Part shown: positions 1 through 64,000 of the stretch, piece by piece
Layout: each line of letters begins with the position of its first letter
How positions within the stretch are numbered: position 1 is the stretch's first letter
DNA from: Pseudogemmobacter bohemicus
GTDB lineage: Bacteria; Pseudomonadota; Alphaproteobacteria; Rhodobacterales; Rhodobacteraceae
DNA length: 64,000 nt
Direction: 5' to 3'
Assembly (NCBI RefSeq): GCF_003290025.1
Contig: NZ_QNHG01000003.1
Location: 646,460 to 710,459 of the forward strand
The notes under the pieces: model-generated
Database searches by the model: none
What the model saw: only the letters and a program-made list of their open reading frames with translations
Told to the model about the DNA's origin: nothing
Translations under genes and position numbers: made by a program

Positions 1-194
1 GCACCTCTGCCGTGCAAAGCCGCGCCTGTGCAGGCGTTGCGGGCGGGACATATCTTTTCGCGCTGCCAGGCTCGACCGGCGCCTGCAAGGATGCCTGGGA
101 CGAGATTCTTGTCAAACAGCTCGACTACCGGCACGGGCCCTGCAATTTCGTGGAAATATTCCCAAGGCTTGAGGAGCACAAGCGACGGAAGTGA
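1..194 (+). CDS. moaB: MoaB, molybdenum cofactor biosynthesis protein B (3' fragment)
   Basis: The window opens inside this gene: reading frame 3 is open from the first bases and stops at 192-194. The translated tail, with SRACAGVAGGTYLFALPGS followed by a KDAWDEIL segment and a C-terminal NFVEIFPRLEEH, is the characteristic C-terminal part of the MogA/MoaB fold. That fold binds or adenylylates molybdopterin during molybdenum cofactor synthesis in the cytoplasm. Only about 63 residues are present, so the active-site region cannot be checked. The next gene starts 82 bases downstream on the same strand and has no evident link to cofactor synthesis. Confidence 0.85.
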   Translation, partial: TSAVQSRACAGVAGGTYLFALPGSTGACKDAWDEILVKQLDYRHGPCNFVEIFPRLEEHKRRK

Positions 195-276
195 GGCCGA
201 TATGTCTGTCTCCGGGTCGCGCCATTGCCCGGAAACGGCCTCAGAATAGCCGCGCCATGGCGCTACACCCCCCGGC

Positions 277-1611
277 ATGAGACGCCGTTTCCCCCGCTCG
301 CTCCTGTTCTTTCTGCCATCGCTGTTCGCAGCGGTGAACGGCACATCCTTACCCTATTACGCCCTGCACCTGCCGGTGCCACCCTTGCTGGCGGTCTTCC
401 TCGCCTGGTTGCTCGCGGTCGCGATCTTCGCCTGTCTCTGGCTGGGGATGATCGGCATCATGGTCGAGGTTGCGGGCGGCAAGATCCATGCACTCTGGCT
501 GACGCCGGTGATTGCGGTTTTCTCGGGCTATTACCTTCTGTACGCGGTGGAAAACCTTCGCTATGCGCAGGAATTGCGCGAGCGAGCAGTGGCAAATGCC
601 GGGCTGCGGGTGGAATTCGACCCAACCCGCCAGGCGCTGGTTTTGCCGCTGTTCCCGGCGGGCTCACTGCTGTTGGATTACGGAGTGCCGGTAACATATA
701 CCTTCAATCCGTTGGATCCTTCCTCGCCGACAAGGGCGGGGCGCTTTATCGACGGCACCCTCTGCGATGAATTGCTGGAACGACTGCCGAACGGCTGGAT
801 ACCGGGGATCGATTTCGGCGGCGCTTATCACCCGGGGCGACAGGAGATTTGCCTGCTGACCATGCCCGAAGTTCCGGATCTGCCGGCGATCCGGATACAG
901 GCACCGCCAGAGGGATCGCCGGGGCGCGGGGCCAGTCTTGCTGACCGGGGTTATCTGATCGAGCCGCCCGGGGGAGCCGCGCCGGTGATGTTGCGCGATC
1001 CGGCGCCGGGCTGGCTGCCCCTGCCCTGGTGGCCGGATCTTGGCGCGTTTTGCGGCCGGCTGCTGGGGCGCAAGGCGATGACCATTGGCTGCATGCGGCT
1101 TGATACCCGCATGGAATGGGCCACGGCGCCGAATTCGCTCGAGGCGCTGGCAAGGGTGCTTGGGCTCGAGAAAGTCGGGCCAGAGGGGCGGATTATGGCA
1201 GATCCGGACCTCGTCCGCCGGAAATTCGATGCGGCGCTGGCGGGGCTGGTGGCGGAACAGATCAGGCTGGCCGATCTCTGGATTGCGGGCCGCCAGCAGG
1301 ATCACGGGCTTGACCATCGGCAGATGCCCCGGCCGCTTGCGGAGCATCTGGCGCTGGATCCTGCTGCGTTAAGCGGTCGGGCAGAGCAGATCATGGCAGC
1401 CCTGGAAGACGAAGCTGCCACCGCCGCGCCCGACCAGTCACGGGTCGCCAACCTGTACATCTTGCTTTCAGCGCTGGATGAGGCCGAAGTGATGCCGCTC
1501 CTGCCGCGCCTTAAGCAGCTGGAAACCCTGTACTCCTGGCAATCCGGCGATGAGCTGCTCCGCCGGCTCCGGGCCTTCGAAGCGCGCCGGAGTGAACCGG
1601 CGCGCGATTGA
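277..1611 (+). CDS. Uncharacterised membrane-anchored protein
   Basis: I do not recognise this 444-residue protein. Three hydrophobic segments lie near the N-terminus (about residues 8-22, 36-62 and 72-90). A mostly soluble region of about 350 residues follows, with several tryptophan- and proline-rich stretches around 240-260 and a helical, alanine/leucine/arginine-rich C-terminus. This suggests an inner-membrane anchor with a large domain on one side; no catalytic motif is visible. The ATG at 277 was chosen because it begins just before the first membrane segment, although no strong ribosome binding site precedes it. It lies between moaB and a convergent hydrolase gene, with only 6 bases to the latter's stop. 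Function unknown; high GC at third codon positions supports real coding. Confidence 0.7.
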   Translation: MRRRFPRSLLFFLPSLFAAVNGTSLPYYALHLPVPPLLAVFLAWLLAVAIFACLWLGMIGIMVEVAGGKIHALWLTPVIAVFSGYYLLYAVENLRYAQELRERAVANAGLRVEFDPTRQALVLPLFPAGSLLLDYGVPVTYTFNPLDPSSPTRAGRFIDGTLCDELLERLPNGWIPGIDFGGAYHPGRQEICLLTMPEVPDLPAIRIQAPPEGSPGRGASLADRGYLIEPPGGAAPVMLRDPAPGWLPLPWWPDLGAFCGRLLGRKAMTIGCMRLDTRMEWATAPNSLEALARVLGLEKVGPEGRIMADPDLVRRKFDAALAGLVAEQIRLADLWIAGRQQDHGLDHRQMPRPLAEHLALDPAALSGRAEQIMAALEDEAATAAPDQSRVANLYILLSALDEAEVMPLLPRLKQLETLYSWQSGDELLRRLRAFEARRSEPARD

Positions 1612-1617
1612 TCGGCT

Positions 1618-2541
1618 TTACCCCTCGCGTTTCAGCGCCTGGGCCATGCAATGGATGCCACCGCCGGTTTTCGAGATTTCCGCCGTATCGACCACGGCCA
1701 CGTCGAATCCGCGCGCTTTCAGCTGGCCGATCAGGGTTTGCGAGGCTTTCGGCGCGATGATGCGGTCGCCGCCCAGAGACATGAAATTGCACCCGAGTGC
1801 CATCGTGTCCTGGAAGGGCACGTCGATGATCTCATGGCCCTTCGCCTTCAGCCAGTCGACGATGGCGGGCTCGGTGCAGGCGAGGCAGACGGCGGTGAGT
1901 TTCTCGGCGATCGGCACCACCATCAGGTCGATATGGACGTAATACTCGTCGATAAAGGCGAGGCGGACCTCCCAGCCTTCGGCCGCGAACCAGGACGCCA
2001 CCTGGCGCGCGCCGTCCTCATTGGTGCGGGCCCCGCCGCACCCCACGAGCAAAACGCCTTCCTCGATCACATTGAAATCGCCGCCCTCGAAAGTGCCGGC
2101 GGTCACCATGTCATAGATCGGGATGCCGAGGCTCTCGTAATGGCGGATCGCGGCATAGTTTTCGCCGCGGCGCCAGGGCTGGCTCATCGCGGTGATCACT
2201 GCGCCGTAAGGGGTCATCACCGAGCTGTCGCGGGTATAGACCTGCATCGGCAGTTCTGCCTCGGGCGGCACGGTATGGACAGTGACGCCGAAGCCCTCAT
2301 AGGCCGCTTTCAGTTCCTTATGCTGCGCCTGAGCTTCCTGGATGTTGCACGGGTTCTCGCGCAGGTGTTTCCTCGACAGGGACGAGGTCGCCATATGGCG
2401 CAGGTAAGCCGGGTCGCCCAGCAGCACATCGGTCAGCCGGTCGGTTTCATTTCGGAACCCCCAATGCGCCAGCGGGCTGGTGCCGCCGCCCTGTTTGCGG
2501 CGCTGGAGGGAAAAGGGTTCAGGCCTGGTCTGCACGTTCAT
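1618..2541 (-). CDS. Arginine deiminase/dimethylargininase-family hydrolase
   Basis: A 307-residue member of the guanidine-modifying (pentein) enzyme superfamily. These enzymes attack the guanidino carbon of arginine or methylarginine through a catalytic cysteine, giving citrulline plus ammonia or methylamine. Visible signatures are TRDSS (103-107), FEGGD (151-155), the HID catalytic histidine/aspartate pair (203-205) and GGGIHCMA with the nucleophile Cys298 near the C-terminus. The ATG at 2541 is preceded by AGGAGAGAGAA, an excellent ribosome binding site; the longer open frame upstream lacks one. It lies 14 bases downstream of an M20 amidohydrolase on the same strand, so the two are probably co-transcribed. 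The family is clear, but the exact substrate (arginine, methylarginine, or another guanidino compound) is not decided by sequence alone. Confidence 0.82.
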   Translation of the reverse strand: MNVQTRPEPFSLQRRKQGGGTSPLAHWGFRNETDRLTDVLLGDPAYLRHMATSSLSRKHLRENPCNIQEAQAQHKELKAAYEGFGVTVHTVPPEAELPMQVYTRDSSVMTPYGAVITAMSQPWRRGENYAAIRHYESLGIPIYDMVTAGTFEGGDFNVIEEGVLLVGCGGARTNEDGARQVASWFAAEGWEVRLAFIDEYYVHIDLMVVPIAEKLTAVCLACTEPAIVDWLKAKGHEIIDVPFQDTMALGCNFMSLGGDRIIAPKASQTLIGQLKARGFDVAVVDTAEISKTGGGIHCMAQALKREG

Positions 2542-2555
2542 TTCTCTCTCCTGTT

Positions 2556-4148
2556 TCAGGCGCCTTGCATGGCAGAGGGGATCCACCAGTCGCGGCCCCT
2601 TGCGGTGGTGACATATTCCGGCCAGCGGAAATGGATCGGGGGGGCGTAATCGCACAGGGGCGGGATCGGGGCGGCCTTGCTGCGGCTCTCGAACTCGGTC
2701 CACATCGCCGCCCGGGCCTCTGCGTCTTCCAGAATGCGCAGCGCCGAGAGCGCCAGAACCTCGGCGGCCTTTTGCACCATCGGGTCGATGGTCGCCGGGA
2801 TGCCGCCAAGCGCGTTCATCACCCAGGCCGGGTAAGTATACCCCGCCGGCGCATTCAGCGCGGGGCGCGCGATGTAGAAGCGCGCGGTGGGCGCATGCCA
2901 GCACATATCGGTGTAATCATCCGAGGTGGAATTCTTCTGCGAGGGCGGCAGATCCTCGCGCAGGATTTTCTCCGCCGCCTGCGGGTCGATCAGCCGGGTC
3001 ATTTCCGGGATGAAGGGCTCTGCCATCGGCGCGATGCCAAGACCCGACTGGATCTCGCGGGCGATCTCTTTCGCGTCCTGCCCCCATTCGGGGGCGCCGG
3101 CTGCCTGCATCGCGTCCCATACGACCGATGCGATGGTATGGTTCGCAAGGCCGGGGCGCGATTTGCAGACCCAGTGCCGCTCGACCCGGCAGCCGGTCAT
3201 CGCGCTCGCGTGTTCAGCATTGCGGTCCAGCGCTGCGGTGACCGCCTCGGCCATCGCGAGCGTCGGTACCCGCATCATATACTGGATCTCAGCCAGACCG
3301 GCGGGCAGGTTGTCGGCGGTGGCCTGGCCTGCGGTCAGGATCGCCTCGGAAATCGACCAGCCGCCCTGATGCGGCAGCATCGAATCGCGCAAGGATTTCG
3401 AGGTCAGGAACATCAGGTTCAGCGCGTCATTGGCACCGGGCGCGCGGACGGCGGAATGTGATTGCGGGATCGGCGCGCCATCCTGCGACAGGCTGCCCCC
3501 CCAGGCCTGCGGCTCATCGCAGATGAAACGGTAGATCATCGAGTAGGCCGCCCCGCAATGCGTGTCCCAGCGGACCGTGTTGCACATCGGCAGCATGTAA
3601 AACGGATGGAAGGACAGGATCGCGGCCAGCCCGTCATAATAGCCTTTCGCGGCATGGATCGGTTTCGAGCCGCGCACCTTTTCCGCAGGCTCGCCGGTAA
3701 AGCGCAGGCCGCCCTTGATCCCGTGCTTTTCCATCGCGGCTTTGGTCGCGAGCAGCCCCGCCAGCCCGGCAATCCCAAGGCCGGAATGCGGATCGGTATG
3801 GCCGCCGGCCTGAAAACCCAGCCCCTTTCGCGGTTCGCGCCGGGTCGAGGCCGCCTGGCAATTCCCCGGCACCGCATCATATTCGGCATACATGCCGATC
3901 ACCGGAGCGCCCTCGGATTCGGGGCCGTTCGACCAGGTGGCGCAGAAGGCGGTCGGCATGCCGGCCGATCCTTCCTCGACGGTGAACCCCTCGGCGCGCA
4001 GCCTTTCGACATACCAGGCGCAGGACTGGTATTCGCGCCAGGCGGTCTCGCCATAGGAAAAGATCGTGGCGCACCAGTCGGAATGGTCCCGGGCGCGGGC
4101 TTTGACGCTGGCAAGGGCGGTGGTCTGGGCGGCGGAAAGCTGCGACAT
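2556..4148 (-). CDS. M20-family amidohydrolase (AbgB-like)
   Basis: A 530-residue cytoplasmic metal-dependent amidohydrolase of the M20 peptidase/aminoacylase family, most like AbgB-type aminobenzoyl-glutamate hydrolases by overall pattern. Metal- and catalysis-associated segments are EYDAVPG (89-95), GGHTDPH (115-121) and TGEPAEK (151-157), then the dimerisation domain and a C-terminal catalytic portion with TSDDYTDMCW. Such enzymes cleave amide bonds in N-acyl or aryl amino acids. The start at 4148 (MSQLS) is preferred over an in-frame TTG eight codons upstream, because GGAG sits at suitable spacing before the ATG. It is the first gene of a two-gene minus-strand unit with the guanidine hydrolase, and diverges from a LysR regulator. 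Substrate specificity is inferred only from neighbours. Confidence 0.85.
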   Translation of the reverse strand: MSQLSAAQTTALASVKARARDHSDWCATIFSYGETAWREYQSCAWYVERLRAEGFTVEEGSAGMPTAFCATWSNGPESEGAPVIGMYAEYDAVPGNCQAASTRREPRKGLGFQAGGHTDPHSGLGIAGLAGLLATKAAMEKHGIKGGLRFTGEPAEKVRGSKPIHAAKGYYDGLAAILSFHPFYMLPMCNTVRWDTHCGAAYSMIYRFICDEPQAWGGSLSQDGAPIPQSHSAVRAPGANDALNLMFLTSKSLRDSMLPHQGGWSISEAILTAGQATADNLPAGLAEIQYMMRVPTLAMAEAVTAALDRNAEHASAMTGCRVERHWVCKSRPGLANHTIASVVWDAMQAAGAPEWGQDAKEIAREIQSGLGIAPMAEPFIPEMTRLIDPQAAEKILREDLPPSQKNSTSDDYTDMCWHAPTARFYIARPALNAPAGYTYPAWVMNALGGIPATIDPMVQKAAEVLALSALRILEDAEARAAMWTEFESRSKAAPIPPLCDYAPPIHFRWPEYVTTARGRDWWIPSAMQGA

Positions 4149-4355
4149 GTCCCGGGCTCCGGATCGACACAAAAGGGCGACAGGGGGCGGGCAAGGCGCC
4201 TCCCTGCCACCCTTTCAGGGCTAACAGGGCAGGCGGCTGCCCTGAAAGTGAAACCTTTTCCCGGCTTCGGCAAAGGAAATTCACCTTTTGCTTGTATGCG
4301 CCGCAGAAAGACCCAGACTGGGGCCCCGGTATGGTGCAAAGCCAGTGAGGTCCTG
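4149..4355. promoter_or_regulatory. Divergent control region with nested inverted repeats
   Basis: This 207-base gap separates the minus-strand hydrolase pair from the plus-strand LysR gene. It holds a perfect 10-base inverted repeat, CTTTCAGGGC at 4212-4221 and GCCCTGAAAG at 4239-4248. A second interrupted repeat spans 4248-4284, with arms beginning GTGAAACCTTT and ending AAAGGAAATTCAC. LysR-type regulators usually bind such dyads between divergent genes, so these are candidate operators for the adjacent regulator. No promoter hexamers could be assigned with confidence. Confidence 0.45.
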
Positions 4356-5240
4356 ATGGCCCGTATCCCCTCGACCCAGGCGCTGCGCGCGCTGGAGAGT
4401 TTTGCCCGCCACGGCACGGTCTGGCAGGCGGCGGATGAGCTGAACCTGACCCGCAGCGCGGTCAGTCACCAGTTGCGGCTTCTGGAGCGTGACCTGGGCT
4501 TTCGCCTGACAAGCCGGATTGGCACGCGGGTCGAGCTGACGCCCCAGGGCCTGGCCTATGCAACGGATATCCGCCGCGCTCTGTCGATGATTGCCGGCTC
4601 GGCGACGCGAAATGCGGCGCGCGGCGTGACGGGGACGCTGTCGGTCAGCTGCCCGCCGGGCTTTGCCTCAAGCTGGCTTTGTGGCAAGATTGGAGGATTT
4701 GTCTCGGATTTTCCAGATGTTACACTTTCCGTGCAGACGCCACGCCGGCTGGATGACGTGTCGAATCCCGATGTCGATATCTTTATCACCTTTGGCGAGG
4801 GCAAGCAGCCCGGCATGGATGTCGAGTTGTTGAAAGAGGTGGATTTCACGCCGCTTTGCAGCCCGGCCTGGCTGAACCGCTTTGAATCCATGGCCGATAC
4901 CGGCGCGCTGCTGGGGGCCACGCTCTTGCATCTGGGCGATTACGAGGATTGGGAATGCTGGTTCCGCCTGGCGGGGATGCCGGTCGAGTCGGCGCAGAAC
5001 GGCATCCGTTTTGCCGATATGAACCTGGTCTATGCGGCGGCGCTTGGCGCCCAGGGGATCGCGATGGGGGATGAATTCATCTGCCAGGATGCGATCCGCG
5101 CCGGCCATCTGGTCAGGCCCTTTGATCTTTCCGTGCGCTCTGTCCGGTCCTATTTCGTGGTCATTCCGCCGGAAAAGGCCGGCAACCCGGCTGTCGGTGC
5201 CTTTCGCGACTGGCTTCTGGGCGCGTTGATCGGTGATTGA
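4356..5240 (+). CDS. LysR-family transcriptional regulator (GcvA-like)
   Basis: A 294-residue regulator with an N-terminal winged helix-turn-helix (about residues 5-62, including the LNLTRSAVSHQLRLLE recognition region) and a C-terminal periplasmic-binding-like effector domain (about 90-290). The open frame extends far upstream, but that part is the antisense image of the amidohydrolase. ATG 4356 is the natural start because the HTH begins immediately and GTGAGG lies just upstream. The architecture matches GcvA-type LysR proteins. It is divergent from the M20/guanidine hydrolase pair and points into the ABC transporter operon, so it probably controls both units in response to their substrate; this is inference from position. 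The effector is unknown. Confidence 0.9.
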   Translation: MARIPSTQALRALESFARHGTVWQAADELNLTRSAVSHQLRLLERDLGFRLTSRIGTRVELTPQGLAYATDIRRALSMIAGSATRNAARGVTGTLSVSCPPGFASSWLCGKIGGFVSDFPDVTLSVQTPRRLDDVSNPDVDIFITFGEGKQPGMDVELLKEVDFTPLCSPAWLNRFESMADTGALLGATLLHLGDYEDWECWFRLAGMPVESAQNGIRFADMNLVYAAALGAQGIAMGDEFICQDAIRAGHLVRPFDLSVRSVRSYFVVIPPEKAGNPAVGAFRDWLLGALIGD

Positions 5241-5292
5241 CCCCTTTTTGATCGGTCCGCCAAAGATCGGCAAATATTATTTCCCGAAAGGG

Positions 5293-5316
5293 TGAAAAAC
5301 TTTCTATTGTTTTTCA
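5293..5316. promoter_or_regulatory. Inverted repeat upstream of the ABC operon
   Basis: TGAAAAAC (5293-5300) and GTTTTTCA (5309-5316) form a perfect 8-base inverted repeat with an 8-base spacer, in an unusually AT-rich patch between the LysR gene and the transporter operon. The partial dyad symmetry suits a LysR-type operator. It could also form a weak hairpin at the end of the regulator transcript. Its role is inferred. Confidence 0.4.
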
Positions 5317-5385
5317 GAGCCCCCCGTCTCAGGCTTGGATGGACAGTCTGCCCGGTCCCCGCCGCGATCTGCGGCATTGGCCGGC

Positions 5386-5445
5386 ACCCGGACCTCTGAC
5401 ATCCGGAATTCTGGCATCCGGAACTCTGGCACCGGCAACTCTGGC
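5386..5445 (+). repeat. Four tandem 15-base repeats before the ABC ATPase
   Basis: Four consecutive 15-base units occur at 5386-5400, 5401-5415, 5416-5430 and 5431-5445, each a variant of ATCCGGAACTCTGGC. The period is a multiple of three and the frame is open and continuous with the ATPase. If translation began at the upstream ATG at 5335, the units would encode a repeated IRNSG-like pentapeptide. They end 12 bases before the GTG chosen as the ATPase start. Confidence 0.75.
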
Positions 5446-5457
5446 AAGGGATACCAA

Positions 5458-6486
5458 GTGACGCAGGCAGCAGAAATCGGAGCTTCTGGGATCGGCAAGA
5501 TGTTCGGGCGCTTTACCGCGCTGCAGGATATTTCCATGACCATCGGGCGCGGCGAATTCGTCACGCTGCTGGGGCCATCCGGGTCGGGAAAGACCACCTT
5601 CCTGATGATCCTTTCGGGTTTCGAGGCGCCGACATCGGGACGGCTGACGCTGGACGGGCGCGAGATGACCGGGACGCCCCCCGAGGCGCGCGGCTTCGGC
5701 ATGGTCTTTCAGGGTTACGCGCTGTTTCCGCATATGACTGTCGAGGAAAACATCGCCTTCCCGCTGAAGGTCCAGGGCCGCTCCTCTGCGGATGTTTCGA
5801 AACGTGTCAGGGACATGGTCGAGATGGTCGGGCTGGGCGGCCATGGCCACAAACGGCCTTCGGGCCTGTCGGGCGGCCAGCAGCAGCGGGTCGCGCTGGC
5901 CCGGGCGCTGGCCTATGAGCCGCCGGTTCTGCTGCTCGACGAGCCATTTTCGGCGCTGGACAAGAACCTGCGCGGCCAGATGCAGGATGAGATGCGGCGC
6001 ATCCATCAGGAGACCGGCACCACCTTTGTCTTCGTGACCCATGACCAGGAAGAGGCACTGGCCTTGTCCTCGCGCATCGCGATTTTCGAAAAGGGCCAGT
6101 TGCAGCAGATCGCCGCCCCGCGTGAAATCTATGAGCGGCCATCCAACCGGTTCGTGGCGGAATTCCTGGGCGACATCAATATTTTGCCGGTCGCCTCCTC
6201 GCAGATCGAGGGGCGCGCGATCCGGCTGCCTGACGGTGCGGGCGATCATCTGGCGATCCGGCCTGAATATATGGACCTCTTGGTCAGCGAGCCCGCCTCT
6301 GGCAATGCGCTGCCGGTCGAGCTGAAAGATCTGACCTATCTTGGGTCTGAGACCCGCCTCGCTTTGACCACCAAAGGCGGGGTGCCGGTCGTTTTGCATA
6401 TGCCGACCGCGAAACTGCCCGACGGGCTTGTGCCGGGGGCGGCGGTCTGGACCAGCTGGGACGCCCATCGCGGTTTCATGCTGTAA
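5458..6486 (+). CDS. ABC transporter ATP-binding protein (polyamine/opine type)
   Basis: A 342-residue ATPase of a spermidine/putrescine-type importer, located on the cytoplasmic face of the membrane. It has Walker A GPSGSGKTT (39-47), Q-loop region VFQGYALFPHMT (83-94), signature LSGGQQQR (137-144), Walker B LLLDEPFSALD (158-168) and a switch histidine in VTHDQEEA. A C-terminal TOBE-like domain starts near residue 270. The GTG at 5458 was chosen because AAGGG sits just upstream and the ATPase domain begins soon after. An ATG at 5335 would add a low-complexity, repeat-encoded leader of 41 residues. It heads an operon with a binding protein, two permeases and a ThDP enzyme. Confidence 0.9.
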   Translation: MTQAAEIGASGIGKMFGRFTALQDISMTIGRGEFVTLLGPSGSGKTTFLMILSGFEAPTSGRLTLDGREMTGTPPEARGFGMVFQGYALFPHMTVEENIAFPLKVQGRSSADVSKRVRDMVEMVGLGGHGHKRPSGLSGGQQQRVALARALAYEPPVLLLDEPFSALDKNLRGQMQDEMRRIHQETGTTFVFVTHDQEEALALSSRIAIFEKGQLQQIAAPREIYERPSNRFVAEFLGDINILPVASSQIEGRAIRLPDGAGDHLAIRPEYMDLLVSEPASGNALPVELKDLTYLGSETRLALTTKGGVPVVLHMPTAKLPDGLVPGAAVWTSWDAHRGFML

Positions 6487-6559
6487 GCGAATTCCGGGAC
6501 AGACCCGCCATAAGATGCGGGCGCCGGCTGACTGAAAATCCTCAACAGGGAGATGGATT

Positions 6560-7672
6560 ATGAACGGACCCTTCCAGCGCGACCAGTTGGAAATCCTTGC
6601 GATGAAGGCCCGCAAGGGTCAGATTTCGCGGCGGAATTTCAACACCGGTCTTGCGCTTTTGCTGGGAACTTCGGCGCTTGGGCTGGGGAGCCGCGCCGAT
6701 GCCCAGACCAAAGAACTGGTGCTGGTGAACTGGGGCGGCGACGCGGGCGCGGCCTATGACACCGCCTATGGCAAGCCCTTCCTTGAGGCGACCGGCATCA
6801 CCGTGCGCCAGGACGGATCGGGCCCGACCGAGGGTGCGATCCAGGCTCAGGTCGAAAGCGGCAAACCGACCTGGGATCTGGTCGATGTCGACCCGTTCTC
6901 GGCTGAGGCGCTTGGCAAGAAAGGCATGATGGAACCCGTCGATTACGCCGTCGTCGACAAGACCAAATTCCGCGAGGGCTTTGGCTGGGACTATGCCGCC
7001 TCGACCTATTTCTTCTCGTATGTCATCGCCTATGACGCGACCAAATTCGGGGATAACCCGCCGACCGGCATGGCGGATTTCTTCGATACCGAGAAATTCC
7101 CCGGCAAGCGTGCGCTTTATAAATGGGGCGTCGGTGTCTGGGAGGCGGCTTTGCTGGCCGATGGCGTGGCGCCGGGCGATCTCTACCCACTGGATATCGA
7201 GCGGGCGCATAAGAAGCTGGCGGCGTTCAAAGAGCATGTCGTGGCCTTCTGGGGCGGCGGGTCCGAGAGCCAGTCGCTGCTTCTGGATGGTGAGGCCTCG
7301 ATGGCCATCGTCTGGTCGACCCGCGCCCGCCTGATCGAGGAAGACAGCGGCGGCGATGTGAAATTCATCTGGAAAGACGGTTTCGTCTCGCCCGGCGCGC
7401 TTGGCGTGGTCAAAGGCAATCCGGGTGGTGCGGAAACCGCGATGCAATTCCTCGCCTCGGTGCAGGATCCGGCGAAACAGCTGATCATGTTCGAGATGCT
7501 GGGCCAGGGGCCGGCAAACCCGGCGACCGATGCCTTGCTGCCGCCCGAGGACGCGAAATACAACCCGGTGGCCGCCGATAACTATGCCCAGCAAATGCCG
7601 ATCGACATGGCCTGGTACGAGACCAGCTACGGCGCCGCGCTGGATGAATATCTGAAGATCATCTCGGCCTGA
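6560..7672 (+). CDS. Periplasmic substrate-binding protein, PotD/SpuD-like, Tat-exported
   Basis: A 370-residue solute-binding protein for the adjacent ABC importer. The N-terminus is long and carries a twin-arginine motif, SRRNFNTG (about residues 23-30). A hydrophobic run LALLLGTSALGLG and a signal-peptidase-like ADAQ site near residue 49 follow, so folded export by the Tat system is likely. The mature part resembles the polyamine/opine-binding family (ELVLVNWGGD near its start, DLVDVDPFSAEAL, and a long C-terminal lobe). A ribosome binding site (AGGGAG) precedes ATG 6560. The neighbouring arginine-type hydrolase and ThDP enzyme suggest a basic guanidino or amine ligand, which is inference. 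Confidence 0.88.
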   Translation: MNGPFQRDQLEILAMKARKGQISRRNFNTGLALLLGTSALGLGSRADAQTKELVLVNWGGDAGAAYDTAYGKPFLEATGITVRQDGSGPTEGAIQAQVESGKPTWDLVDVDPFSAEALGKKGMMEPVDYAVVDKTKFREGFGWDYAASTYFFSYVIAYDATKFGDNPPTGMADFFDTEKFPGKRALYKWGVGVWEAALLADGVAPGDLYPLDIERAHKKLAAFKEHVVAFWGGGSESQSLLLDGEASMAIVWSTRARLIEEDSGGDVKFIWKDGFVSPGALGVVKGNPGGAETAMQFLASVQDPAKQLIMFEMLGQGPANPATDALLPPEDAKYNPVAADNYAQQMPIDMAWYETSYGAALDEYLKIISA

Positions 7673-7683
7673 TGGGTCCCTTG

Positions 7684-7706
7684 CCCCGGGCCAGTCCGGC
7701 CCGGGG
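7684..7706 (+). terminator. Hairpin between binding protein and permease genes
   Basis: Arms CCCCGGGCC (7684-7692) and GGCCCGGGG (7698-7706) form a perfect 9-base-pair stem with a 5-base loop. It sits 12 bases after the binding-protein stop and is followed by a good ribosome binding site (AGGAGG) for the permease. No U-tract follows, so it is more likely an mRNA-stabilising or partial-termination hairpin that keeps binding-protein mRNA in excess. Confidence 0.6.
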
Positions 7707-7727
7707 ATCGCCGCTCAGGAGGATGCC

Positions 7728-8540
7728 ATGCTCCGTTCCCGCCTGTTTTTGCTGGCCCCGCTGCTGGTCTTTCTGGCTCTGGCCTATCTTGTCCCGTTCC
7801 TCGGCGTCATGCGCTGGAGCGTGACACTGCCCGAGCCGGGCCTTGGCCAGTATAAAACCGCGCTGACCGATCCGCTGGTTCTCAGCGTGATCTGGCGCAC
7901 GGTCAGGATCTGCGCGCTGGTCACCGTTCTGGCGGTCGCCATGGCCTATATCATCACCCTTCTCTGGGTGCGGGGCGGGCCGGTGATGCGGCTGTTTGTC
8001 GAGCTCTGCATCCTGATCCCCTTCTGGATTTCCGTGCTGACACGGGCCTTTGGCTGGCTGGCGCTTTTGTCGAACCGCGGCATCATCAACACCTGGGGCC
8101 AGGAGATCGGCATCTTTTCCGAACCGCTGGCGCTGGTGCGGAACGAATTCGGCGTTGTGCTGGGGATGGTGCATTTCCTGATCCCCTTCGCGGTCTTCCC
8201 GCTGGCCTCGGCCATGCGTTCGGTCGATGAGCGCGTGCTTCTCGCCGCGCGCGGCATGGGGGCGTCCCGGGCGCGCATCTTCTGGCAGGTCTTTGTTCCC
8301 ATGACCAAAACCGGCATTTTCGGCGCCTGTCTGCTGGTCTTCGTCTTCGCGCTTGGCTTCTTCGTCACCCCCGCGATCCTCGGCGGTGGCCGCTCGGTGC
8401 TGGTGGCTGAACTCATCTGGCTGAGGATTTTCCAGAGCCCGGACTGGGGCCTTGGCGCCGCGATCTCGGTGATTATGATGGTCGCCATCGGTCTCTTGCT
8501 GGCGCTGACGATGAAATATGCCAAGGGGACCGGGCGATGA
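7728..8540 (+). CDS. ABC transporter permease (PotB-like)
   Basis: A 270-residue inner-membrane permease of the spermidine/putrescine/opine class. About six hydrophobic segments are visible, beginning LFLLAPLLVFLALAYLVPFL. The cytoplasmic EAA-like loop is present as AARGMGASRARIFWQVFVPM (about residues 181-200), the site that contacts the ATPase. ATG 7728 follows AGGAGG at ideal spacing. The stop overlaps the start of the next permease (ATGA at 8537-8540), showing translational coupling. It forms the channel heterodimer with the following gene product. Confidence 0.9.
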   Translation: MLRSRLFLLAPLLVFLALAYLVPFLGVMRWSVTLPEPGLGQYKTALTDPLVLSVIWRTVRICALVTVLAVAMAYIITLLWVRGGPVMRLFVELCILIPFWISVLTRAFGWLALLSNRGIINTWGQEIGIFSEPLALVRNEFGVVLGMVHFLIPFAVFPLASAMRSVDERVLLAARGMGASRARIFWQVFVPMTKTGIFGACLLVFVFALGFFVTPAILGGGRSVLVAELIWLRIFQSPDWGLGAAISVIMMVAIGLLLALTMKYAKGTGR

Positions 8541-9352
8541 TCACGCTGAAACCGGGCCTCCTGGCCACGATCCTTGCGGCGCTGGTCGCGGTGTTTCTGC
8601 TGATGCCGCTGATCGCGGTGGTGCCGGTCAGTTTCACGCCCGGGCGCAATCTGTCGATGGCCGGGGATGAGTGGTCGCTGCGCCATTACCGGGCGCTGAT
8701 CGACAATCCGGCCTGGGGCAAGGGCGTCTGGCTCTCGATCCGCATCGGGCTGGTCGCGAGCCTCTTTTCCACCGCGCTGGCCGCCGCTTTCGCGCTTGGG
8801 CTCTGGATGTTGCAACCGAAATTCGCCGGGCTCTATATGGGGATCGCGATGCTGCCGATGGTGGCGCCTCCGGTCGTCTCGGCCCTGACGCTCTATTTCT
8901 TTCTGACCTCGCTGAGCCAGTGGAACGGCGTGATCGGCTATGACACGTTCTTCGGCGTGGCGCTGGCGCATTCGGTTATGGTGGCGCCTTTCGCGGTGGT
9001 GCTGATCACCGTCGCGCTGAGCCAGGTTGATCGCCGCATTGACCTCGCTGCGCGCTCGATGGGGGCGGGGCTGATGACGCGGGTGTTCCGCATCATCATG
9101 CCGAATATCCGCTTCGGCATGATCGCGGCGTTGTTCCTGACCTTCGTTCTCTCCTGGGAGGAGATCGGCGTCACCCTTTTCATCACCTCGGTCAATGCGG
9201 TGACGCTGCCCCGGATGATGTGGATGGGGCTGAGGGACAATATCGACCCGGCAATCGCCGCGATTTCCGTGGTGCTGATCGCGATTGTGGTCGCGGTTGT
9301 GCTGATCAAAACGGCGGTGCAGGTTCGGCAGGGCCAGAAAAGACAGGGATGA
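8537..9352 (+). CDS. ABC transporter permease (PotC-like)
   Basis: A 271-residue second permease of the importer with about six transmembrane segments. An EAA-like loop appears as AARSMGAGLMTRVFRIIMPN (about residues 174-193). The ATG overlaps the preceding stop by four bases, and its own stop is four bases before the GTG of the ThDP enzyme, so all five plus-strand genes look like one transcript. Pairing with the previous permease to form the membrane channel follows the family's known architecture. Confidence 0.9.
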   Translation: MITLKPGLLATILAALVAVFLLMPLIAVVPVSFTPGRNLSMAGDEWSLRHYRALIDNPAWGKGVWLSIRIGLVASLFSTALAAAFALGLWMLQPKFAGLYMGIAMLPMVAPPVVSALTLYFFLTSLSQWNGVIGYDTFFGVALAHSVMVAPFAVVLITVALSQVDRRIDLAARSMGAGLMTRVFRIIMPNIRFGMIAALFLTFVLSWEEIGVTLFITSVNAVTLPRMMWMGLRDNIDPAIAAISVVLIAIVVAVVLIKTAVQVRQGQKRQG

Positions 9353-9356
9353 GGAC

Positions 9357-10961
9357 GTGACGGCTAATATTTCTACGGGGGTCTATCTGACCCATCTCTT
9401 GCGGGCTTATGGCGTCGAGGTAGTGTTCGGCATCCCCGGCGTTCATACGGTCGAGCTCTATCGGGGCCTTGCCGGATCGGGTGTGCGCCATGTGACGCCG
9501 CGCCATGAACAGGGCGCCGGCTTCATGGCCGATGGCTATGCGCGGGCCTCTGGCAAGCCGGGCGTCTGTTTCATCATCACCGGCCCGGGCATGACCAATA
9601 TCGTGACGGCCATGGGCCAGGCTTACGGCGATTCGATTCCGATGCTGGTGATCTCGACCGTGAACGCACATGGACGGATGGGCTCGGGCGAGGGCTGGCT
9701 GCATGAACTGCCCAATCAGCAGGCGCTGGTCTCGGGTGTGGCGGCGTTTTCGCGCACCGTGAACCGGCCCGAGGAACTGGCCGGGGTGCTGGCCCAGGCT
9801 TTCGCGGTGTTTTACGGCGCGCGGCCGCGCCCGGTGCATATTGAGCTCCCGATCAATGTGATGCTTGCGGATGCCGGCCATCTGCCTTTGCCGCAGCCGA
9901 TGATGCTGTCGCTGCCGGCGCCGGCGCCGGCGGCGCTGCGTGAGGCGGTGCAGGCGCTGGAGGGGGCCGCCCGGCCGGTGATCCTCGCCGGTGGCGGCGC
10001 GCAGCGGGCCGAAATCGGCAGGCTGGCCGAGCTGTTCGATGCGCCTTTGGTGATGACGACCAATGCCCGTGGCCTCTTGCCACCCGGGCATCCGCTGGCA
10101 GTGCCGCTGTCGCCCTCGATGGAGACGACCCGGGCGCTGATCGCGGGCGCCGACGTGGTTCTGGCGATCGGCACCGAACTGGGCCTGACCGATTACGATA
10201 TGAATGAGGATGGCGGTTTCTCGCTGCCCGGAAAGCTGATCCGCGTCGATCTTGATCCGGTGCATATGGCGCGGGGGGTAACGCCCTGGCTGGCGATTGC
10301 ATCGGATGCGGCAGAGTTCGTGGCGGCGGTTCTTGCCGACCCGCCCCCTGCCGCAAAGAAAGACGGCGCGGCGCGGGCCGGTGTGGCGCGGGCCGGGCGT
10401 GCCGCATTGCCCGAGGCCTACCGGCGCGATCTGGCGCTCTTGTCGCTGGTCAGGGACACGCTGCCCGGTGCGCGGCTGGTTGGCGATTCAACGCAGCTGA
10501 CCTATGCCGGCAATATGAATTACGAGGCCGAGAGCCCCGGCACCTGGTTCAACTCGGCCACCGGCTACGGCACGCTGGGCTATGGGCTGCCGGCGGCGAT
10601 TGGTGCGAAACTGGCGGATGATCGCCCGGTGGTGGCGATCTCGGGTGATGGGGGCTTGCAATTCTCGCTGTCGGAACTGGCATCCGCGACCGAGGCCGAA
10701 GTGCCGGTGATCCTGCTGCTGCATGACAATAACGGCTATGGCGAGATCAAAAGCTATATGATCGCGCGCAATATCCCGGCTTTGGGCGTCGATATCTACA
10801 CGCCCGACCTTGCAGCCATCGCCGCCGCTTCGGGCTGGCATGTCGAGCGGGTGAGCGGCGCGGCGGCGCTGCCGGATCTTTTGCGTGCGGGCGCTGCCCG
10901 CAAAGGGCCGACCATGCTGATCTTTGGCGACGAGCTGCGGGCCGAATTCCCCGCGACCTGA
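9357..10961 (+). CDS. ThDP-dependent enzyme, acetolactate synthase-like / 2-ketoarginine decarboxylase-like
   Basis: A 534-residue thiamine diphosphate enzyme with the three-domain pyruvate-oxidase/acetolactate-synthase layout. The N-terminal PYR domain carries the cofactor-activating Glu51 in RHEQGAGFMADGYAR. A central domain follows, and the C-terminal PP domain has the GDG...NN Mg/ThDP motif starting at residue 430 (GDGGLQFS, then HDNNGYGE). It is the last gene of the ABC operon and starts with GTG four bases after the permease stop. Its position beside an arginine-family hydrolase and a basic-compound importer makes 5-guanidino-2-oxopentanoate decarboxylase (AruI-type) an attractive assignment. 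This is inference; ordinary acetolactate synthase large-subunit paralogues look similar, and no small subunit is nearby. Confidence 0.75.
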   Translation: MTANISTGVYLTHLLRAYGVEVVFGIPGVHTVELYRGLAGSGVRHVTPRHEQGAGFMADGYARASGKPGVCFIITGPGMTNIVTAMGQAYGDSIPMLVISTVNAHGRMGSGEGWLHELPNQQALVSGVAAFSRTVNRPEELAGVLAQAFAVFYGARPRPVHIELPINVMLADAGHLPLPQPMMLSLPAPAPAALREAVQALEGAARPVILAGGGAQRAEIGRLAELFDAPLVMTTNARGLLPPGHPLAVPLSPSMETTRALIAGADVVLAIGTELGLTDYDMNEDGGFSLPGKLIRVDLDPVHMARGVTPWLAIASDAAEFVAAVLADPPPAAKKDGAARAGVARAGRAALPEAYRRDLALLSLVRDTLPGARLVGDSTQLTYAGNMNYEAESPGTWFNSATGYGTLGYGLPAAIGAKLADDRPVVAISGDGGLQFSLSELASATEAEVPVILLLHDNNGYGEIKSYMIARNIPALGVDIYTPDLAAIAAASGWHVERVSGAAALPDLLRAGAARKGPTMLIFGDELRAEFPAT

Positions 10962-10974
10962 CGACATCAAACAA

Positions 10975-11006
10975 AACCGCCCGGAAAACAGCGTTCCCGG
11001 ACGGTT
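10975..11006. terminator. Convergent intrinsic terminator (ThDP gene / pckA)
   Basis: The gap between two converging genes contains an inverted repeat with arms AACCGCCCGGAAA and TTCCCGGACGGTT, a 13-pair stem including G-U pairs with a short loop. Read on the minus strand it is followed by TTGTTTG, giving a terminator for pckA. It may also stop plus-strand transcripts from the ThDP gene. Confidence 0.7.
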
Positions 11007-11028
11007 CTGATTTCACTTATCGAATATT

Positions 11029-12630
<1,602 letters not shown>

Positions 12631-12972
12631 ATCCGTGCCAAGCTCCGGTCGCCGCGCACCTGGCGCGGCCTTGGTTGAAACTGCGCCCGGGCCTTGGGCG
12701 CAAGGGCAAACCCTATCCGTTTGTACTGCCCTCAGGGCGCCTATAACACGCGGTCTATAGAGGAAAACAGCAACCTTTCAGGGAGTTAGCGCAACCATAC
12801 ACAGGTTAGCGCAACCAGTGGCGGCGGCTTGCCCACAGTGAGGCAATTTCGCCATGCTGCCACAATTTCGCAGGGCTTTCCCCCGCCGGAACGGGTGGGT
12901 GATTCGTTTCCTGTTGATTCCGGGGCGCGCTTTGGGGATTATATCCTGATAAGAAACAGAGCAGGATACATT
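12631..12972. promoter_or_regulatory. pckA-chvI divergent control region with two sets of direct repeats
   Basis: This 342-base non-coding region separates pckA from chvI. GTTAGCGCAACCA occurs at 12785-12797 and again at 12805-12817, a 20-base period that puts both copies on one DNA face. Each is one base short of the palindrome GGTTAGCGCTAACC, the style of LacI-family sites. Nearer chvI, CAATTTCGC occurs at 12844-12852 and 12863-12871 (19-base period), typical of OmpR-family tandem sites. A TATAGA -10-like element for pckA (minus strand) lies at 12755-12760. The regulators are inferred. Confidence 0.5.
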
Positions 12973-13674
12973 ATGTCGCGCATCGCCCTGGTGGACGACG
13001 ACAGGAACATTCTGACGTCCGTCTCGATGACCCTCGAAGCCGAGGGGTTTGAAGTCGAAACCTATACTGACGGCCAGTCGGCCCTGGACGCATTTAATCG
13101 CCGCATGCCCGACATGGCGGTTCTTGATATCAAGATGCCCCGCATGGACGGGATGGATCTCTTGCAGCGCCTGCGGCAGAAGACCGCGATGCCGGTGATC
13201 TTCCTTACCTCGAAGGATGACGAGATCGACGAGGTGCTGGGGCTGCGGATGGGGGCCGACGATTACGTCAAAAAGCCCTTCTCGCAGCGGCTGCTGGTCG
13301 AACGCATCCGGGCGCTTTTGCGCCGTCAGGATGCGGGCGTCGCCTCGGATGCACCGGTCTCGGAAGAGAATAAGGTGATCGAGCGCGGTGAGCTCCGGAT
13401 GGATCCCTTGCGGCATGCGGTCAGCTGGAAGGGTCGCGACGTCTCGCTGACCGTGACCGAGTTCCTGCTGCTCCAGGCGCTGGCGCAGCGTCCGGGTTTC
13501 GTGAAGTCGCGCGATCAGCTGATGGACGTGGCTTACGACGATCAGGTCTATGTCGATGACCGCACCATCGACAGCCATATCAAGCGGTTGCGTAAGAAGA
13601 TGCGCTCGGTTGATGAAGAGTTCTCGGCCATCGAAACGCTTTACGGCATCGGTTATCGCTACAACGAAGAATGA
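12973..13674 (+). CDS. chvI: Response regulator ChvI
   Basis: A 233-residue OmpR-family response regulator. The receiver domain has acidic residues in ALVDDD (5-10), phospho-acceptor Asp52 in [11 protein letters not shown] and Lys101 in DDYVKKPF. The C-terminal winged-helix DNA-binding domain ends in [16 protein letters not shown] and [13 protein letters not shown] 12973 follows CAGGA; the longer open frame upstream runs through the control repeats. The gene overlaps chvG by four bases. ChvG-ChvI is the conserved alphaproteobacterial envelope/acid stress system, and CAATTTCGC repeats just upstream may be autoregulatory sites. Confidence 0.95.
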
Positions 13675-15368
13675 CAGCCTCGCCGCGCCTTGGTTCTGAC
13701 AACCGCAACCCCCGCCCCGGCACCCGTCGGCGCGGGGGGCAGGTCCTTTTGGGCGAGGACTGGGTCTCGCCCGACAGCATCCCCGATGATCAGCGCGAGG
13801 CCCGCCCGATTGGCGGCCTTGTGGCGCTGAACCGCAGCCCTCTGGCGCGAAAGATCATCATTTTCAACCTGATGGCGCTGATCATCCTGGTGGCGGGGGT
13901 GCTGTTCCTGAATCCGTTCCGCGACAGCCTGGTGGTCAGCCGCGAGGCCGGTCTCGTGCGCGAGGCGCGGCTGATTTCGGGCGTGTTCGGGGCCAGTCAG
14001 GCCAACCCGGATGCGCCCTATGATTACTCCACCGCGCTTGGCCGGGTCGATCTGGCGCCGGGCGTGGTTGCCTTTGTCTTTGACCCCCAGGGCAGCATTC
14101 TCGCCACCCGTACCGGGCCGGACAGCAATCTGGTCAGTGGGCGCCCGACGGTGATCACCGATTTCCTGAACTCGGTCTGGGACGGGGTTTCGGTGGTGCT
14201 TTCGCTGGGTCGCACCCGGCTTGAGGGCGAAGACAGCGCCACGCTGGCGCGCAAACTGTTGCCTGCGGCGATGGCGGGGCAAACGGCCTCTTCGACCGGG
14301 CTTGGTGTCGAGGGCGGCAAGGTGTTTTCGGTCGCCACGCCGGTTGCGGTGGCGGGCGAGTTGCGTTCGGTCCTCGTGCTGACCTCGGCGGCGGGTGAGA
14401 TCGACCGCCTGGTGCGATACGAGCGGGAACAGGTGCTGCAGGTCTTTATCGTGGCGCTGCTGGTGTCCATCGGCCTGTCGCTGGTGCTGGCCTCGACCAT
14501 CGCCAATCCGCTTTCCGATCTGGCGGCGGCGGCCGAGATCGGGCGCGGCTCGGATGGTGGCAAGGTCTCGCCCGGCCGCGTGCGGATTCCGGATCTCGCG
14601 GCGCGTCCCGATGAGATCGGGCGGCTTTCGGTCGCGATGCGCGGCATGGTGGCGGCGCTTTACGACCGCATTGATGCCAATGAACAATTTGCCGCCGATG
14701 TGGCGCATGAGATCAAGAACCCGCTGGCCTCGCTGCGCTCGGCAGTCGGCTCGCTGCGCTTTGTCAAAAAAGAAGAGCATCGCGAGAAGCTGCTGGATGT
14801 GATCGAGCATGATGTGCGGCGGCTCGACCGGCTGGTGAGTGACATTTCCAATGCCTCGCGGCTGGATTCGGAACTGGTCAAGGAAGAGGAGGAGGAGTTC
14901 GACCTCGTCCAGACCCTGACCAATCTGACGCAATATCTGGGCGATCAGGCGGCGGAAAAAGGTGTCGATTTCCTGACCGATCTGCCGCAGGGCAAGATTG
15001 TGGTCCGCGGGCTTGAGGCGCGGCTGGCCCAGGTCTTTGTCAACCTGATCACCAATGCGATTTCCTTTTGCGAGCAAAGCGATGCGGTGCGGGTCTGGGC
15101 GCGTCAGCGGGAGAACCGTGTGCTGATCGTGGTCGAGGATACCGGCCCCGGCATCCCGGAACAGGCGCTGACCAAAGTGTTCAAACGCTTTTACTCCGAC
15201 CGTCCGGAAACCCATTTCGGCAATAATTCCGGCCTCGGCCTGTCTATCTCGAAACAGATCGTCGAGGCGCATGGCGGCGTGATCTGGGCCGAAAACATCC
15301 GCCACCCGAATGCCGATCCGAATTCGGAACCGCTGGGGGCGCGTTTCGTGGTCGGCCTGCCGGTGTGA
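13671..15368 (+). CDS. chvG: Sensor histidine kinase ChvG
   Basis: A 565-residue inner-membrane kinase. A cytoplasmic leader of about 60 residues precedes the first membrane segment ([19 protein letters not shown]). A periplasmic sensing domain, a second membrane segment near residue 260 ([17 protein letters not shown]) and a HAMP linker follow. Next come the phospho-acceptor histidine region ([13 protein letters not shown]) and a HATPase domain with N-box [15 protein letters not shown] and GLGLSIS. It overlaps chvI (ATGA) and is followed without a gap by hprK. ChvG phosphorylates ChvI. The order chvI-chvG-hprK is a known alphaproteobacterial arrangement linking envelope sensing to PTS control. 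Confidence 0.95.
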
Positions 15369-15814
15369 TGACGGTTGTGACGATGGCTGTGAAGGCGGCG
15401 CAGATCCTGCATGCCAGTTCGGTTGCGATCGCGGGCAGAGGGCTTTTGATCCTTGGCCCTGCCGGGTCGGGGAAATCCTCACTGGCGCTGAAACTGATGG
15501 CTTATGGCGCGCGGCTGGTCTCGGATGACCGCACGGCGCTGACCGATACCGGCACGGGGGTCGAGATTTCCTGCCCGGCGGATGCGATTCGCGGGCTGAT
15601 CGAGGCGCGGGGCATCGGCATCCTGCGGGTAGAGCCCTCGGGCCCGGTGCCGCTGGCGCTGGTGGTCGATCTGGGCGAGACCGAGACCAGGCGAGTGCCG
15701 CCGCTGCGCCACACCAGTTTACCTGGATATGAACTGCCGCTTGTGCTGCGGTCGCAAAATCCCCATCTTGCCGAAGGATTGCTCGCCCTGATGACGGGCG
15801 CGCGGCAGGAGTGA
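15368..15814 (+). CDS. hprK: HPr kinase/phosphorylase (short alphaproteobacterial form)
   Basis: A 148-residue protein equivalent to the C-terminal catalytic domain of HPr kinase, lacking the N-terminal domain of Firmicutes enzymes; this short form is usual in alphaproteobacteria. The P-loop GPAGSGKS (30-37) is clear, followed by DDRTAL and a region corresponding to the HPr-K/P signature (IEARGIGILRVEP). The enzyme phosphorylates and dephosphorylates HPr on a regulatory serine. The start overlaps the chvG stop; a GTG one codon upstream is also possible. It is translationally linked to chvG and four bases from rapZ. Confidence 0.92.
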   Translation: MTVVTMAVKAAQILHASSVAIAGRGLLILGPAGSGKSSLALKLMAYGARLVSDDRTALTDTGTGVEISCPADAIRGLIEARGIGILRVEPSGPVPLALVVDLGETETRRVPPLRHTSLPGYELPLVLRSQNPHLAEGLLALMTGARQE

Positions 15815-15817
15815 GCC

Positions 15818-16756
15818 ATGGATGCCTCTTCGGCGGCCTGTTCCGGGGGTGATGCGCCCCGGGAATTCAGACTGGTCCTTGTGACCGGCCCGTCGGGTGC
15901 CGGGCGGACCACGGCGATCCGTGTGCTGGAAGATATCGGCTATGAGACCATCGACAATATCCCGCTCAGCCTGATCCCGCGACTTCTGGAGGGAACGCCT
16001 CCCGACCGTCCCATCGCGCTTGGCCTTGATGTGCGCAATCGCGACTTCAATGCCACCGCGCTGATCGAGCTGATCGACACCATGATGCGCGCGCCCGAGG
16101 TCTCGCTGATGGTGCTCTATCTGGATTGCGCCACGCCCGAACTGATCCGCCGCTATTCCGAGACCCGCCGTCGCCACCCGCTGGCCACGGATGAGACCCC
16201 GGCCGAAGGCATCGCACGCGAATTTGACCTGCTGGCCCCGATCCGGGTCAGGGCCGATCTGCTGATCGACACCACCGAATTGTCGCCCCATGATCTGAAA
16301 GCCGAGATCAAACGCTGGTTCGAGCCGGATAAATCCGGCCGCCTCGCCGTCTCGCTGCAAAGTTTCAGCTACCGGCGCGGGCTGCCGCGCGGGGTGGATA
16401 TGGTGTTCGACTGCCGCTTTCTGAAAAACCCGCACTGGAACCCCGCCTTGCGCGCGCTGGACGGGCGCGACCACGACGTGCAGTCGTTTCTGGCGCAGGA
16501 TCCGAATTTTGCACCTTTCCTTGACCGGGTGCGTGATCTGACGGAATTTCTGCTTCCGGCCCAGGTCGATGAGGGCAAGGCGCATCTTGCAATCGGCTTT
16601 GGCTGCACCGGCGGCCAGCACAGATCGGTTGCTATGGTGGAATTGATGGGCAGTGCCCTTGCGCAGGCCGGCTGGCCAGTGTCAAAACGGCACAGGGAAC
16701 TGGAACGCAAGGCCGGCGAAATGCCTGGCCCAGCTGACAAGGTGTCGGTGGTTTGA
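15818..16756 (+). CDS. rapZ: RapZ-family nucleotide-binding RNase adapter
   Basis: A 312-residue RapZ (YvcJ) protein. The Walker A loop reads GPSGAGRTT (24-32) with arginine where many homologues have lysine; to my knowledge alphaproteobacterial RapZ proteins often have this. The conserved GYETIDNIP and the C-terminal [13 protein letters not shown] motif are present. In enterobacteria RapZ controls glucosamine-6-phosphate synthase by guiding a small RNA to RNase E; whether that applies here is unknown. Its neighbours are hprK and PTS genes, as in other proteobacteria. The stop overlaps the next gene's TTG start. Confidence 0.93.
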
Positions 16757-17148
16757 TCGGGATTGTAATCGTCGCACATGGCGGTCTGGCGCGGGAATAT
16801 CTTTCCGCGGTCGAGCATGTTGTCGGCCCTCAGGACGGTATGATCGCCATTGCGATCGAAGACGACCATGACCGCAATGCCAAACAGGCCGAGATCATCG
16901 CCGCCGCCAATTCGGTCGATACCGGCGAAGGCGTGGTGGTGGTGACGGATATGTTCGGGGGCTCGCCCTCGAACCTGTCCTTGCCGGCCTGTACGGCCTC
17001 GGGGCGGCGCATTCTCTATGGCGCAAACCTGCCGATGCTGATCAAACTGGCGAAATCGCGGGATCTTCCGGTGCCGGAGGCGGTTTCGATGGCGCTGGAT
17101 GCCGGCCGCAAATATATCAACAGCCTTGATCTCGGCGGCGGGATCTGA
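16753..17148 (+). CDS. PTS EIIA component, mannose family (regulatory PTS)
   Basis: A 131-residue EIIA of the mannose family. The phospho-acceptor histidine is in [10 protein letters not shown] near the N-terminus (about residue 9) and the [12 protein letters not shown] segment is characteristic. The start is TTG at 16753, overlapping the rapZ stop as TTGA; no ATG gives a full-length domain. No EIIB, EIIC or EIID subunit is nearby, so it is probably part of a regulatory phosphorelay rather than a sugar transporter. Phosphate would arrive from HPr, encoded next. Confidence 0.9.
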
Positions 17149-17176
17149 GGCGGTTCTGCCACCAGAGGATTTGCTC

Positions 17177-17440
17177 TTGCGGACTTTGAAGATCGTCAAT
17201 GAGAAGGGGCTGCATGCACGGGCCTCGGCGAAATTCGTCGAAACGGTCGAGGCGCATGATGCCCGCGCCCTCGTTGCCAAGGACGGGATGGAAGTGTCGG
17301 GGGATTCGATCATGGGTCTTCTGATGCTGGCCGCCTCGCGCGGGACCTCGATTGACGTGACGACATCGGGGGCCGAGGCGGAGAAACTTGCCGATGCGCT
17401 GGAGGCTCTGGTTGCCGGGCGCTTCGGAGAGGACTATTGA
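17177..17440 (+). CDS. ptsH: HPr phosphocarrier protein
   Basis: An 87-residue HPr. The EI-dependent phosphorylation site is His in NEKGLHARASAKF (about residue 12) and the HPr-kinase site is the serine in SGDSIMGLLML (about residue 43). Both are intact, so the encoded HprK has its target. The start is probably TTG 17177, seven bases after AGAGGA; the frame extends upstream into the EIIA gene but adds no HPr-like sequence. No ptsI (enzyme I) gene is present in the window, so EI must be encoded elsewhere. Confidence 0.9.
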   Translation: MRTLKIVNEKGLHARASAKFVETVEAHDARALVAKDGMEVSGDSIMGLLMLAASRGTSIDVTTSGAEAEKLADALEALVAGRFGEDY

Positions 17441-17516
17441 GAGCCTCGTGTTCCTGGAATGAGGGGTCCGATTTTCGGGCCGGTTCCGGGACGCACACGC
17501 TGAGGATCGTCGCTTC

Positions 17517-18407
17517 GTGACCGAGCAAAGCCAGTCCGCCACCCAGAATGCCACTCCGGCCAAGTCGCGGGGGCAGGTGGATAAACCCTATGACATGCGC
17601 CGGCTGTCCTATGCGGGCACCTTCCGCAACCCGTTCAAGGCGAATACGATTCGCGCGATTGAATGGCTGACGGCCAAGATCCGGCTTTTGCGGCTGATCC
17701 GCAGCTTTGAAAAATCCGGCGCGCCCTTTGGGGCACCGTTCTGGCCCAAGGCGATCCGCCATATGGGGATCCGGATCGACACGCCGCCCGAGGAAATCGC
17801 CCGCATCCCGAAAACCGGCCCGGTCGTGGTGGTGGCGAACCATCCTTCGGGTCTGGTCGATGGCATGATCATGGCCGAGATGATCACGCGCGTGCGCCCC
17901 GATTTCAAAATCCTCACCCGGTCCCTGCTGACCGGTATCCCCGAGGTCGAGGAATTTATGATCCCCGTCCCCTTCCCGCATGAGGAAAATGCGCGCGAAG
18001 AGGGGCTGAAAATGCGCAACGAGACGCTGGCCCAGCTGAAAAATGGCGGCGTCATCATCCTTTTCCCGGCCGGCAAGGTTGCGATGTCCGAGACATATTT
18101 CGGCCCCGCAATCGAGGCGGAATGGAACGTCTTTACCCATAAGATCGTGAAATCGACCGGCGCCACCATTCTGCCGATCTTCTTCCCGGGCCAGAACAGC
18201 CGCAGCTTCCTGATCGCGAACAAGCTTTCGGACACGCTCCGCCAGGGGCTTTTGCTGCGCGAGATCAGGCGCGCACTGTTCAAGCCGCAGCGCCCCTATA
18301 TCGGCGAGCCGATCCCGGCGGATGAGCTGAAGAAATGGGATGGCAATCCGCGCGGTTTTCTGGCCTGGCTGCGCGCACATACGCTGGCTCTGGGCAAACA
18401 GCGCTGA
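17517..18407 (+). CDS. Lysophospholipid-type acyltransferase (PlsC-like, divergent motifs)
   Basis: A 296-residue acyltransferase of the glycerolipid family, likely membrane-associated. The block I motif reads NHPSGLVD (108-115), a histidine and aspartate separated by five residues instead of the canonical four. The block III motif reads FPAGKVA instead of FPEGTRS. Such changes are seen in lyso-ornithine lipid and haemolysin-type acyltransferases, so the acceptor may not be lysophosphatidic acid. The GTG start at 17517 has no strong ribosome binding site. It lies between ptsH and a HAD phosphatase with no evident functional link to either. Confidence 0.75.
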   Translation: MTEQSQSATQNATPAKSRGQVDKPYDMRRLSYAGTFRNPFKANTIRAIEWLTAKIRLLRLIRSFEKSGAPFGAPFWPKAIRHMGIRIDTPPEEIARIPKTGPVVVVANHPSGLVDGMIMAEMITRVRPDFKILTRSLLTGIPEVEEFMIPVPFPHEENAREEGLKMRNETLAQLKNGGVIILFPAGKVAMSETYFGPAIEAEWNVFTHKIVKSTGATILPIFFPGQNSRSFLIANKLSDTLRQGLLLREIRRALFKPQRPYIGEPIPADELKKWDGNPRGFLAWLRAHTLALGKQR

Positions 18408-18483
18408 GAAGACGCGGTGCTGAGGCCCGGGCTTTCGGCCTGCGCCGGAATGGGTAAGATATGCTCCGGTTCCACGGCGGGGC

Positions 18484-19179
18484 ATGATGACCATCTCTCC
18501 AGAGCTTCTGATCCTCGATTGTGACGGTGTGCTGATCGACAGTGAGATCATCAGCGCGCGGATGCTGGTTTCTGAGCTGGCGGCGCTTGGGGTGCAGATC
18601 GACCTTCCTTACGTCGCGCGCCACTTTCTGGGGCGCAGCTATCCGACGGTGATGGCGACGATCCGGCAGGATTTCGGCCTCGACCTGCCGCAGGATTTCG
18701 AGACCGGCTACCGCGAGGCGCTGCTGGCGGCTTTTGCCCGCGATCTGCGGGTCATGCCCGGCGTCACCACGATGCTGGATCAGCTGGCGCTGCCGGTCTG
18801 CGTCGCGACCTCGTCCAGCCCGCGCCGTGTCGAGACCTCGCTGCGGCTGGTGGGGCTCTGGGCCCGGCTGGGCCCGGTGACCTTTACCGCCAGTGAAGTG
18901 GCGCGAGGCAAGCCCGCGCCGGATCTATTCTTGCACGCGGCGACCCGGATGGGGGCTGACCCTGGCGCCTGTCTGGTGATCGAAGACAGCCTGACGGGCT
19001 TGCGTGCGGCTAAAGCGGCGGGCATGGAGGTCTGGCGTTTTACCGGCGGCAGCCATATGGGGCCTCAGACGCCGGAAGAACCCGAAGACGCCCGCCCGGC
19101 GCGCCGTTTTGACGATTTCGCCCGGTTTTTTGACATTGCGCCAGCATTGAGGAGGTCGGCCTTGAGGAGACAGCCATGA
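18484..19179 (+). CDS. HAD-superfamily sugar-phosphate phosphatase-like hydrolase
   Basis: A 231-residue HAD subfamily IA hydrolase. The nucleophile motif is DCDGVLIDSE (about residues 10-19), motif II is the ATSSS segment, motif III is the GKPAPDLF lysine, and motif IV is VIEDSLTGLRAA. Phosphatases of this type act on phosphorylated sugars or polyols, or are beta-phosphoglucomutases. The last four bases (ATGA) overlap the start of a SorC-type polyol regulator. It is therefore probably co-expressed with the smo regulator and may dephosphorylate a sugar phosphate from that pathway; this is inference. Tandem ATGs at 18484 and 18487 leave the start ambiguous by one codon. Confidence 0.85.
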   Translation: MMTISPELLILDCDGVLIDSEIISARMLVSELAALGVQIDLPYVARHFLGRSYPTVMATIRQDFGLDLPQDFETGYREALLAAFARDLRVMPGVTTMLDQLALPVCVATSSSPRRVETSLRLVGLWARLGPVTFTASEVARGKPAPDLFLHAATRMGADPGACLVIEDSLTGLRAAKAAGMEVWRFTGGSHMGPQTPEEPEDARPARRFDDFARFFDIAPALRRSALRRQP

Positions 19180-20132
19180 GCCGCGCCGATACCGAGCCGA
19201 GCCTGCTTGACGATGCCGCCCGCGCCGGCTGGCTCTATTATGTCGGCGGCATGACCCAGGACCAGATTGCGAGCGAGCTGGGCATTTCGCGCCAGCGCGC
19301 GCAGCGCCTTGTCAGCCGCGCCATGGCCGAAGGGCTGATCCAGGTGCGGCTGAACCACCCGATCGGCGCCTCGATGGATCTGGCGGCGCGGCTGAAACAG
19401 CGGTTTGGCCTGTCGATCTGCCGGGTGGTGCCGGGGCTCGGGCCCGGGGCGGACCCTGCCGCTGGTATCGCGGGGGCGGCGGCGGCCGAGCTGGAGCGCA
19501 TCCTGCGCAGCGCCGCGCCGCTGACCATCGGCTTCGGTACCGGCCGCGCGCTGCGGGCCCTTGTCGAAGCGCTGGAGCCGCTGGCTGCGCCGCAGCACCG
19601 GCTGGTCTCGCTGATCGGCAATATCGCCCCCGATGGCTCGGCGAGTTTCTTCGACGTGGTGATGCGGCTGGCCGACCGGGTGATGGCGCCGCATTATCCG
19701 ATGCTGGTGCCGGTGGTCTCTCCGACCGCGGCCGAGCGGGCCGGGTTCCACGCGCTTGCCCCCGTGCAGCGGGTGCTGGAACTGGCGCGGGCGGCGGATG
19801 TGGTCTTTGTCGGCGTCGGCCAGATGTCGGAGGACGCGCCCTTGCAGATGGATGGCTTCGTCAGCGCGGCGGAATTGCGCGAGATGCAGGCCGCCGGAGC
19901 GGCGGGTGAAATCGCCGGCTGGGTCTTCGACTCAGAGGGGCGCTATCTCGATTTCGGCATCAATACCCGCACCGGCGGGGTCCGGGTCGAGCCGGACCTG
20001 TCCCGCCCCGCCATCGGCATTGCTGCAGGCGCATCCAAGGTGCCGGGCATCCATGCCGCGCTGAAATCCCGTATTATCAACGGCCTGGTGACAGACGCCC
20101 CCACGGCCGAGGCGCTGCTGTCCCGCCCCTGA
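19176..20132 (+). CDS. SorC/DeoR-type sugar-binding transcriptional regulator of the smo operon
   Basis: A 318-residue regulator with an N-terminal helix-turn-helix (GMTQDQIASELGISRQRAQR, about residues 24-43). A long C-terminal sugar-binding domain follows with the GFGTGRALRALVEAL and VGVGQM signatures of the SorC family. It lies directly upstream of smoE on the same strand. A perfect 9-base inverted repeat in the smoE promoter overlaps a -10-like element, so it most plausibly controls smoEFGKS-mtlK in response to a polyol or its phosphate. It overlaps the HAD phosphatase gene by four bases. Confidence 0.88.
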   Translation: MSRADTEPSLLDDAARAGWLYYVGGMTQDQIASELGISRQRAQRLVSRAMAEGLIQVRLNHPIGASMDLAARLKQRFGLSICRVVPGLGPGADPAAGIAGAAAAELERILRSAAPLTIGFGTGRALRALVEALEPLAAPQHRLVSLIGNIAPDGSASFFDVVMRLADRVMAPHYPMLVPVVSPTAAERAGFHALAPVQRVLELARAADVVFVGVGQMSEDAPLQMDGFVSAAELREMQAAGAAGEIAGWVFDSEGRYLDFGINTRTGGVRVEPDLSRPAIGIAAGASKVPGIHAALKSRIINGLVTDAPTAEALLSRP

Positions 20133-20171
20133 TCCCCCTCTGACCCTCGCAGCTGCGGCGCAGGAAGGGGA

Positions 20172-20225
20172 TTGACGAATCCCGTCTTGTTGTGAGCAAT
20201 TGACCGCATTGCGATGAATTGCTCA
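20172..20225 (+). promoter_or_regulatory. smoE promoter and operator
   Basis: TTGACG (20172-20177) and AGCAAT (20195-20200) are spaced by 17 bases. The perfect inverted repeat TGAGCAATT (20193-20201) and AATTGCTCA (20217-20225), with a 15-base spacer, covers the -10-like element and the probable start region. This arrangement suits repression by the adjacent SorC-type regulator. The ribosome binding site GGGAGGAAG follows at 20249-20257. Confidence 0.55.
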
Positions 20226-20261
20226 TGCGGGCGGTTCAGGCGCAGACAGGGAGGAAGATCA

Positions 20262-21575
20262 ATGAAACTGTCGCACCGCGCCATGTTTGGCGCGACGGTC
20301 GCGCTCGCCCTTTCGGGGGCTGCCATGGCCGAAACCACCATCACCGTTGCCACCGTGAACAATGGCGACATGATCCGCATGCAGGGTCTGATGGATGCAT
20401 TTTACGCCAAACACCCCGATATCAAGGTCGATTGGGTGACGCTGGAGGAAAACGTTCTGCGCCAGCGCGTCACCACCGATGTGGCGACCAAAGGCGGCCA
20501 GTTCGACGTGATGACCATCGGCACCTATGAGGCGCCGATCTGGGGCAAGCAGGGCTGGCTGGTGCCGCTGAACGATCTGCCCGCCGATTACGATGTCGAT
20601 GACCTGCTGCCGGCCATTCGCGGCGGGTTGACGGTTGATGGCAACCTGATCGCCGCGCCGTTCTACGGCGAAAGCTCGATGGTGATGTATCGCACCGATC
20701 TGATGGAGAAGGCCGGGCTGACCATGCCCGAGGCGCCGACCTGGACCTTCATCAAAGAAGCCGCCGCCGCGATGACCGATAAGCCGAATGAGGTTTACGG
20801 CATCTGCCTGCGTGGCAAGGCCGGCTGGGGCGAGAATATGGCCTTCCTTTCGGCCATGTCGAACAGCTTCGGCGCCAAATGGTTCGACATGGACTGGAAG
20901 CCGCAATTCGACCAGAAGCCCTGGGCCGATACGCTGACCTTCTATCTTGACCTGATGAACAATTATGGCCCGCCCGGCGCCTCGAATAACGGTTTCAACG
21001 AGAACCTCTCGCTGTTCCAGCAGGGCAAATGCGGCATGTGGATCGACGCAACCGTCGCGGCGAGCTTTGTGACCAATGCCGCAGAGTCGACCGTGGCCGA
21101 CAAGGTCGGCTTCGCGCTGGCACCGGATAACGGGCTGGGGAAACGCGGCAACTGGCTCTGGGCCTGGAACCTCGCGATCCCTGCGGGCACGCAGAAGGAA
21201 GAGGCCGCGAAAGCCTTTGTCGCCTGGGCGACCAGCAAGGAATACCTCGCTCTGGTGGCCGAAAAAGAAGGCTGGGCAAATGTCCCCCCCGGCACCCGTC
21301 AGTCGCTTTACGACAATCCGGAATATCAGAAAGTGCCGTTCGCGAAGATGACGCTCGAGTCGATCAATGCGGCCGACCCGACCCTTCCGGCGGTCGATCC
21401 GGTGCCCTATGTCGGCGTGCAATTCGTGGCGATCCCGGAATTCCAGGGCCTCGGAACAGCTGTGGGACAGATGTTCTCGGCGGCGCTGGCAGGGTCGGAT
21501 ACGGCCGAAGGCGCGCTGGCCAAGGCCCAGGCCTTCACCACCACCGAGATGACCCGCGCGGGCTATATCAAGTGA
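20262..21575 (+). CDS. smoE: Sorbitol/mannitol ABC transporter substrate-binding protein SmoE
   Basis: A 437-residue periplasmic binding protein, close to the length of R. sphaeroides SmoE. The signal peptide is MKLSHRAMFGATVALALSGA with cleavage near AMA|ET (about residue 23). The mature protein has the CUT1 family pattern, with ITVATVNNGDM at the start and a polyol-binding two-lobe organisation. ATG 20262 follows GGGAGGAAG. It is the first gene of smoEFGKS-mtlK and is separated from smoF by a strong hairpin, consistent with binding protein being made in excess. Confidence 0.93.
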   Translation: MKLSHRAMFGATVALALSGAAMAETTITVATVNNGDMIRMQGLMDAFYAKHPDIKVDWVTLEENVLRQRVTTDVATKGGQFDVMTIGTYEAPIWGKQGWLVPLNDLPADYDVDDLLPAIRGGLTVDGNLIAAPFYGESSMVMYRTDLMEKAGLTMPEAPTWTFIKEAAAAMTDKPNEVYGICLRGKAGWGENMAFLSAMSNSFGAKWFDMDWKPQFDQKPWADTLTFYLDLMNNYGPPGASNNGFNENLSLFQQGKCGMWIDATVAASFVTNAAESTVADKVGFALAPDNGLGKRGNWLWAWNLAIPAGTQKEEAAKAFVAWATSKEYLALVAEKEGWANVPPGTRQSLYDNPEYQKVPFAKMTLESINAADPTLPAVDPVPYVGVQFVAIPEFQGLGTAVGQMFSAALAGSDTAEGALAKAQAFTTTEMTRAGYIK

Positions 21576-21594
21576 TCTGTTAACGAATCCTCCG

Positions 21595-21627
21595 GGCGGG
21601 GCTGCTCCTCTCCTTCGCAGTCCCGCC
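21595..21627 (+). terminator. Hairpin between smoE and smoF
   Basis: Arms GGCGGGGCTGC (21595-21605) and GCAGTCCCGCC (21617-21627) form an 11-pair stem with one G-U pair and an 11-base loop, followed by ACCTTTTCCCCC. It probably acts as a partial terminator or 3' mRNA stabiliser downstream of the binding-protein gene, as known in other CUT1 operons. Confidence 0.65.
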
Positions 21628-21657
21628 ACCTTTTCCCCCGAGTTTCAGGACCAGATC

Positions 21658-22530
21658 ATGGCGACCGAACAGTCCCGAACGGCTGCGCGTCTTATGGTTT
21701 CTCCGGCGGTTATCCTTTTGTTTTTGTGGATGATCGTGCCGCTGGGCATGACGCTTTACTTCAGTTTCCTGCGCTACAACCTGCTTATGCCGGGGATGGA
21801 GACATGGACCGGCTTTGACAATTATTACTATTTCATCACCCAGCCCGCTTTCTGGCCGGCGCTGATCAACACGCTCTTACTCGTCCTGGGCGTGCTGGCG
21901 ATTACGGTGATCGGCGGCATCGCCCTGGCTTTGCTGCTGGACCAGCCGTTCAGGGGCCAGGGGATTGTGCGGGTCATGGTGATCGCGCCTTTCTTCGTGA
22001 TGCCCACTGTCGCGGCGCTGGTCTGGAAGAACATGTTTATGAACCCCGTCAACGGCATGTTCGCCCATATGTTCAAGGCGGTCGGGTTGCAGCCTTTTGA
22101 TTTCCTGTCGCAGGCGCCGCTGGCCTCGATCATCCTGATCGTCGCCTGGTCCTGGCTGCCCTTTGCCACGCTGATCCTGCTGACCGCGCTGCAAAGCCTT
22201 GACCGCGAACAGATGGAGGCCGCCGAAATGGACGGTGCCGGCTGGGGCAGCCGTTTCTGGCACCTGACTTTGCCGCATCTGACGCGCTCGATCACGGTCG
22301 TGATCCTGATCCAGACGATCTTTCTGCTCTCGGTCTTTGCCGAGATCCTGGTGACAACCAATGGCGGGCCGGGAACGGCATCGACCAATCTCCCGTTCCT
22401 CGTCTATTCGCAGTCGCTTTTGTCCTTCGATGTGGGCGGCGGTGCGGCGGGCGGCATCATCGCGGTCATCCTGGCCAATATCGTTGCGATCTTCCTGATG
22501 CGGATGATCGGCAAGAATCTGGAGACCTGA
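21658..22530 (+). CDS. smoF: Sorbitol/mannitol ABC transporter permease SmoF
   Basis: A 290-residue inner-membrane permease of the CUT1 class (MalF-like). Six hydrophobic segments are visible, starting MVSPAVILLFLWMIVPLGMT. The EAA loop is AAEMDGAGWGSRFWHLTLPH (about residues 188-207), which docks to the ATPase. Three bases separate its stop from smoG. Assignment as SmoF follows from order and strong similarity of the whole operon to the R. sphaeroides polyol operon. Confidence 0.92.
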   Translation: MATEQSRTAARLMVSPAVILLFLWMIVPLGMTLYFSFLRYNLLMPGMETWTGFDNYYYFITQPAFWPALINTLLLVLGVLAITVIGGIALALLLDQPFRGQGIVRVMVIAPFFVMPTVAALVWKNMFMNPVNGMFAHMFKAVGLQPFDFLSQAPLASIILIVAWSWLPFATLILLTALQSLDREQMEAAEMDGAGWGSRFWHLTLPHLTRSITVVILIQTIFLLSVFAEILVTTNGGPGTASTNLPFLVYSQSLLSFDVGGGAAGGIIAVILANIVAIFLMRMIGKNLET

Positions 22531-22533
22531 GCG

Positions 22534-23364
22534 ATGGCGCGCAACACAAGCCCCGCCCGCAAATGGGTCGTCACCGTGGCGGCCTGGACCATCGGTTTCC
22601 TGATCTTCTTCCCGATCCTCTGGATCATCATCCTCTCGTTCAAGACCGAGGGGGACGCGATCAAATCGCCGCTGGCGGTGCTGAGTTCGGGCTGGACGAT
22701 GGAAAGCTATCATGTCGTGCAGGAGCGCTCGAATTACTTCCTGCATTTTATGAATTCGGTGATCATCTCGCTGGGCTCTACCGTGCTGGCGCTGGTGATC
22801 GCGATCCCGGCGGCCTGGTCGATGGCTTTCGTCCCCGGCAAACGCACCAAAGACCTGCTGATGTGGATGCTTTCGACCAAGATGATGCCGGCGGTCGGCG
22901 TGCTGGTGCCGCTTTACCTCTTGTTCCGCGATTTCGGTCTGCTCGACAGCCGCATCGGTCTGGTGGGCGTGCTGACCCTGATCAACCTGCCGATCGTGGT
23001 CTGGATGCTTTACACCTATTTCAAGGAAATCCCCGGCGAGATCCTTGAAGCCGCGCGGATGGACGGCGCCAGCCTGCGAAACGAGATCCTCTATGTGCTG
23101 ACGCCGATGGCGGTGCCGGGGATCGCCTCGACCATGCTTCTGAACATCATCCTCGCCTGGAATGAGGCTTTCTGGACGCTGCAGCTGACCACAAAGAACG
23201 CGGCGCCGCTCACGCAGTTCATCGCCAGCTATTCCAGCCCCGAAGGGCTCTTCTACGCAAAACTCTCGGCGGCCTCGACCATGGCCATTGCGCCGATCCT
23301 GATCCTCGGCTGGTTCAGCCAGAAACAACTCGTCCGCGGCCTGACCTTTGGCGCGGTGAAGTGA
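22534..23364 (+). CDS. smoG: Sorbitol/mannitol ABC transporter permease SmoG
   Basis: A 276-residue MalG-like permease. Six membrane segments are visible. The EAA loop is AARMDGASLRNEILYVLTPM (about residues 174-193), and the C-terminus RGLTFGAVK is typical of CUT1 MalG-type proteins. It pairs with SmoF to form the channel. Spacing to smoF and smoK is only a few bases, indicating one transcript. Confidence 0.92.
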   Translation: MARNTSPARKWVVTVAAWTIGFLIFFPILWIIILSFKTEGDAIKSPLAVLSSGWTMESYHVVQERSNYFLHFMNSVIISLGSTVLALVIAIPAAWSMAFVPGKRTKDLLMWMLSTKMMPAVGVLVPLYLLFRDFGLLDSRIGLVGVLTLINLPIVVWMLYTYFKEIPGEILEAARMDGASLRNEILYVLTPMAVPGIASTMLLNIILAWNEAFWTLQLTTKNAAPLTQFIASYSSPEGLFYAKLSAASTMAIAPILILGWFSQKQLVRGLTFGAVK

Positions 23365-23372
23365 GGTAAATG

Positions 23373-24368
23373 ATGGGACAGATTACTCTTTCCGCAGTCA
23401 CGAAATCCTTCGGCGAAGTGAATGTCATTCCGCCGCTGGATCTGACCATCAATGACGGTGAATTCGTTGTGTTCGTCGGGCCTTCGGGCTGTGGCAAATC
23501 GACTTTGCTGCGGCTGATCGCGGGGCTGGAGGATATTTCCTCGGGCCAGGTCGTGATCGACGGCAAGGACGCGACCGAGACCGCACCGGGCCAGCGGGGC
23601 CTTGCGATGGTGTTCCAGTCTTATGCGCTTTACCCGCATATGACGGTGCGGAAAAATATCGCCTTTCCGCTGAAAATGGCCGGTCTCAGCCAGGAGCAGC
23701 AGAATGCGAAGGTCGAGCAGGCGGCAAAGGTGCTGAATCTTTCCAACTATCTCGACCGCCGCCCGGGTCAGCTCTCCGGTGGGCAGCGCCAGCGTGTAGC
23801 CATTGGCCGCGCCATTGTGCGCGAACCGGCGGCGTTTTTGTTCGACGAACCGCTTTCCAACCTGGATGCGGCTTTGCGCGTCACCATGCGGCAGGAGATT
23901 TCCGAGCTGCACCAGACGCTTAAGACTACGATGATCTATGTCACCCATGACCAGGTCGAGGCGATGACCATGGCCGACAAGATCGTGGTGCTGAATGCGG
24001 GTCGCATCGAACAGGTCGGATCGCCGCTGGAGCTGTATCGCAGCCCGAAGAACCTGTTCGTCGCGGGCTTCATCGGCAGCCCCAAGATGAATTTCATCAC
24101 CGGCGCCGAGGCGGCGCGCGAGGGCTGCACCACGCTCGGCATCCGCCCCGAACATGTGGACCTGCGCGAGGGCGGCCGCTGGAACGGCATTGTCGGCCTC
24201 GCTGAACATCTCGGTTCCGACACCTTTCTCAAGGTGATGACCGAGGAGGCGGGCGAGCTGACCGTGCGGGTCTCGGGCGAAAAGGCGCTGCATCACGGCG
24301 ACCGGGTCAGCCTCACGCCGCAGGAGGGCAAACTCTACCGCTTTGACCATGCCGGGCTGGCGCTTTGA
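23373..24368 (+). CDS. smoK: Sorbitol/mannitol ABC transporter ATP-binding protein SmoK
   Basis: A 331-residue CUT1 ATPase. It shows Walker [10 protein letters not shown] (about 35-43), Q-loop [12 protein letters not shown], signature LSGGQRQR, Walker [12 protein letters not shown], switch VTHDQVEA and a C-terminal TOBE-like regulatory domain with IRPEHVDL. Of two adjacent ATGs (23370, 23373) the second is chosen because it gives the MGQITL start seen in the family and better spacing from TGAGGT. The stop overlaps the smoS ATG. Confidence 0.93.
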
Positions 24369-25138
24369 TGCGGCTTGCAGGCAAACGGGCGCTGATCACC
24401 GGCGCGGCGCGCGGCATCGGGCTGGAATTCGCCCGCGCCTATATCGCCGAAGGCGCGATGGTGGCGCTGGCCGATATCAATGAGCGCGCCGTCACAGCGG
24501 CGGCGCGCGCGCTTGGCCCGCAGGCGGTGCCGGTGGGGATGGATGTGACAGATGAGGCCAGTATTGATGCCGGTTTTGCCCAGGCCGTGGCGGCGATGGG
24601 CGGGCTCGATATCCTGATCAACAATGCGGCCTTGTTCTCGGCTGCGCCGATCACGGAAATCACCCGCCAGGATTATGACCGGCTGTTCTCGGTCAATGTG
24701 GCTGGGACGCTGTTCCCGATGCAGGCAGCGGCGCGTCAGATGATCACACAAGGGCAGGGGGGGCGTATCATCAACATGGCCTCGCAGGCCGGGCGGCGGG
24801 GGGAGAGCCTGGTGGCGGTCTATTGCGCGACCAAGGCCGCCGTTATCAGCCTGACCCAAAGCGCCGGGCTGAACCTGATCGCCCATGGCATCACCGTCAA
24901 CGCCATCGCCCCCGGCGTGGTCGATGGCGAGCATTGGGACGGGGTGGATGCCTTCTTCGCGAAATATGAGGGCAAGGCACCGGGCCAGAAAAAGGCCGAG
25001 GTGGGCGCCGCTGTGCCCTTCGGGCGGATGGGCACCGCCGCAGATCTGACTGGCATGGCGGTATTCCTCGCCACGCCGGAGGCCGATTACATCACCGCCC
25101 AATGCTTCGGCGTGGACGGCGGCAACTGGATGGCATGA
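24368..25138 (+). CDS. smoS: Sorbitol dehydrogenase SmoS (L-iditol 2-dehydrogenase, SDR)
   Basis: A 256-residue short-chain dehydrogenase oxidising sorbitol to fructose (and galactitol in the characterised R. sphaeroides enzyme) with NAD+. The nucleotide-binding GAARGIG motif is near residue 12, NNAALFS near 87, the catalytic serine region is INMASQAGRRG, and YCATK holds the Tyr/Lys pair. The GVVDGEHWDGVD stretch and C-terminal VDGGNWMA closely match SmoS from memory. The start overlaps the smoK stop, and one base separates its stop from mtlK. Confidence 0.93.
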   Translation: MRLAGKRALITGAARGIGLEFARAYIAEGAMVALADINERAVTAAARALGPQAVPVGMDVTDEASIDAGFAQAVAAMGGLDILINNAALFSAAPITEITRQDYDRLFSVNVAGTLFPMQAAARQMITQGQGGRIINMASQAGRRGESLVAVYCATKAAVISLTQSAGLNLIAHGITVNAIAPGVVDGEHWDGVDAFFAKYEGKAPGQKKAEVGAAVPFGRMGTAADLTGMAVFLATPEADYITAQCFGVDGGNWMA

Positions 25139-25139
25139 C

Positions 25140-26573
25140 ATGAGTGTCGAACTTCCCCGCTATGACCGCAAAAGCCTGACCCCCGGCATCGTCCATATCG
25201 GGTTGGGGAATTTTCACCGGGCCCATATGGCGGTCTATCTGGATGATCTGTTCAGCCAGGGGTTGAGCCATGACTGGGCAATCATCGGCGCCGGCGTACG
25301 TGCCCCCGATGCGGCGATGCGCGAGGCGCTGTTGGCGCAGGATTGCCTTTCCACCGTGATCGAGCTGGACCCGGAGGGTCGCAGCTGCCGCCGCATCGGC
25401 TCGATGGTTGATTTCCTGCCGGTCGAGCCCGGGAATGCCAGCCTGATCGCGGCGATGTCGCGGCCGGAGATTCGCATCGTCTCGCTGACCGTGACCGAGG
25501 GGGGGTATTTCATCGACGCAGCCACCGGCGCCTTTGATCCCACCGCGCCGGCGATCCTGGCGGATGCGGCGCGGCCCGGGGCGCCGGCCACCGCCTTCGG
25601 CGCCATCATCGCGGCACTGAAGGCCCGGCGCGCGGCTGCGGTCGCGCCCTTTACCGTGATGTGCTGCGACAATCTGCCGGGGAATGGCCAGGTTACCCGC
25701 AATGCGGTGGTGGGGCTGGCGCGGCTCTCGGATCCCGACCTTGCCGCCTGGATCGACGCCAGCGTCGCCTTTCCGAATGCGATGGTCGACCGCATCACCC
25801 CCGCCACCGGCCCGCGCGAACGCGAGATGGCGGCACGTTTCGGCCTTGATGACCCGGTGCCGGTCACCTGCGAGCCTTTCCGGCAATGGGTGGTCGAGGA
25901 TCACTTCCCCGCCGGCCGCCCGGCGCTGGAGAGGGTCGGCGTGACCTTCAGCACCGAGGTCCATGCCTATGAAATGATGAAGATCCGCATCCTGAATGGC
26001 GGTCACGCGATCATCGCCTATCCTGGCGGGCTGATGGATATCGCGTTTGTGCATGAGGCGATGGCCGATCCGCTGATCCTCGGCTTCCTGGACAAGGTCG
26101 AGGCGGAAGAGGTGGTGCCCTATGTGGCCCCGGTGCCCGAGACGGATATTGCCGGCTATTATCAGGTGATCCGGAGCCGCTTTTCGAACCCCGAGGTGGC
26201 GGATACCACGCGGCGGCTCTGTCTGGACGGATCAAACCGGCAGCCGAAATTCATCATCCCCTCGCTGCGGGATGCGCTGGCTCTGGGCGGGCCGGTCGAG
26301 GGGCTGGCGCTGGTCTCGGCGCTCTGGTGTCGCTATTGCGCCGGGGTGACGGATGGCGGTGCGGTGATCTCGCCGAATGATCCTGACTGGGAGCGCCTGA
26401 CGGCGCTGGCGGTGCAGGCGCGTGCGCAGCCGGAGCTTTGGCTGGCACAGCGCGCGATCTATGGTGAAACAGGTGCAGACCCGCGTTTTGCAGAGGCTTT
26501 CGCGCGCCGGCTGCGGCAGCTCTGGTCCGAAGGCACCCGCGCGACGCTGTCGGACTATCTCGGCCGGCCCTGA
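25140..26573 (+). CDS. mtlK: Mannitol 2-dehydrogenase
   Basis: A 477-residue NAD-dependent long-chain polyol dehydrogenase that oxidises mannitol to fructose. The N-terminal Rossmann region has GIVHIGLGNFHRAH, and the family's catalytic K-x4-N-x2-H motif appears as KIRILNGGH (about residues 281-289). ATG 25140 follows the smoS stop directly. It is the last gene of the operon in this window. The xylB and fructokinase genes often found in such operons are absent, so fructose must be phosphorylated elsewhere. It converges with hbdA, 22 bases away. Confidence 0.93.
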   Translation: MSVELPRYDRKSLTPGIVHIGLGNFHRAHMAVYLDDLFSQGLSHDWAIIGAGVRAPDAAMREALLAQDCLSTVIELDPEGRSCRRIGSMVDFLPVEPGNASLIAAMSRPEIRIVSLTVTEGGYFIDAATGAFDPTAPAILADAARPGAPATAFGAIIAALKARRAAAVAPFTVMCCDNLPGNGQVTRNAVVGLARLSDPDLAAWIDASVAFPNAMVDRITPATGPREREMAARFGLDDPVPVTCEPFRQWVVEDHFPAGRPALERVGVTFSTEVHAYEMMKIRILNGGHAIIAYPGGLMDIAFVHEAMADPLILGFLDKVEAEEVVPYVAPVPETDIAGYYQVIRSRFSNPEVADTTRRLCLDGSNRQPKFIIPSLRDALALGGPVEGLALVSALWCRYCAGVTDGGAVISPNDPDWERLTALAVQARAQPELWLAQRAIYGETGADPRFAEAFARRLRQLWSEGTRATLSDYLGRP

Positions 26574-26595
26574 GGGGGCACGGTCGGGTGCCGGA

Positions 26596-27471
26596 TCAGC
26601 GGGTCGGAACCGGCACCTCGCCGCGATAATCATAGAAACCGCGCTGCGATTTGCGGCCCAGCCAGCCGGCCTCGACATATTTGGTCAAAAGCGGGCAGGG
26701 GCGGTATTTGGTATCGGCGAGCCCGTCATAAAGCACATTCATAATGGCCAGGCAGGTGTCCAGCCCGATGAAATCGGCCAGTTCCAGCGGCCCCATCGGG
26801 TGATTGGCCCCAAGCTTGAGCGCCTCGTCAATCGAGCGCACATTGCCGACGCCTTCATAAAGCGTATAGACCGCCTCGTTGATCATCGGGATCAGAATGC
26901 GGTTCACGATGAAGGCGGGGAAATCCTCGGCCGAAGCGGCTGTTTTCCCAAGCTTTTCTACCACCGCATGCAGCGCGCTATAGGTGGGTTGGTCGGTGGC
27001 AATACCCCGGATCAGCTCGACCAGCTGCATCACGGGAACCGGGTTCATAAAGTGGAAGCCCATGAATTTCTCGGGCCTGTCGGTACGCGAGGCAAGCCGG
27101 GTGATCGAGATCGAAGAGGTGTTCGAGGTCAGGATGGTTTCTGGCTTCAGATGCGGCAGCAGCTGGTCGAAAATGGCCTGTTTCACGGTCTCCCGCTCGG
27201 TCGCGGCCTCGATCACGAGGTCGGAGGGACCCAGATCGGCGAGTGTCATGGTGGTGCGGATACGGCCCATCGCGGCCTGTTTGTCCTCGGCCGAGACCTT
27301 CCCGCGCGAGACCTGCCGCTCAAGATTGCGGTCGATGGTGGCTACGGCCTTTTGCAGCGAGTCCTCGCTGATATCGTTCAGCAGCACATCATAGCCGGCA
27401 AGCGCGAAAACATGCGCGATGCCATTGCCCATCTGCCCCGCGCCTACGATGCCGACCGAACGGATATCCAT
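26596..27471 (-). CDS. hbdA: 3-hydroxybutyryl-CoA dehydrogenase
   Basis: A 291-residue NAD-dependent 3-hydroxyacyl-CoA dehydrogenase. The N-terminal Rossmann motif is VGAGQMGNGIAHVFALAGYD (about residues 9-28). The catalytic histidine lies in MGFHFMNPVPVM (about residue 140), and the C-terminal dimerisation domain contains NHPMGPLELADFIGLD. It acts in butanoate/fatty acid oxidation, or the reverse reaction in poly-hydroxybutyrate metabolism. It lies downstream of etfBA on the same strand, as in many Rhodobacteraceae, but a terminator-like hairpin separates them. Confidence 0.95.
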   Translation of the reverse strand: MDIRSVGIVGAGQMGNGIAHVFALAGYDVLLNDISEDSLQKAVATIDRNLERQVSRGKVSAEDKQAAMGRIRTTMTLADLGPSDLVIEAATERETVKQAIFDQLLPHLKPETILTSNTSSISITRLASRTDRPEKFMGFHFMNPVPVMQLVELIRGIATDQPTYSALHAVVEKLGKTAASAEDFPAFIVNRILIPMINEAVYTLYEGVGNVRSIDEALKLGANHPMGPLELADFIGLDTCLAIMNVLYDGLADTKYRPCPLLTKYVEAGWLGRKSQRGFYDYRGEVPVPTR

Positions 27472-27562
27472 GATGAGCCTCTTGCTGTTGCGGCTGAGAG
27501 ATTAGGCGCGGGGGCCAGCCGGGGCAATCCCTGCCGCGGCACCGCACGGTTTATCAAACGGA

Positions 27563-27586
27563 AAAGGGCGCCCGAAAGGCGCCCTT
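27563..27586 (-). terminator. Intrinsic terminator after etfA
   Basis: On the minus strand, AAAGGGCGCC, a TTTC loop and GGGCGCCCTTT form a compact GC-rich stem followed by TCCGTTT. It lies 24 bases after the etfA stop and 92 bases before the hbdA start, so hbdA may depend on read-through or its own promoter. Confidence 0.7.
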
Positions 27587-27609
27587 TATACCTGCTCTTG
27601 CCTTGCGGC

Positions 27610-28521
27610 TCAGACTTTTTCGGTGAGTTCCGGGACCAGGGTGAAGAGGTCGCCGACGAGGCCGTAATCTGCGACCTGGAAGATCGGAGCCTCTTCGTCC
27701 TTGTTGATTGCGACGATGACTTTGGAGTCTTTCATCCCGGCAAGGTGCTGGATCGCGCCCGAAATGCCGATGGCGACGTAAAGATCCGGCGCCACGACTT
27801 TGCCGGTCTGGCCGACCTGCCAGTCATTCGGTGCATAGCCCGAGTCGACCGCCGCGCGGCTGGCGCCCACGGCTGCGTTCAGCTTGTCGGCGAGCTTTTC
27901 GATCACCGCGAAGCTTTCCTTGGATCCGACGCCGCGCCCGCCCGACACGACGATCTTCGCCGAGGTCAGCTCTGGCCGGTCCGAAGCCGCCACCCGGTTT
28001 TCGACAAAGCCCGACAGACCGGTCGCCGCTGCATCCGCAGCCGCCTCAACCGGGGCCGAACCCCCTTCGCCCGCCGCCGCGAAGGCTGCCGTGCGCACCG
28101 AAAAGACCTTCTTCGCGTCCGAAGATTTCACCGTCTGGATCGCATTGCCAGCATAGATTGGCCGCTCAAAGGTTTCAGAATCGATAACGGCGGTCACATC
28201 CGAGAGCACCATCACATCCAGAAGCGCCGCAACCCGCGGCAGGATGTTCTTGTTATAGGCTGTCGCTGCGCCCGCGATATGGCTGTAGGCGCCGGCCAGG
28301 CCAACCACCAGATCCGCCATGGGCTCGGCCAGGCCATTGTTATCACTGGCATTCAGGACTTTGGTGACGCCTTCCAGCTTTGCAGCTGCCTGGGCCGCAG
28401 CCGACGGGCCGGCGACCAGAAGATGCACCTCGCCCAGGGATTTCACCGCCGTTAGGGCTTTGGCAACCGAATCGGTGGCAAGCTGGCCCTCGTTCACATC
28501 GGCAATCAGGAGAACAGCCAT
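27610..28521 (-). CDS. etfA: Electron transfer flavoprotein alpha subunit
   Basis: A 303-residue EtfA. The C-terminal FAD-binding domain is clear: [32 protein letters not shown], then [16 protein letters not shown] and [20 protein letters not shown]. It forms a heterodimer with EtfB and carries electrons from acyl-CoA dehydrogenases to ETF:quinone oxidoreductase. Its ATG shares a base with the etfB stop (TGATG), so the two are translationally coupled. Confidence 0.96.
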
Positions 28522-29282
28522 CAGATCACCCCCGCTTCATCTTTGAGTTTCGCCACCAGCTCATCGACCGAGGCAACACGCACCCCCGCCTTGCGGCCGG
28601 CCGGCTCCGTCGTCTTCACGACCGTCAGGCGCGGGCTGACATCGACGCCATAATCAGCCGGGGTCTTCACCGCCAGCGGCTTGGCTTTGGCCTTCATAAT
28701 ATTCGGGAGCGACGCATAACGCGGCTCATTCAGGCGCAGATCGACGGTGACGACCGCCGGCAGGCTGACCTCGATGACCTGCAACCCGCCATCAACCTCG
28801 CGGGTGATTTTCGCCTTGCCGCCCTCAATCACCAGTTCCGAGGCGAAGGTTGCCTGGGCCTGACCAAGCAGCGCCGCCAGCATCTGGCCGGTCGCGTTCA
28901 TATCGTTGTCAATCGCCTGCTTGCCGGCCAGAACGAGGCCGGGGGCCTCTTCCTTCACCACCGCTGCCAGCAGCTTCGCCACCGCGAGCGGCTCGATATC
29001 GGTATGCACATCCGAGGCGGCCTCGATCAGGATCGCCCGGTCCGCGCCCATCGCCAGCGCATTCCGCAAGGTCTCCTGCGCCTGTTTGACGCCGATCGAG
29101 ACCACGACAACCTCGGTCGCAATCCCCTTCTCCTTCAGACGGATCGCCTCTTCCACCGCGATCTCGTCAAACGGGTTCATCGACATCTTCACATTCGCAA
29201 GATCGACGCCCGAGCCGTCCGCCTTAACGCGAACCTTAACGTTGTAGTCAATCACCCGTTTGACAGGTACCAGGACCTTCAT
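28521..29282 (-). CDS. etfB: Electron transfer flavoprotein beta subunit
   Basis: A 253-residue EtfB starting [19 protein letters not shown]. The longer open frame adds 14 residues without a family match, whereas ATG 29282 has GGAG nine bases upstream. AMP-binding and ETF-beta features include [18 protein letters not shown] and [16 protein letters not shown]. It partners EtfA to accept electrons from flavin dehydrogenases in fatty acid and amino acid oxidation. The 163 bases upstream separate it from the cobalamin adenosyltransferase gene. Confidence 0.96.
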
Positions 29283-29445
29283 GCGGCTCATCTCCATTTC
29301 TGGGGGCGTTCGCACGCCCCTCACAAGCTCCCGGCAGGAGTGTTATCGCAGGGGGAAATGATTCTACAGCAAAAAGCGACAGGTCCAGGACGCACTACGT
29401 CGTGTTACTGATGCGAATTTTCGATCAGATGCGCGGTGATGGCGA

Positions 29446-30048
29446 TCAGACTGCCGCATCACCGGATTTATCCGCATCGCGGGTCAGCCCGGGGACCCAA
29501 AGCACGTCGGATTTGCCGTCGTCATTGGCGATGCGGCCTGCCACGAAGAACCAGTCCGACAGACGGTTCAGATAGCGAACGGCCTCGGGATTGACATCCT
29601 CATCGCCTGCCAGCTCGACCGCCAGCCGCTCGGCCCGGCGGCAGACCGTGCGGCACAGATGCAGCTGCGCCGCCAGCGCCGAGCCTCCCGGCAGGATAAA
29701 ACTGCGCAACGGCGTCAGCCGCGCATTCATCCCGTCGATTTCCCGCTCCAGCCGCTCCACCTGGGGGGCGATCATCCGCAGCGGCGTGTAAGACAGCGTG
29801 TCATCCAGATGCCGGTCGGGCGTCGCGAGATCGGCGCCGAGATCGAAGAGGTCGTTCGAAATCCGTGCCAGCGCCTGTGCCACGTCGCCCCCGGCATGCA
29901 GCCGCGCGAGGCCGACGGTCGCATTCGTCTCATCCACTGTGCCATAGGCCGAGACGCGGACCGAATGTTTCGGAACCCTCGCACCATTCGACAGCGCGGT
30001 CTCGCCCTTGTCGCCGGTGCGCGTGTAAATCTTTGAAAGAACGACCAT
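29446..30048 (-). CDS. Cob(I)alamin adenosyltransferase, PduO type
   Basis: A 200-residue ATP:corrinoid adenosyltransferase of the PduO family, which makes adenosylcobalamin for enzymes such as methylmalonyl-CoA mutase. The N-terminal ATP-binding motif YTRTGDKGETAL (about residues 8-19) is diagnostic. DETNATVGLAR, SFILPGGSALAAQLHLCRT and the C-terminal LNRLSDWFFVAGR are also conserved. The start ATG 30048 is preceded by GGAGG. Neighbouring HIG1 and etfBA genes on the same strand match a common Rhodobacteraceae arrangement. Confidence 0.94.
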   Translation of the reverse strand: MVVLSKIYTRTGDKGETALSNGARVPKHSVRVSAYGTVDETNATVGLARLHAGGDVAQALARISNDLFDLGADLATPDRHLDDTLSYTPLRMIAPQVERLEREIDGMNARLTPLRSFILPGGSALAAQLHLCRTVCRRAERLAVELAGDEDVNPEAVRYLNRLSDWFFVAGRIANDDGKSDVLWVPGLTRDADKSGDAAV

Positions 30049-30095
30049 TTTCCCTCCGTAAATTCGCCGTGAAATCCCTGTGACCGCGCGCCGCC

Positions 30096-30302
30096 TCAGC
30101 CGCCCGAGCGCCGGAACCAGGCAAAGGCCACCAGCACGATCACCGCGATGAATTGCGCGATCAGCCGCCAGCGCATGATCTTATTGGCATTGCGGCGGTT
30201 GAATTCACCGCCCTTTGCGAAGGTGCCGATGCCGAAGATGAGGATTGCGGCCACCGCAAGCGCAGCAAAGGCTGCCAGCAGGAAAAGGGGGTCTCTCAGC
30301 AT
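30096..30302 (-). CDS. Small HIG1-like twin-transmembrane protein
   Basis: A 68-residue protein with two membrane segments (about residues 6-28 and 48-63). They are joined by a loop GGEFNRRNANKIMRWR that matches the HIG1/twin-transmembrane family pattern. Mitochondrial HIG1 proteins stabilise respiratory supercomplexes; a respiratory role here is inferred only. It lies 47 bases upstream of the cobalamin adenosyltransferase on the same strand and is probably co-transcribed. Confidence 0.85.
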   Translation of the reverse strand: MLRDPLFLLAAFAALAVAAILIFGIGTFAKGGEFNRRNANKIMRWRLIAQFIAVIVLVAFAWFRRSGG

Positions 30303-30440
30303 GATCGCGCTCCTTCTTCGCGCCCGGCCGGTCTGCGGAAATCCGACAGGGGCGGGTCTGCTACCGGCCAGGGAACAGGGCCCGGCTCTGCGCCGAGATT
30401 AGAGCGCCCGGGCCGGAATGCGAAGGGTGAAACTGCTGCC

Positions 30441-31268
30441 TTATCCCTTGGCGATCAGCCAGTCGAGCATCCGGCGCGGCAGCAACCAGCGCGCGAAGGC
30501 CATCAGATATGTTGCTTTGGTCACATAATACCTGGCCTTCGGGCGCGGCTTTTCCACCGCTTTCACCAGCACCGCAGTCACCGCCGAAGGGGGCAGTTCA
30601 AAGCGGTCAGGTGCGTTTTTCGATTCGTAAAGCCGGTGCAACAGCCCGCGATATTCGTCAGAGCGCGCGGAATTCTCCCAGTCGATCCATTTCTCGAAAT
30701 GCGGGATTGAGTTCTCTCGGATGCGCGAGGTGACGGGGCCGGGCTCGATCAGCACCACCCCGATACCGGTGCCGCGCATTTCCAGCCGCAGCACATCGGT
30801 CATCCCTTCCATGGCGAATTTCGTCGCCACATAGGCGCCGCGCCATTTCATCGGCACCAGCCCCAGCACCGAGGAGCAGTTGACGATCCGCCCCTCACCA
30901 GCTGCCCGCATCAGCGGGATCACCCGGCGGGTCAGGTCGTGATAGCCGAAGAGATTGACCTCGAAAATCTCGCGCAGGGCGCCGCGCGGCAGATCCTCGA
31001 CCGCGCCGGGACAGGCAAAGGCGCCATTGTTGAAGAGCGCGCCCAGCCGACCGCCATTCCGCTCCTGAATCTCGTCGATGGCACTCGCGATGCTGGCCTC
31101 ATCGGCATAGTCGAGGCGGAAACTCTCGAATCCCTGTTCGCGCAGCCGCTCGCAATCCGCCTCCTGGCGGCAGGTGGCAAAGACCCGCCAGCCGCGCGCT
31201 TTCATGCCCTTCGCGGCATCAAGCCCGATGCCGGAGGAACATCCGGTGATGAGAATCGATCTGTCCAT
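30441..31268 (-). CDS. Short-chain dehydrogenase/reductase
   Basis: A 275-residue SDR oxidoreductase. The cofactor motif GCSSGIG (about residues 9-15), FNNGA (about 88-92), the serine region VNCSSVLGLVPMKWRG and YVATK with the catalytic Tyr/Lys are all present. A long C-terminal region ending RWLLPRRMLDWLIAKG suggests membrane association. The substrate is unknown. It is separated by 138 bases from the HIG1 gene downstream. Confidence 0.88.
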   Translation of the reverse strand: MDRSILITGCSSGIGLDAAKGMKARGWRVFATCRQEADCERLREQGFESFRLDYADEASIASAIDEIQERNGGRLGALFNNGAFACPGAVEDLPRGALREIFEVNLFGYHDLTRRVIPLMRAAGEGRIVNCSSVLGLVPMKWRGAYVATKFAMEGMTDVLRLEMRGTGIGVVLIEPGPVTSRIRENSIPHFEKWIDWENSARSDEYRGLLHRLYESKNAPDRFELPPSAVTAVLVKAVEKPRPKARYYVTKATYLMAFARWLLPRRMLDWLIAKG

Positions 31269-31337
31269 GGTGCTGCCCGTCTTTTTCCCAAAGCCTTAGG
31301 GGCAAAGACCGGGCAGCGTCAAATGAAGATCAGGTGG

Positions 31338-31988
31338 TCAATAGCCGGCGGTCAGAAAGCGCGAGGCGACATAACCCGAGACACCGTCGCCTTCGATCAG
31401 CACTTCGACCCATTCCGAATCGACCGCGCCGAGGATGCGCACGCTTTCGCCCTGCGAGAGGCGCCCGACCACCGATGTGTCGGTCGACGGGCCGAGGCGG
31501 ACATTGACCGAGCTGGCCGAAACGGTGCGGATATCGCCGGCCATGCCGGTATCGGCCAACGCATCGGATGCCGGATCGGGCGACAGGGCGCCGCCATCGG
31601 TCGGATCGGCGTAAAGCGAGGCTTCGGGCGCAGCCGCATCGGTTGCAGCCGGGTCGATCTCTGCGCGATCACCGCTTGGATCGGGCAGCGACGAAAGGGT
31701 GAAGACCGGTTTCGATTCCGGAACCGGCGGCTCTGCCTTCGGAACGCCGGCGACCGTGGGCGCTGCGGCCAGTTCGACCGGTGGCGGCAGGTCGGTGGCG
31801 GTCAGCTGTACACGCTCGGGTTCGGCCGCCACAGTGACGGTCGGCGAGAAGGTGCGGGTCACCATCACGATCTGATCACCGGAGGCGACCGCCCGGGCGA
31901 GGCCGGGGCGCATCTGGCCCTTATCCTCGCCGGCGACCAGCAACGTGACGAACATAGCCGCAGAAAGCGGCAACACATAGCGCAACAT
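31338..31988 (-). CDS. Exported protein with C-terminal SH3b domain
   Basis: A 216-residue protein with an N-terminal hydrophobic signal or anchor (LRYVLPLSAAMFVTLLVAGE). A proline/alanine-rich, low-complexity linker (about residues 60-145) follows, then a bacterial SH3 domain at about 150-216 (SVNVRLGPSTDTSVVGRLSQ, then GYVASRFL). Such domains bind peptidoglycan or peptides in the periplasm. The gene is divergent from parC, with about 150 bases between the two starts. Confidence 0.85.
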   Translation of the reverse strand: MLRYVLPLSAAMFVTLLVAGEDKGQMRPGLARAVASGDQIVMVTRTFSPTVTVAAEPERVQLTATDLPPPVELAAAPTVAGVPKAEPPVPESKPVFTLSSLPDPSGDRAEIDPAATDAAAPEASLYADPTDGGALSPDPASDALADTGMAGDIRTVSASSVNVRLGPSTDTSVVGRLSQGESVRILGAVDSEWVEVLIEGDGVSGYVASRFLTAGY

Positions 31989-32141
31989 CGGCAGACTTTC
32001 GGAATTTGGCAGCAGCAGAGCCTCTGTCTAGCACAGGTCGCGACAGAAAATCAGGGGTAAAATCCGCAGGCCATGATGGCGCCGCCCGCTGTTGCGCGAA
32101 ACCCTCTGGACCCGACAGGGGACGCGGCCTAGACAAGATGC

Positions 32142-34448
32142 ATGTCCGACGAAGATGAAGATAACAAATCCCTGGGTGAAACCGCCGTCGAGCCGCTGTC
32201 TCGGGCCATTGGTGAGCGGTATCTGACCTATGCGCTTTCGACCATCATGCACCGGGCGCTGCCGGATGCGCGCGACGGGCTGAAGCCGGTCCACCGGCGA
32301 ATCCTTTATGCGATGCGCGAGCTGAAGCTGACCGCGACCGGGGGGTTCCGAAAATCTGCCAAGATCGTTGGCGATGTGATGGGCAATTATCACCCGCATG
32401 GCGATGGCGCGATCTATGACGCGATGGCGCGGCTGGCGCAGGATTTCAACGTCCGCTACCCGCTGGTCGATGGTCAGGGCAATTTCGGCAATATCGACGG
32501 CGACAGCCCGGCGGCGTCCCGCTATACCGAGGCACGTCTGACCGCCCTGGCCGAGACCCTGATGGAGGGGCTTGCCGAAAACGCGGTTGATTTCCGCCCG
32601 AATTACGACGGCACGCTGGAAGAGCCGGTGGTGATGCCGGCGGCCTTCCCGAACCTGCTGGCGAACGGGTCGTCGGGGATCGCGGTCGGCATGGCGACCA
32701 ATATCGCGCCGCATAACCTGGATGAGCTGATCCGGGGCTGCCATGCGATGCTGGAAAATCCGGAAATCGACATTGACGGGCTGATGGAACATATTCCTGG
32801 CCCCGATTTCCCGACCGGCGGCGTGATCGTCGAGCCGAAAGAGTCGATGCGCGAAGCCTATGCCAGCGGGCGCGGCGCCTTCCGCATCCGGGCGAAATGG
32901 GAAATCGAGGATCTGGGCCGTGGCGCCTGGCAGATCGTCGTCACCGAGATCCCCTATCAGGTACAGAAATCCAGGCTCATTGAGAAACTGGCCGAGGTGA
33001 TTCACCTGAAAAAGGTGCCGCTGCTGGCCGATGTGCGCGACGAATCCGCCGAGGATGTCCGCGTCGTGCTGGAACCGCGCGCCCGCAATGTCGATCCCGA
33101 GATGCTGATGGGGATGCTGTTCCGCAACTCGGATCTCGAAACCCGGTTCAGCCTGAACATGAACGTGCTGATCGACGGTCGCGTGCCGAGGGTCTGTTCG
33201 CTGAAAGAGGTGCTGCGGGCCTTTCTGGATCACCGGCGTGAGGTGCTGCGGCGTCGCTCGACCCACCGGATCGAAAAGATCGACCACCGGCTTGAGGTGC
33301 TGGAAGGCTTCATCATCGCCTATCTGAACCTCGACCGGGTGATCGACATCATCCGCTATGACGGCGACCCGAAATCCGCCCTGATGGCCGAGATCTGGGG
33401 CGGAACTTTCGCGCGCGCGCTGTCCGAGAAAGACTATGTGGCGCCGAAGCCCCGCGCGCCGGGTGATCTGACCGAGGTGCAGGCTGAGGCGATCCTGAAC
33501 ATGCGCCTGCGGTCTTTGCGCAGGCTTGAGGAGATGGAGCTGCGCGCCGAGCGGGATGCGCTGATCGCCGAGCGGGCGGGGCTGGCGGACTTGCTGGCCT
33601 CGGATAAAAAGCAATGGAAGCGCATCGGCCAGGAGCTCGAAGAGATCCGGCTGAAATTCGGCAAAGGCTGGGCCCAGGGCGCGCGTCGCACGACATTTGC
33701 GGATGCGGCGGCGGTCGAGGAAGTGCCGTTTGAGGCGATGATCGAGCGCGAGCCGATCACGGTGATCTGCTCGAAAATGGGCTGGATCCGGGCGATGAAG
33801 GGCCATGTCGATCTGGCGGCGGAGCAGAAGTTCAAGGATGGCGACGGGCCGCGTTTCGCCTTTCATGCCGAGACCACCGACAAGATCCTGCTGGTTGCCG
33901 AGAATGGTCGCTTCTTCACCCTGATCGGGGCCAATCTGCCGGGCGGGCGCGGTATGGGGGAACCCGTGCGCCTGATGGTCGATCTGGCGAATGACACCGA
34001 TATCACCGATCTGATCCTCTACCGTCCGGGCGAGAAATACATGCTCGCCTCGACGGCAGGGGATGGTTTTGTGGTGCCGGCCGAGGAATTGCTGGCGCAA
34101 ACCAAGGCGGGCAAGCAGGTGCTGACGGTGAGAGACGGCGTGAAATCCGCAATTTGCCGCAAGATCAGCGGCGATCACGTCGCGGTGGTGGGTGAGAACC
34201 GCAAGCTCCTCGTCTTCCCGCTGGTGCAGCTGCCGGAAATGGCGAAAGGCAAGGGCGTCCGGCTGCAGAAGTACAAGGATGGCGGCCTCTCGGACGCGAT
34301 CACCTTCACCCTCGCCGATGGGCTGAGCTGGAAGGATCCGGCGGGCCGGACGAGGCTGGAGACCGATCTGAGCGAATGGATCGGCGCCAGGGCGGGAACC
34401 GGCAAGATGGCCCCGCGCGGCTTCCCTCGCGACAACCGTTTCAACTGA
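32142..34448 (+). CDS. parC: DNA topoisomerase IV subunit A
   Basis: A 768-residue ParC, the breakage-reunion subunit that decatenates chromosomes with ParE. The catalytic tyrosine is Tyr128 in [10 protein letters not shown]. The N-terminal [12 protein letters not shown] segment and the [13 protein letters not shown] motif are typical, and a beta-pinwheel C-terminal domain is present. In the quinolone-resistance region the sequence is [14 protein letters not shown], so the position equivalent to E. coli Ser80 is glycine and that of Glu84 is aspartate. parE is not in the window. Confidence 0.96.
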
Positions 34449-34457
34449 GCGCGACGC

Positions 34458-34503
34458 CCGGAATTTTGTAAAATTCCGGGCAAATTCCTTTGAAGGAATT
34501 TGG
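34458..34503. repeat. Two adjacent palindromic hairpins after parC
   Basis: GCCCGGAATTTT and AAAATTCCGGGC (34458-34483) form a perfect palindrome. It is immediately followed by AAATTCCT, TTGA and AGGAATTT (34484-34503), a second perfect hairpin. Both lie just after the parC stop. They could terminate parC transcription, and the tandem palindrome also resembles dispersed repeat elements of Rhodobacterales intergenic regions. Confidence 0.65.
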
Positions 34504-34584
34504 CTTCTGGCCGGGACGGTGCGTCAGGGTTTGCCTCGTGCCTCTGGCTCCGCTATCGGTGGGTGACCCAGACGGAGATCAGTC

Positions 34585-35289
34585 TTGTTTCAGCGCGGTA
34601 TCGCTTCTTTCGCCCTTGTCCTGACGCTGGCCGCCTGTGGTGGCAAAGCGGATCTGAACGAGCCCCCGATGCCCTTTGGGGATTTCGTGCTTGGGCATAA
34701 TATCATCGTTGCCGACAATGTGCAGAAAGTGCCGATCTCACGCGATGCGACGCCGGAAGAGTGGCAGAAGGTGATGCAGAAAGCGGTCGATGACCGGTTT
34801 GGCCAGAAGCGCTATCAGGGCAGCCGAATCTATAATATCGGCATCTCGGTTGATGGTTATGCGCTGGCGCCACCCGGTATTCCGGTGGTTGCCGCCCCGA
34901 AATCCGTTCTCGCGATCACCGCCAATATCTGGGACGATGCCCAGGGCAAGAAGCTCAATGAGGAGGGGAAGAAATTCACCATCTTCGAAGGGCTCTCGGG
35001 AGAAAGCGTGATCGGCACCGGCCTGACCCGCACCAAAGCGCAACAGATGGAGGCGCTGAGCTACAATGCGGTGCAGAAGGTCGAGGCGTGGCTGCTGGAT
35101 AACCCTGAATGGTTCGGCATGACGAAAGATCAGCAGAAAGAACTGCTTGCAGCGCGAGAGGCCGAAATCGAAAGCACCGCCGCTGCGGCAAGTGAGAAGG
35201 GGGCGGCGGCTGCCGCAGAGGAGAGCGCGGCCCCTCCCGCCGCTGCTGACGGTGCCGAGATGCCGGATACGGGCGCGGCAGCGGGCTGA
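34585..35289 (+). CDS. Putative lipoprotein of unknown function
   Basis: A 234-residue protein beginning with TTG, preceded by GGAG. The signal peptide ends in the lipobox LAAC (cysteine near residue 18), so it is likely membrane-tethered in the periplasm. The central domain (about residues 30-180) has no family I recognise. The last 50 residues are an alanine/glutamate-rich tail (AASEKGAAAAAEESA). It lies between parC and tuf and is Rhodobacteraceae-like in composition. Function unknown. Confidence 0.75.
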   Translation: MFQRGIASFALVLTLAACGGKADLNEPPMPFGDFVLGHNIIVADNVQKVPISRDATPEEWQKVMQKAVDDRFGQKRYQGSRIYNIGISVDGYALAPPGIPVVAAPKSVLAITANIWDDAQGKKLNEEGKKFTIFEGLSGESVIGTGLTRTKAQQMEALSYNAVQKVEAWLLDNPEWFGMTKDQQKELLAAREAEIESTAAAASEKGAAAAAEESAAPPAAADGAEMPDTGAAAG

Positions 35290-35315
35290 GGCTGCTGTTC
35301 GGGACCAACAGAGGC

Positions 35316-35344
35316 TTGATTTTCCCCGTCACCATCGTTAAGTC
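35316..35344 (+). promoter_or_regulatory. Possible tuf promoter
   Basis: TTGATT (35316-35321) and TAAGTC (35339-35344) are spaced by 17 bases, about 60 bases before the tuf start. The -35 match is fair and the -10 match weak. No other candidate was better in this gap. Confidence 0.3.
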
Positions 35345-35405
35345 GCCGCCCGAGTGAACCAGGGGTTTCCCGCGTGGGAGGCTCCGCAGAGCAAGGGCGG
35401 CCAGG

Positions 35406-36581
<1,176 letters not shown>

Positions 36582-36606
36582 TCTGAGGCCTGAGGCCCGA
36601 TGATCC

Positions 36607-36632
36607 AAAGGCCGCCCCACGGGGCGGCCTTT
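36607..36632 (+). terminator. tuf terminator
   Basis: AAAGGCCGCCCC and GGGGCGGCCTTT with a 2-base centre (AC) form a strong stem followed by TCCGT, 25 bases after the tuf stop. It indicates that tuf is transcribed separately from the S10 operon. Confidence 0.75.
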
Positions 36633-36651
36633 TCCGTCCGATGCCTCCGGC

Positions 36652-36705
36652 GGGAGTATTTGGGTCAAGAGGAAATGCCGCTTTCCTCCTGACCCAAATA
36701 CTCCC
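36652..36705. repeat. 54-base interspersed palindromic element
   Basis: Two 24-base arms starting GGGAGTATTTGGGTC and ending GACCCAAATACTCCC flank a 6-base loop, with a single mismatch in the stem. The arm is preceded by GCCTCCGGC. From general familiarity, CCTCCGGCGGGAGTATTT-type palindromes are dispersed between genes in Rhodobacterales genomes. It could act as a bidirectional terminator or a REP-like repeat. Only this copy is in the window. Confidence 0.7.
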
Positions 36706-36969
36706 CGCAGAGCGGTCCACAGTGGCCAGAGGCGCGGGTGGTGCGTGCTGGCAGGCTGCTGGCCAGGGTTTCGTGTAATTCGTCGGGCGCAGGCCTTGAT
36801 TTCCACGGCCTTTGGTGCAAAAGGAGCGCGCGGCGCTGAAAAGGGCCGTCTGCCTGATTCTTCGGGTGGGCCGGTTATTCCGCCCGTTCAGAGAAAAAGA
36901 CCGTCAACAATGTGAACCTATCGGGCGCGGCCATCCTGGTTTCGCCATGACGTTCCGAAGGAAGAAGCA

Positions 36970-37278
36970 ATGCAAGGTCAGACCATTCGCATCCGCCTCA
37001 AGGCCTTCGATTACCGCGTGCTGGATGCCAGCACCCAGGAAATCGTTTCCACGGCCAAGCGCACCGGTGCAGAAGTCCGCGGGCCGATCCCGCTGCCGAA
37101 CAAGATCGAGAAATTCACGGTTCTCCGTGGTCCGCATATCGACAAGAAATCGCGCGACCAGTGGGAGATCCGCACGCATAAGCGTCTGCTCGACATCGTC
37201 AATCCGACCCCCCAGACCGTGGACGCGCTGATGAAGCTCGACCTCGCCGCTGGCGTGGATGTCGAGATCAAGGTGTAA
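36970..37278 (+). CDS. rpsJ: Ribosomal protein S10
   Basis: A 102-residue uS10, first gene of the S10 operon. [19 protein letters not shown] at the start and [19 protein letters not shown] are family signatures. It binds the 30S head and in other bacteria also acts in NusE-dependent antitermination. The ATG follows GAAGGAAGAAGCA. The gene order then runs rplC, rplD, rplW as usual; ten bases separate it from rplC. Confidence 0.98.
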
Positions 37279-37288
37279 GGGGGCAAAG

Positions 37289-38014
37289 ATGCGTTCCGGT
37301 ATTATCGCAAAGAAGCTGGGCATGACCCGGCTGTTCCTGGAAGACGGCAAGCAGATCCCGGTCACGGTGCTGCAGCTTGACGCCCTCCAGGTCGTGGCAA
37401 ACCGCACCGACGACGTTGACGGCTATACCGCTGTTCAACTCGGCGCCGGCACTGCCAAAGTTTCGCGCACAACTGCCGCGCAGCGTGGCCATTTCGCGAA
37501 AGCGAATGTCGCCCCCAAGCGCAAGCTGGTTGAGTTCCGCGTCTCGCCTGACAACCTGATCGAAGTGGGCGCCGAAATCTCGGCTGAACACTATGTTTCG
37601 GGCCAGTTTGTCGACGTTGCCGGCACCTCGATCGGTAAAGGCTTTGCCGGTGCGATGAAGCGTCACAACTTCGGCGGCCTTCGCGCCTCGCACGGTGTCT
37701 CGGTTTCGCACCGTTCGCATGGTTCGACCGGTCAGTGCCAGGACCCCGGCAAGGTGTTCAAGGGCAAGAAAATGGCTGGTCACATGGGTGCCGTGCGCGT
37801 CACCACCCAGAACCTGCAGGTCGTCAAGACCGATGCAGAACGTGGCCTGATCCTCGTCAAGGGCGCTGTCCCCGGTTCGGCCGGTGGCTGGGTCACTGTC
37901 AAGGATGCCGTGAAAAAGGCTCCGCATGCTGATGCACCGCGTCCGGCGGCGCTCCGCTCGGCAGCGGCAGCTGCTGCTCCGGCTGCGGAAGCAGTCGAAG
38001 GGGGTGAAGCATGA
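37289..38014 (+). CDS. rplC: Ribosomal protein L3
   Basis: A 241-residue uL3, an early 50S assembly protein. [16 protein letters not shown] begins the family, and [11 protein letters not shown] and GAVPGS are conserved C-terminal segments. The start ATG 37289 follows AAGGGGG. The C-terminus carries an alanine-rich extension of about 40 residues ([13 protein letters not shown]), longer than the E. coli protein. The stop overlaps the rplD start. Confidence 0.97.
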
Positions 38015-38631
38015 AACTCGATGTGATCAAACTCGACGGCGGCGCCGCCGGTTCCGTTGACCTGGACGAGGCTCTGTTCGGCCTTGAGCCGCGCGCCGAC
38101 ATCCTGCACCGCGTGGTTCGCTGGCAGCGTGCGAAAGCACAGGCCGGCACCCATTCGACGCTGGGTAAATCGGATGTGAGCTATTCGACCAAGAAGATCT
38201 ACAAGCAAAAAGGCACCGGTGGCGCACGTCACGGGTCCAAGAAAGCTCCGATCTTCCGTCATGGTGGTGTCTATAAGGGCCCGCAGCCCCGCAGCCACGC
38301 CCATGATCTACCGAAGAAGTTCCGTGCGCTCGGTCTGTGTCACGCGCTTTCGGCCAAGGCCAAAGCCGGCGAACTGGTGATCCTCGACAGCCTCGCGCTG
38401 GCCGATGCGAAAACCGGCGTTCTGGCCAAAACCCTGGGCGAGCGTGGCTGGAAACGCGTTCTGGTCATCGATGGTGCGACGGTTGACGCGAATTTCGCGC
38501 TGGCTGCCCGCAATATCGAAGGCGTGGACGTGCTCCCGACCATCGGCGCCAATGTCTATGATATCCTGAAACGTGACACTCTGGTGATCACCAAAGCAGG
38601 TATCGAAGCTCTGGAGGCTCGCCTGAAATGA
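38011..38631 (+). CDS. rplD: Ribosomal protein L4
   Basis: A 206-residue uL4, a 50S protein lining the exit tunnel. The basic tunnel loop [16 protein letters not shown] (about residues 64-79) is conserved. In E. coli L4 also represses the S10 operon through its leader; no equivalent leader structure was identified upstream of rpsJ here. It overlaps rplC and rplW by four bases each, showing tight translational coupling. Confidence 0.97.
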
Positions 38632-38924
38632 GCGCGAAAGCAGAACATTACGACGTGATCCGCAAGCCGGTCATCACCGAGAAAGCCACCATGGCCTCGG
38701 AAAATGGCGCGGTTGTGTTCCAGGTTGCGATGGATTCGACCAAGCCGCAGATCAAAGAGGCCGTCGAGGCTGTCTTTGGCGTCAAGGTCAAAGCCGTCAA
38801 CACCACCATCACCAAAGGCAAGGCCAAGCGTTTCCGCGGCCGCGCCGGTGAGCGTTCGGACGTGAAGAAGGCCTATGTGACCCTCGAAGAGGGCAACACG
38901 ATCGACGTGTCGACCGGTCTCTGA
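38628..38924 (+). CDS. rplW: Ribosomal protein L23
   Basis: A 98-residue uL23, located at the tunnel exit where it binds trigger factor and signal recognition particle. [18 protein letters not shown] at the start and [18 protein letters not shown] are typical. It overlaps rplD (ATGA). Unusually, it is followed by a strong terminator and an antisense non-ribosomal gene rather than directly by rplB. Confidence 0.97.
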
Positions 38925-38947
38925 TCGTTCGCGATCCCCTGAATTGG

Positions 38948-38975
38948 AAAAGCCCCTGCGCGAGCGGGGGCTTTT
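38948..38975 (+). terminator. Terminator after rplW
   Basis: AAAAGCCCCTGC and GCGGGGGCTTTTT form a stem-loop ending in a T-rich tract, 23 bases after the rplW stop. It should end the rpsJ-rplC-rplD-rplW transcript ahead of the inserted gene. Confidence 0.85.
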
Positions 38976-39003
38976 TCGTTTGGCGATCAAAGACAATCGC
39001 AGA

Positions 39004-39633
39004 TCAGCGAATGCGCAACCTTTCAAGAAGCGGCAGATTTCTTTTCACGATCCCGACGGCATTTTCCTCAATTACAAAGCCCTGGGTGGGCGTTTGTCCG
39101 GTTGGAGTGCAGCTCAGCATTCTCAGCGGCACGGATGCTATTGGTTCACCTCCCCCTGGGAGTTTTGCCGCTTCCGCAGTAGCCTTGGCCAGCAACAAGG
39201 AGCGGTCAAAGAGATCCGATGGGTCCGAAAGGGCGCCGGTGCTGAAAGGATTTGCCTCGTCACGTTTGGCGATCAGAACGGGAATGACCGCGTGTCGGTC
39301 AGCAGTGCCGCCTGTCGCCCCTGCTGGGCGGCCGCACCATTCATGAGAGCGCCACCACTTCCAGGCCGCAACGGCGACGACATTGTCGCAGTCATGCTGG
39401 GACAGGATCCATCGGTGAACCTCCGTCAGCGCGGCCAGATCACCATCGGGGTTCAGGCCGGTGATGATGGCGAGCCAAAGGGACTGGTCCCTGTGAGTGG
39501 AGAGGAAGGCGGGCATATCCTTCATCTGGATGAAAGCCATGTCTTCCTGTGCCGGATACTCGTTGAAAGAGAGGCCGCCACCCGTGACCCGAAACATAAG
39601 CCATGGTTCGAATTTGCGCGGGTCGAGGGTCAT
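39004..39633 (-). CDS. Uncharacterised protein inserted antisense in the S10 operon (possibly DUF4274-like)
   Basis: A 209-residue product on the strand opposite to the ribosomal genes, located between rplW and rplB. ATG 39633 has GGGAG at suitable spacing, and the protein reads naturally from MTLDPRKFEPWLMF onward. The segment around residues 45-75 (HRWILSQHDCDNVVAVAAWK) recalls the cysteine-aspartate/tryptophan pattern of DUF4274 proteins, but this is a weak visual resemblance. GC at third positions seems lower than in the neighbours. An overlapping plus-strand frame exists but starts inside the rplW terminator and looks like a shadow. Function unknown. Confidence 0.6.
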   Translation of the reverse strand: MTLDPRKFEPWLMFRVTGGGLSFNEYPAQEDMAFIQMKDMPAFLSTHRDQSLWLAIITGLNPDGDLAALTEVHRWILSQHDCDNVVAVAAWKWWRSHEWCGRPAGATGGTADRHAVIPVLIAKRDEANPFSTGALSDPSDLFDRSLLLAKATAEAAKLPGGGEPIASVPLRMLSCTPTGQTPTQGFVIEENAVGIVKRNLPLLERLRIR

Positions 39634-39978
39634 GTAAATTGGACTCCCAGAAAATGCATTGACCCGGAAGGGATGGGGCCTGGTGTGGTGGAAGTAAGGC
39701 GATTTGGGGCTGATTGAACAAACCAGGCCAGCACTGTTTGCAGAGAAAAACACGAATTAGCGAGTTGCCGCCCCGTCTTTCTTCTGTTACTCCCCCGCCA
39801 TTCCAGAGACCCCGGATTCGTCCGGGGTCCTTTGGTTTTGTCCGAATCCCTTGTTCGCAAGGTTCAGACATCTCAGCCGGGGATCTTCGGAGCCCTTAAC
39901 CCCGGGCCGAAAAGCTGTGGAAGTCGTCACGACGGACCACAGCACTTATGGCCCAGAAGCAAACGGAAGACAGAGAAC
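39634..39978 (+). other. Long rplB leader containing a terminator hairpin
   Basis: This 345-base stretch lies between the divergent uncharacterised gene and rplB. TTGAAC at 39715-39720 is a possible -35 element, with TTTGCA 17 bases further as a poor -10. A perfect UUCG-capped hairpin lies at 39808-39829, and a smaller CTTG-TTCG-CAAG hairpin follows near 39850. CAGAGAACATG at the end is a weak ribosome binding context. No open frame here looks like a gene. Confidence 0.5.
39808..39838 (+). terminator. UUCG tetraloop terminator or attenuator in the rplB leader
   Basis: GACCCCGGA (39808-39816), TTCG loop and TCCGGGGTC (39821-39829) form a perfect 9-pair stem with the extra-stable cUUCGg-type loop context, followed by CTTTGGTTTTG. 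In the plus direction it would terminate or attenuate transcription 140 bases before the rplB start. Confidence 0.7.
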
Positions 39979-40818
39979 ATGGCACTCAGGTCTTATAAAC
40001 CTACGACGCCAGGCCAGCGCGGGCTGGTTCTGATCGACCGTTCGGAGCTGTGGAAGGGCCGTCCTGTTAAAGCGCTGACCGAAGGTCTGCGTAAAAACGG
40101 CGGCCGGAACAATACCGGACGGATTACTGTGCGCCACCAGGGCGGCGGGGCAAAGCGCCTCTATCGCGTGGTGGATTTCAAGCGCGCAAAATGGGATGTT
40201 GCAGCGACCGTTGAACGGATCGAATACGACCCCAACCGCACCGCATTCATCGCGCTGGTGCGCTATGAAGATGGTGAGCAGGCCTATATCCTCGCTCCGC
40301 AGCGTCTGGCCGTTGGTGACGCAGTCGTCGCCGGCGCCAAAGTCGACGTGAAGCCCGGCAATGCGATGCCTTTCTCGGGCATGCCGATCGGTACCATTGT
40401 GCACAACGTGGAACTGAAGCCGGGCAAAGGTGGTCAGCTGGCTCGTGCGGCAGGCACCTATGCGCAATTCGTCGGCCGTGACGGCTCCTACGCCCAGATC
40501 CGCCTCTCGTCGGGCGAGCTGCGTCTGGTCCGTCAGGAATGCATGGCGACCATCGGCGCCGTGTCGAACCCCGACAACTCGAACCAGAACTTCGGTAAAG
40601 CCGGTCGTCTGCGCCATAAAGGCGTGCGTCCGACGGTCCGTGGTGTGGCTATGAACCCGATCGACCACCCGCATGGTGGTGGTGAAGGCCGGACCTCGGG
40701 TGGTCGTCACCCGGTTACGCCCTGGGGCAAGCCCACCAAGGGCGCCCGTACGCGCACCAACTCGACGACGGACAAATACATTGTCCGCTCGCGTCACGCC
40801 AAGAAGAAAGGGCGCTGA
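39979..40818 (+). CDS. rplB: Ribosomal protein L2
   Basis: A 279-residue uL2, central to peptidyl-transferase centre assembly. [15 protein letters not shown] begins the family, and the functionally important histidine region [18 protein letters not shown] is intact. ATG 39979 is chosen over longer frames in the leader. It begins a second segment of the S10 operon (rplB, rpsS, rplV, rpsC, rplP) with three-base gaps to rpsS. Confidence 0.98.
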
Positions 40819-40821
40819 TCC

Positions 40822-41100
40822 ATGGCACGTTCCATCTGGAAAGGCCCGTTTGTCGATGGCTATGTCCTGAAAAAGGCAGAGACCTCGCGCGCTTCGGGCA
40901 AGAACGAAGTGATCAAGATCTGGTCGCGTCGCTCGACCATCCTGCCGCAATTCGTCGGACTGACCTTCGGCGTCTATAACGGTAAGAAACACGTCCCGGT
41001 CGCCGTGACCGAGGAGATGATCGGCCAGAAATTCGGTGAATATTCGCCGACCCGTACCTATTACGGGCATGCTGCCGACAAGAAAGCCAAGAGGAAGTAA
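40822..41100 (+). CDS. rpsS: Ribosomal protein S19
   Basis: A 92-residue uS19 of the 30S head. [20 protein letters not shown] at the start and GHKFGEY-like [16 protein letters not shown] are conserved. It forms a complex with S13, encoded further on. The gene is three bases from both rplB and rplV and is clearly co-transcribed. Confidence 0.98.
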
Positions 41101-41103
41101 GCC

Positions 41104-41484
41104 ATGGGTAAGGAAAAGAATCCGCGCCGCGTGGCGGAAAATGAGGCGATGGCCGTGGCTCGTATGCTGCGCACCTCGCCCCAGAAACTGAATCTGGTTG
41201 CCGGCATGATCCGCGGCAAGAAGGTTGAAAAGGCTCTGGCCGATCTGACCTTCTCGAAGCGCCGTATTGCCGGTGAAGTGAAAAAGGTTCTGCAATCCGC
41301 GATTGCCAATGCCGAGAACAACCATGGTCTCGACGTTGACAGCCTGATCGTGGCGGAAGCCTGGTGCGGCAAGAACCTGGTGATGAAGCGGGGCCGTCCG
41401 CGGGCTCGTGGTCGCTTCGGCAAGATTATGAAGCCGTTCAGCGAAATCACCATCAAGGTTCGTCAGACCGGGGAGTCGGCATAA
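41104..41484 (+). CDS. rplV: Ribosomal protein L22
   Basis: A 126-residue uL22, an exit-tunnel protein. [20 protein letters not shown] is diagnostic, and the extended hairpin around [14 protein letters not shown] is the tunnel loop associated with macrolide resistance in other species. Its TAA stop overlaps the rpsC ATG by one base. Confidence 0.97.
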
Positions 41485-42209
41485 TGGGTCAGAAGGTCAA
41501 TCCGATCGGCATGCGTCTCCAGGTCAACCGTACCTGGGACAGCCGCTGGTTCGCTGAATCGAAAGATTTCGGCAACCTGCTTCTGGAAGATCTCCGCATC
41601 CGCGAGTTCATCCACAAAGAAGCCAAACAGGCCGGCATCTCGAAAGTCGTCATCGAGCGTCCGCACCGCAAATGCCGCGTGACCATCTACTCGGCACGTC
41701 CGGGTGTGATCATCGGCAAAAAAGGCGCTGACATCGAGACCCTTCGCAAGAAGGTCGCCGCTTTCACCGCCTCGGAACTGCATCTGAACATCGTCGAAGT
41801 GCGCAAGCCCGAAGTCGATGCTCAGCTTGTCGCCGAGTCGATCGCACAACAGATGGAGCGTCGCGTGTCGTTCCGTCGTGCGATGAAGCGTGGCGTGCAG
41901 AACGCGATGCGCATGGGCGCCCTTGGCATCCGTGTGAACGTGGCTGGTCGTCTGGGTGGGGCGGAAATCGCGCGTACGGAATGGTACCGCGAAGGCCGTG
42001 TGCCGCTGCATACGCTCCGCGCCGATATCGACTATGCGCTGTCGGAAGCCGAAACCCCCTATGGGATCATCGGTGTGAAAGTCTGGATCTTCAAAGGCGA
42101 AATCCTTGAGCATGATCCGCAGGCCCATGATCGTCGCCTGGCAGAGGCAGCGGATGCTCCGGCACCCCGCGGTCCGCGCCGTGAGCGTGGCGACCGTGAG
42201 CGCGCGTGA
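41484..42209 (+). CDS. rpsC: Ribosomal protein S3
   Basis: A 241-residue uS3. [20 protein letters not shown] starts the family and the KH-domain [16 protein letters not shown] motif is present. It contributes to mRNA entry and helicase activity on the 30S subunit. ATG 41484 overlaps the rplV stop; the longer upstream frame is inside rplV. A basic, arginine-rich tail ([15 protein letters not shown]) ends the protein. Confidence 0.98.
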
Positions 42210-42222
42210 GGAGTAGAGAACA

Positions 42223-42636
42223 ATGCTGCAACCAAAGCGCACTAAATTCCGCAAGATGCACAAGGGCCGGATCTCCGGCGAGGCAAAAGGCGGTTTCCTG
42301 CTGAACTTCGGTTCCTTCGCCCTTAAAGCGACCGAGCCGGAGCGTGTGACCGCGCGTCAGATCGAAGCGGCCCGCCGCGCGATCACCCGCCACATGAAGC
42401 GTCAGGGCCGGGTCTGGATCCGCATTTTCCCGGATACCCCGGTTTCGGCCAAGCCGACCGAGGTTCGGATGGGTTCGGGTAAGGGCTCGGTCGATTACTG
42501 GGCCTGCCGCGTCAAGCCCGGTCGCATCATGTTCGAGATCGACGGCGTGAACGAGGAAATCGCTCGTGAAGCCCTGCGTCTCGGCGCGATGAAGCTGCCG
42601 GTCACCTCGCGCATCGTCGCGCGCGAAGACTGGTAA
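42223..42636 (+). CDS. rplP: Ribosomal protein L16
   Basis: A 137-residue uL16, near the A-site tRNA elbow. [19 protein letters not shown] and [20 protein letters not shown] are conserved. It is the last gene before a strong terminator and the inserted mgtC-like gene. In most bacteria rpmC would follow directly. Confidence 0.98.
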
Positions 42637-42675
42637 GTTCCCCGCCGCCTTCGGGTGGCAGGACTGACCGCATTG

Positions 42676-42703
42676 GCCCCCGGCGTGTTAGCGCCGGGGG
42701 CCT
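42676..42703 (+). terminator. Terminator after rplP
   Basis: GGCCCCCGGCG (42676-42686) and CGCCGGGGGCC (42693-42703) form an 11-pair stem with a six-base loop and are followed by TTTCGCTTTCC, 40 bases after the rplP stop. It ends the rplB-rplP segment. Confidence 0.8.
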
Positions 42704-42775
42704 TTCGCTTTCCTGGGGGACGGGGAACCGTTTCGCCTCTGCCCGGTTGTCCGTCGCAACCGGACGGAGCCCCTG

Positions 42776-43504
42776 ATGAATCCCGATGCCATACTGACCG
42801 CCCTGCAGGATAGCGATGTGATGGTCCCGCTGATCTGCAGCCTGATCGCGGGCGGGCTGATCGGCGCCGAACGTGAGCTGAACCGCAAGCCTGCCGGCAT
42901 CCGAACCCATGCGCTTTTGTGTTTCGCGGCGGCACTGATGACGCTGATCGGGCTTCGGATGAATGAATGGGTGGTCTATCTGCCCGAGGGCACCCAGATT
43001 GTCTCGGATATGGCCAGGATGCCGCATGCCATTCTGACCGGGGTCGGCTTTCTGGGGGCGGGTGTGATCTTTCGCGAGGGCGCTTCGGTCAGGGGGCTGA
43101 CCACGGCGGCCTCGCTCTGGCTGACCGCAGCGCTTGGCATCGTCTTCGGCACCGGGCTGATGGCCCTTGGTATGATCGGCGCGACGATTGCGGTGATCGT
43201 GCTGGCGGTGCTGCGGTTCTTTCAGCGGCTGGCACCGCCGCCGCCCTTCGCGCGGCTGGAGGTCGAGCTGGCGAAGGAGGGCGATCTGACCGCCGCCACG
43301 CTCAGGGATAAGTTGCGCGGCAAAGGCATCGAATGCGGCCCGATGGGGTTCAGCATGGACAGCGAGACCGGGCTGCGCCGATATGAGACGCTGATCTCGC
43401 TGCGCGACCCGACGATCCGTCCCGAGGAGATCGCAGCGATGCTGGGCGGGGCAGGGGCGTTTCACCGCTTGAGGATCGAGCCGGTCCTTTCCGAGATTGG
43501 CTGA
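42776..43504 (+). CDS. MgtC/SapB-family inner-membrane protein
   Basis: A 242-residue protein with about five membrane segments and the MgtC signatures: GGLIGAERELNRKPAGIRTH near residue 27 and GVGFLGAGVIFREG near residue 90. The C-terminal soluble part (about 160-242) is ACT-like. MgtC proteins relate to magnesium limitation and intracellular survival in pathogens; the role here is unknown. It sits in the middle of the ribosomal cluster between rplP and rpmC, on the same strand but behind a terminator, and is followed by a fresh promoter. Confidence 0.9.
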   Translation: MNPDAILTALQDSDVMVPLICSLIAGGLIGAERELNRKPAGIRTHALLCFAAALMTLIGLRMNEWVVYLPEGTQIVSDMARMPHAILTGVGFLGAGVIFREGASVRGLTTAASLWLTAALGIVFGTGLMALGMIGATIAVIVLAVLRFFQRLAPPPPFARLEVELAKEGDLTAATLRDKLRGKGIECGPMGFSMDSETGLRRYETLISLRDPTIRPEEIAAMLGGAGAFHRLRIEPVLSEIG

Positions 43505-43555
43505 GCGGGCGCTGCCGCGACGATCTTCCCGCCCCTGGAAATAACGGGATAAAGC

Positions 43556-43584
43556 TTGCCCTTTGGGCGGGGCTCCTGTATCAG
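43556..43584 (+). promoter_or_regulatory. Promoter for the rpmC segment
   Basis: TTGCCC (43556-43561) and TATCAG (43579-43584) are spaced by exactly 17 bases, 52 bases after the mgtC-like stop and 117 bases before rpmC. It would restore expression of rpmC-rpsQ-rplN and following genes after the inserted gene. Confidence 0.5.
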
Positions 43585-43700
43585 GCCCCATCCACGGCTC
43601 CGGGGCGACTCGGATTCGGGGATATTTCATTGATCCACCAGGTCAAAGGTCACCCGGCCAGATGTCGGGGCCCTCTGGTGAATGTAAAAGGAAAAGGCGA

Positions 43701-43901
43701 ATGACCGCCAAAGAACTGACCGGGAAAACCCCGGACCAGCTGCGTGACCAACTGGTCGCGCTCAAGAAAGAAGCCTTCAATCTGCGCTTCCAGCAAGCGA
43801 CCAATCAGCTTGAGAACACCGCCCGCATGCGCACCGTGCGCCGCGAAGTGGCCCGTATCAAAACCGTTCTCGGCCAAAAAGCCGCTGAAGCTGCGAAGTA
43901 A
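43701..43901 (+). CDS. rpmC: Ribosomal protein L29
   Basis: A 66-residue uL29, at the tunnel exit beside L23. [20 protein letters not shown] and [18 protein letters not shown] are typical. ATG 43701 follows AAGGAAAAGGCGA; the long upstream frame is non-coding leader. It starts a segment continuing into the spc operon. Eleven bases separate it from rpsQ. Confidence 0.97.
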
Positions 43902-43912
43902 GGATCAGACCC

Positions 43913-44146
43913 ATGCCGAAGCGCATCCTGACTGGCACCGTTACCTCGGACAAGAACGAGCAGACCATCACCGTTCTCGTCGAGCGTCGTTTCAAGCACC
44001 CGCTGCTGCAAAAAACGGTCCGCAAGTCGAAGAAATACCGCGCCCATGACGCGGAAAACAAGTTCAAGGTTGGTGACACTGTTCGTATCGAAGAGTGCGC
44101 GCCGATTTCGAAGACGAAGCGTTGGACGGTGGTGGTTGAGGCCTGA
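43913..44146 (+). CDS. rpsQ: Ribosomal protein S17
   Basis: A 77-residue uS17, a 30S assembly protein. [20 protein letters not shown] and the S17 signature [18 protein letters not shown] are clear. It ends the S10 operon proper; the spc genes follow after 88 bases containing the GGTCGGGAG ribosome binding site of rplN. Confidence 0.97.
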
Positions 44147-44234
44147 GCAATCAGTCCTCTCCATACCGTTCAGCTACAACTGAGCGATACCCCGGGGCGG
44201 TTGATCGCTGTCCCCGAAGGTCGGGAGAAACCAA

Positions 44235-44603
44235 ATGATCCAGATGCAGACCAATCTGGATGTAGCTGACAACTCCGGCGCCCGCCGGGTTCAGTGCATC
44301 AAGGTTCTGGGCGGCTCGCACCGCCGCTACGCATCCGTGGGCGACATCATCGTGGTGTCGGTCAAGGAGGCGATTCCTAAGGGTCGCGTGAAGAAGGGTG
44401 ACGTGCGTAAAGCCGTCGTCGTTCGCACCGCGAAAGAAGTGTTCCGCGAAGATGGCACCGCCATCCGCTTTGACCGTAACGCCGCCGTCATCCTGAACAA
44501 TCAGGGCGAGCCGGTTGGCACCCGTATCTTCGGGCCGGTCGTTCGTGAGCTGCGCGCGAAGAACTTCATGAAGATCATCTCGCTGGCGCCGGAGGTGCTG
44601 TGA
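44235..44603 (+). CDS. rplN: Ribosomal protein L14
   Basis: A 122-residue uL14, first gene of the spc operon, at the subunit interface. [20 protein letters not shown] and the signature around [20 protein letters not shown] are conserved. One base separates its stop from the rplX ATG, so coupling is likely. Confidence 0.98.
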
Positions 44604-44604
44604 T

Positions 44605-44910
44605 ATGGCTGCTAAGCTGAAAAAAGGCGACACCGTCGTCGTGTTGGCCGGCAAGGACAAGGGCAAGAAGGGCGAGATCTCGTCCGTGTCGCCCAAGGCC
44701 AATAAAGCCGTTGTCGATGGCGTGAACATCGCAATCCGTCACACCAAGCAATCCGCTGGTTCGCAAGGCGGCCGCATCCCGAAAGCGATGCCGATCGACC
44801 TGTCGAACCTTGCTCTGCTCGACAAGAACGGCAAAGCGACCCGCGTTGGCTTCCGTGAGGAAGACGGCAAGAAGGTCCGTTTCGCCAAGACCACCGGGGA
44901 GACCATCTGA
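44605..44910 (+). CDS. rplX: Ribosomal protein L24
   Basis: A 101-residue uL24, an assembly initiator of the 50S subunit. The KOW motif [20 protein letters not shown] is at residues 6-25. It directly precedes rplE with one base between stop and start. Confidence 0.97.
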
Positions 44911-44911
44911 T

Positions 44912-45472
44912 ATGCTCGATACCAGCGCATACACCCCGCGTCTGAAAGCCGAGTACAAGGCCAAGATCCGCGCCGCTCTGAAGGAGGAATTCTCCTATAA
45001 GAACGACATGCAGATCCCGCGCCTTGACAAGATCGTCCTGAATATGGGCGTCGGCGAAGCGGTGAAAGACACCAAGAAGGTCAAGCAGGCTGCGGAAGAG
45101 CTTTCGCAAATCGCCGGCCAGAAGGCTGTCATCACCAAGGCCAAGAAATCCATCGCAGGCTTCCGCGTTCGTGAAGAGATGCCGCTCGGCACCAAAGTCA
45201 CGCTGCGCGGCGACAAGATGTATGAATTCCTTGATCGTCTGATCAACGTGGCCCTGCCCCGCGTCCGCGACTTCCGCGGCGTGAAGGCAACCTCGTTCGA
45301 TGGCCGTGGCAACTATGCCATGGGCTTGAAAGAGCACATCGTTTTCCCGGAAATCGAATTCGACAAAGTCGATGAGGTTCTGGGTATGGACATCATCATC
45401 TGCACGAACGCCAAGTCGGATGCCGAAGCAAAATCGTTGCTGAAGCATTTCAACATGCCGTTCTCGGCCTGA
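44912..45472 (+). CDS. rplE: Ribosomal protein L5
   Basis: A 186-residue uL5, binding 5S rRNA in the central protuberance. The conserved [17 protein letters not shown] segment and the C-terminal [15 protein letters not shown] are visible. ATG 44912 is chosen because the protein begins [11 protein letters not shown] as in relatives; the upstream frame is inside rplX. Confidence 0.98.
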
Positions 45473-45490
45473 TCGCGAGGAACCTGAAAC

Positions 45491-45796
45491 ATGGCTAAGA
45501 AATCCATGGTGAACCGCGAAGTGAAGCGCGCCAAACTTGTTGAGCGTCATGCCAGCAAGCGCGCTGCACTCAAGGCGGTGATCAATGACCAAGAGAAGCC
45601 GATTGAAGAGCGCTTTGCCGCGACTCTGAAACTGGCTGAGATGCCCCGGAACTCGTCGGCGGTTCGTATCCACAACCGTTGCCAGCTGACCGGTCGCCCG
45701 CATGCTTACTACCGTAAGCTCAAACTGTCGCGGATCAAGCTGCGTGACCTGGCCTCGTTCGGCCAGATCCCCGGCATGGTCAAGTCGAGCTGGTAA
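45491..45796 (+). CDS. rpsN: Ribosomal protein S14
   Basis: A 101-residue uS14 of the zinc-independent long type, lacking the CxxC pairs of the short form. [20 protein letters not shown] and the C-terminal signature [15 protein letters not shown] are present. It lies between rplE and rpsH as usual. Confidence 0.97.
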
Positions 45797-45808
45797 GGGA
45801 GAGAGCAG

Positions 45809-46207
45809 ATGCCTGTTAATGATCCCATCGGCGATATGCTGACCCGTATCCGTAACTCGTCGCTGCGCGGCAAGTCCACGGTTTCGACCCCGGCCTCGAC
45901 CCTGCGCGCCCGCGTCCTCGACGTGCTGCTCGCAGAAGGTTACATCCGCGGTTATGAAAAGTCCGAGACCTCGAATGGTCAGGGCGAGTTCACCATCAGC
46001 CTGAAATACTACGAAGGCGAGCCGGTTATCCGCGAGTTGAAGCGGGTCTCGAAGCCGGGCCGCCGCGTGTATATGGGTGTCGAAGATCTTCCCTCGGTCC
46101 GCAATGGTCTGGGTGTGGCGATCGTCTCGACCCCGAAGGGCGTTCTGTCGGATGCAAATGCGCGCGCAGCCAATGTTGGCGGCGAAGTGCTTTGCACCGT
46201 GTTCTGA
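45809..46207 (+). CDS. rpsH: Ribosomal protein S8
   Basis: A 132-residue uS8, a primary 16S rRNA binder; in E. coli it represses the spc operon by binding rplE m[23 protein letters not shown] at the start and [18 protein letters not shown] at the end are typical. No S8-like site was looked for successfully in the rplX-rplE junction. Confidence 0.97.
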
Positions 46208-46217
46208 GGAGGGTTTA

Positions 46218-46751
46218 ATGTCTCGTATCGGCAAAAAACCCGTCGACCTGGCGAAGGGCGTTACGGCGTCCGTCTCTGGTCAGACCATCGAAGTCAAGGG
46301 GCCGAAAGGCACCCGTTCCTTCACCGCTGGCGACAATGTGTCGATCACTGTTGAGGGCAATGAAGTGAAAGTCACCCCGCGTGGCCTTTCCAAAATTGCT
46401 CGTCAACAATGGGGCATGTCGCGTTCGATGATCGAAAATCTTGTGACCGGTGTGACCACCGGCTTCAAGAAAGAGATGGAAATCCAGGGCGTTGGCTACC
46501 GTGCAGCAATGCAGGGCAACATCCTGAAACTGTCTCTCGGCTTCTCGCATGAAGTGAATTTCGAAGTGCCGAAGGGGATCACCGTTACGACCCCGAAGCC
46601 CACCGAGATCACCGTCGAGGGCATTGATCAGCAGGAAGTCGGCCAGGTGGCAGCGAACATCCGCGACTGGAAGCGTCCCGAGCCCTATAAAGGCAAAGGG
46701 ATCCGCTACAAGGGCGAGTTCGTCTTCCGCAAGGAAGGCAAGAAGAAGTAA
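46218..46751 (+). CDS. rplF: Ribosomal protein L6
   Basis: A 177-residue uL6 made of two similar domains, near the sarcin-ricin loop. [20 protein letters not shown] begins it and the signature [14 protein letters not shown] is at the end. ATG 46218 follows GAGGAGGG; the upstream frame belongs to rpsH in another phase. Confidence 0.97.
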
Positions 46752-46762
46752 GGGGCGCGAAA

Positions 46763-47122
46763 ATGGCTTTGAACAAACGAGAGCTGTTCCTCAAGCGCCG
46801 CTTGCGCGTACGGAACAAAATCAAATCGGCGAATGCAGGTCGTCTGCGTCTCTCCGTTCACCGCTCGTCGAAAAACATCAGCGTTCAGCTGATCGACGAT
46901 GTGAAGGGCGTGACCCTGGCGGCAGCATCTTCGCTGGAAAAAGAACTGGGCGTCGTTGGCAAGAACAACGTCGAAGCAGCCGCGAAAGTGGGTGCAGCGA
47001 TTGCAGAACGCGCCAAAGCAGCCGGTGTCGAAGAAGTTTACTTCGACCGTGGCGGCTTCCTGTTCCATGGCAAAATCAAAGCCCTGGCAGAAGCTGCTCG
47101 CGAAGGTGGCCTGAAGTTCTGA
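46763..47122 (+). CDS. rplR: Ribosomal protein L18
   Basis: A 119-residue uL18 that binds 5S rRNA with L5. [20 protein letters not shown] and the C-terminal [20 protein letters not shown] are conserved. It is followed by two hairpins and a 118-base gap before rpsE, larger than in most spc operons. Confidence 0.97.
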
Positions 47123-47130
47123 TCCTTGCG

Positions 47131-47179
47131 GGCCGCGTTCGCGCGGCCCCGATGATCCGGGGGTGCCTTTGTGGCACCC
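47131..47179 (+). terminator. Double hairpin between rplR and rpsE
   Basis: GGCCGCG-TTCG-CGCGGCC (47131-47148) and GGGTGCC-TTTGT-GGCACCC (47161-47179) are two consecutive stems within the rplR-rpsE gap. Neither has a U-tract, so they may process or modulate the message rather than end it. Confidence 0.5.
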
Positions 47180-47240
47180 ACCAGGATTGATTTAATCGGC
47201 GCGGCTTCACCTGCGCCATTCACGGAAAGGACTCTGTCAC

Positions 47241-47801
47241 ATGGCAGAACGTGAAAACCGCCGGGAGCGTCGTGACGACCGTCGCGAAGAGACCCCGGAA
47301 TTCGCAGATCGCCTTGTCGCGATCAACCGCGTGTCGAAAACCGTCAAGGGCGGTAAGCGTTTCGGCTTTGCAGCTCTCGTCGTTGTCGGCGATCAGCGCG
47401 GCCGCGTCGGCTTCGGCAAGGGCAAGGCGAAAGAAGTGCCGGAGGCTGTCCGTAAAGCCACCGAGCAGGCCAAGCGCCAGATGATCCGTGTGCAGCTGAA
47501 AGACGCCCGCACCCTTCACCACGATATCGAGGGCCGTCACGGCGCTGGTAAAGTCGTGATGCGGACCGCTGTTGCAGGTACCGGTATCATCGCCGGCGGC
47601 CCGATGCGCGCTGTCTTCGAGATGCTCGGTGTGCAGGACGTTGTTGCGAAGTCGCTCGGCTCGCAAAACCCCTACAACATGATCCGCGCAACCTTCGAAG
47701 GCCTCTCGAAAGAGAATTCGCCGCGTTCGGTTGCTGCGCGTCGTGGCAAGAAAGTCGCCGAGATCCTGCGTAAGCCGGAAACCGAAGCGGCGGAGGGCTG
47801 A
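47241..47801 (+). CDS. rpsE: Ribosomal protein S5
   Basis: A 186-residue uS5, at the mRNA entry and decoding area. The signature region around [20 protein letters not shown] and [15 protein letters not shown] is intact, and the N-terminus is charged ([17 protein letters not shown]). Its stop is four bases before rpmD. Confidence 0.98.
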
Positions 47802-47805
47802 GACC

Positions 47806-47997
47806 ATGGCTAAGAAAACCATTGTCGTCCAGCAATACGCCTCGGCCGCCCGTCGCCCGGCGATCCAGACCCAGACCCTGATCGGTCTCGGCCTCAACAA
47901 GCTGAACCGCACCCGTGAGCTGGAAGATACCCCTTCGGTTCGCGGCATGGTCAACAAGATCCCGCATCTTGTGAAGATCATCGAAGAGCGCGGCTGA
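47806..47997 (+). CDS. rpmD: Ribosomal protein L30
   Basis: A 63-residue uL30, small and complete. [20 protein letters not shown] and [20 protein letters not shown] are typical. It is followed by a strong terminator and then two non-ribosomal genes before rplO, where these genes are normally adjacent. Confidence 0.96.
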
Positions 47998-48014
47998 GCC
48001 TCTGACGATTTCTG

Positions 48015-48047
48015 AAAACGCCCCGGTCCCAGCGACCGGGGCGTTTT
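48015..48047 (+). terminator. Terminator after rpmD
   Basis: AAAACGCCCCGGT and ACCGGGGCGTTTT form a 13-pair stem with a 7-base loop, followed by CTTTTTGTG, 17 bases after the rpmD stop. It is among the clearest intrinsic terminators in the window. Confidence 0.9.
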
Positions 48048-48098
48048 CTTTTTGTGCCTTTGCCGCCAGGATGGCGCTGCATTACGAGAGGTTCCTGC

Positions 48099-49091
48099 GT
48101 GCATCTGGTGAATTTTTCCGAGCTGATGGGGCCAGACTGGCACTTTCCGGATCCCTCTTGCCAGGTGCCGGGTGTCAGCTCGGAATGCCATGTGATCCGG
48201 CCGGGCAGCCGCTCATGGGGGCTCAGGCTGAACTCCTGGTCGGCTGCACGCCGTGCGGTCAGGGCGGCACGCGCGCGGGCGGATGCGGTTCTGGTCAGCC
48301 ATCTGCCCGGAGCCACGCTGCGGGTGGCGGTTCTGGCGGGGCAGGGGGCGAAACATATCGCATTTGCCTTTAACTTTACCGACCTGCCGCAGGGGCGAAA
48401 ACTCCGCGCCTATCGCGCGGCGCTTTCCCGGGTCGATGAATTCGTTGTCTTCTCCAATTTCGAGCGCGACCTCTATTCGCACCATTTCGGCCTTCCGCCC
48501 GGGCGCTTCACCTTCCTGCCCTGGGCGATGGAGCCACCGCAGCCCGGCCCGGTGACCGCGCCCTTTGACCGGCCCTGGCTGGTGGCGCTTGGGGGCGAGG
48601 GGCGTGATTATCCGGCGCTTGTGCAGGCGGCGGCCCTGTGCCCTGATCTGCGGCTGGTGGTGATCGCAAGGCCCTATAACCTGGCCGGGCTGCAATTGCC
48701 GGCGAATGTGAAGGCCTTCGCCAACCTCCCTGCTGCCGAGGCCTGGGGGCTGGTGCAGGGCGCGGCCGGGATGCTCTTGCCGCTGCGCGAAGGGCGCACG
48801 CCCAATGGCCATATCACGCTGGTCGGTGCGCAGATGCTGGGGGTGCCGCTGGCGATTACCGATTCCCTTGGCGTGCGCGACTATGTCGATGCCTCGAACA
48901 GCCTCTTGCTGCCGCCCGGCGACCCGGAAGCGCTGGCCGGCGCGATGGAGCGGCTGAGCAGCGGCGGGCCGGATATCGCAGCTCTGGCCGCGCGGGCGCA
49001 GGCAGCGGCGCTGACCCGCAGCGCCCCGCGCGTCTGGTGCGACTGGTTTGCTGCCAAAGCGCGGGGCGCTGAGCCGGCTTACTCTGCCTGA
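48099..49091 (+). CDS. Glycosyltransferase, GT-B (GT4-like)
   Basis: A 330-residue glycosyltransferase-like protein with the GT-B pattern: an N-terminal acceptor half and a C-terminal half with PLREGRTPNGHITLVGAQML and LGVPLAITDSLGVRDYVD, resembling the GT4 nucleotide-sugar region. The GTG at 48099 follows GAGAGG at good spacing; the longer frame starts inside the rpmD terminator. It is inserted between rpmD and rplO, and its 3' end overlaps the convergent gene by 13 bases. Donor and acceptor sugars are unknown. Confidence 0.78.
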   Translation: MHLVNFSELMGPDWHFPDPSCQVPGVSSECHVIRPGSRSWGLRLNSWSAARRAVRAARARADAVLVSHLPGATLRVAVLAGQGAKHIAFAFNFTDLPQGRKLRAYRAALSRVDEFVVFSNFERDLYSHHFGLPPGRFTFLPWAMEPPQPGPVTAPFDRPWLVALGGEGRDYPALVQAAALCPDLRLVVIARPYNLAGLQLPANVKAFANLPAAEAWGLVQGAAGMLLPLREGRTPNGHITLVGAQMLGVPLAITDSLGVRDYVDASNSLLLPPGDPEALAGAMERLSSGGPDIAALAARAQAAALTRSAPRVWCDWFAAKARGAEPAYSA

Positions 49092-49609
49092 GGTTCGGAT
49101 GTTGCCTCTGGCGCGTTTTCGGGCGCACCCTCTGGCGCGGGCGTCACGGGGCCTTCTACCGTCGACTCGATAAAGATCGAGTATTTCCTGTCCTCATCGC
49201 CCATATCCGGCGCGAAAAGCGGGAAAGGTTCGACCGCGCGGATCTGCAGCATGGCGAAATTGTCATGCTGGATATTGCCCGAGCTTTCAAGAACCGCGCT
49301 GCCGACCAGTCTGCCATCCGAACCGATGGTGAACTGAACCCCGGTGCGGAACGTGCCGACCGCCCCGGCCTGTTGCAGCGCCAGGGTGTTCATCTTGACG
49401 GCGTTGATGTGGGCCACCACCGCCGCCGAATATTCGGCCTCGGTCCTGGGGGCGGCGGCGGGCGGTGCCTCGGATATGGTGGCCGTTTCGGGCGCGGCGT
49501 TTCCCTCCCCGGCATTGGTCTCCTGGGCCCTGGCGGCCAGGGGCGCGACCAGAATCAGGCCGCTGGCGATGAGGGGGACAAACAGCGAGCGGGTAAGCGA
49601 GGCAGTCAT
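49079..49609 (-). CDS. Exported TonB C-terminal-like protein
   Basis: A 176-residue protein with a signal peptide ([21 protein letters not shown], cleavage near residue 28) and a proline/alanine-rich linker. A domain at about 60-150 resembles the TonB C-terminal fold ([19 protein letters not shown], then [20 protein letters not shown]). There is no N-terminal TonB anchor pattern, so it may be a periplasmic single-domain protein. It is convergent with and overlaps the glycosyltransferase gene. Function unknown. Confidence 0.75.
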
Positions 49610-49704
49610 GGCTGGTCCTGAAAAATGGCCCGGAAAAGGGCGGGGCCGGAGGGAGGATTGACCGTGCCGCGCTTTCCGGCCGGGCGCCAGCTTTGATGCC
49701 GGGC

Positions 49705-49733
49705 TTGCCAGGGGCTGGGTGGTGGTCTATAGG
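49705..49733 (+). promoter_or_regulatory. Promoter for rplO-secY-adk
   Basis: TTGCCA (49705-49710) and TATAGG (49728-49733) are spaced by 17 bases and lie 98 bases before rplO. It is needed because rplO is cut off from rpmD by a terminator and two non-ribosomal genes. Confidence 0.55.
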
Positions 49734-49830
49734 CGCCACCGTGGCCCAGAGGGCTGCGACTCACAACCAAGAAATGCCGTGTTGGCCCCAATCCGTCGCA
49801 GGGGGGTCGTTCCGGCCAGGAGTATGCGAC

Positions 49831-50304
49831 ATGAAACTGAATGAACTTCGCGATAATGACGGCGCCGCCCGCAAGAAAAAGCGCGTGGCGCGCGGCCCGG
49901 GTTCGGGCAAAGGCAAAACCGCAGGGCGCGGTATCAAGGGTCAGAAATCCCGTTCGGGCGTGGCCATTGGTGGATATGAAGGCGGCCAGATGCCGCTCTA
50001 TCGCCGTCTGCCCAAGCGTGGCTTCTCGAAGCCGAACGCAAAAGAATATGCCGTCGTCAATCTGGGCCTGATCGAGAAATTCATCGGTCTGGGCAAGCTC
50101 GACATCAAGGCCGAAATCAATGAGGACGCGCTGGTTGCAGCGGGCCTGACGTCGAACAAGCGTGACGGGATCCGCATCCTGAACAAGGGCGAGATCAAAT
50201 CGGCTGTCAAACTGAACGTGACCGGCGCTTCGGCGGCGGCTGTCGAGGCCATCAAGGCCGCCGGTGGCTCGATCACTGTGAAGGCAGAAGCTGCGGCTGA
50301 ATAA
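49831..50304 (+). CDS. rplO: Ribosomal protein L15
   Basis: A 157-residue uL15. [20 protein letters not shown] and the glycine-rich [18 protein letters not shown] are characteristic, and the C-terminal signature around [13 protein letters not shown] is present. ATG 49831 follows CAGGAG. It precedes secY by 112 bases. Confidence 0.97.
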
Positions 50305-50416
50305 GCCAACAAAGCGGTTGTGAGCGGCGGTTTCGTCGCTTACATCTCCACTCAGTTTTCCTGCGCCGCCGGATCGGAGAACGGTCCGGCGGCGCTGTCC
50401 ATGAAAGAGACCGGAA

Positions 50417-51775
50417 ATGGCATCTGCCGCAGAGCAAATGGCCGCCAACCTCTCCTGGGGGGCTTTGGCCAAGGCGACCGATCTTCGCCAACGCATCTTC
50501 TTTACCATCGGCCTGCTGATCATCTATCGGCTTGGCACCTATATCCCGGTGCCCGGCATCGAGGGTGAGGCGCTCAAGCGCACCTGGGCCGAGGTGGGGC
50601 AGGGCATCGGCGGGATGCTGAACCTGTTCACCGGCGGCGCCATGAGCCGGATGGGCATCTTTGCCCTAGGCATCATGCCCTATATTTCGGCCTCGATCAT
50701 CGTCCAGCTTCTGGGCACGATGTATGAGCCCTGGAAGAACCTCAAGAAAGAGGGCGAGCTGGGCCGCAAGAAGCTGAACCAGTATACCCGCTACGGCACC
50801 GTGCTGCTGGCGGTCTTCCAGGCCTATGGTATCGGTGCCTCGCTGCAGGCAGGCGATCTTGCACATAACCCCGGCTGGTTCTTTATCGCCGGCGTGGTGA
50901 TCACGCTGGTCGGCGGCACCATGTTCCTGATGTGGCTGGGCGAGCAGATCACCGCCCGCGGCATCGGCAACGGCATCTCGCTGATCATCTTTGTCGGCAT
51001 CGTCGCCGAGATCCCGGCCGCGCTGATGAACTTCCTTGCACAGGGCCGTTCGGGTGCCATCTCGACGCCGGTGATCCTGGGCGTGATCGTCCTGATCATC
51101 GCCGTGATCGCCTTCGTGGTGTTCATGGAGCGCGCGCTTCGCAAGATCCATATCCAGTATCCGCGCCGTCAGGTGGGGATGAAGGTCTATGACGGCGGCT
51201 CCTCGCATCTGCCGATCAAGGTCAACCCGGCCGGCGTTATCCCGGCGATCTTTGCCTCGTCGATCCTGCTCCTGCCGACCACCATCGGCACCTTTTCGGG
51301 GAGCACCACCAACCCGGTGATCAGCTGGATCTCGTTGTATCTGAGTTACGGCACCCCGCTTCATGCGCTGGCGCTGGCGCTGCTGATCGTCTTCTTCAGC
51401 TATTTCTACACCCATAATGTCAGCTTCAAGGTTGATGAGGTGGCCGAGAATCTGAAGACGCAAAACGGGTTCATCCCGGGCATCCGCCCCGGCAAAAAGA
51501 CCGAGGAATACCTGACCTATGTGACCAACCGGGTGCTGGTTCTGGGTGCCACCTATCTGGCCGCCGTCTGCCTGCTGCCGGAATTCCTGATCGCCAATCT
51601 CGGTCTGCCCTTCTACTTTGGTGGTACTTCGGTTCTGATCGTGGTTTCGGTTACGATGGACACGATCAACCAGGTTCAGTCCCATTTGCTGGCGCATCAA
51701 TATGAGAGCCTGATCGAGAAGTCGCAGCTGCGCGGCAAACGCAAGACCGGGCCGCGCGCTCCGGCGCGTCGCTAA
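50417..51775 (+). CDS. secY: Protein translocase subunit SecY
   Basis: A 452-residue SecY, the channel of the Sec translocon, with ten membrane segments. YIPVPGIEG, GIFALGIMPYISASI and GMKVYDGGSSHLPIKVN are conserved, and the C-terminal cytoplasmic loop includes RPGKKTEEYL. It is followed by adk, as in many alphaproteobacteria, with no rpmJ between. Confidence 0.97.
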   Translation: MASAAEQMAANLSWGALAKATDLRQRIFFTIGLLIIYRLGTYIPVPGIEGEALKRTWAEVGQGIGGMLNLFTGGAMSRMGIFALGIMPYISASIIVQLLGTMYEPWKNLKKEGELGRKKLNQYTRYGTVLLAVFQAYGIGASLQAGDLAHNPGWFFIAGVVITLVGGTMFLMWLGEQITARGIGNGISLIIFVGIVAEIPAALMNFLAQGRSGAISTPVILGVIVLIIAVIAFVVFMERALRKIHIQYPRRQVGMKVYDGGSSHLPIKVNPAGVIPAIFASSILLLPTTIGTFSGSTTNPVISWISLYLSYGTPLHALALALLIVFFSYFYTHNVSFKVDEVAENLKTQNGFIPGIRPGKKTEEYLTYVTNRVLVLGATYLAAVCLLPEFLIANLGLPFYFGGTSVLIVVSVTMDTINQVQSHLLAHQYESLIEKSQLRGKRKTGPRAPARR

Positions 51776-51826
51776 GGGGAGAGGCCCGCACGCGCAGGCG
51801 TGCAGACCCGAGGGAAAGGAAACGCA

Positions 51827-52414
51827 TTGGCGAAGAACATCATCCTGCTTGGCCCCCCCGGGGCCGGCAAAGGCACCCAGGCCAAGCGGCTCGTTGATGA
51901 GCGCGGCATGGTCCAGCTTTCGACCGGCGACATGCTTCGTGCGGCCAAAAGCTCGGGCACCGAGATGGGCAAAAAGGTCGCCGCGATCATGGATGCCGGG
52001 CAGTTGGTGACCGATGAGATCGTGATCGGCCTGATTGCCGAGAAACTGGATCAGGGCGCGGTTGGCGGGTTCATCTTTGATGGCTTCCCGCGCACTCTGG
52101 GTCAGGCCGATGCTCTGGGGCGTCTGTTGGCCGAAAAAGGCGCTGCTCTCGATGCGGTGATCGAGCTGATCGTCGATGACGAGGCGCTGGTCGGTCGGAT
52201 CGTGAAGCGCGCCGAAGAGGCTGCGAGCGCCGGCGAGCCGGTGCGCCCCGATGACAATCCCGAGGTCTTTGCCCGCCGTCTGCGCGAGTATTATAAGCAG
52301 ACCGCGCCGCTGATTGGTTATTACTATGCCAAAGGCGGTCTGGTGCAGGTCGATGGCATGGTCGCCATGGAGAGGGTTGCCGGCGCCATTGCGAAAGTTC
52401 TTGACAAGGCATGA
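51827..52414 (+). CDS. adk: Adenylate kinase (short form)
   Basis: A 195-residue adenylate kinase that interconverts ATP, ADP and AMP. The P-loop [10 protein letters not shown] (about residues 8-17), STGDMLR, DGFPRT and the [13 protein letters not shown] region are present. There is only a short LID rather than the long zinc-type LID. The start is TTG at 51827 behind GGGAAAGGAA. It lies between secY and rpsM, a common arrangement. Confidence 0.95.
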
Positions 52415-52593
52415 AAATGCGGCGCGGGGCCTTGACCCGCAGGGAATTTGACCATATTGCACAGTGTCCCGGGGTGGAATCACCGCTCCGGGGTTTCCCT
52501 TTTCGGGAAGATCGAATCGGCCGGGACAGATTTGCTGGCCGGTTGTGAAAAAAGGTTCTGGAGCTACGGAACCGCAACGAAAGGAATATACGC

Positions 52594-52962
52594 GTGGCAC
52601 GTATTGCTGGCGTCAACATCCCCACCAATAAGCGCATTCCGATCGCGCTTCAGTATATCACCGGCATCGGCCCGCATGTCGCAGAGCAGATCTGCGCCGC
52701 GCTGAACATCGACCGCGCCCGCCGCGTCAATGAGCTGTCGGATGCCGAAGTGCTCGCGATCCGCGAACATATCGACGCGAACTTCACCGTCGAGGGCGAC
52801 CTGCGCCGTGAAGTTTCGATGAACATCAAGCGCCTGATGGATCTTGGCTGCTATCGCGGCCTGCGCCATCGTCGCGGTCTCCCGGTGCGCGGTCAGCGGA
52901 CCCACACCAACGCTCGTACCCGCAAAGGCCCCGCAAAGGCCATCGCTGGCAAGAAGAAGTAA
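52594..52962 (+). CDS. rpsM: Ribosomal protein S13
   Basis: A 122-residue uS13. [26 protein letters not shown] and the C-terminal [15 protein letters not shown] are family signatures. It begins the alpha operon, with rpsK 15 bases further. The 179 bases upstream separate it from adk. Confidence 0.98.
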
Positions 52963-52977
52963 GGGGAGGCCTGACAC

Positions 52978-53376
52978 ATGGCACGTGATCCGAAAGCCGC
53001 CCGTGGTGGCAAGCGTAAAGAGCGCAAGAACATCGCCGCCGGCGTTGCTCATGTGAACTCGTCGTTCAACAATACCAAAATCCTGATCTCGGATGTTCAG
53101 GGCAACGCCATCTCCTGGTCGTCGGCCGGGACCATGGGCTTCAAGGGTTCGCGCAAATCGACCCCTTACGCTGCCCAGATGGCTGCCGAAGACGCCGGCC
53201 GTAAGGCACAGGAACATGGCGTGAAGACGCTGGAAGTCGAAGTTCAGGGCCCGGGTTCGGGTCGCGAATCGGCTCTGCGCGCTCTGTCGGCCATTGGTCT
53301 GACCATCACCTCGATCCGCGACGTGACGCCTTTGGCACATAATGGCTGCCGCCCGCCCAAGCGTCGCCGCGTCTGA
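52978..53376 (+). CDS. rpsK: Ribosomal protein S11
   Basis: A 132-residue uS11 on the 30S platform. [20 protein letters not shown] and the C-terminal [18 protein letters not shown] are conserved. It is followed by a clear hairpin and rpoA; rpsD, which sits between them in E. coli, is absent, as is usual in alphaproteobacteria. Confidence 0.98.
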
Positions 53377-53391
53377 TCTTTTGAGACCAAG

Positions 53392-53419
53392 ACCGGGCCG
53401 TGCTTTCGCATGGCCCGGT
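53392..53419 (+). terminator. Hairpin between rpsK and rpoA
   Basis: ACCGGGCCGTGC and GCATGGCCCGGT form a 12-pair stem with a TTTC loop, followed by TATTCCTGTTTG. It may partly terminate the ribosomal message ahead of rpoA and adjust subunit stoichiometry. Confidence 0.7.
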
Positions 53420-53521
53420 TATTCCTGTTTGACGGGTTCATTGTCCGAAATCCGTTAAAGACCCTCGGGCGCCGCGCTTCGACCGGAACATGGAAGCGAT
53501 GGCAGGTATGGAGGCATAAGC

Positions 53522-54538
53522 ATGATCCACAAGAACTGGCAGGAACTGATCAAGCCGACGCAGCTGGTCGTGAAGCCCGGGAATGACGCCTCGCGCGTCG
53601 CCACGGTCATCGCCGAGCCGCTGGAGCGGGGCTTTGGCCTGACGCTCGGCAACGCGCTGCGCCGCGTGCTGCTGTCGTCGCTGCAAGGCGCTGCGATCAC
53701 CAGCGTTCAGATCGACAATGTCCTGCATGAGTTCTCCTCGGTGCCGGGCGTCCGCGAGGATGTCACCGATATCGTTCTGAACCTCAAAGGCGTTTCGCTG
53801 AAGATGGATGTCGAGGGGCCGAAGCGCCTGTCGATCTCGGCGCGCGGCCCGGGCGTTGTGACTGCGGCTTCGATCTCCGAGACCAACGGCATCGAAGTGC
53901 TGAACAAGGACCATGTGATCTGCCACCTCGACGATGGTGCGGACGTGTTCATGGAACTGACGGTGAATACCGGCAAGGGCTATGTCTCGGCCGATAAGAA
54001 CCGCCCGGAAGATGCGCCGATCGGTCTGATCCCGATTGACGCGATCTACTCGCCGGTCAAGCGCGTGTCTTACGAAGTGCAGCCGACCCGTGAGGGCCAG
54101 GTGCTGGACTATGACAAGCTGACGATGAAGGTTGAAACCGATGGCTCGCTGACGCCGGATGACGCCGTGGCCTATGCCGCGCGCATTCTGCAAGACCAGC
54201 TGGCGGTGTTCGTGAACTTCGACGAGCCGGAAGCGGCGCGGGCGGGCGAAGTGGATTCGGGTCTCGAATTCAACCCGCTTCTGCTGAAGAAGGTCGACGA
54301 GCTGGAACTGTCGGTGCGTTCGGCGAACTGCCTGAAGAACGACAATATCGTCTATATCGGCGATCTGATCCAGAAGACCGAAGCCGAGATGCTGCGCACC
54401 CCGAACTTCGGCCGCAAATCGCTGAACGAGATCAAGGAAGTGCTTTCGGGCATGGGCCTGCATCTCGGGATGGAAGTCGAAGACTGGCCGCCGGAAAACA
54501 TCGAAGATCTTGCCAAGCGGTTCGAGGACCAGTTCTGA
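53522..54538 (+). CDS. rpoA: RNA polymerase alpha subunit
   Basis: A 338-residue alpha subunit. The N-terminal dimerisation domain has [19 protein letters not shown]-like sequence ([20 protein letters not shown]). The C-terminal domain for UP-element DNA and activators has [18 protein letters not shown] and [12 protein letters not shown]. Length is normal. It is followed by rplQ after 181 bases. Confidence 0.98.
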
Positions 54539-54579
54539 ACCGCCGCGCTGACTGGCGGAAGGCCGGTTGACTGAACAGG

Positions 54580-54600
54580 CCGGGGGCTAAGGCCCCCCGG
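54580..54600 (+). terminator. GC hairpin between rpoA and rplQ
   Basis: CCGGGGGC, TAAG and GCCCCCCGG form a stem with one bulged base, 41 bases after the rpoA stop, followed by GC-rich sequence without a U-tract. An attenuating or processing role is possible. Confidence 0.35.
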
Positions 54601-54719
54601 ACCCCCCGCCGCCCGCTTTGTGTTTGAGGGCAGCGTTGAACTCCCGGGCAATTCCGCCCCAACGACGTCGGCCCAACGCAGGCCGGCAACACAAAGTAAA
54701 AACGCTATAGGAGAGACCC

Positions 54720-55130
54720 ATGCGTCACGCCCGCGGCTATCGTCGCCTCAACCGCACCCATGAGCACCGCAAGGCGCTTTTCTCGAACATGGCCGGCTCG
54801 CTGATCGAGCATGAGCAGATCAAGACCACGCTTCCGAAAGCGAAGGAACTGCGTCCGATCGTCGAGAAGCTGATCACCCTGGCCAAGCGTGGCGATTTGC
54901 ACGCCCGTCGTCAGGCTGCTGCAGCGCTGAAAGAAGACAAAGACGTCGAAAAGCTGTTCGCGATCCTGGGCCCGCGCTACAAGGACCGTCAGGGCGGCTA
55001 TATCCGCGTGTTGAAAGCCGGTTTCCGTTATGGCGACATGGCTCCGATGGCGATCATCGAGTTTGTCGACCGTGATACCTCGGCCAAAGGCGCGGCTGAC
55101 CGTGCCCGCCTGGAAGCTGCCGAAGAGTGA
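54720..55130 (+). CDS. rplQ: Ribosomal protein L17
   Basis: A 136-residue bL17, last ribosomal gene of the supercluster. [20 protein letters not shown] and [20 protein letters not shown] are diagnostic. The start follows TAGGAGAGACCC. A clear terminator ends the transcript. Confidence 0.97.
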
Positions 55131-55168
55131 TTTCGGATCGCTGATCCGCTTTTGGATCAGGATTGCGC

Positions 55169-55193
55169 AAAGCCCGCCGTCTAGGCGGGCTTT
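55169..55193 (+). terminator. Terminator after rplQ
   Basis: AAAGCCCGCC and GGCGGGCTTT form a 10-pair stem with a 5-base loop, followed by GTCATTT. A smaller hairpin, CTGATCC-GCTTTT-GGATCAG, precedes it at 55141-55160. Confidence 0.85.
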
Positions 55194-55315
55194 GTCATTT
55201 CCGGCTCGCGCCCTGCTCCGCAGCATGTGATCAGCGGGGTCGCTGTGGGGCCGTTGTGGGGCGGGGGGCAAGGGTTCATAGTCGCGCCATCTGTCAGCAA
55301 TACCGGAGTTCCGAT

Positions 55316-56728
55316 ATGCGCAAATCCTGCCGTATCGCCCTTCTTGTGCCGGCGCTGGTTGCCGGTCTGATCTCTTCGCCGCCATTGGCCGAGACCCGGC
55401 TGCCCGCCGATCAGGGTGAGATCGCAATGTCTTTCTCGCCCGTGGTGAAACAGGCCTCGCCGGCGGTGGTGAATATCTATGTCCGCCAGATGGTTGAGAC
55501 GCGACGCAGCCCCTTTGCCGGGGATCCGTTCTTTGAGCAGTTCTTCCAGGGCATGGGCCAGGATTTCGGCCCGGCGCGGAGACGGATAGAGAATTCTCTG
55601 GGCTCGGGGGTGATCGTTTCGCCGGACGGGATCGTGGTGTCGAATTACCATGTCACCGGCGAGGCGACCGACATTCGGGTGATCCTTTCTGACCGGCGGG
55701 AATACCCGGCGAAGGTGCTGCTTTCCGACCGGCAAAGTGATCTGGCGGTGCTGAAGATCGACGCGGATGCACCGCTGCCGGCGCTGGAGATCGGCAGGAG
55801 CGAGGCGCTGGAGGTCGGCGATCTGGTGCTGGCAATCGGCAATCCGTTCGGGGTCGGGCAGACGGTCAGCTCGGGCATCGTCTCGGGGCTGGCACGCTCG
55901 GCTCTGCAGGTGGGCGATGGCTCGGGCTATTTCATCCAGACCGATGCGCCGATCAATCCGGGCAATTCTGGCGGCGCGCTGGTCGATATGGCGGGGCGGC
56001 TGATCGGCATCAATTCGGCGATCGTGACGACTTCGGGCGGCTCGAACGGGATTGGATTCGCGATTCCCTCGGATCTGGTGGCGAAGGTGGTGGACGAGGC
56101 GCGGAGTGGCGCTGCCACATTCACCCGGCCCTGGGCGGGGATCTCCGGCCAGGTCGTTGACGGTGCCATGGCCGGGGCGATGGGGATGGCGCTGCCGCAG
56201 GGCGTGCTGATCTCGGATCTGCATCCGCAAAGCCCCTTTGCCGGGGCCGGGCTGGTCGAAGGCGATGTGGTTCTCAGCCTTGCCGGCCAGGCGATCAACT
56301 CGCCGCAGGAATTCGTCTACCGGCTTTCGGTCATCGGCGTGGGCCAGGCGGTGCCGGTGGCCTATATCCATGACGGGGCGGAGCTTGCGGCCCAGGTGAC
56401 GCTTGGCCCGGCCCCCGACAGCCCGGATCGCGAGGCGCTGACTTTGGGACCGCAGGCAGGGATTGCCGGCCTGTCGCTGGCGCGGATCAACCCCTCGCTG
56501 ATCCAGGAATATGGCCTCGCGCTGAAAGATGAGGGCGTGCTGGTCACCGGCGTCACCGGAATTGCCGCCGCTACCGGGCTGCAGCCCGGCGATGTCATCC
56601 TCACGCTGAATGACCAGCCGGTGATGGTGCCGGGCGATGTCCAGGCGGTGGCTGAGATCGGCGCGCGGCGCTGGCAGGTTGATCTGATCCGCCAGGGCCA
56701 GCCGCTGCGTCTGCGCTTCCGGCTCTGA
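55316..56728 (+). CDS. HtrA/Deg-family periplasmic serine protease
   Basis: A 470-residue Do-like protease. The signal peptide RIALLVPALVAGLISSPPLA is followed by the protease domain. The catalytic His is in VVSNYHVTG, the Asp in SDLAVLKI and the Ser in NPGNSGGALVD. Two PDZ domains occupy about residues 265-355 and 375-470. It degrades or refolds damaged envelope proteins. ATG 55316 follows CCGGAG. The frame extends upstream into the rplQ terminator. The usual NNHV motif reads SNYHV, which I note but which keeps the histidine. Confidence 0.93.
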   Translation: MRKSCRIALLVPALVAGLISSPPLAETRLPADQGEIAMSFSPVVKQASPAVVNIYVRQMVETRRSPFAGDPFFEQFFQGMGQDFGPARRRIENSLGSGVIVSPDGIVVSNYHVTGEATDIRVILSDRREYPAKVLLSDRQSDLAVLKIDADAPLPALEIGRSEALEVGDLVLAIGNPFGVGQTVSSGIVSGLARSALQVGDGSGYFIQTDAPINPGNSGGALVDMAGRLIGINSAIVTTSGGSNGIGFAIPSDLVAKVVDEARSGAATFTRPWAGISGQVVDGAMAGAMGMALPQGVLISDLHPQSPFAGAGLVEGDVVLSLAGQAINSPQEFVYRLSVIGVGQAVPVAYIHDGAELAAQVTLGPAPDSPDREALTLGPQAGIAGLSLARINPSLIQEYGLALKDEGVLVTGVTGIAAATGLQPGDVILTLNDQPVMVPGDVQAVAEIGARRWQVDLIRQGQPLRLRFRL

Positions 56729-56751
56729 GCGCTTCATGCGAAGCTGTTTCT

Positions 56752-58083
56752 ATGGCCGATCTTTTCGATTCCCCTGATTCCGGCGCGGCCGGGCGCAAAA
56801 CCGCAGGTCACGAGGCCCCGCGCCCGCTGGCTGACCGGCTGCGGCCGCAGAGCCTGTCCGAGGTGATCGGGCAGGAGCATGTTCTCTCGCCCGAAGGGCC
56901 GCTGGGCGCGATGCTGGCGGCAGGCAGCCTGTCGTCGCTGATCCTTTGGGGGCCGCCCGGGGTGGGCAAGACCACCATAGCGCGGTTGCTGGCCGATCAG
57001 ACCGAGATGGCCTTCGTGCAGATTTCGGCGATTTTCACCGGGGTGCCGGAGCTGAGGAAGGTGTTCGAGTCGGCAAAGATCCGGCGCGGCAACGGGCAGG
57101 GGACGCTTTTATTCGTCGACGAGATCCACCGTTTCAACAAGGCACAGCAGGACGGATTCCTGCCCTGGATGGAGGATGGCACCATCCTTCTGGTCGGCGC
57201 CACCACCGAGAACCCGTCTTTCGAGCTGAACGCGGCGCTCCTGTCGCGCTCGCAGGTGATCGTGCTGGAGCGGCTCAGCCTTGCCGATCTTGAACGCATG
57301 AGCCAGCGGGCCGAGCGGGAACTGGGCCGCGCGCTGCCGCTCTCCGGTGAGGCGCGCGATGCCATGCTGGAAATGGCTGATGGCGACGGGCGGGCGCTAT
57401 TGAACCTGATCGAGCAGGTCGCGGCCTGGAAAATCGCACAGCCTTTGTCGCGGGATGAGCTGTCAAAGCGCCTGATGCGCCGTGCCGCGCGCTATGACAA
57501 ATCCGGGGATGAGCATTACAATCTCATCTCGGCGCTGCATAAATCGGTGCGGGGGTCTGATCCGGATGCCGCGCTTTACTGGTATGCGCGGATGCTGGAA
57601 GGCGGCGAAGATCCGCGTTTTCTGGCGCGGCGGTTCACCCGGATGGCGGTCGAGGATATCGGTCTGGCCGATCCCCAGGCACAATCGGTCTGCCTTGACG
57701 CCTGGAACACCTATGAGCGGCTCGGCTCGCCCGAGGGCGAACTGGCGCTGGCCAATGCGGTGGTCTATCTGGCGCTGGCGCCGAAATCTAACGGGGTCTA
57801 TGTGGCCTATAAGGCCGCGCGGGTGCTGGCGAAAGAGACCGGCAGCCAGATGCCGCCGCGCCATATCCTCAATGCTCCGACAAAGCTGATGAAGGAAATC
57901 GGCTATGGCACCGGCTATAATTACGACCATGATGCCGAGGACGGTTTTTCGGGGCAGGATTATTTCCCCGAAGGCATGACGCGCCCGGTGCTCTATAACC
58001 CGCCCGAACGCGGGTTTGAGCGTGAGCTGAAAAAGCGAATCGACTATTTCGCAAAGCTGCGGCAGCGGCGCCAGGGTGGATGA
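56752..58083 (+). CDS. rarA: Replication-associated recombination protein A (AAA+ ATPase)
   Basis: A 443-residue RarA/MgsA clamp-loader-like ATPase acting at stalled replication forks. Walker A is GPPGVGKTT (about residues 65-73), Walker B LLFVDEIHRFNKAQQD, sensor 1 VGATTENPSF, and the C-terminal tetramerisation domain has ALYWYARMLEGGEDPRF. It lies 23 bases after the protease gene on the same strand and may be co-transcribed with it. Confidence 0.95.
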   Translation: MADLFDSPDSGAAGRKTAGHEAPRPLADRLRPQSLSEVIGQEHVLSPEGPLGAMLAAGSLSSLILWGPPGVGKTTIARLLADQTEMAFVQISAIFTGVPELRKVFESAKIRRGNGQGTLLFVDEIHRFNKAQQDGFLPWMEDGTILLVGATTENPSFELNAALLSRSQVIVLERLSLADLERMSQRAERELGRALPLSGEARDAMLEMADGDGRALLNLIEQVAAWKIAQPLSRDELSKRLMRRAARYDKSGDEHYNLISALHKSVRGSDPDAALYWYARMLEGGEDPRFLARRFTRMAVEDIGLADPQAQSVCLDAWNTYERLGSPEGELALANAVVYLALAPKSNGVYVAYKAARVLAKETGSQMPPRHILNAPTKLMKEIGYGTGYNYDHDAEDGFSGQDYFPEGMTRPVLYNPPERGFERELKKRIDYFAKLRQRRQGG

Positions 58084-58145
58084 CGGGCTTGACCTGTTAA
58101 CACTGACAGGCCATCTGGCCGCAGGAACACATAAAGGTGCGACCC

Positions 58146-59018
58146 ATGCTGGACGAGGCCGACGACATTCATCCGCTGTTTTACGGCGCGCCGAAATCGA
58201 CCGAATTCCGCAAATTGCGCAAACGTCTGGTGCAACAGGTGCGCGATGCCATCGACACCTATGGCATGATCCAGCCCGGCACACGCTGGCTGGTTTGTCT
58301 CTCGGGCGGGAAAGACAGCTATACGCTGCTGGCGGTGCTGCATGAGCTGAAATGGCGCGGTCTGCTGCCGGTCGATCTGCTGGCCTGCAATCTTGACCAG
58401 GGCCAGCCGGGATTCCCTTCGACCGTGCTGCCGGAGTTTCTCGCGAAAATGGGGGTCGAGCACCGGGTCGAATATCAGGACACCTATTCGGTGGTGACCT
58501 CAAAGATCAAGCCGGGCGGGACGATGTGTTCGCTGTGCTCGCGGCTAAGGCGCGGAAATCTTTACCGGATCGCGCGTGAAGAGGGCTGTTCGGCCGTGGT
58601 GCTGGGGCATCACCGCGACGATATTCTCGAGACATTTTTCATGAATCTCTTCCATGGCGGGCGGCTGGCTTCGATGCCGCCGAAACTGGTTAACGAAGAG
58701 GGCGACCTGTTCCTGTACCGCCCGCTGGCCTTCGTGGCCGAGGCCGATTGCGACCGTTTCGCCCGCGCGATGAACTATCCGATCATCCCCTGCGACCTCT
58801 GCGGCAGCCAGGAAGGGCTGCAACGCGCCCAGGTGAAAAAGCTGCTGGATGACTGGGAAACCCGCGCGCCCGGCCGCCGCCAGGTGATGTTCCGCGCATT
58901 GATGAATGTGCGTCCTTCGCATCTTGCCGATCCCGGCATCTTCGATTTTCTCGGGCTGATGACGGGTGAACCCGGAGAAGTTGAGGAAAATGCGAAGCAT
59001 CTTCGTCTCCCGGATTAA
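58146..59018 (+). CDS. ttcA: tRNA 2-thiocytidine(32) synthetase
   Basis: A 290-residue iron-sulfur enzyme that thiolates cytidine 32 in some tRNAs using ATP. The PP-loop is LSGGKDSY. The cysteines of the [10 protein letters not shown] motif and the further pair in IPCDLCGSQ are present, with [15 protein letters not shown] between. ATG 58146 follows AAAGGTG; a GTG three codons upstream is the alternative. It lies 62 bases after rarA. Confidence 0.95.
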
Positions 59019-59087
59019 GAAAGCCCATACCGGTTTCGCCAATCCTGTTCTGCGATGGCCAGGCGCCATGACAGAAGAGGGTTCGGT

Positions 59088-60626
59088 ATGTCGGTTCTTC
59101 AGCACTCTGCCCGCAACCACAGGTATCTGAAGCTTCTTGGCTGCTTCCGGCGGCCGGAGTTTCTTTTGTTCCTGCCGGCGATCACGCTGGGCGGCTACTG
59201 GCTGGGGGGGGAGCGGGCGCTGATCTTCCTCGCGCTCGGCTTGCCGCTGATCATCGCAATTGCCGGGCCGGACCCGACGCGCTCGCCGGTGCCGCAGGCC
59301 GATGGTGATGAGGGCAGTTCGCTGCAGCGCGCCATTGCCGCGATGAACCGGATGCTGCCGCAGGTCTCGGATAACGGGCGCAATACCGCCTGTATGATCG
59401 TGCAGTTCGACAATATGGCCAATACGCTGGAACGCCATGGCCGCGCCGCGCATACCGAGGTGCTGGAACGCGCGACAGACCGCATCCGCGGCGCGCTGCG
59501 GGCCGGGGATATCGTGACCAATCCGCTGGGTGCTTCGGCGGTCGTGGTGCTCTCGCCGGTCCGGCGGCTGGATCTGGAAAGCATGGTTCAGCTTTGCGCG
59601 CGGTTGCAGGATGCGGTGGCCGAGCCGATTTCCCTTGGTGGCGCAAGGCTTTACATAACCTGTTCGATCGGGTTCTGCATCGGCGGCTGCTCGCCCGAGG
59701 CGACGGGGCGCTCGCTGCTCGATGCCGCCCAGGCGGCGGCGGATGAGGCCTTTGGTCATGGTCCGGGGGCGATCCGGGCCTTTTCCCGCGACATGGCAGA
59801 GCGCAGCGTGATCCGCGCCGCTTTGCGCGACGATCTGGAAGAGGCGCTCGACAAGGGCGAGATCCGCGCCTGGTTCCAGCCGCAGATCTCCACCGATACG
59901 GGCGAGATTTCCGGGCTTGAGGCACTGGCACGCTGGCATCATCCCATGCGCGGCGTGCTGTCGCCCGCCGAATTCCTGCCGCTGGTCGAAAGCAGCGATC
60001 TGAGCGACAGGCTGAGCGAGGCCATGCTGTCGCATGCCCTGGTCGCGCTGAAGGACTGGGACAAGGCGGGGCTGCAGGTGCCCACCGTCTCGGTCAATTT
60101 CTCGGCGGCCGAGCTGCGCAACCCGCGCCTGCCCGACCGCATCCGCTGGGAGCTGGAGCGGTTCGACCTGAAACCGGCGCGTCTGACGGTGGAGATTCTG
60201 GAAACCGTGGTCGCCCAGGCCGAAAATGATGTGATCGTCTCGAATATCGCGCAGCTGGCGGCGATGGGCTGTGGCATTGACCTTGACGATTTCGGCACCG
60301 GCCATGCCTCGATCTCGACCATCCGGCGCTTTACCGTGCGCCGGCTGAAGATCGACCGCAGCTTTGTCACCCGGGTGGATCAGGATCGCGATCAGCAGCG
60401 CATGGTTTCGGCGATCATCTCGCTGGCGGACCGTCTGGGGCTGGAAACCCTGGCCGAAGGGGTGGAGACCGCGAGCGAGCATTCGATGCTGTCGCAGCTC
60501 GGCTGCCGGTTCGTGCAGGGCTATGGAATCGAGAGGCCACTGAACCCGGAAGACGCGCTCGAATGGATCCGCAAGCACCAGAACCGCCCCGACCGCATCC
60601 CGAGGATCGGCGCGCGCGGCCGCTAG
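59088..60626 (+). CDS. Cyclic di-GMP phosphodiesterase (degenerate GGDEF plus EAL)
   Basis: A 512-residue membrane protein. Two hydrophobic segments occupy about residues 22-60 (FLLFLPAITLGGYW and ALIFLALGLPLIIAIAG). A degenerate GGDEF domain has no active-site GGDEF; the loop region reads VTNPLGASAVVV. The C-terminal EAL domain (about 245-500) keeps its catalytic signatures: EALARW, VNFSAAEL, EILETVV, DDFGTGHASI, LKIDRSF and AEGVET. It should hydrolyse c-di-GMP, with the GGDEF half regulatory. ATG 59088 follows AGAAGAGGG; an in-frame ATG lies 11 codons upstream. Confidence 0.92.
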   Translation: MSVLQHSARNHRYLKLLGCFRRPEFLLFLPAITLGGYWLGGERALIFLALGLPLIIAIAGPDPTRSPVPQADGDEGSSLQRAIAAMNRMLPQVSDNGRNTACMIVQFDNMANTLERHGRAAHTEVLERATDRIRGALRAGDIVTNPLGASAVVVLSPVRRLDLESMVQLCARLQDAVAEPISLGGARLYITCSIGFCIGGCSPEATGRSLLDAAQAAADEAFGHGPGAIRAFSRDMAERSVIRAALRDDLEEALDKGEIRAWFQPQISTDTGEISGLEALARWHHPMRGVLSPAEFLPLVESSDLSDRLSEAMLSHALVALKDWDKAGLQVPTVSVNFSAAELRNPRLPDRIRWELERFDLKPARLTVEILETVVAQAENDVIVSNIAQLAAMGCGIDLDDFGTGHASISTIRRFTVRRLKIDRSFVTRVDQDRDQQRMVSAIISLADRLGLETLAEGVETASEHSMLSQLGCRFVQGYGIERPLNPEDALEWIRKHQNRPDRIPRIGARGR

Positions 60627-60729
60627 GCCTCCGCCGGCGGACGGCGCCGGGCCGGAACCGGGATTTGCGATGGGCATGACAGGGGCTTCCCCGTCCCGGA
60701 CCAAAGGCCTGCCCACCCTTTCCGCAGAC

Positions 60730-60803
60730 AAGCCTGCCAGCCGCCCGGGGCCCGTCAGACCAGGCGAATCCGCGTGATCGGGGCGCAGCCGGCAGGCTTT
60801 TCA
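60730..60803 (+). ncRNA. Structured non-coding element upstream of yidC
   Basis: AAGCCTGCC (60730-60738) and GGCAGGCTT (60791-60799) are perfect complements enclosing about 52 bases. These include a nested pairing of CCCGTCA with TGATCGGG, and additional pairs extend the outer stem. The 3' arm runs into TTTT. It may be an intrinsic terminator for the EAL gene, a yidC leader element, or a small RNA. This is inferred from sequence complementarity only. Confidence 0.35.
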
Positions 60804-60814
60804 GGCGAAACCGC

Positions 60815-60843
60815 TTGACCTTTCGCCCCCCCTTCTGTTGAAG
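60815..60843 (+). promoter_or_regulatory. Possible yidC promoter
   Basis: TTGACC (60815-60820) and TTGAAG (60838-60843) are spaced by 17 bases, 40 bases before the yidC ATG. The -35 match is good and the -10 match poor. Confidence 0.3.
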
Positions 60844-60882
60844 ACCGCTGATCCTTCCTTACATGCGGCAGCGGTTCAGAAT

Positions 60883-62763
60883 ATGGACGAGAACAACAAC
60901 AAGAACCTCATTCTCGCCATGGTGCTCAGCGCTTTGGTCATCCTGGTGTGGTTCTGGCTCTTCCCTCCCCCCGAAACCCCGGCCCCGGTCGAGACCGCGA
61001 CGACCGAACAGACCGGCACCCCCGCGCCGGAAACCGCCGGGGCAGCCACCTCTGAACCCGTGCCCGAGGCGCCGCGCCTGCGGGTCGACACGCCGCAGCT
61101 TGAGGGCTCGATCTCGCTGCGCGGTGGCCGCATCGATGATCTGCGTCTGAAAAACTACCGTGAGACCATCGAAAAAGATTCGCCCATCGTCCGCCTGCTG
61201 ACCCCGCAGGGTGAGCCCGGCGCTTATTTTGCGCTGTTCGGCTGGCGCCCGGCCGGTTCGCTGGCCGAAGGCGATGTGCCTGGCGCCCAGACCGAATGGA
61301 CCCCGGTGACCGATGGCGCGCTCTCGCCAGGCCGGCCGGTGAAACTGATCTGGGACAATGGCAAAGGGCTGACCTTCACCCGCGAGATCGCGGTGGATGA
61401 GGAATTCATGTTCACCGTCAACGAGACGGTGGCGAATAGTGGCACCGGCGACGCGTCGATGTTCTATTACGGCCAGATCCAGCGCTACGGCCTGCCGGCC
61501 AATATGAAGGGCTTCTTCATCCTGCATGAAGGTGCCATTTCCCGCGCCGGTGGCGAACTGACCGAGACGACCTATAAGAACATCGTTGCCCTTGACCCGG
61601 TCGAGCGCGAGGCCGCCCCGGCCAGCGTCGTCGAGGCTGCGGATGGCGGCTGGATCGGTTTCACCGATCACTACTGGATGTCGGTTCTGGTGCCGGAACA
61701 GGGCAAGCCGATCACCCAGGTGACGAAATACATCGCGTCGCATGATCTCTACCTGACCGAGGCGCGCCAGCCGGCCGTCATCGTAACGCCTGGTCAAAGC
61801 TTCACCACCTCGACCCGCTTCTTCGCCGGTGCCAAGGAATGGGAGGCGATCCGCGACTATCAGAACGAGCCCGGCGCCGTTTCCCGCCTTTTCGGCGCGA
61901 ATGTTGACGAGGCGCGCGCGCCGATCCCGGGCTTTATCGATTCGATTGACTGGGGCTGGTTCTACTTTCTCACCAAACCGATCTTTGCGCTGCTGCACTG
62001 GATCCATGGCCTGATCGGCAATATGGGCCTCGCGATCATCGCGCTGACCTTCGTGCTGAAGCTGATCGTGCTGCCGTTGGCCTATAAATCCTATGTCTCG
62101 ATGGCGCGGATGAAAGAGCTGCAGCCCGAGATGGAGGCGCTGAAAGAGCGTGCTGGCGACGACAAGCAACGGTTGCAAAAGGAGATGCTGCAGCTTTACC
62201 GCGACAAGAAGGTCAATCCGGCGGCCGGCTGTCTGCCGATCCTGATTCAGATCCCGATCTTCTTCTCGCTCTATAAGGTGATTTTTGTCACCATCGAATT
62301 GCGTCACGCACCGTTCTTCGGCTGGCTGCGCGATCTCTCGGCGCCTGATCCTTCGTCTCTGTTCAACCTCTTTGGGGCGCTGCCCTGGGATGCGCCGGTG
62401 GCGGGCTCGCTCCTGCATCTGGTGTTCATCGGTGTTCTGCCGATCCTCCTGGGCATCACCATGTGGCTGCAGCAAAAGCTGAACCCGGCCCCCACCGATC
62501 CGGTTCAGGCCTCGATTTTCGCCTGGATGCCCTGGGTGTTCATGTTCATGCTGGGCGGTTTCGCCTCGGGCCTGGTGGTGTACTGGATCACCAACAACAT
62601 CATCACCTTCAGCCAGCAATATATCATCATGCGCAGCCATGGGCATAAGCCGGATCTCTTCGGCAATATCCTCTCGGGCTTTCGCAAGAAAGAGGCTGCG
62701 GCCAATGCCAACAAAGCGCCGGCGGGTAAGCTGGCCGACAAAGGTGGTGCGAAAAAGAAATGA
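60883..62763 (+). CDS. yidC: Membrane protein insertase YidC
   Basis: A 626-residue YidC. An N-terminal membrane anchor (LILAMVLSALVILVWFWLFPP), a proline/alanine-rich linker and a large periplasmic domain (about residues 70-350) are followed by the conserved insertase core with five membrane segments. The core includes GWFYFLTKPIFALLHWIHGL, KLIVLPLAYKSYVSMARMKE and a basic C-terminal tail. It inserts membrane proteins with or without SecY. rpmH and rnpA, which commonly sit just upstream, are absent here. The stop overlaps the MOSC gene. Confidence 0.96.
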   Translation: MDENNNKNLILAMVLSALVILVWFWLFPPPETPAPVETATTEQTGTPAPETAGAATSEPVPEAPRLRVDTPQLEGSISLRGGRIDDLRLKNYRETIEKDSPIVRLLTPQGEPGAYFALFGWRPAGSLAEGDVPGAQTEWTPVTDGALSPGRPVKLIWDNGKGLTFTREIAVDEEFMFTVNETVANSGTGDASMFYYGQIQRYGLPANMKGFFILHEGAISRAGGELTETTYKNIVALDPVEREAAPASVVEAADGGWIGFTDHYWMSVLVPEQGKPITQVTKYIASHDLYLTEARQPAVIVTPGQSFTTSTRFFAGAKEWEAIRDYQNEPGAVSRLFGANVDEARAPIPGFIDSIDWGWFYFLTKPIFALLHWIHGLIGNMGLAIIALTFVLKLIVLPLAYKSYVSMARMKELQPEMEALKERAGDDKQRLQKEMLQLYRDKKVNPAAGCLPILIQIPIFFSLYKVIFVTIELRHAPFFGWLRDLSAPDPSSLFNLFGALPWDAPVAGSLLHLVFIGVLPILLGITMWLQQKLNPAPTDPVQASIFAWMPWVFMFMLGGFASGLVVYWITNNIITFSQQYIIMRSHGHKPDLFGNILSGFRKKEAAANANKAPAGKLADKGGAKKK

Positions 62764-63521
62764 CCGGTGAAGGGCGCCTCGCGCAGATCTTCCGTCATCC
62801 GATCAAGGCCCACGGACGCGAGGAACTCGCGTCCGTTCGGCTGTCGGAAGGTGAGGCGATGCCCTGGGACCGGCATTGGGCGGTCGCGCATGACCTGTCG
62901 AAATTCGACCCCGGGGCGCCCTCCTGGATGCCCTGCATCAACTTCCAGCGCGCGGCGCGCAGCCCTTCGCTGATGGCGATCGAGGCGCGCTTCGATGCGG
63001 TTTCGGGAGAGATGCAGCTGACCCATCCGGAGCTGGCGCCGCTGCGCTTTAACCCGGAAACCGAGGGGCAAAAGCTGATCGACTGGGTGTTGCCGATCAG
63101 TCCGCAATTGCGGTTCCGGCCGGTGGCGCTGGTGCGGGCGCCGGGACGGGCGATGACCGATACCGCCTGGCCCAGCATCTCGATCAAGAATCTGGCATCG
63201 AATCTGGCGCTCGGGAAAAAGATGAAGCGCGACCTCTCGATTCATCGCTGGCGCGGCAATCTCTGGATCGACGGCTTTGCGGCCTGGGAAGAGATGACCT
63301 GGATCGGGCGGCGGCTGCGGATCGGCGCCACGATGCTGGAGATTCGCGAGCGGGTGGGGCGCTGTCGCGCCACCATGTCGAATCCGGAAACCGGGCAGGT
63401 CGATGCAGATACGCTGGATGCGCTGATGGAGACGGTCGGCGTCCAGGATTTCGGAGTTTTCGGTGTCGTGCTTGAGGGCGGTGAGATCCGTGCCGGCGAC
63501 AGGGTCGAGGTGCTGGTATGA
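62760..63521 (+). CDS. MOSC domain protein
   Basis: A 253-residue MOSC-domain protein of the molybdenum cofactor sulfurase family. A cysteine in VGRCRATMSNPETG (about residue 203) is at the position of the conserved sulfur-carrying residue. IFRHPIKAHGREEL near the start and SPSLMAIEARFD are typical of the alphaproteobacterial yidC-adjacent member. Its sulfur donor and acceptor are unknown. It overlaps both yidC and engB by four bases. Confidence 0.9.
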   Translation: MTGEGRLAQIFRHPIKAHGREELASVRLSEGEAMPWDRHWAVAHDLSKFDPGAPSWMPCINFQRAARSPSLMAIEARFDAVSGEMQLTHPELAPLRFNPETEGQKLIDWVLPISPQLRFRPVALVRAPGRAMTDTAWPSISIKNLASNLALGKKMKRDLSIHRWRGNLWIDGFAAWEEMTWIGRRLRIGATMLEIRERVGRCRATMSNPETGQVDADTLDALMETVGVQDFGVFGVVLEGGEIRAGDRVEVLV

Positions 63522-64000
63522 CGATGACATTCACCCTCGCGCCGGAGCCGGAAGACGGGGCGCGCGAGACCGGGCGCCTGCTTTTCGCGGGGCCGGTCGA
63601 TTTTGTGAAAGGTGTTACGACCATGGCGGCGCTGCCGCCGGCCGACCGGGTCGAGGTCTGCTTTGCCGGGCGCTCGAATGTTGGGAAATCGAGCCTGATC
63701 AATGCACTGACCACGCGAAAAAATCTTGCCCGGGCCTCGAATACGCCTGGACGGACACAGGAAATCAACTTCTTCGATCTGGGGGAAAGCCGCTATCTGG
63801 TCGACCTTCCGGGTTATGGTTTTGCCGAGGCACCGGTCGCGATTGTGCGCAAATGGCAGGAGTTGCTGAAGGCTTATCTCGCTGGCCGCCAGACGCTTCG
63901 CCGTGCTTTTGTGCTGATCGACACCCGGCATGGGGTGAAATCGGTCGATGACGAGATCATGGGTCTGCTTGACCGCTCGGCGGTGACATTTCAGGTCGTG
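63518..64000 (+). CDS. engB: Ribosome biogenesis GTPase EngB/YsxC (5' part, cut by window end)
   Basis: The first 161 residues of a GTPase needed for late 50S assembly. G1 is AGRSNVGKSSLIN, the T-rich switch is NTPGRTQEINFF, G3 is VDLPGYGFAEAP and the LIDTRHGVK segment follows. The N-terminal 45 residues are an extension usual in alphaproteobacteria. The ATG overlaps the MOSC stop, and the gene runs past the right edge of the window. Confidence 0.94.
   Translation, partial: MTMTFTLAPEPEDGARETGRLLFAGPVDFVKGVTTMAALPPADRVEVCFAGRSNVGKSSLINALTTRKNLARASNTPGRTQEINFFDLGESRYLVDLPGYGFAEAPVAIVRKWQELLKAYLAGRQTLRRAFVLIDTRHGVKSVDDEIMGLLDRSAVTFQVV

Follow-up and report, generated by a model that had tools for sequence, protein, structure and literature searches.

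A conserved gene cluster of Pseudogemmobacter bohemicus with a possible role in the uptake and degradation of a guanidino acid

Eight neighboring genes in a 64,000-nucleotide stretch of the Pseudogemmobacter bohemicus genome (contig NZ_QNHG01000003.1; "the window") raise the question of whether they form a single catabolic system and, if so, for which substrate. A first-pass annotation had described a guanidino-compound uptake and catabolic cluster, an overall reading that the analyses reported here support. Our more specific reading, which is tentative but may well be correct, is that the cluster is a self-contained regulon, probably controlled by LysR, for the import and breakdown of a carboxylic acid whose guanidino group is unsubstituted and which has no free alpha-amine; the form taken up is probably an amide conjugate. 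The observations on which it is based are the gene content, the kept gene order, a 46-bp element before both arms of the cluster and invariant catalytic residues; as the substrate class, a guanidino acid lacking a free alpha-amine is fairly likely.

Gene coordinates (positions 1618-10961) were re-read from the DNA and confirmed the layout described previously, with all genes in their places but a count of eight, rather than seven, once the LysR gene is included. On the minus strand, a gene for a Cys hydrolase of the guanidino-group modifying superfamily (ADI/DDAH; 1618..2541, 307 aa), here termed HYD and predicted to be a guanidino-acid deiminase, lies 14 bp from a gene for an M20-type amidohydrolase (2556..4148, 530 aa). 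On the plus strand, a GcvA-like LysR-family regulator (4356..5240; Pfam HTH_1 and LysR_substrate; 246 bits against an NCBIfam GcvA cut-off of 288) is followed by genes for a PotA-like ABC transporter ATPase (5458..6486; ABC_tran, TOBE_2), a solute-binding protein (6560..7672; SBP_bac_8), PotB-like and PotC-like permeases (7728..8540 and 8537..9352, overlapping by 4 bp; BPD_transp_1 for both) and, 4 bp further on, an accessory ThDP-dependent 2-oxoacid decarboxylase (9357..10961). A Pfam domain scan of these eight genes found no aminotransferase domain, and no ureohydrolase is present among them.

The gene cluster itself is confirmed as real, and not a product of chance, since 62 of 80 named loci, most of them from Rhodobacterales and Hyphomicrobiales, carry all seven of its core genes (i.e., the four importer genes, LysR, M20 and HYD). 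As these loci are the best 80 of at least 560 confirmed matches, the sample is skewed to close kin. A gene was scored as present if it was found within approx. 10 kb of M20, and counts were taken from tblastn because ORF calling with a codon model missed M20 in 9 loci. Conserved synteny, which the first-pass annotation had proposed as a check, holds for the seven core genes, LysR included, but not for the ThDP gene, which is an optional extra outside the invariable set (22 of the 62 core loci among these best 80). In 66 of the same best 80 loci, the start of HYD lies no more than 200 bp past M20. The two genes also co-occur by genome, HYD being found in 12 of 22 genomes with M20 as compared to 2 of 270 others (P = 9e-14; Fisher's exact test); in 6 of these 12 genomes they lie at separate places, and 10 of the 22 M20 genomes of the order have no HYD at E 1e-50. 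Residue and motif counts across loci are not independent, as the loci are related by descent.

Upstream of both arms we found the same operator-like element of 46 bp, with one copy at 4244..4289 (minus strand, oriented to M20-HYD) and a second at 5265..5310 (plus strand, oriented to the importer-ThDP operon). Since each gap is bound to yield one site in a plain motif search, we added a shuffle control for the LysR-M20 gaps with a matrix built without near relatives. With this matrix, each of the 63 gaps scored higher than its shuffled versions (20 per gap), with every site oriented to M20. In a separate comparison, all 60 LysR-ATPase gaps scored above 99% of 600 dinucleotide shuffles, with 59 sites oriented to the ATPase gene. 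Simple patterns of the element were too strict, matching 13 of the 63 and 11 of the 60 gaps, respectively. When the P. bohemicus genome (5.6 Mb) was scanned, only the two cluster sites fell below an E value of 1, the minus-strand site ranking best (E = 1.6e-9) and the plus-strand site second (E = 4.9e-7). Two strong sites at the cluster were also found in 5 of 10 relatives searched, and in each of these five the cluster lies at one place. The presence of the same element before both arms, as the only sites below E 1, therefore suggests that the arms are probably co-regulated, as the first-pass annotation had supposed, with LysR as the probable controller.

HYD passes the Pfam cut-offs for ADI and DDAH_eukar but reaches none of the cut-offs of the NCBIfam models listed for it, including three DDAH equivalogs (88.6, 82.2 and 67.1 bits against cut-offs of 300, 340 and 450), arginine deiminase (TIGR01078; 39.4 bits against 489.1) and ArgZ/AgrE (59.5 bits against 450). 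Its fold matches NnhA, DDAH and ADI, its best PDB sequence match is the DDAH entry 3rhy, and public records place it in the dimethylarginine dimethylaminohydrolase family. Residues C298, H203, E152, D105, D205, R124, R125 and R172 are kept in all 73 distinct homologues (at least 45% identity), so that the Cys298 and His203-x-Asp205 pair noted previously are present and the Cys/His/Glu triad and both guanidine Asp of arginine deiminase are complete in 73 of 73. An ArgZ-type dihydrolase was ruled out by its score and by Asp105, which aligns with the column of ArgZ Asn71, the residue that makes that enzyme a dihydrolase. The position two residues after the catalytic His, a Lys in DDAH, is Asp205 in all 73 proteins, as in arginine deiminase, and the column of the amine-binding Asp (aligned by sequence to DDAH Asp60) is occupied by Met in 71 of the 73 and by Tyr in the other 2. 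According to PMC11659421, the DDAH Lys accommodates methyl groups; the roles given here to the two guanidine Asp, the carboxylate Arg and the amine-binding Asp are taken from the same text. On the basis of Asp205 and the low equivalog scores (67-89 bits against 300-450), DDAH was rejected, together with the methylarginine substrate considered in the first-pass annotation. Since the guanidine pocket and the carboxylate Arg are kept, an Asp replaces the DDAH Lys and the amine-binding Asp is missing, the residues make methylarginine unlikely and favor a guanidino acid that has no free alpha-amine. Judged by residues and context, HYD is not a DDAH, nor is it a typical arginine deiminase. Amidases of the hydantoinase/carbamoylase type, in keeping with a ureido acid as the HYD product, follow HYD homologues in three loci (L066, L139 and L142) and, by similarity only, in L194. 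Other HYD homologues (54-56%) lie beside pheST or dapF (G074, G251, G017 and G224), and an aminotransferase is annotated near one homologue (L140).

The M20 protein is more distant from characterized families, reaching 92.7 bits against a TIGR01891 cut-off of 153.75 and staying under the cut-offs of all NCBIfam models listed for it. The Glu-Glu of the PAEE motif, a mark of M20 dinuclear metallohydrolases, is replaced by an invariant GEPAEK motif, with Glu156-Lys157 in 94 of 94 distinct homologues. The predicted model (mean pLDDT 71.5) matched HmrA and human PM20D2 best, with hydantoinase/carbamoylases ranking 35th and lower, and TM-scores by query length did not exceed 0.46 against solved structures. 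Because M20 is this far from any solved enzyme, the bond that it may cut is a guess. Stand-alone M20 genes occur in a rpoD-dnaG-ribD neighborhood (L044-L053), M20 is adjoined by a different ADI-type protein in two loci (L035 and L056), and carbamoylase-type genes lie near the large M20 in three (L066, L034 and L035). In L034, the neighborhood of an M20 relative includes an annotated aminotransferase.

The ThDP enzyme passes the cut-off for 5-guanidino-2-oxopentanoate decarboxylase (NF005712; 715.9 bits against 500), which supports membership in this family and a predicted 2-ketoarginine activity, as the first-pass annotation had suggested and as public records annotate it. Acetolactate synthase was ruled out by score (TIGR00118; 252 bits against 538) and by a tree in which the acetolactate synthase of the same genome, 26% identical, sits apart on a very long branch; the grouping with true acetolactate synthases against which the first-pass annotation had cautioned is seen in neither. 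In a P. aeruginosa record, a relative (57%) lies beside a GlcD-type gene (46%) in a run with a speB-type gene, which we take to be the guanidinobutyrase locus. Three genomes (G017, G220 and G267) carry a ThDP gene that falls within the cluster clade of the tree and has a molybdenum-hydroxylase-like set nearby. As a 51% relative in Psychrobacter lies amid a BCCT transporter and CoA-linked enzymes, the family is perhaps not confined to guanidino compounds.

Among the 62 core loci of the best 80, a GlcD-type gene was found in 31 (no more than 300 bp from a cluster end in 20 and no more than 2 kb in 28), an LldD-type gene in 11, 10 of these with a ThDP gene, and an aldehyde dehydrogenase gene in 4. 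The window holds neither a GlcD-type nor an LldD-type gene; the nearest GlcD-type homologues of the P. bohemicus genome are 42% (with one internal TGA) and 36% identical, and the LldD type reaches 35% at best. The GlcD and LldD families are known for acting on hydroxyacids, not amines, and a flavoenzyme of this kind is a possible substitute for the missing transaminase. These flavoenzymes of relatives would fit a deaminated arginine better than N-acyl-arginine. A lactoyl-arginine substrate, as suggested by their similarity to lactate dehydrogenases, was left as unlikely because the ThDP gene travels with them.

For the importer, the ATPase scores under the cut-offs of those 25 of 188 NCBIfam models that are among the matches listed, and the PotA, PotB and PotC equivalog cut-offs are not reached (327, 148 and 85 bits against 482, 348 and 326, respectively). 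The family names used in the first-pass annotation are therefore upheld by an NCBIfam cut-off for the ThDP enzyme, but not for HYD and M20 under any model listed, nor for the ATPase and permeases under the models among the matches listed. The Tat-type export proposed for the binding protein agrees with its twin-arginine signal, a motif found in 68 of 71 distinct homologues. Relatives with solved structures bind GABA, agropine and mannopine. In Atu4243 (4eq7), we take one Arg to be carboxylate-binding and one Asp to be amine-binding; the Arg column is kept in the binding protein, and the Asp column holds Gly279 in 71 of 71.

Taken together, a route can be proposed in which the Tat-type binding protein and ABC importer would take up the conjugate, and M20 would cut its amide bond to free a guanidino acid, for which argininic acid (2-hydroxy-5-guanidinovalerate) or an acid of the 4-guanidinobutyrate type is the likeliest candidate. 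HYD would then deiminate the guanidine through a Cys298 intermediate, giving ammonia and a ureido acid. A hydroxyl, where present, might be oxidized to the 2-oxoacid by GlcD/LldD-type flavoenzymes such as those in the clusters of relatives, outside this window, and the ThDP enzyme would decarboxylate the 2-oxoacid to a four-carbon aldehyde leading to GABA. As 26 of the 62 core loci have neither a ThDP nor a GlcD-type gene, the oxidation and decarboxylation steps may be peripheral. The fullest version, in which an undescribed pathway for a deaminated arginine (an argininic acid conjugate) would be widespread in Alphaproteobacteria and comprise import, cleavage by an M20 of altered metal site, HYD as a des-amino arginine deiminase, oxidation of the 2-hydroxyl, decarboxylation, aldehyde oxidation and carbamoyl removal to GABA, with half of it shared by the ThDP-GlcD-speB run of P. 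aeruginosa, is speculative and, on its own, unlikely.

Other explanations have to be weighed against the guanidino-acid reading. If N-acyl-arginine were imported, either HYD would convert it to N-acyl-citrulline or M20 would first free arginine, and the ThDP enzyme would use ketoarginine from a transaminase encoded elsewhere. A blocked amine fits a HYD without the amine-binding Asp, M20 enzymes often split N-acyl amino acids, the M20-HYD adjacency in the best 80 loci is also as such a route predicts, and the aminotransferases annotated in L034 and L140 would favor it; with no aminotransferase among the eight genes and accessory flavoenzymes from hydroxyacid families, however, we consider it improbable. 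We similarly doubt that M20 is the ureidase of HYD, stripping the carbamoyl group from the ureido acid made from an imported guanidino acid, so that the pair replaces a ureohydrolase such as guanidinobutyrase. The carbamoylase-type genes near the large M20 would then make one of the two redundant, and hydantoinase/carbamoylases rank far below HmrA and PM20D2 among the fold matches, even though M20 and HYD are linked and co-occur, carbamoylase-type amidases follow HYD homologues in L139, L142 and L194, with no large M20 in the stretch read there, and the P. aeruginosa run pairs a speB-type gene with ThDP and GlcD-type genes.

It is less probable still that M20 and HYD are a metabolite-repair pair that clears a faulty side product and acquired an importer in some lineages: the main lineage has a dedicated importer, a regulator and the element, which argue for a nutrient; in favor of a repair role are the rpoD-dnaG-ribD setting of the stand-alone M20, the pheST/dapF setting of HYD homologues and PM20D2, a metabolite repair enzyme, among the nearest folds. 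Methylarginine catabolism with HYD as a true dimethylargininase is hardly credible; it agrees with the public annotation and the 3rhy match, but not with the DDAH equivalog scores or with Asp at the Lys position, and it leaves M20 and the ThDP enzyme with no evident role.

If the guanidino-acid reading is true, the cluster, which is common among bacteria that live in soil, with plants or in the sea, would signal the use of an as yet unnamed nitrogen source, whose identity could be sought directly through the binding protein. In relatives, the flavoenzymes might also allow ketoarginine to be made with no transaminase, and the public DDAH-family name of HYD is contradicted by the residue and context evidence. 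The enzymes are of known kinds, and their combination is one for which our literature search, covering ketoarginine decarboxylase, argininic acid catabolism and guanidinobutyrate/4-ureidobutyrate and judged partly by title, found no description; PMC7268258 describes arginine transamination in nitrogen-fixing bacteroids.

Compared to known systems, HYD shares the Cys-His-Glu triad, both guanidine Asp and the carboxylate Arg with arginine deiminase (ArcA), but has only 307 aa, scores 39 bits against 489 and has no amine-binding Asp. It resembles DDAH in length and overall fold, but has an Asp for the methyl-accommodating Lys and again no amine Asp, and it belongs to the same superfamily as the arginine dihydrolase ArgZ/AgrE, from which Asp105 and the score set it apart. 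HmrA and PM20D2 (a beta-alanyl-lysine dipeptidase) are the nearest solved folds to M20, which is 15-17% identical to them, approx. 130 residues longer and carries PAEK for PAEE. The binding protein is related in sequence to Atu4243 and to agropine and mannopine binders, differing from Atu4243 by Gly279 at the presumed amine-Asp column, and by description only, as given in PMC11113362, it can be likened to PA4985 of the GABA-/opine-binder group. Among pathways, the nearest is the arginine transaminase/dehydrogenase pathway of Pseudomonas, which proceeds through the ketoarginine decarboxylase AruI and guanidinobutyrase. It has in common a ThDP enzyme of the same NCBIfam family, and such an enzyme in a P. 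aeruginosa record (57%) adjoins a GlcD-type gene, with a speB-type gene also in the run. The eight genes described here, without a transaminase or ureohydrolase, have HYD and M20 with their own importer and regulator instead.

The class of the system is better fixed than its compound: the cluster appears to be a regulon devoted to taking up and breaking down a guanidino acid. The eight genes were re-read from the DNA and their proteins scanned against Pfam and NCBIfam; the coordinates and motifs of the first-pass annotation were correct. On the minus strand, HYD (1618-2541), a 307-aa Cys hydrolase of the guanidino-group modifying superfamily, lies downstream of M20 (2556-4148), a 530-aa amidohydrolase; divergent from both, a plus-strand LysR gene (4356-5240) is followed, in this order, by an ABC ATPase, a Tat-type binding protein, two permeases and a ThDP enzyme (5458-10961). 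The adjoining genes at 11029-16756 look, by recognition, like PEP carboxykinase, a ChvI/ChvG-type two-component pair and HprK/RapZ-type genes.

Relatives of M20 were collected by a scan of named genomes that started from 14 aligned M20 proteins, and the best 80 of at least 560 confirmed relatives were used; these loci are the nearest kin, and some stop at contig ends, so that gene counts there are lower bounds. Among these best 80, tblastn placed HYD in at least 68, LysR in at least 64 and every importer gene in at least 63 loci each, and the HYD start lay within 200 bp past M20 in 66. The synteny that the first-pass annotation proposed to look for held for the seven core genes (i.e., four importer genes, LysR, M20 and HYD), which occur together in at least 62 of these 80 loci (tblastn), but not for the ThDP gene, present in only 22 of the 62 (identity floor 45%). 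Gene order was identical in Rhodobacterales and Hyphomicrobiales, and the cluster was also found on annotated plasmids of Roseovarius, Phyllobacterium and Pararhizobium. A GlcD-type FAD oxidase occurred in 31 of the 62 core loci (identity floor 35%), 17 of them with ThDP; 28 of the 31 lay no more than 2 kb from an end of the cluster, 20 of these no more than 300 bp. An LldD-type FMN enzyme occurred in 11 (floor 50%; 10 with ThDP) and an aldehyde dehydrogenase in 4 (floor 45%), while 26 core loci had neither ThDP nor GlcD type. The window holds no GlcD- or LldD-type flavoenzyme gene; the nearest copies in the same genome are GlcD-type genes at 42% (one TGA) and 36%, and an LldD-type gene at 35%.

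A motif search in intergenic gaps, with one site forced per gap, yielded a 46-bp element (consensus of 43 sites, GGTGAA-N5-TTTGCC-N8-GAAAA-N2-TTTCA). As a control, each LysR-M20 gap was scored with its own matrix, built from sites less than 75% alike, and compared with 20 dinucleotide shuffles of that gap; 63 of 63 gaps outscored all their shuffles, and all 63 sites were oriented toward M20. Scored with the M20-gap matrix, 60 of 60 LysR-ATPase gaps exceeded 99% of 600 shuffles (54 exceeded all), with 59 of 60 sites oriented toward the ATPase. The two arms, M20-HYD and importer-ThDP, are thus preceded by a shared element, which at the sequence level bears out the co-regulation raised in the first-pass annotation. 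When the 43 natural sites were turned into a profile, the two cluster sites were its best matches in the window's own genome, with E-values of 1.6e-9 and 4.9e-7, which are not independent because the window's own sites, and probably the named counterparts of some searched genomes, are in the profile; the third-best match reached only E 1.01 (150 of 1108 first-look candidates scored). Of ten relatives searched, five carry two strong sites each, at the cluster, and five, in which M20 and HYD lie at separate places, have no site below E 0.1. What counts in these searches is the absence of further sites, not the E-values at the cluster. We infer that the element is a putative binding site of LysR.

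Among 292 genomes of the order, M20 was found in 22 and HYD (at least 50% identity) in 14; HYD was present in 12 of the 22 M20 genomes vs. 2 of the 270 others (Fisher p 9e-14, with genomes taken as independent and kinship uncorrected). The two genes lie together in six of the 12 (the window's own genome, G255, G191, G211, G108 and G037) and apart in G130, G074, G251, G017, G224 and G170. In this second group, the surroundings of M20 are of the rpoD-dnaG-ribD type in G074, G251 and G170, and HYD adjoins pheST in G074 and G251, dapF in G017 and G224, and a binding-protein-like gene in G170. Ten of the 22 M20 genomes had no HYD at E 1e-50, which counts against the reading given above; a distinct ADI-type protein adjoins M20 in two loci (L035, L056).

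HYD reached none of its listed NCBIfam models at their cut-offs; its profile and fold matches were NnhA, DDAH, ArgZ and arginine deiminase. According to PMC11659421, one pocket Asp stabilises the guanidine in arginine deiminase, at a position occupied by Lys in DDAH, and a second pocket Asp supports the guanidine from the opposite side; the carboxylate is held by Arg residues and the amine by an Asp. In HYD, D105, D205, R124, R125, R172, H203, E152 and C298 were invariant in 73 of 73 distinct proteins (at least 45% identity), and the column of DDAH Asp60, as placed by sequence alignment, held Met in 71 and Tyr in 2. These residues point to a substrate that has an unsubstituted guanidine and a carboxylate but lacks a free amine in its customary position. 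Asn71 is the residue behind the dihydrolase reaction of ArgZ; HYD has Asp105 in that column (marked by an N71S structure entry), and HYD is for this reason more likely a deiminase. Hydantoinase/carbamoylase-type amidases after HYD homologues (38-50%) in L139 and L142, after an 80% orthologue in L066 and, assigned by similarity only, after a homologue in L194 agree with a deiminase. L139 and L194 may hold a further guanidino-acid cluster, as each has a HYD homologue, a carbamoylase-type gene, an importer and arginase-family genes in a single run (two of the last annotated in L139, one found by scan in L194); in L181, an Amidohydro_3 protein lies near a HYD homologue. Separately, on contig C5 of the window's own genome a 4113-base stretch that includes an arginine deiminase gene is repeated without change at three places (L002, L003, L004) about 95 and 121 kb apart, either a recent triplication or an assembly effect; C8 has a different arginine deiminase gene.

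M20 matched no Pfam model at 0.001 and passed none of its listed NCBIfam models at their cut-offs. A fold search placed HmrA and human PM20D2 on top (15-17% identity), with a structure model of moderate quality (mean pLDDT 71.5). D119, H121, E156 and H181 do not vary, and in 94 of 94 distinct proteins the motif PAEE has Lys157 for its second Glu (GEPAEK). In M20 enzymes that Glu binds metal. A one-metal site or a modified lysine is possible. The likeness to PM20D2 argues for a predicted cut at an amide or dipeptide-like bond. Alternatively, M20 may be a ureidase acting on the HYD product, with a plain guanidino acid imported, but the carbamoylase-type genes near M20 in L066, L034 and L035 argue against this. 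The more distant M20 relatives (49-50%) of L034 and L035 (Shinella, Kozakia) are accompanied by genes of polysaccharide-deacetylase (allantoinase-like), class II aldolase-like and carbamoylase type, a hint that a related pathway for cyclic ureides or guanidines exists there. An Amidohydro_3 protein is also encoded near M20 in L122 and in the related L137, together with a CobW protein and a transporter gene of DctM type.

The ThDP enzyme scored 715.9 bits against the 5-guanidino-2-oxopentanoate decarboxylase model (cut-off 500). The first-pass annotation had named acetolactate synthase as the competing assignment; against that model the enzyme reached 252 bits vs. a cut-off of 538, and it did not group with the genome's own acetolactate synthase (26% identity, very long branch). 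In the tree of 40 proteins (L141 and L223, two of the 15 loci added, are absent from it), main-cluster enzymes formed one clade (24 rows, 100/99) that included three stand-alone enzymes of a single genus; a second Phyllobacterium type (48-50%) fell outside, and the tree gave no settled position to the enzymes from P. aeruginosa, Caballeronia and Roseateles. The three stand-alone genes have in their vicinity a gene like that of a molybdenum-hydroxylase large subunit (so assigned by a scan in L185) and two partners judged by size, as expected for an aldehyde product. In a P. aeruginosa record, a GlcD-type gene (46% identical to the cluster version) comes after the ThDP gene (57%), and a speB-type gene lies four genes before the ThDP gene on the same strand; we take this run to be the guanidinobutyrase locus. 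One run in Arthrobacter (L033) holds D-2-hydroxyacid-dehydrogenase-like, ThDP (37%), M20 and semialdehyde-dehydrogenase-like genes. These settings agree with a route from hydroxyacid through oxoacid and aldehyde to acid. The family may act on more than guanidino compounds, since a 51% ThDP gene of Psychrobacter (L141) has genes for CoA-linked enzymes and a BCCT transporter in its setting.

As substrates, conjugates of argininic acid explain the most parts, given the HYD pocket for carboxylate and guanidine with no amine, the 2-hydroxyacid-type flavoenzymes and the ketoarginine-type decarboxylase; the substrate may also be an N-acyl-arginine or, with M20 as ureidase, a plain guanidino acid. The binding protein is nearest in sequence to GABA, agropine and mannopine binders. 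Its R255 was invariant in 71 of 71 distinct homologues, and the column of Atu4243 Asp226 held Gly279 in all 71; in Atu4243, the Arg aligned with R255 probably binds the carboxylate of the ligand and Asp226 its amine. Those roles were not found in the accessible part of PMC12999171. According to PMC11113362, GABA and 5-aminovalerate are ligands of PA4985, which is encoded beside the regulators of the arginine transaminase pathway. No account of this gene combination was found in searches of an open-licence library, outside which most subscription journals lie; all parts of the cluster belong to known superfamilies.
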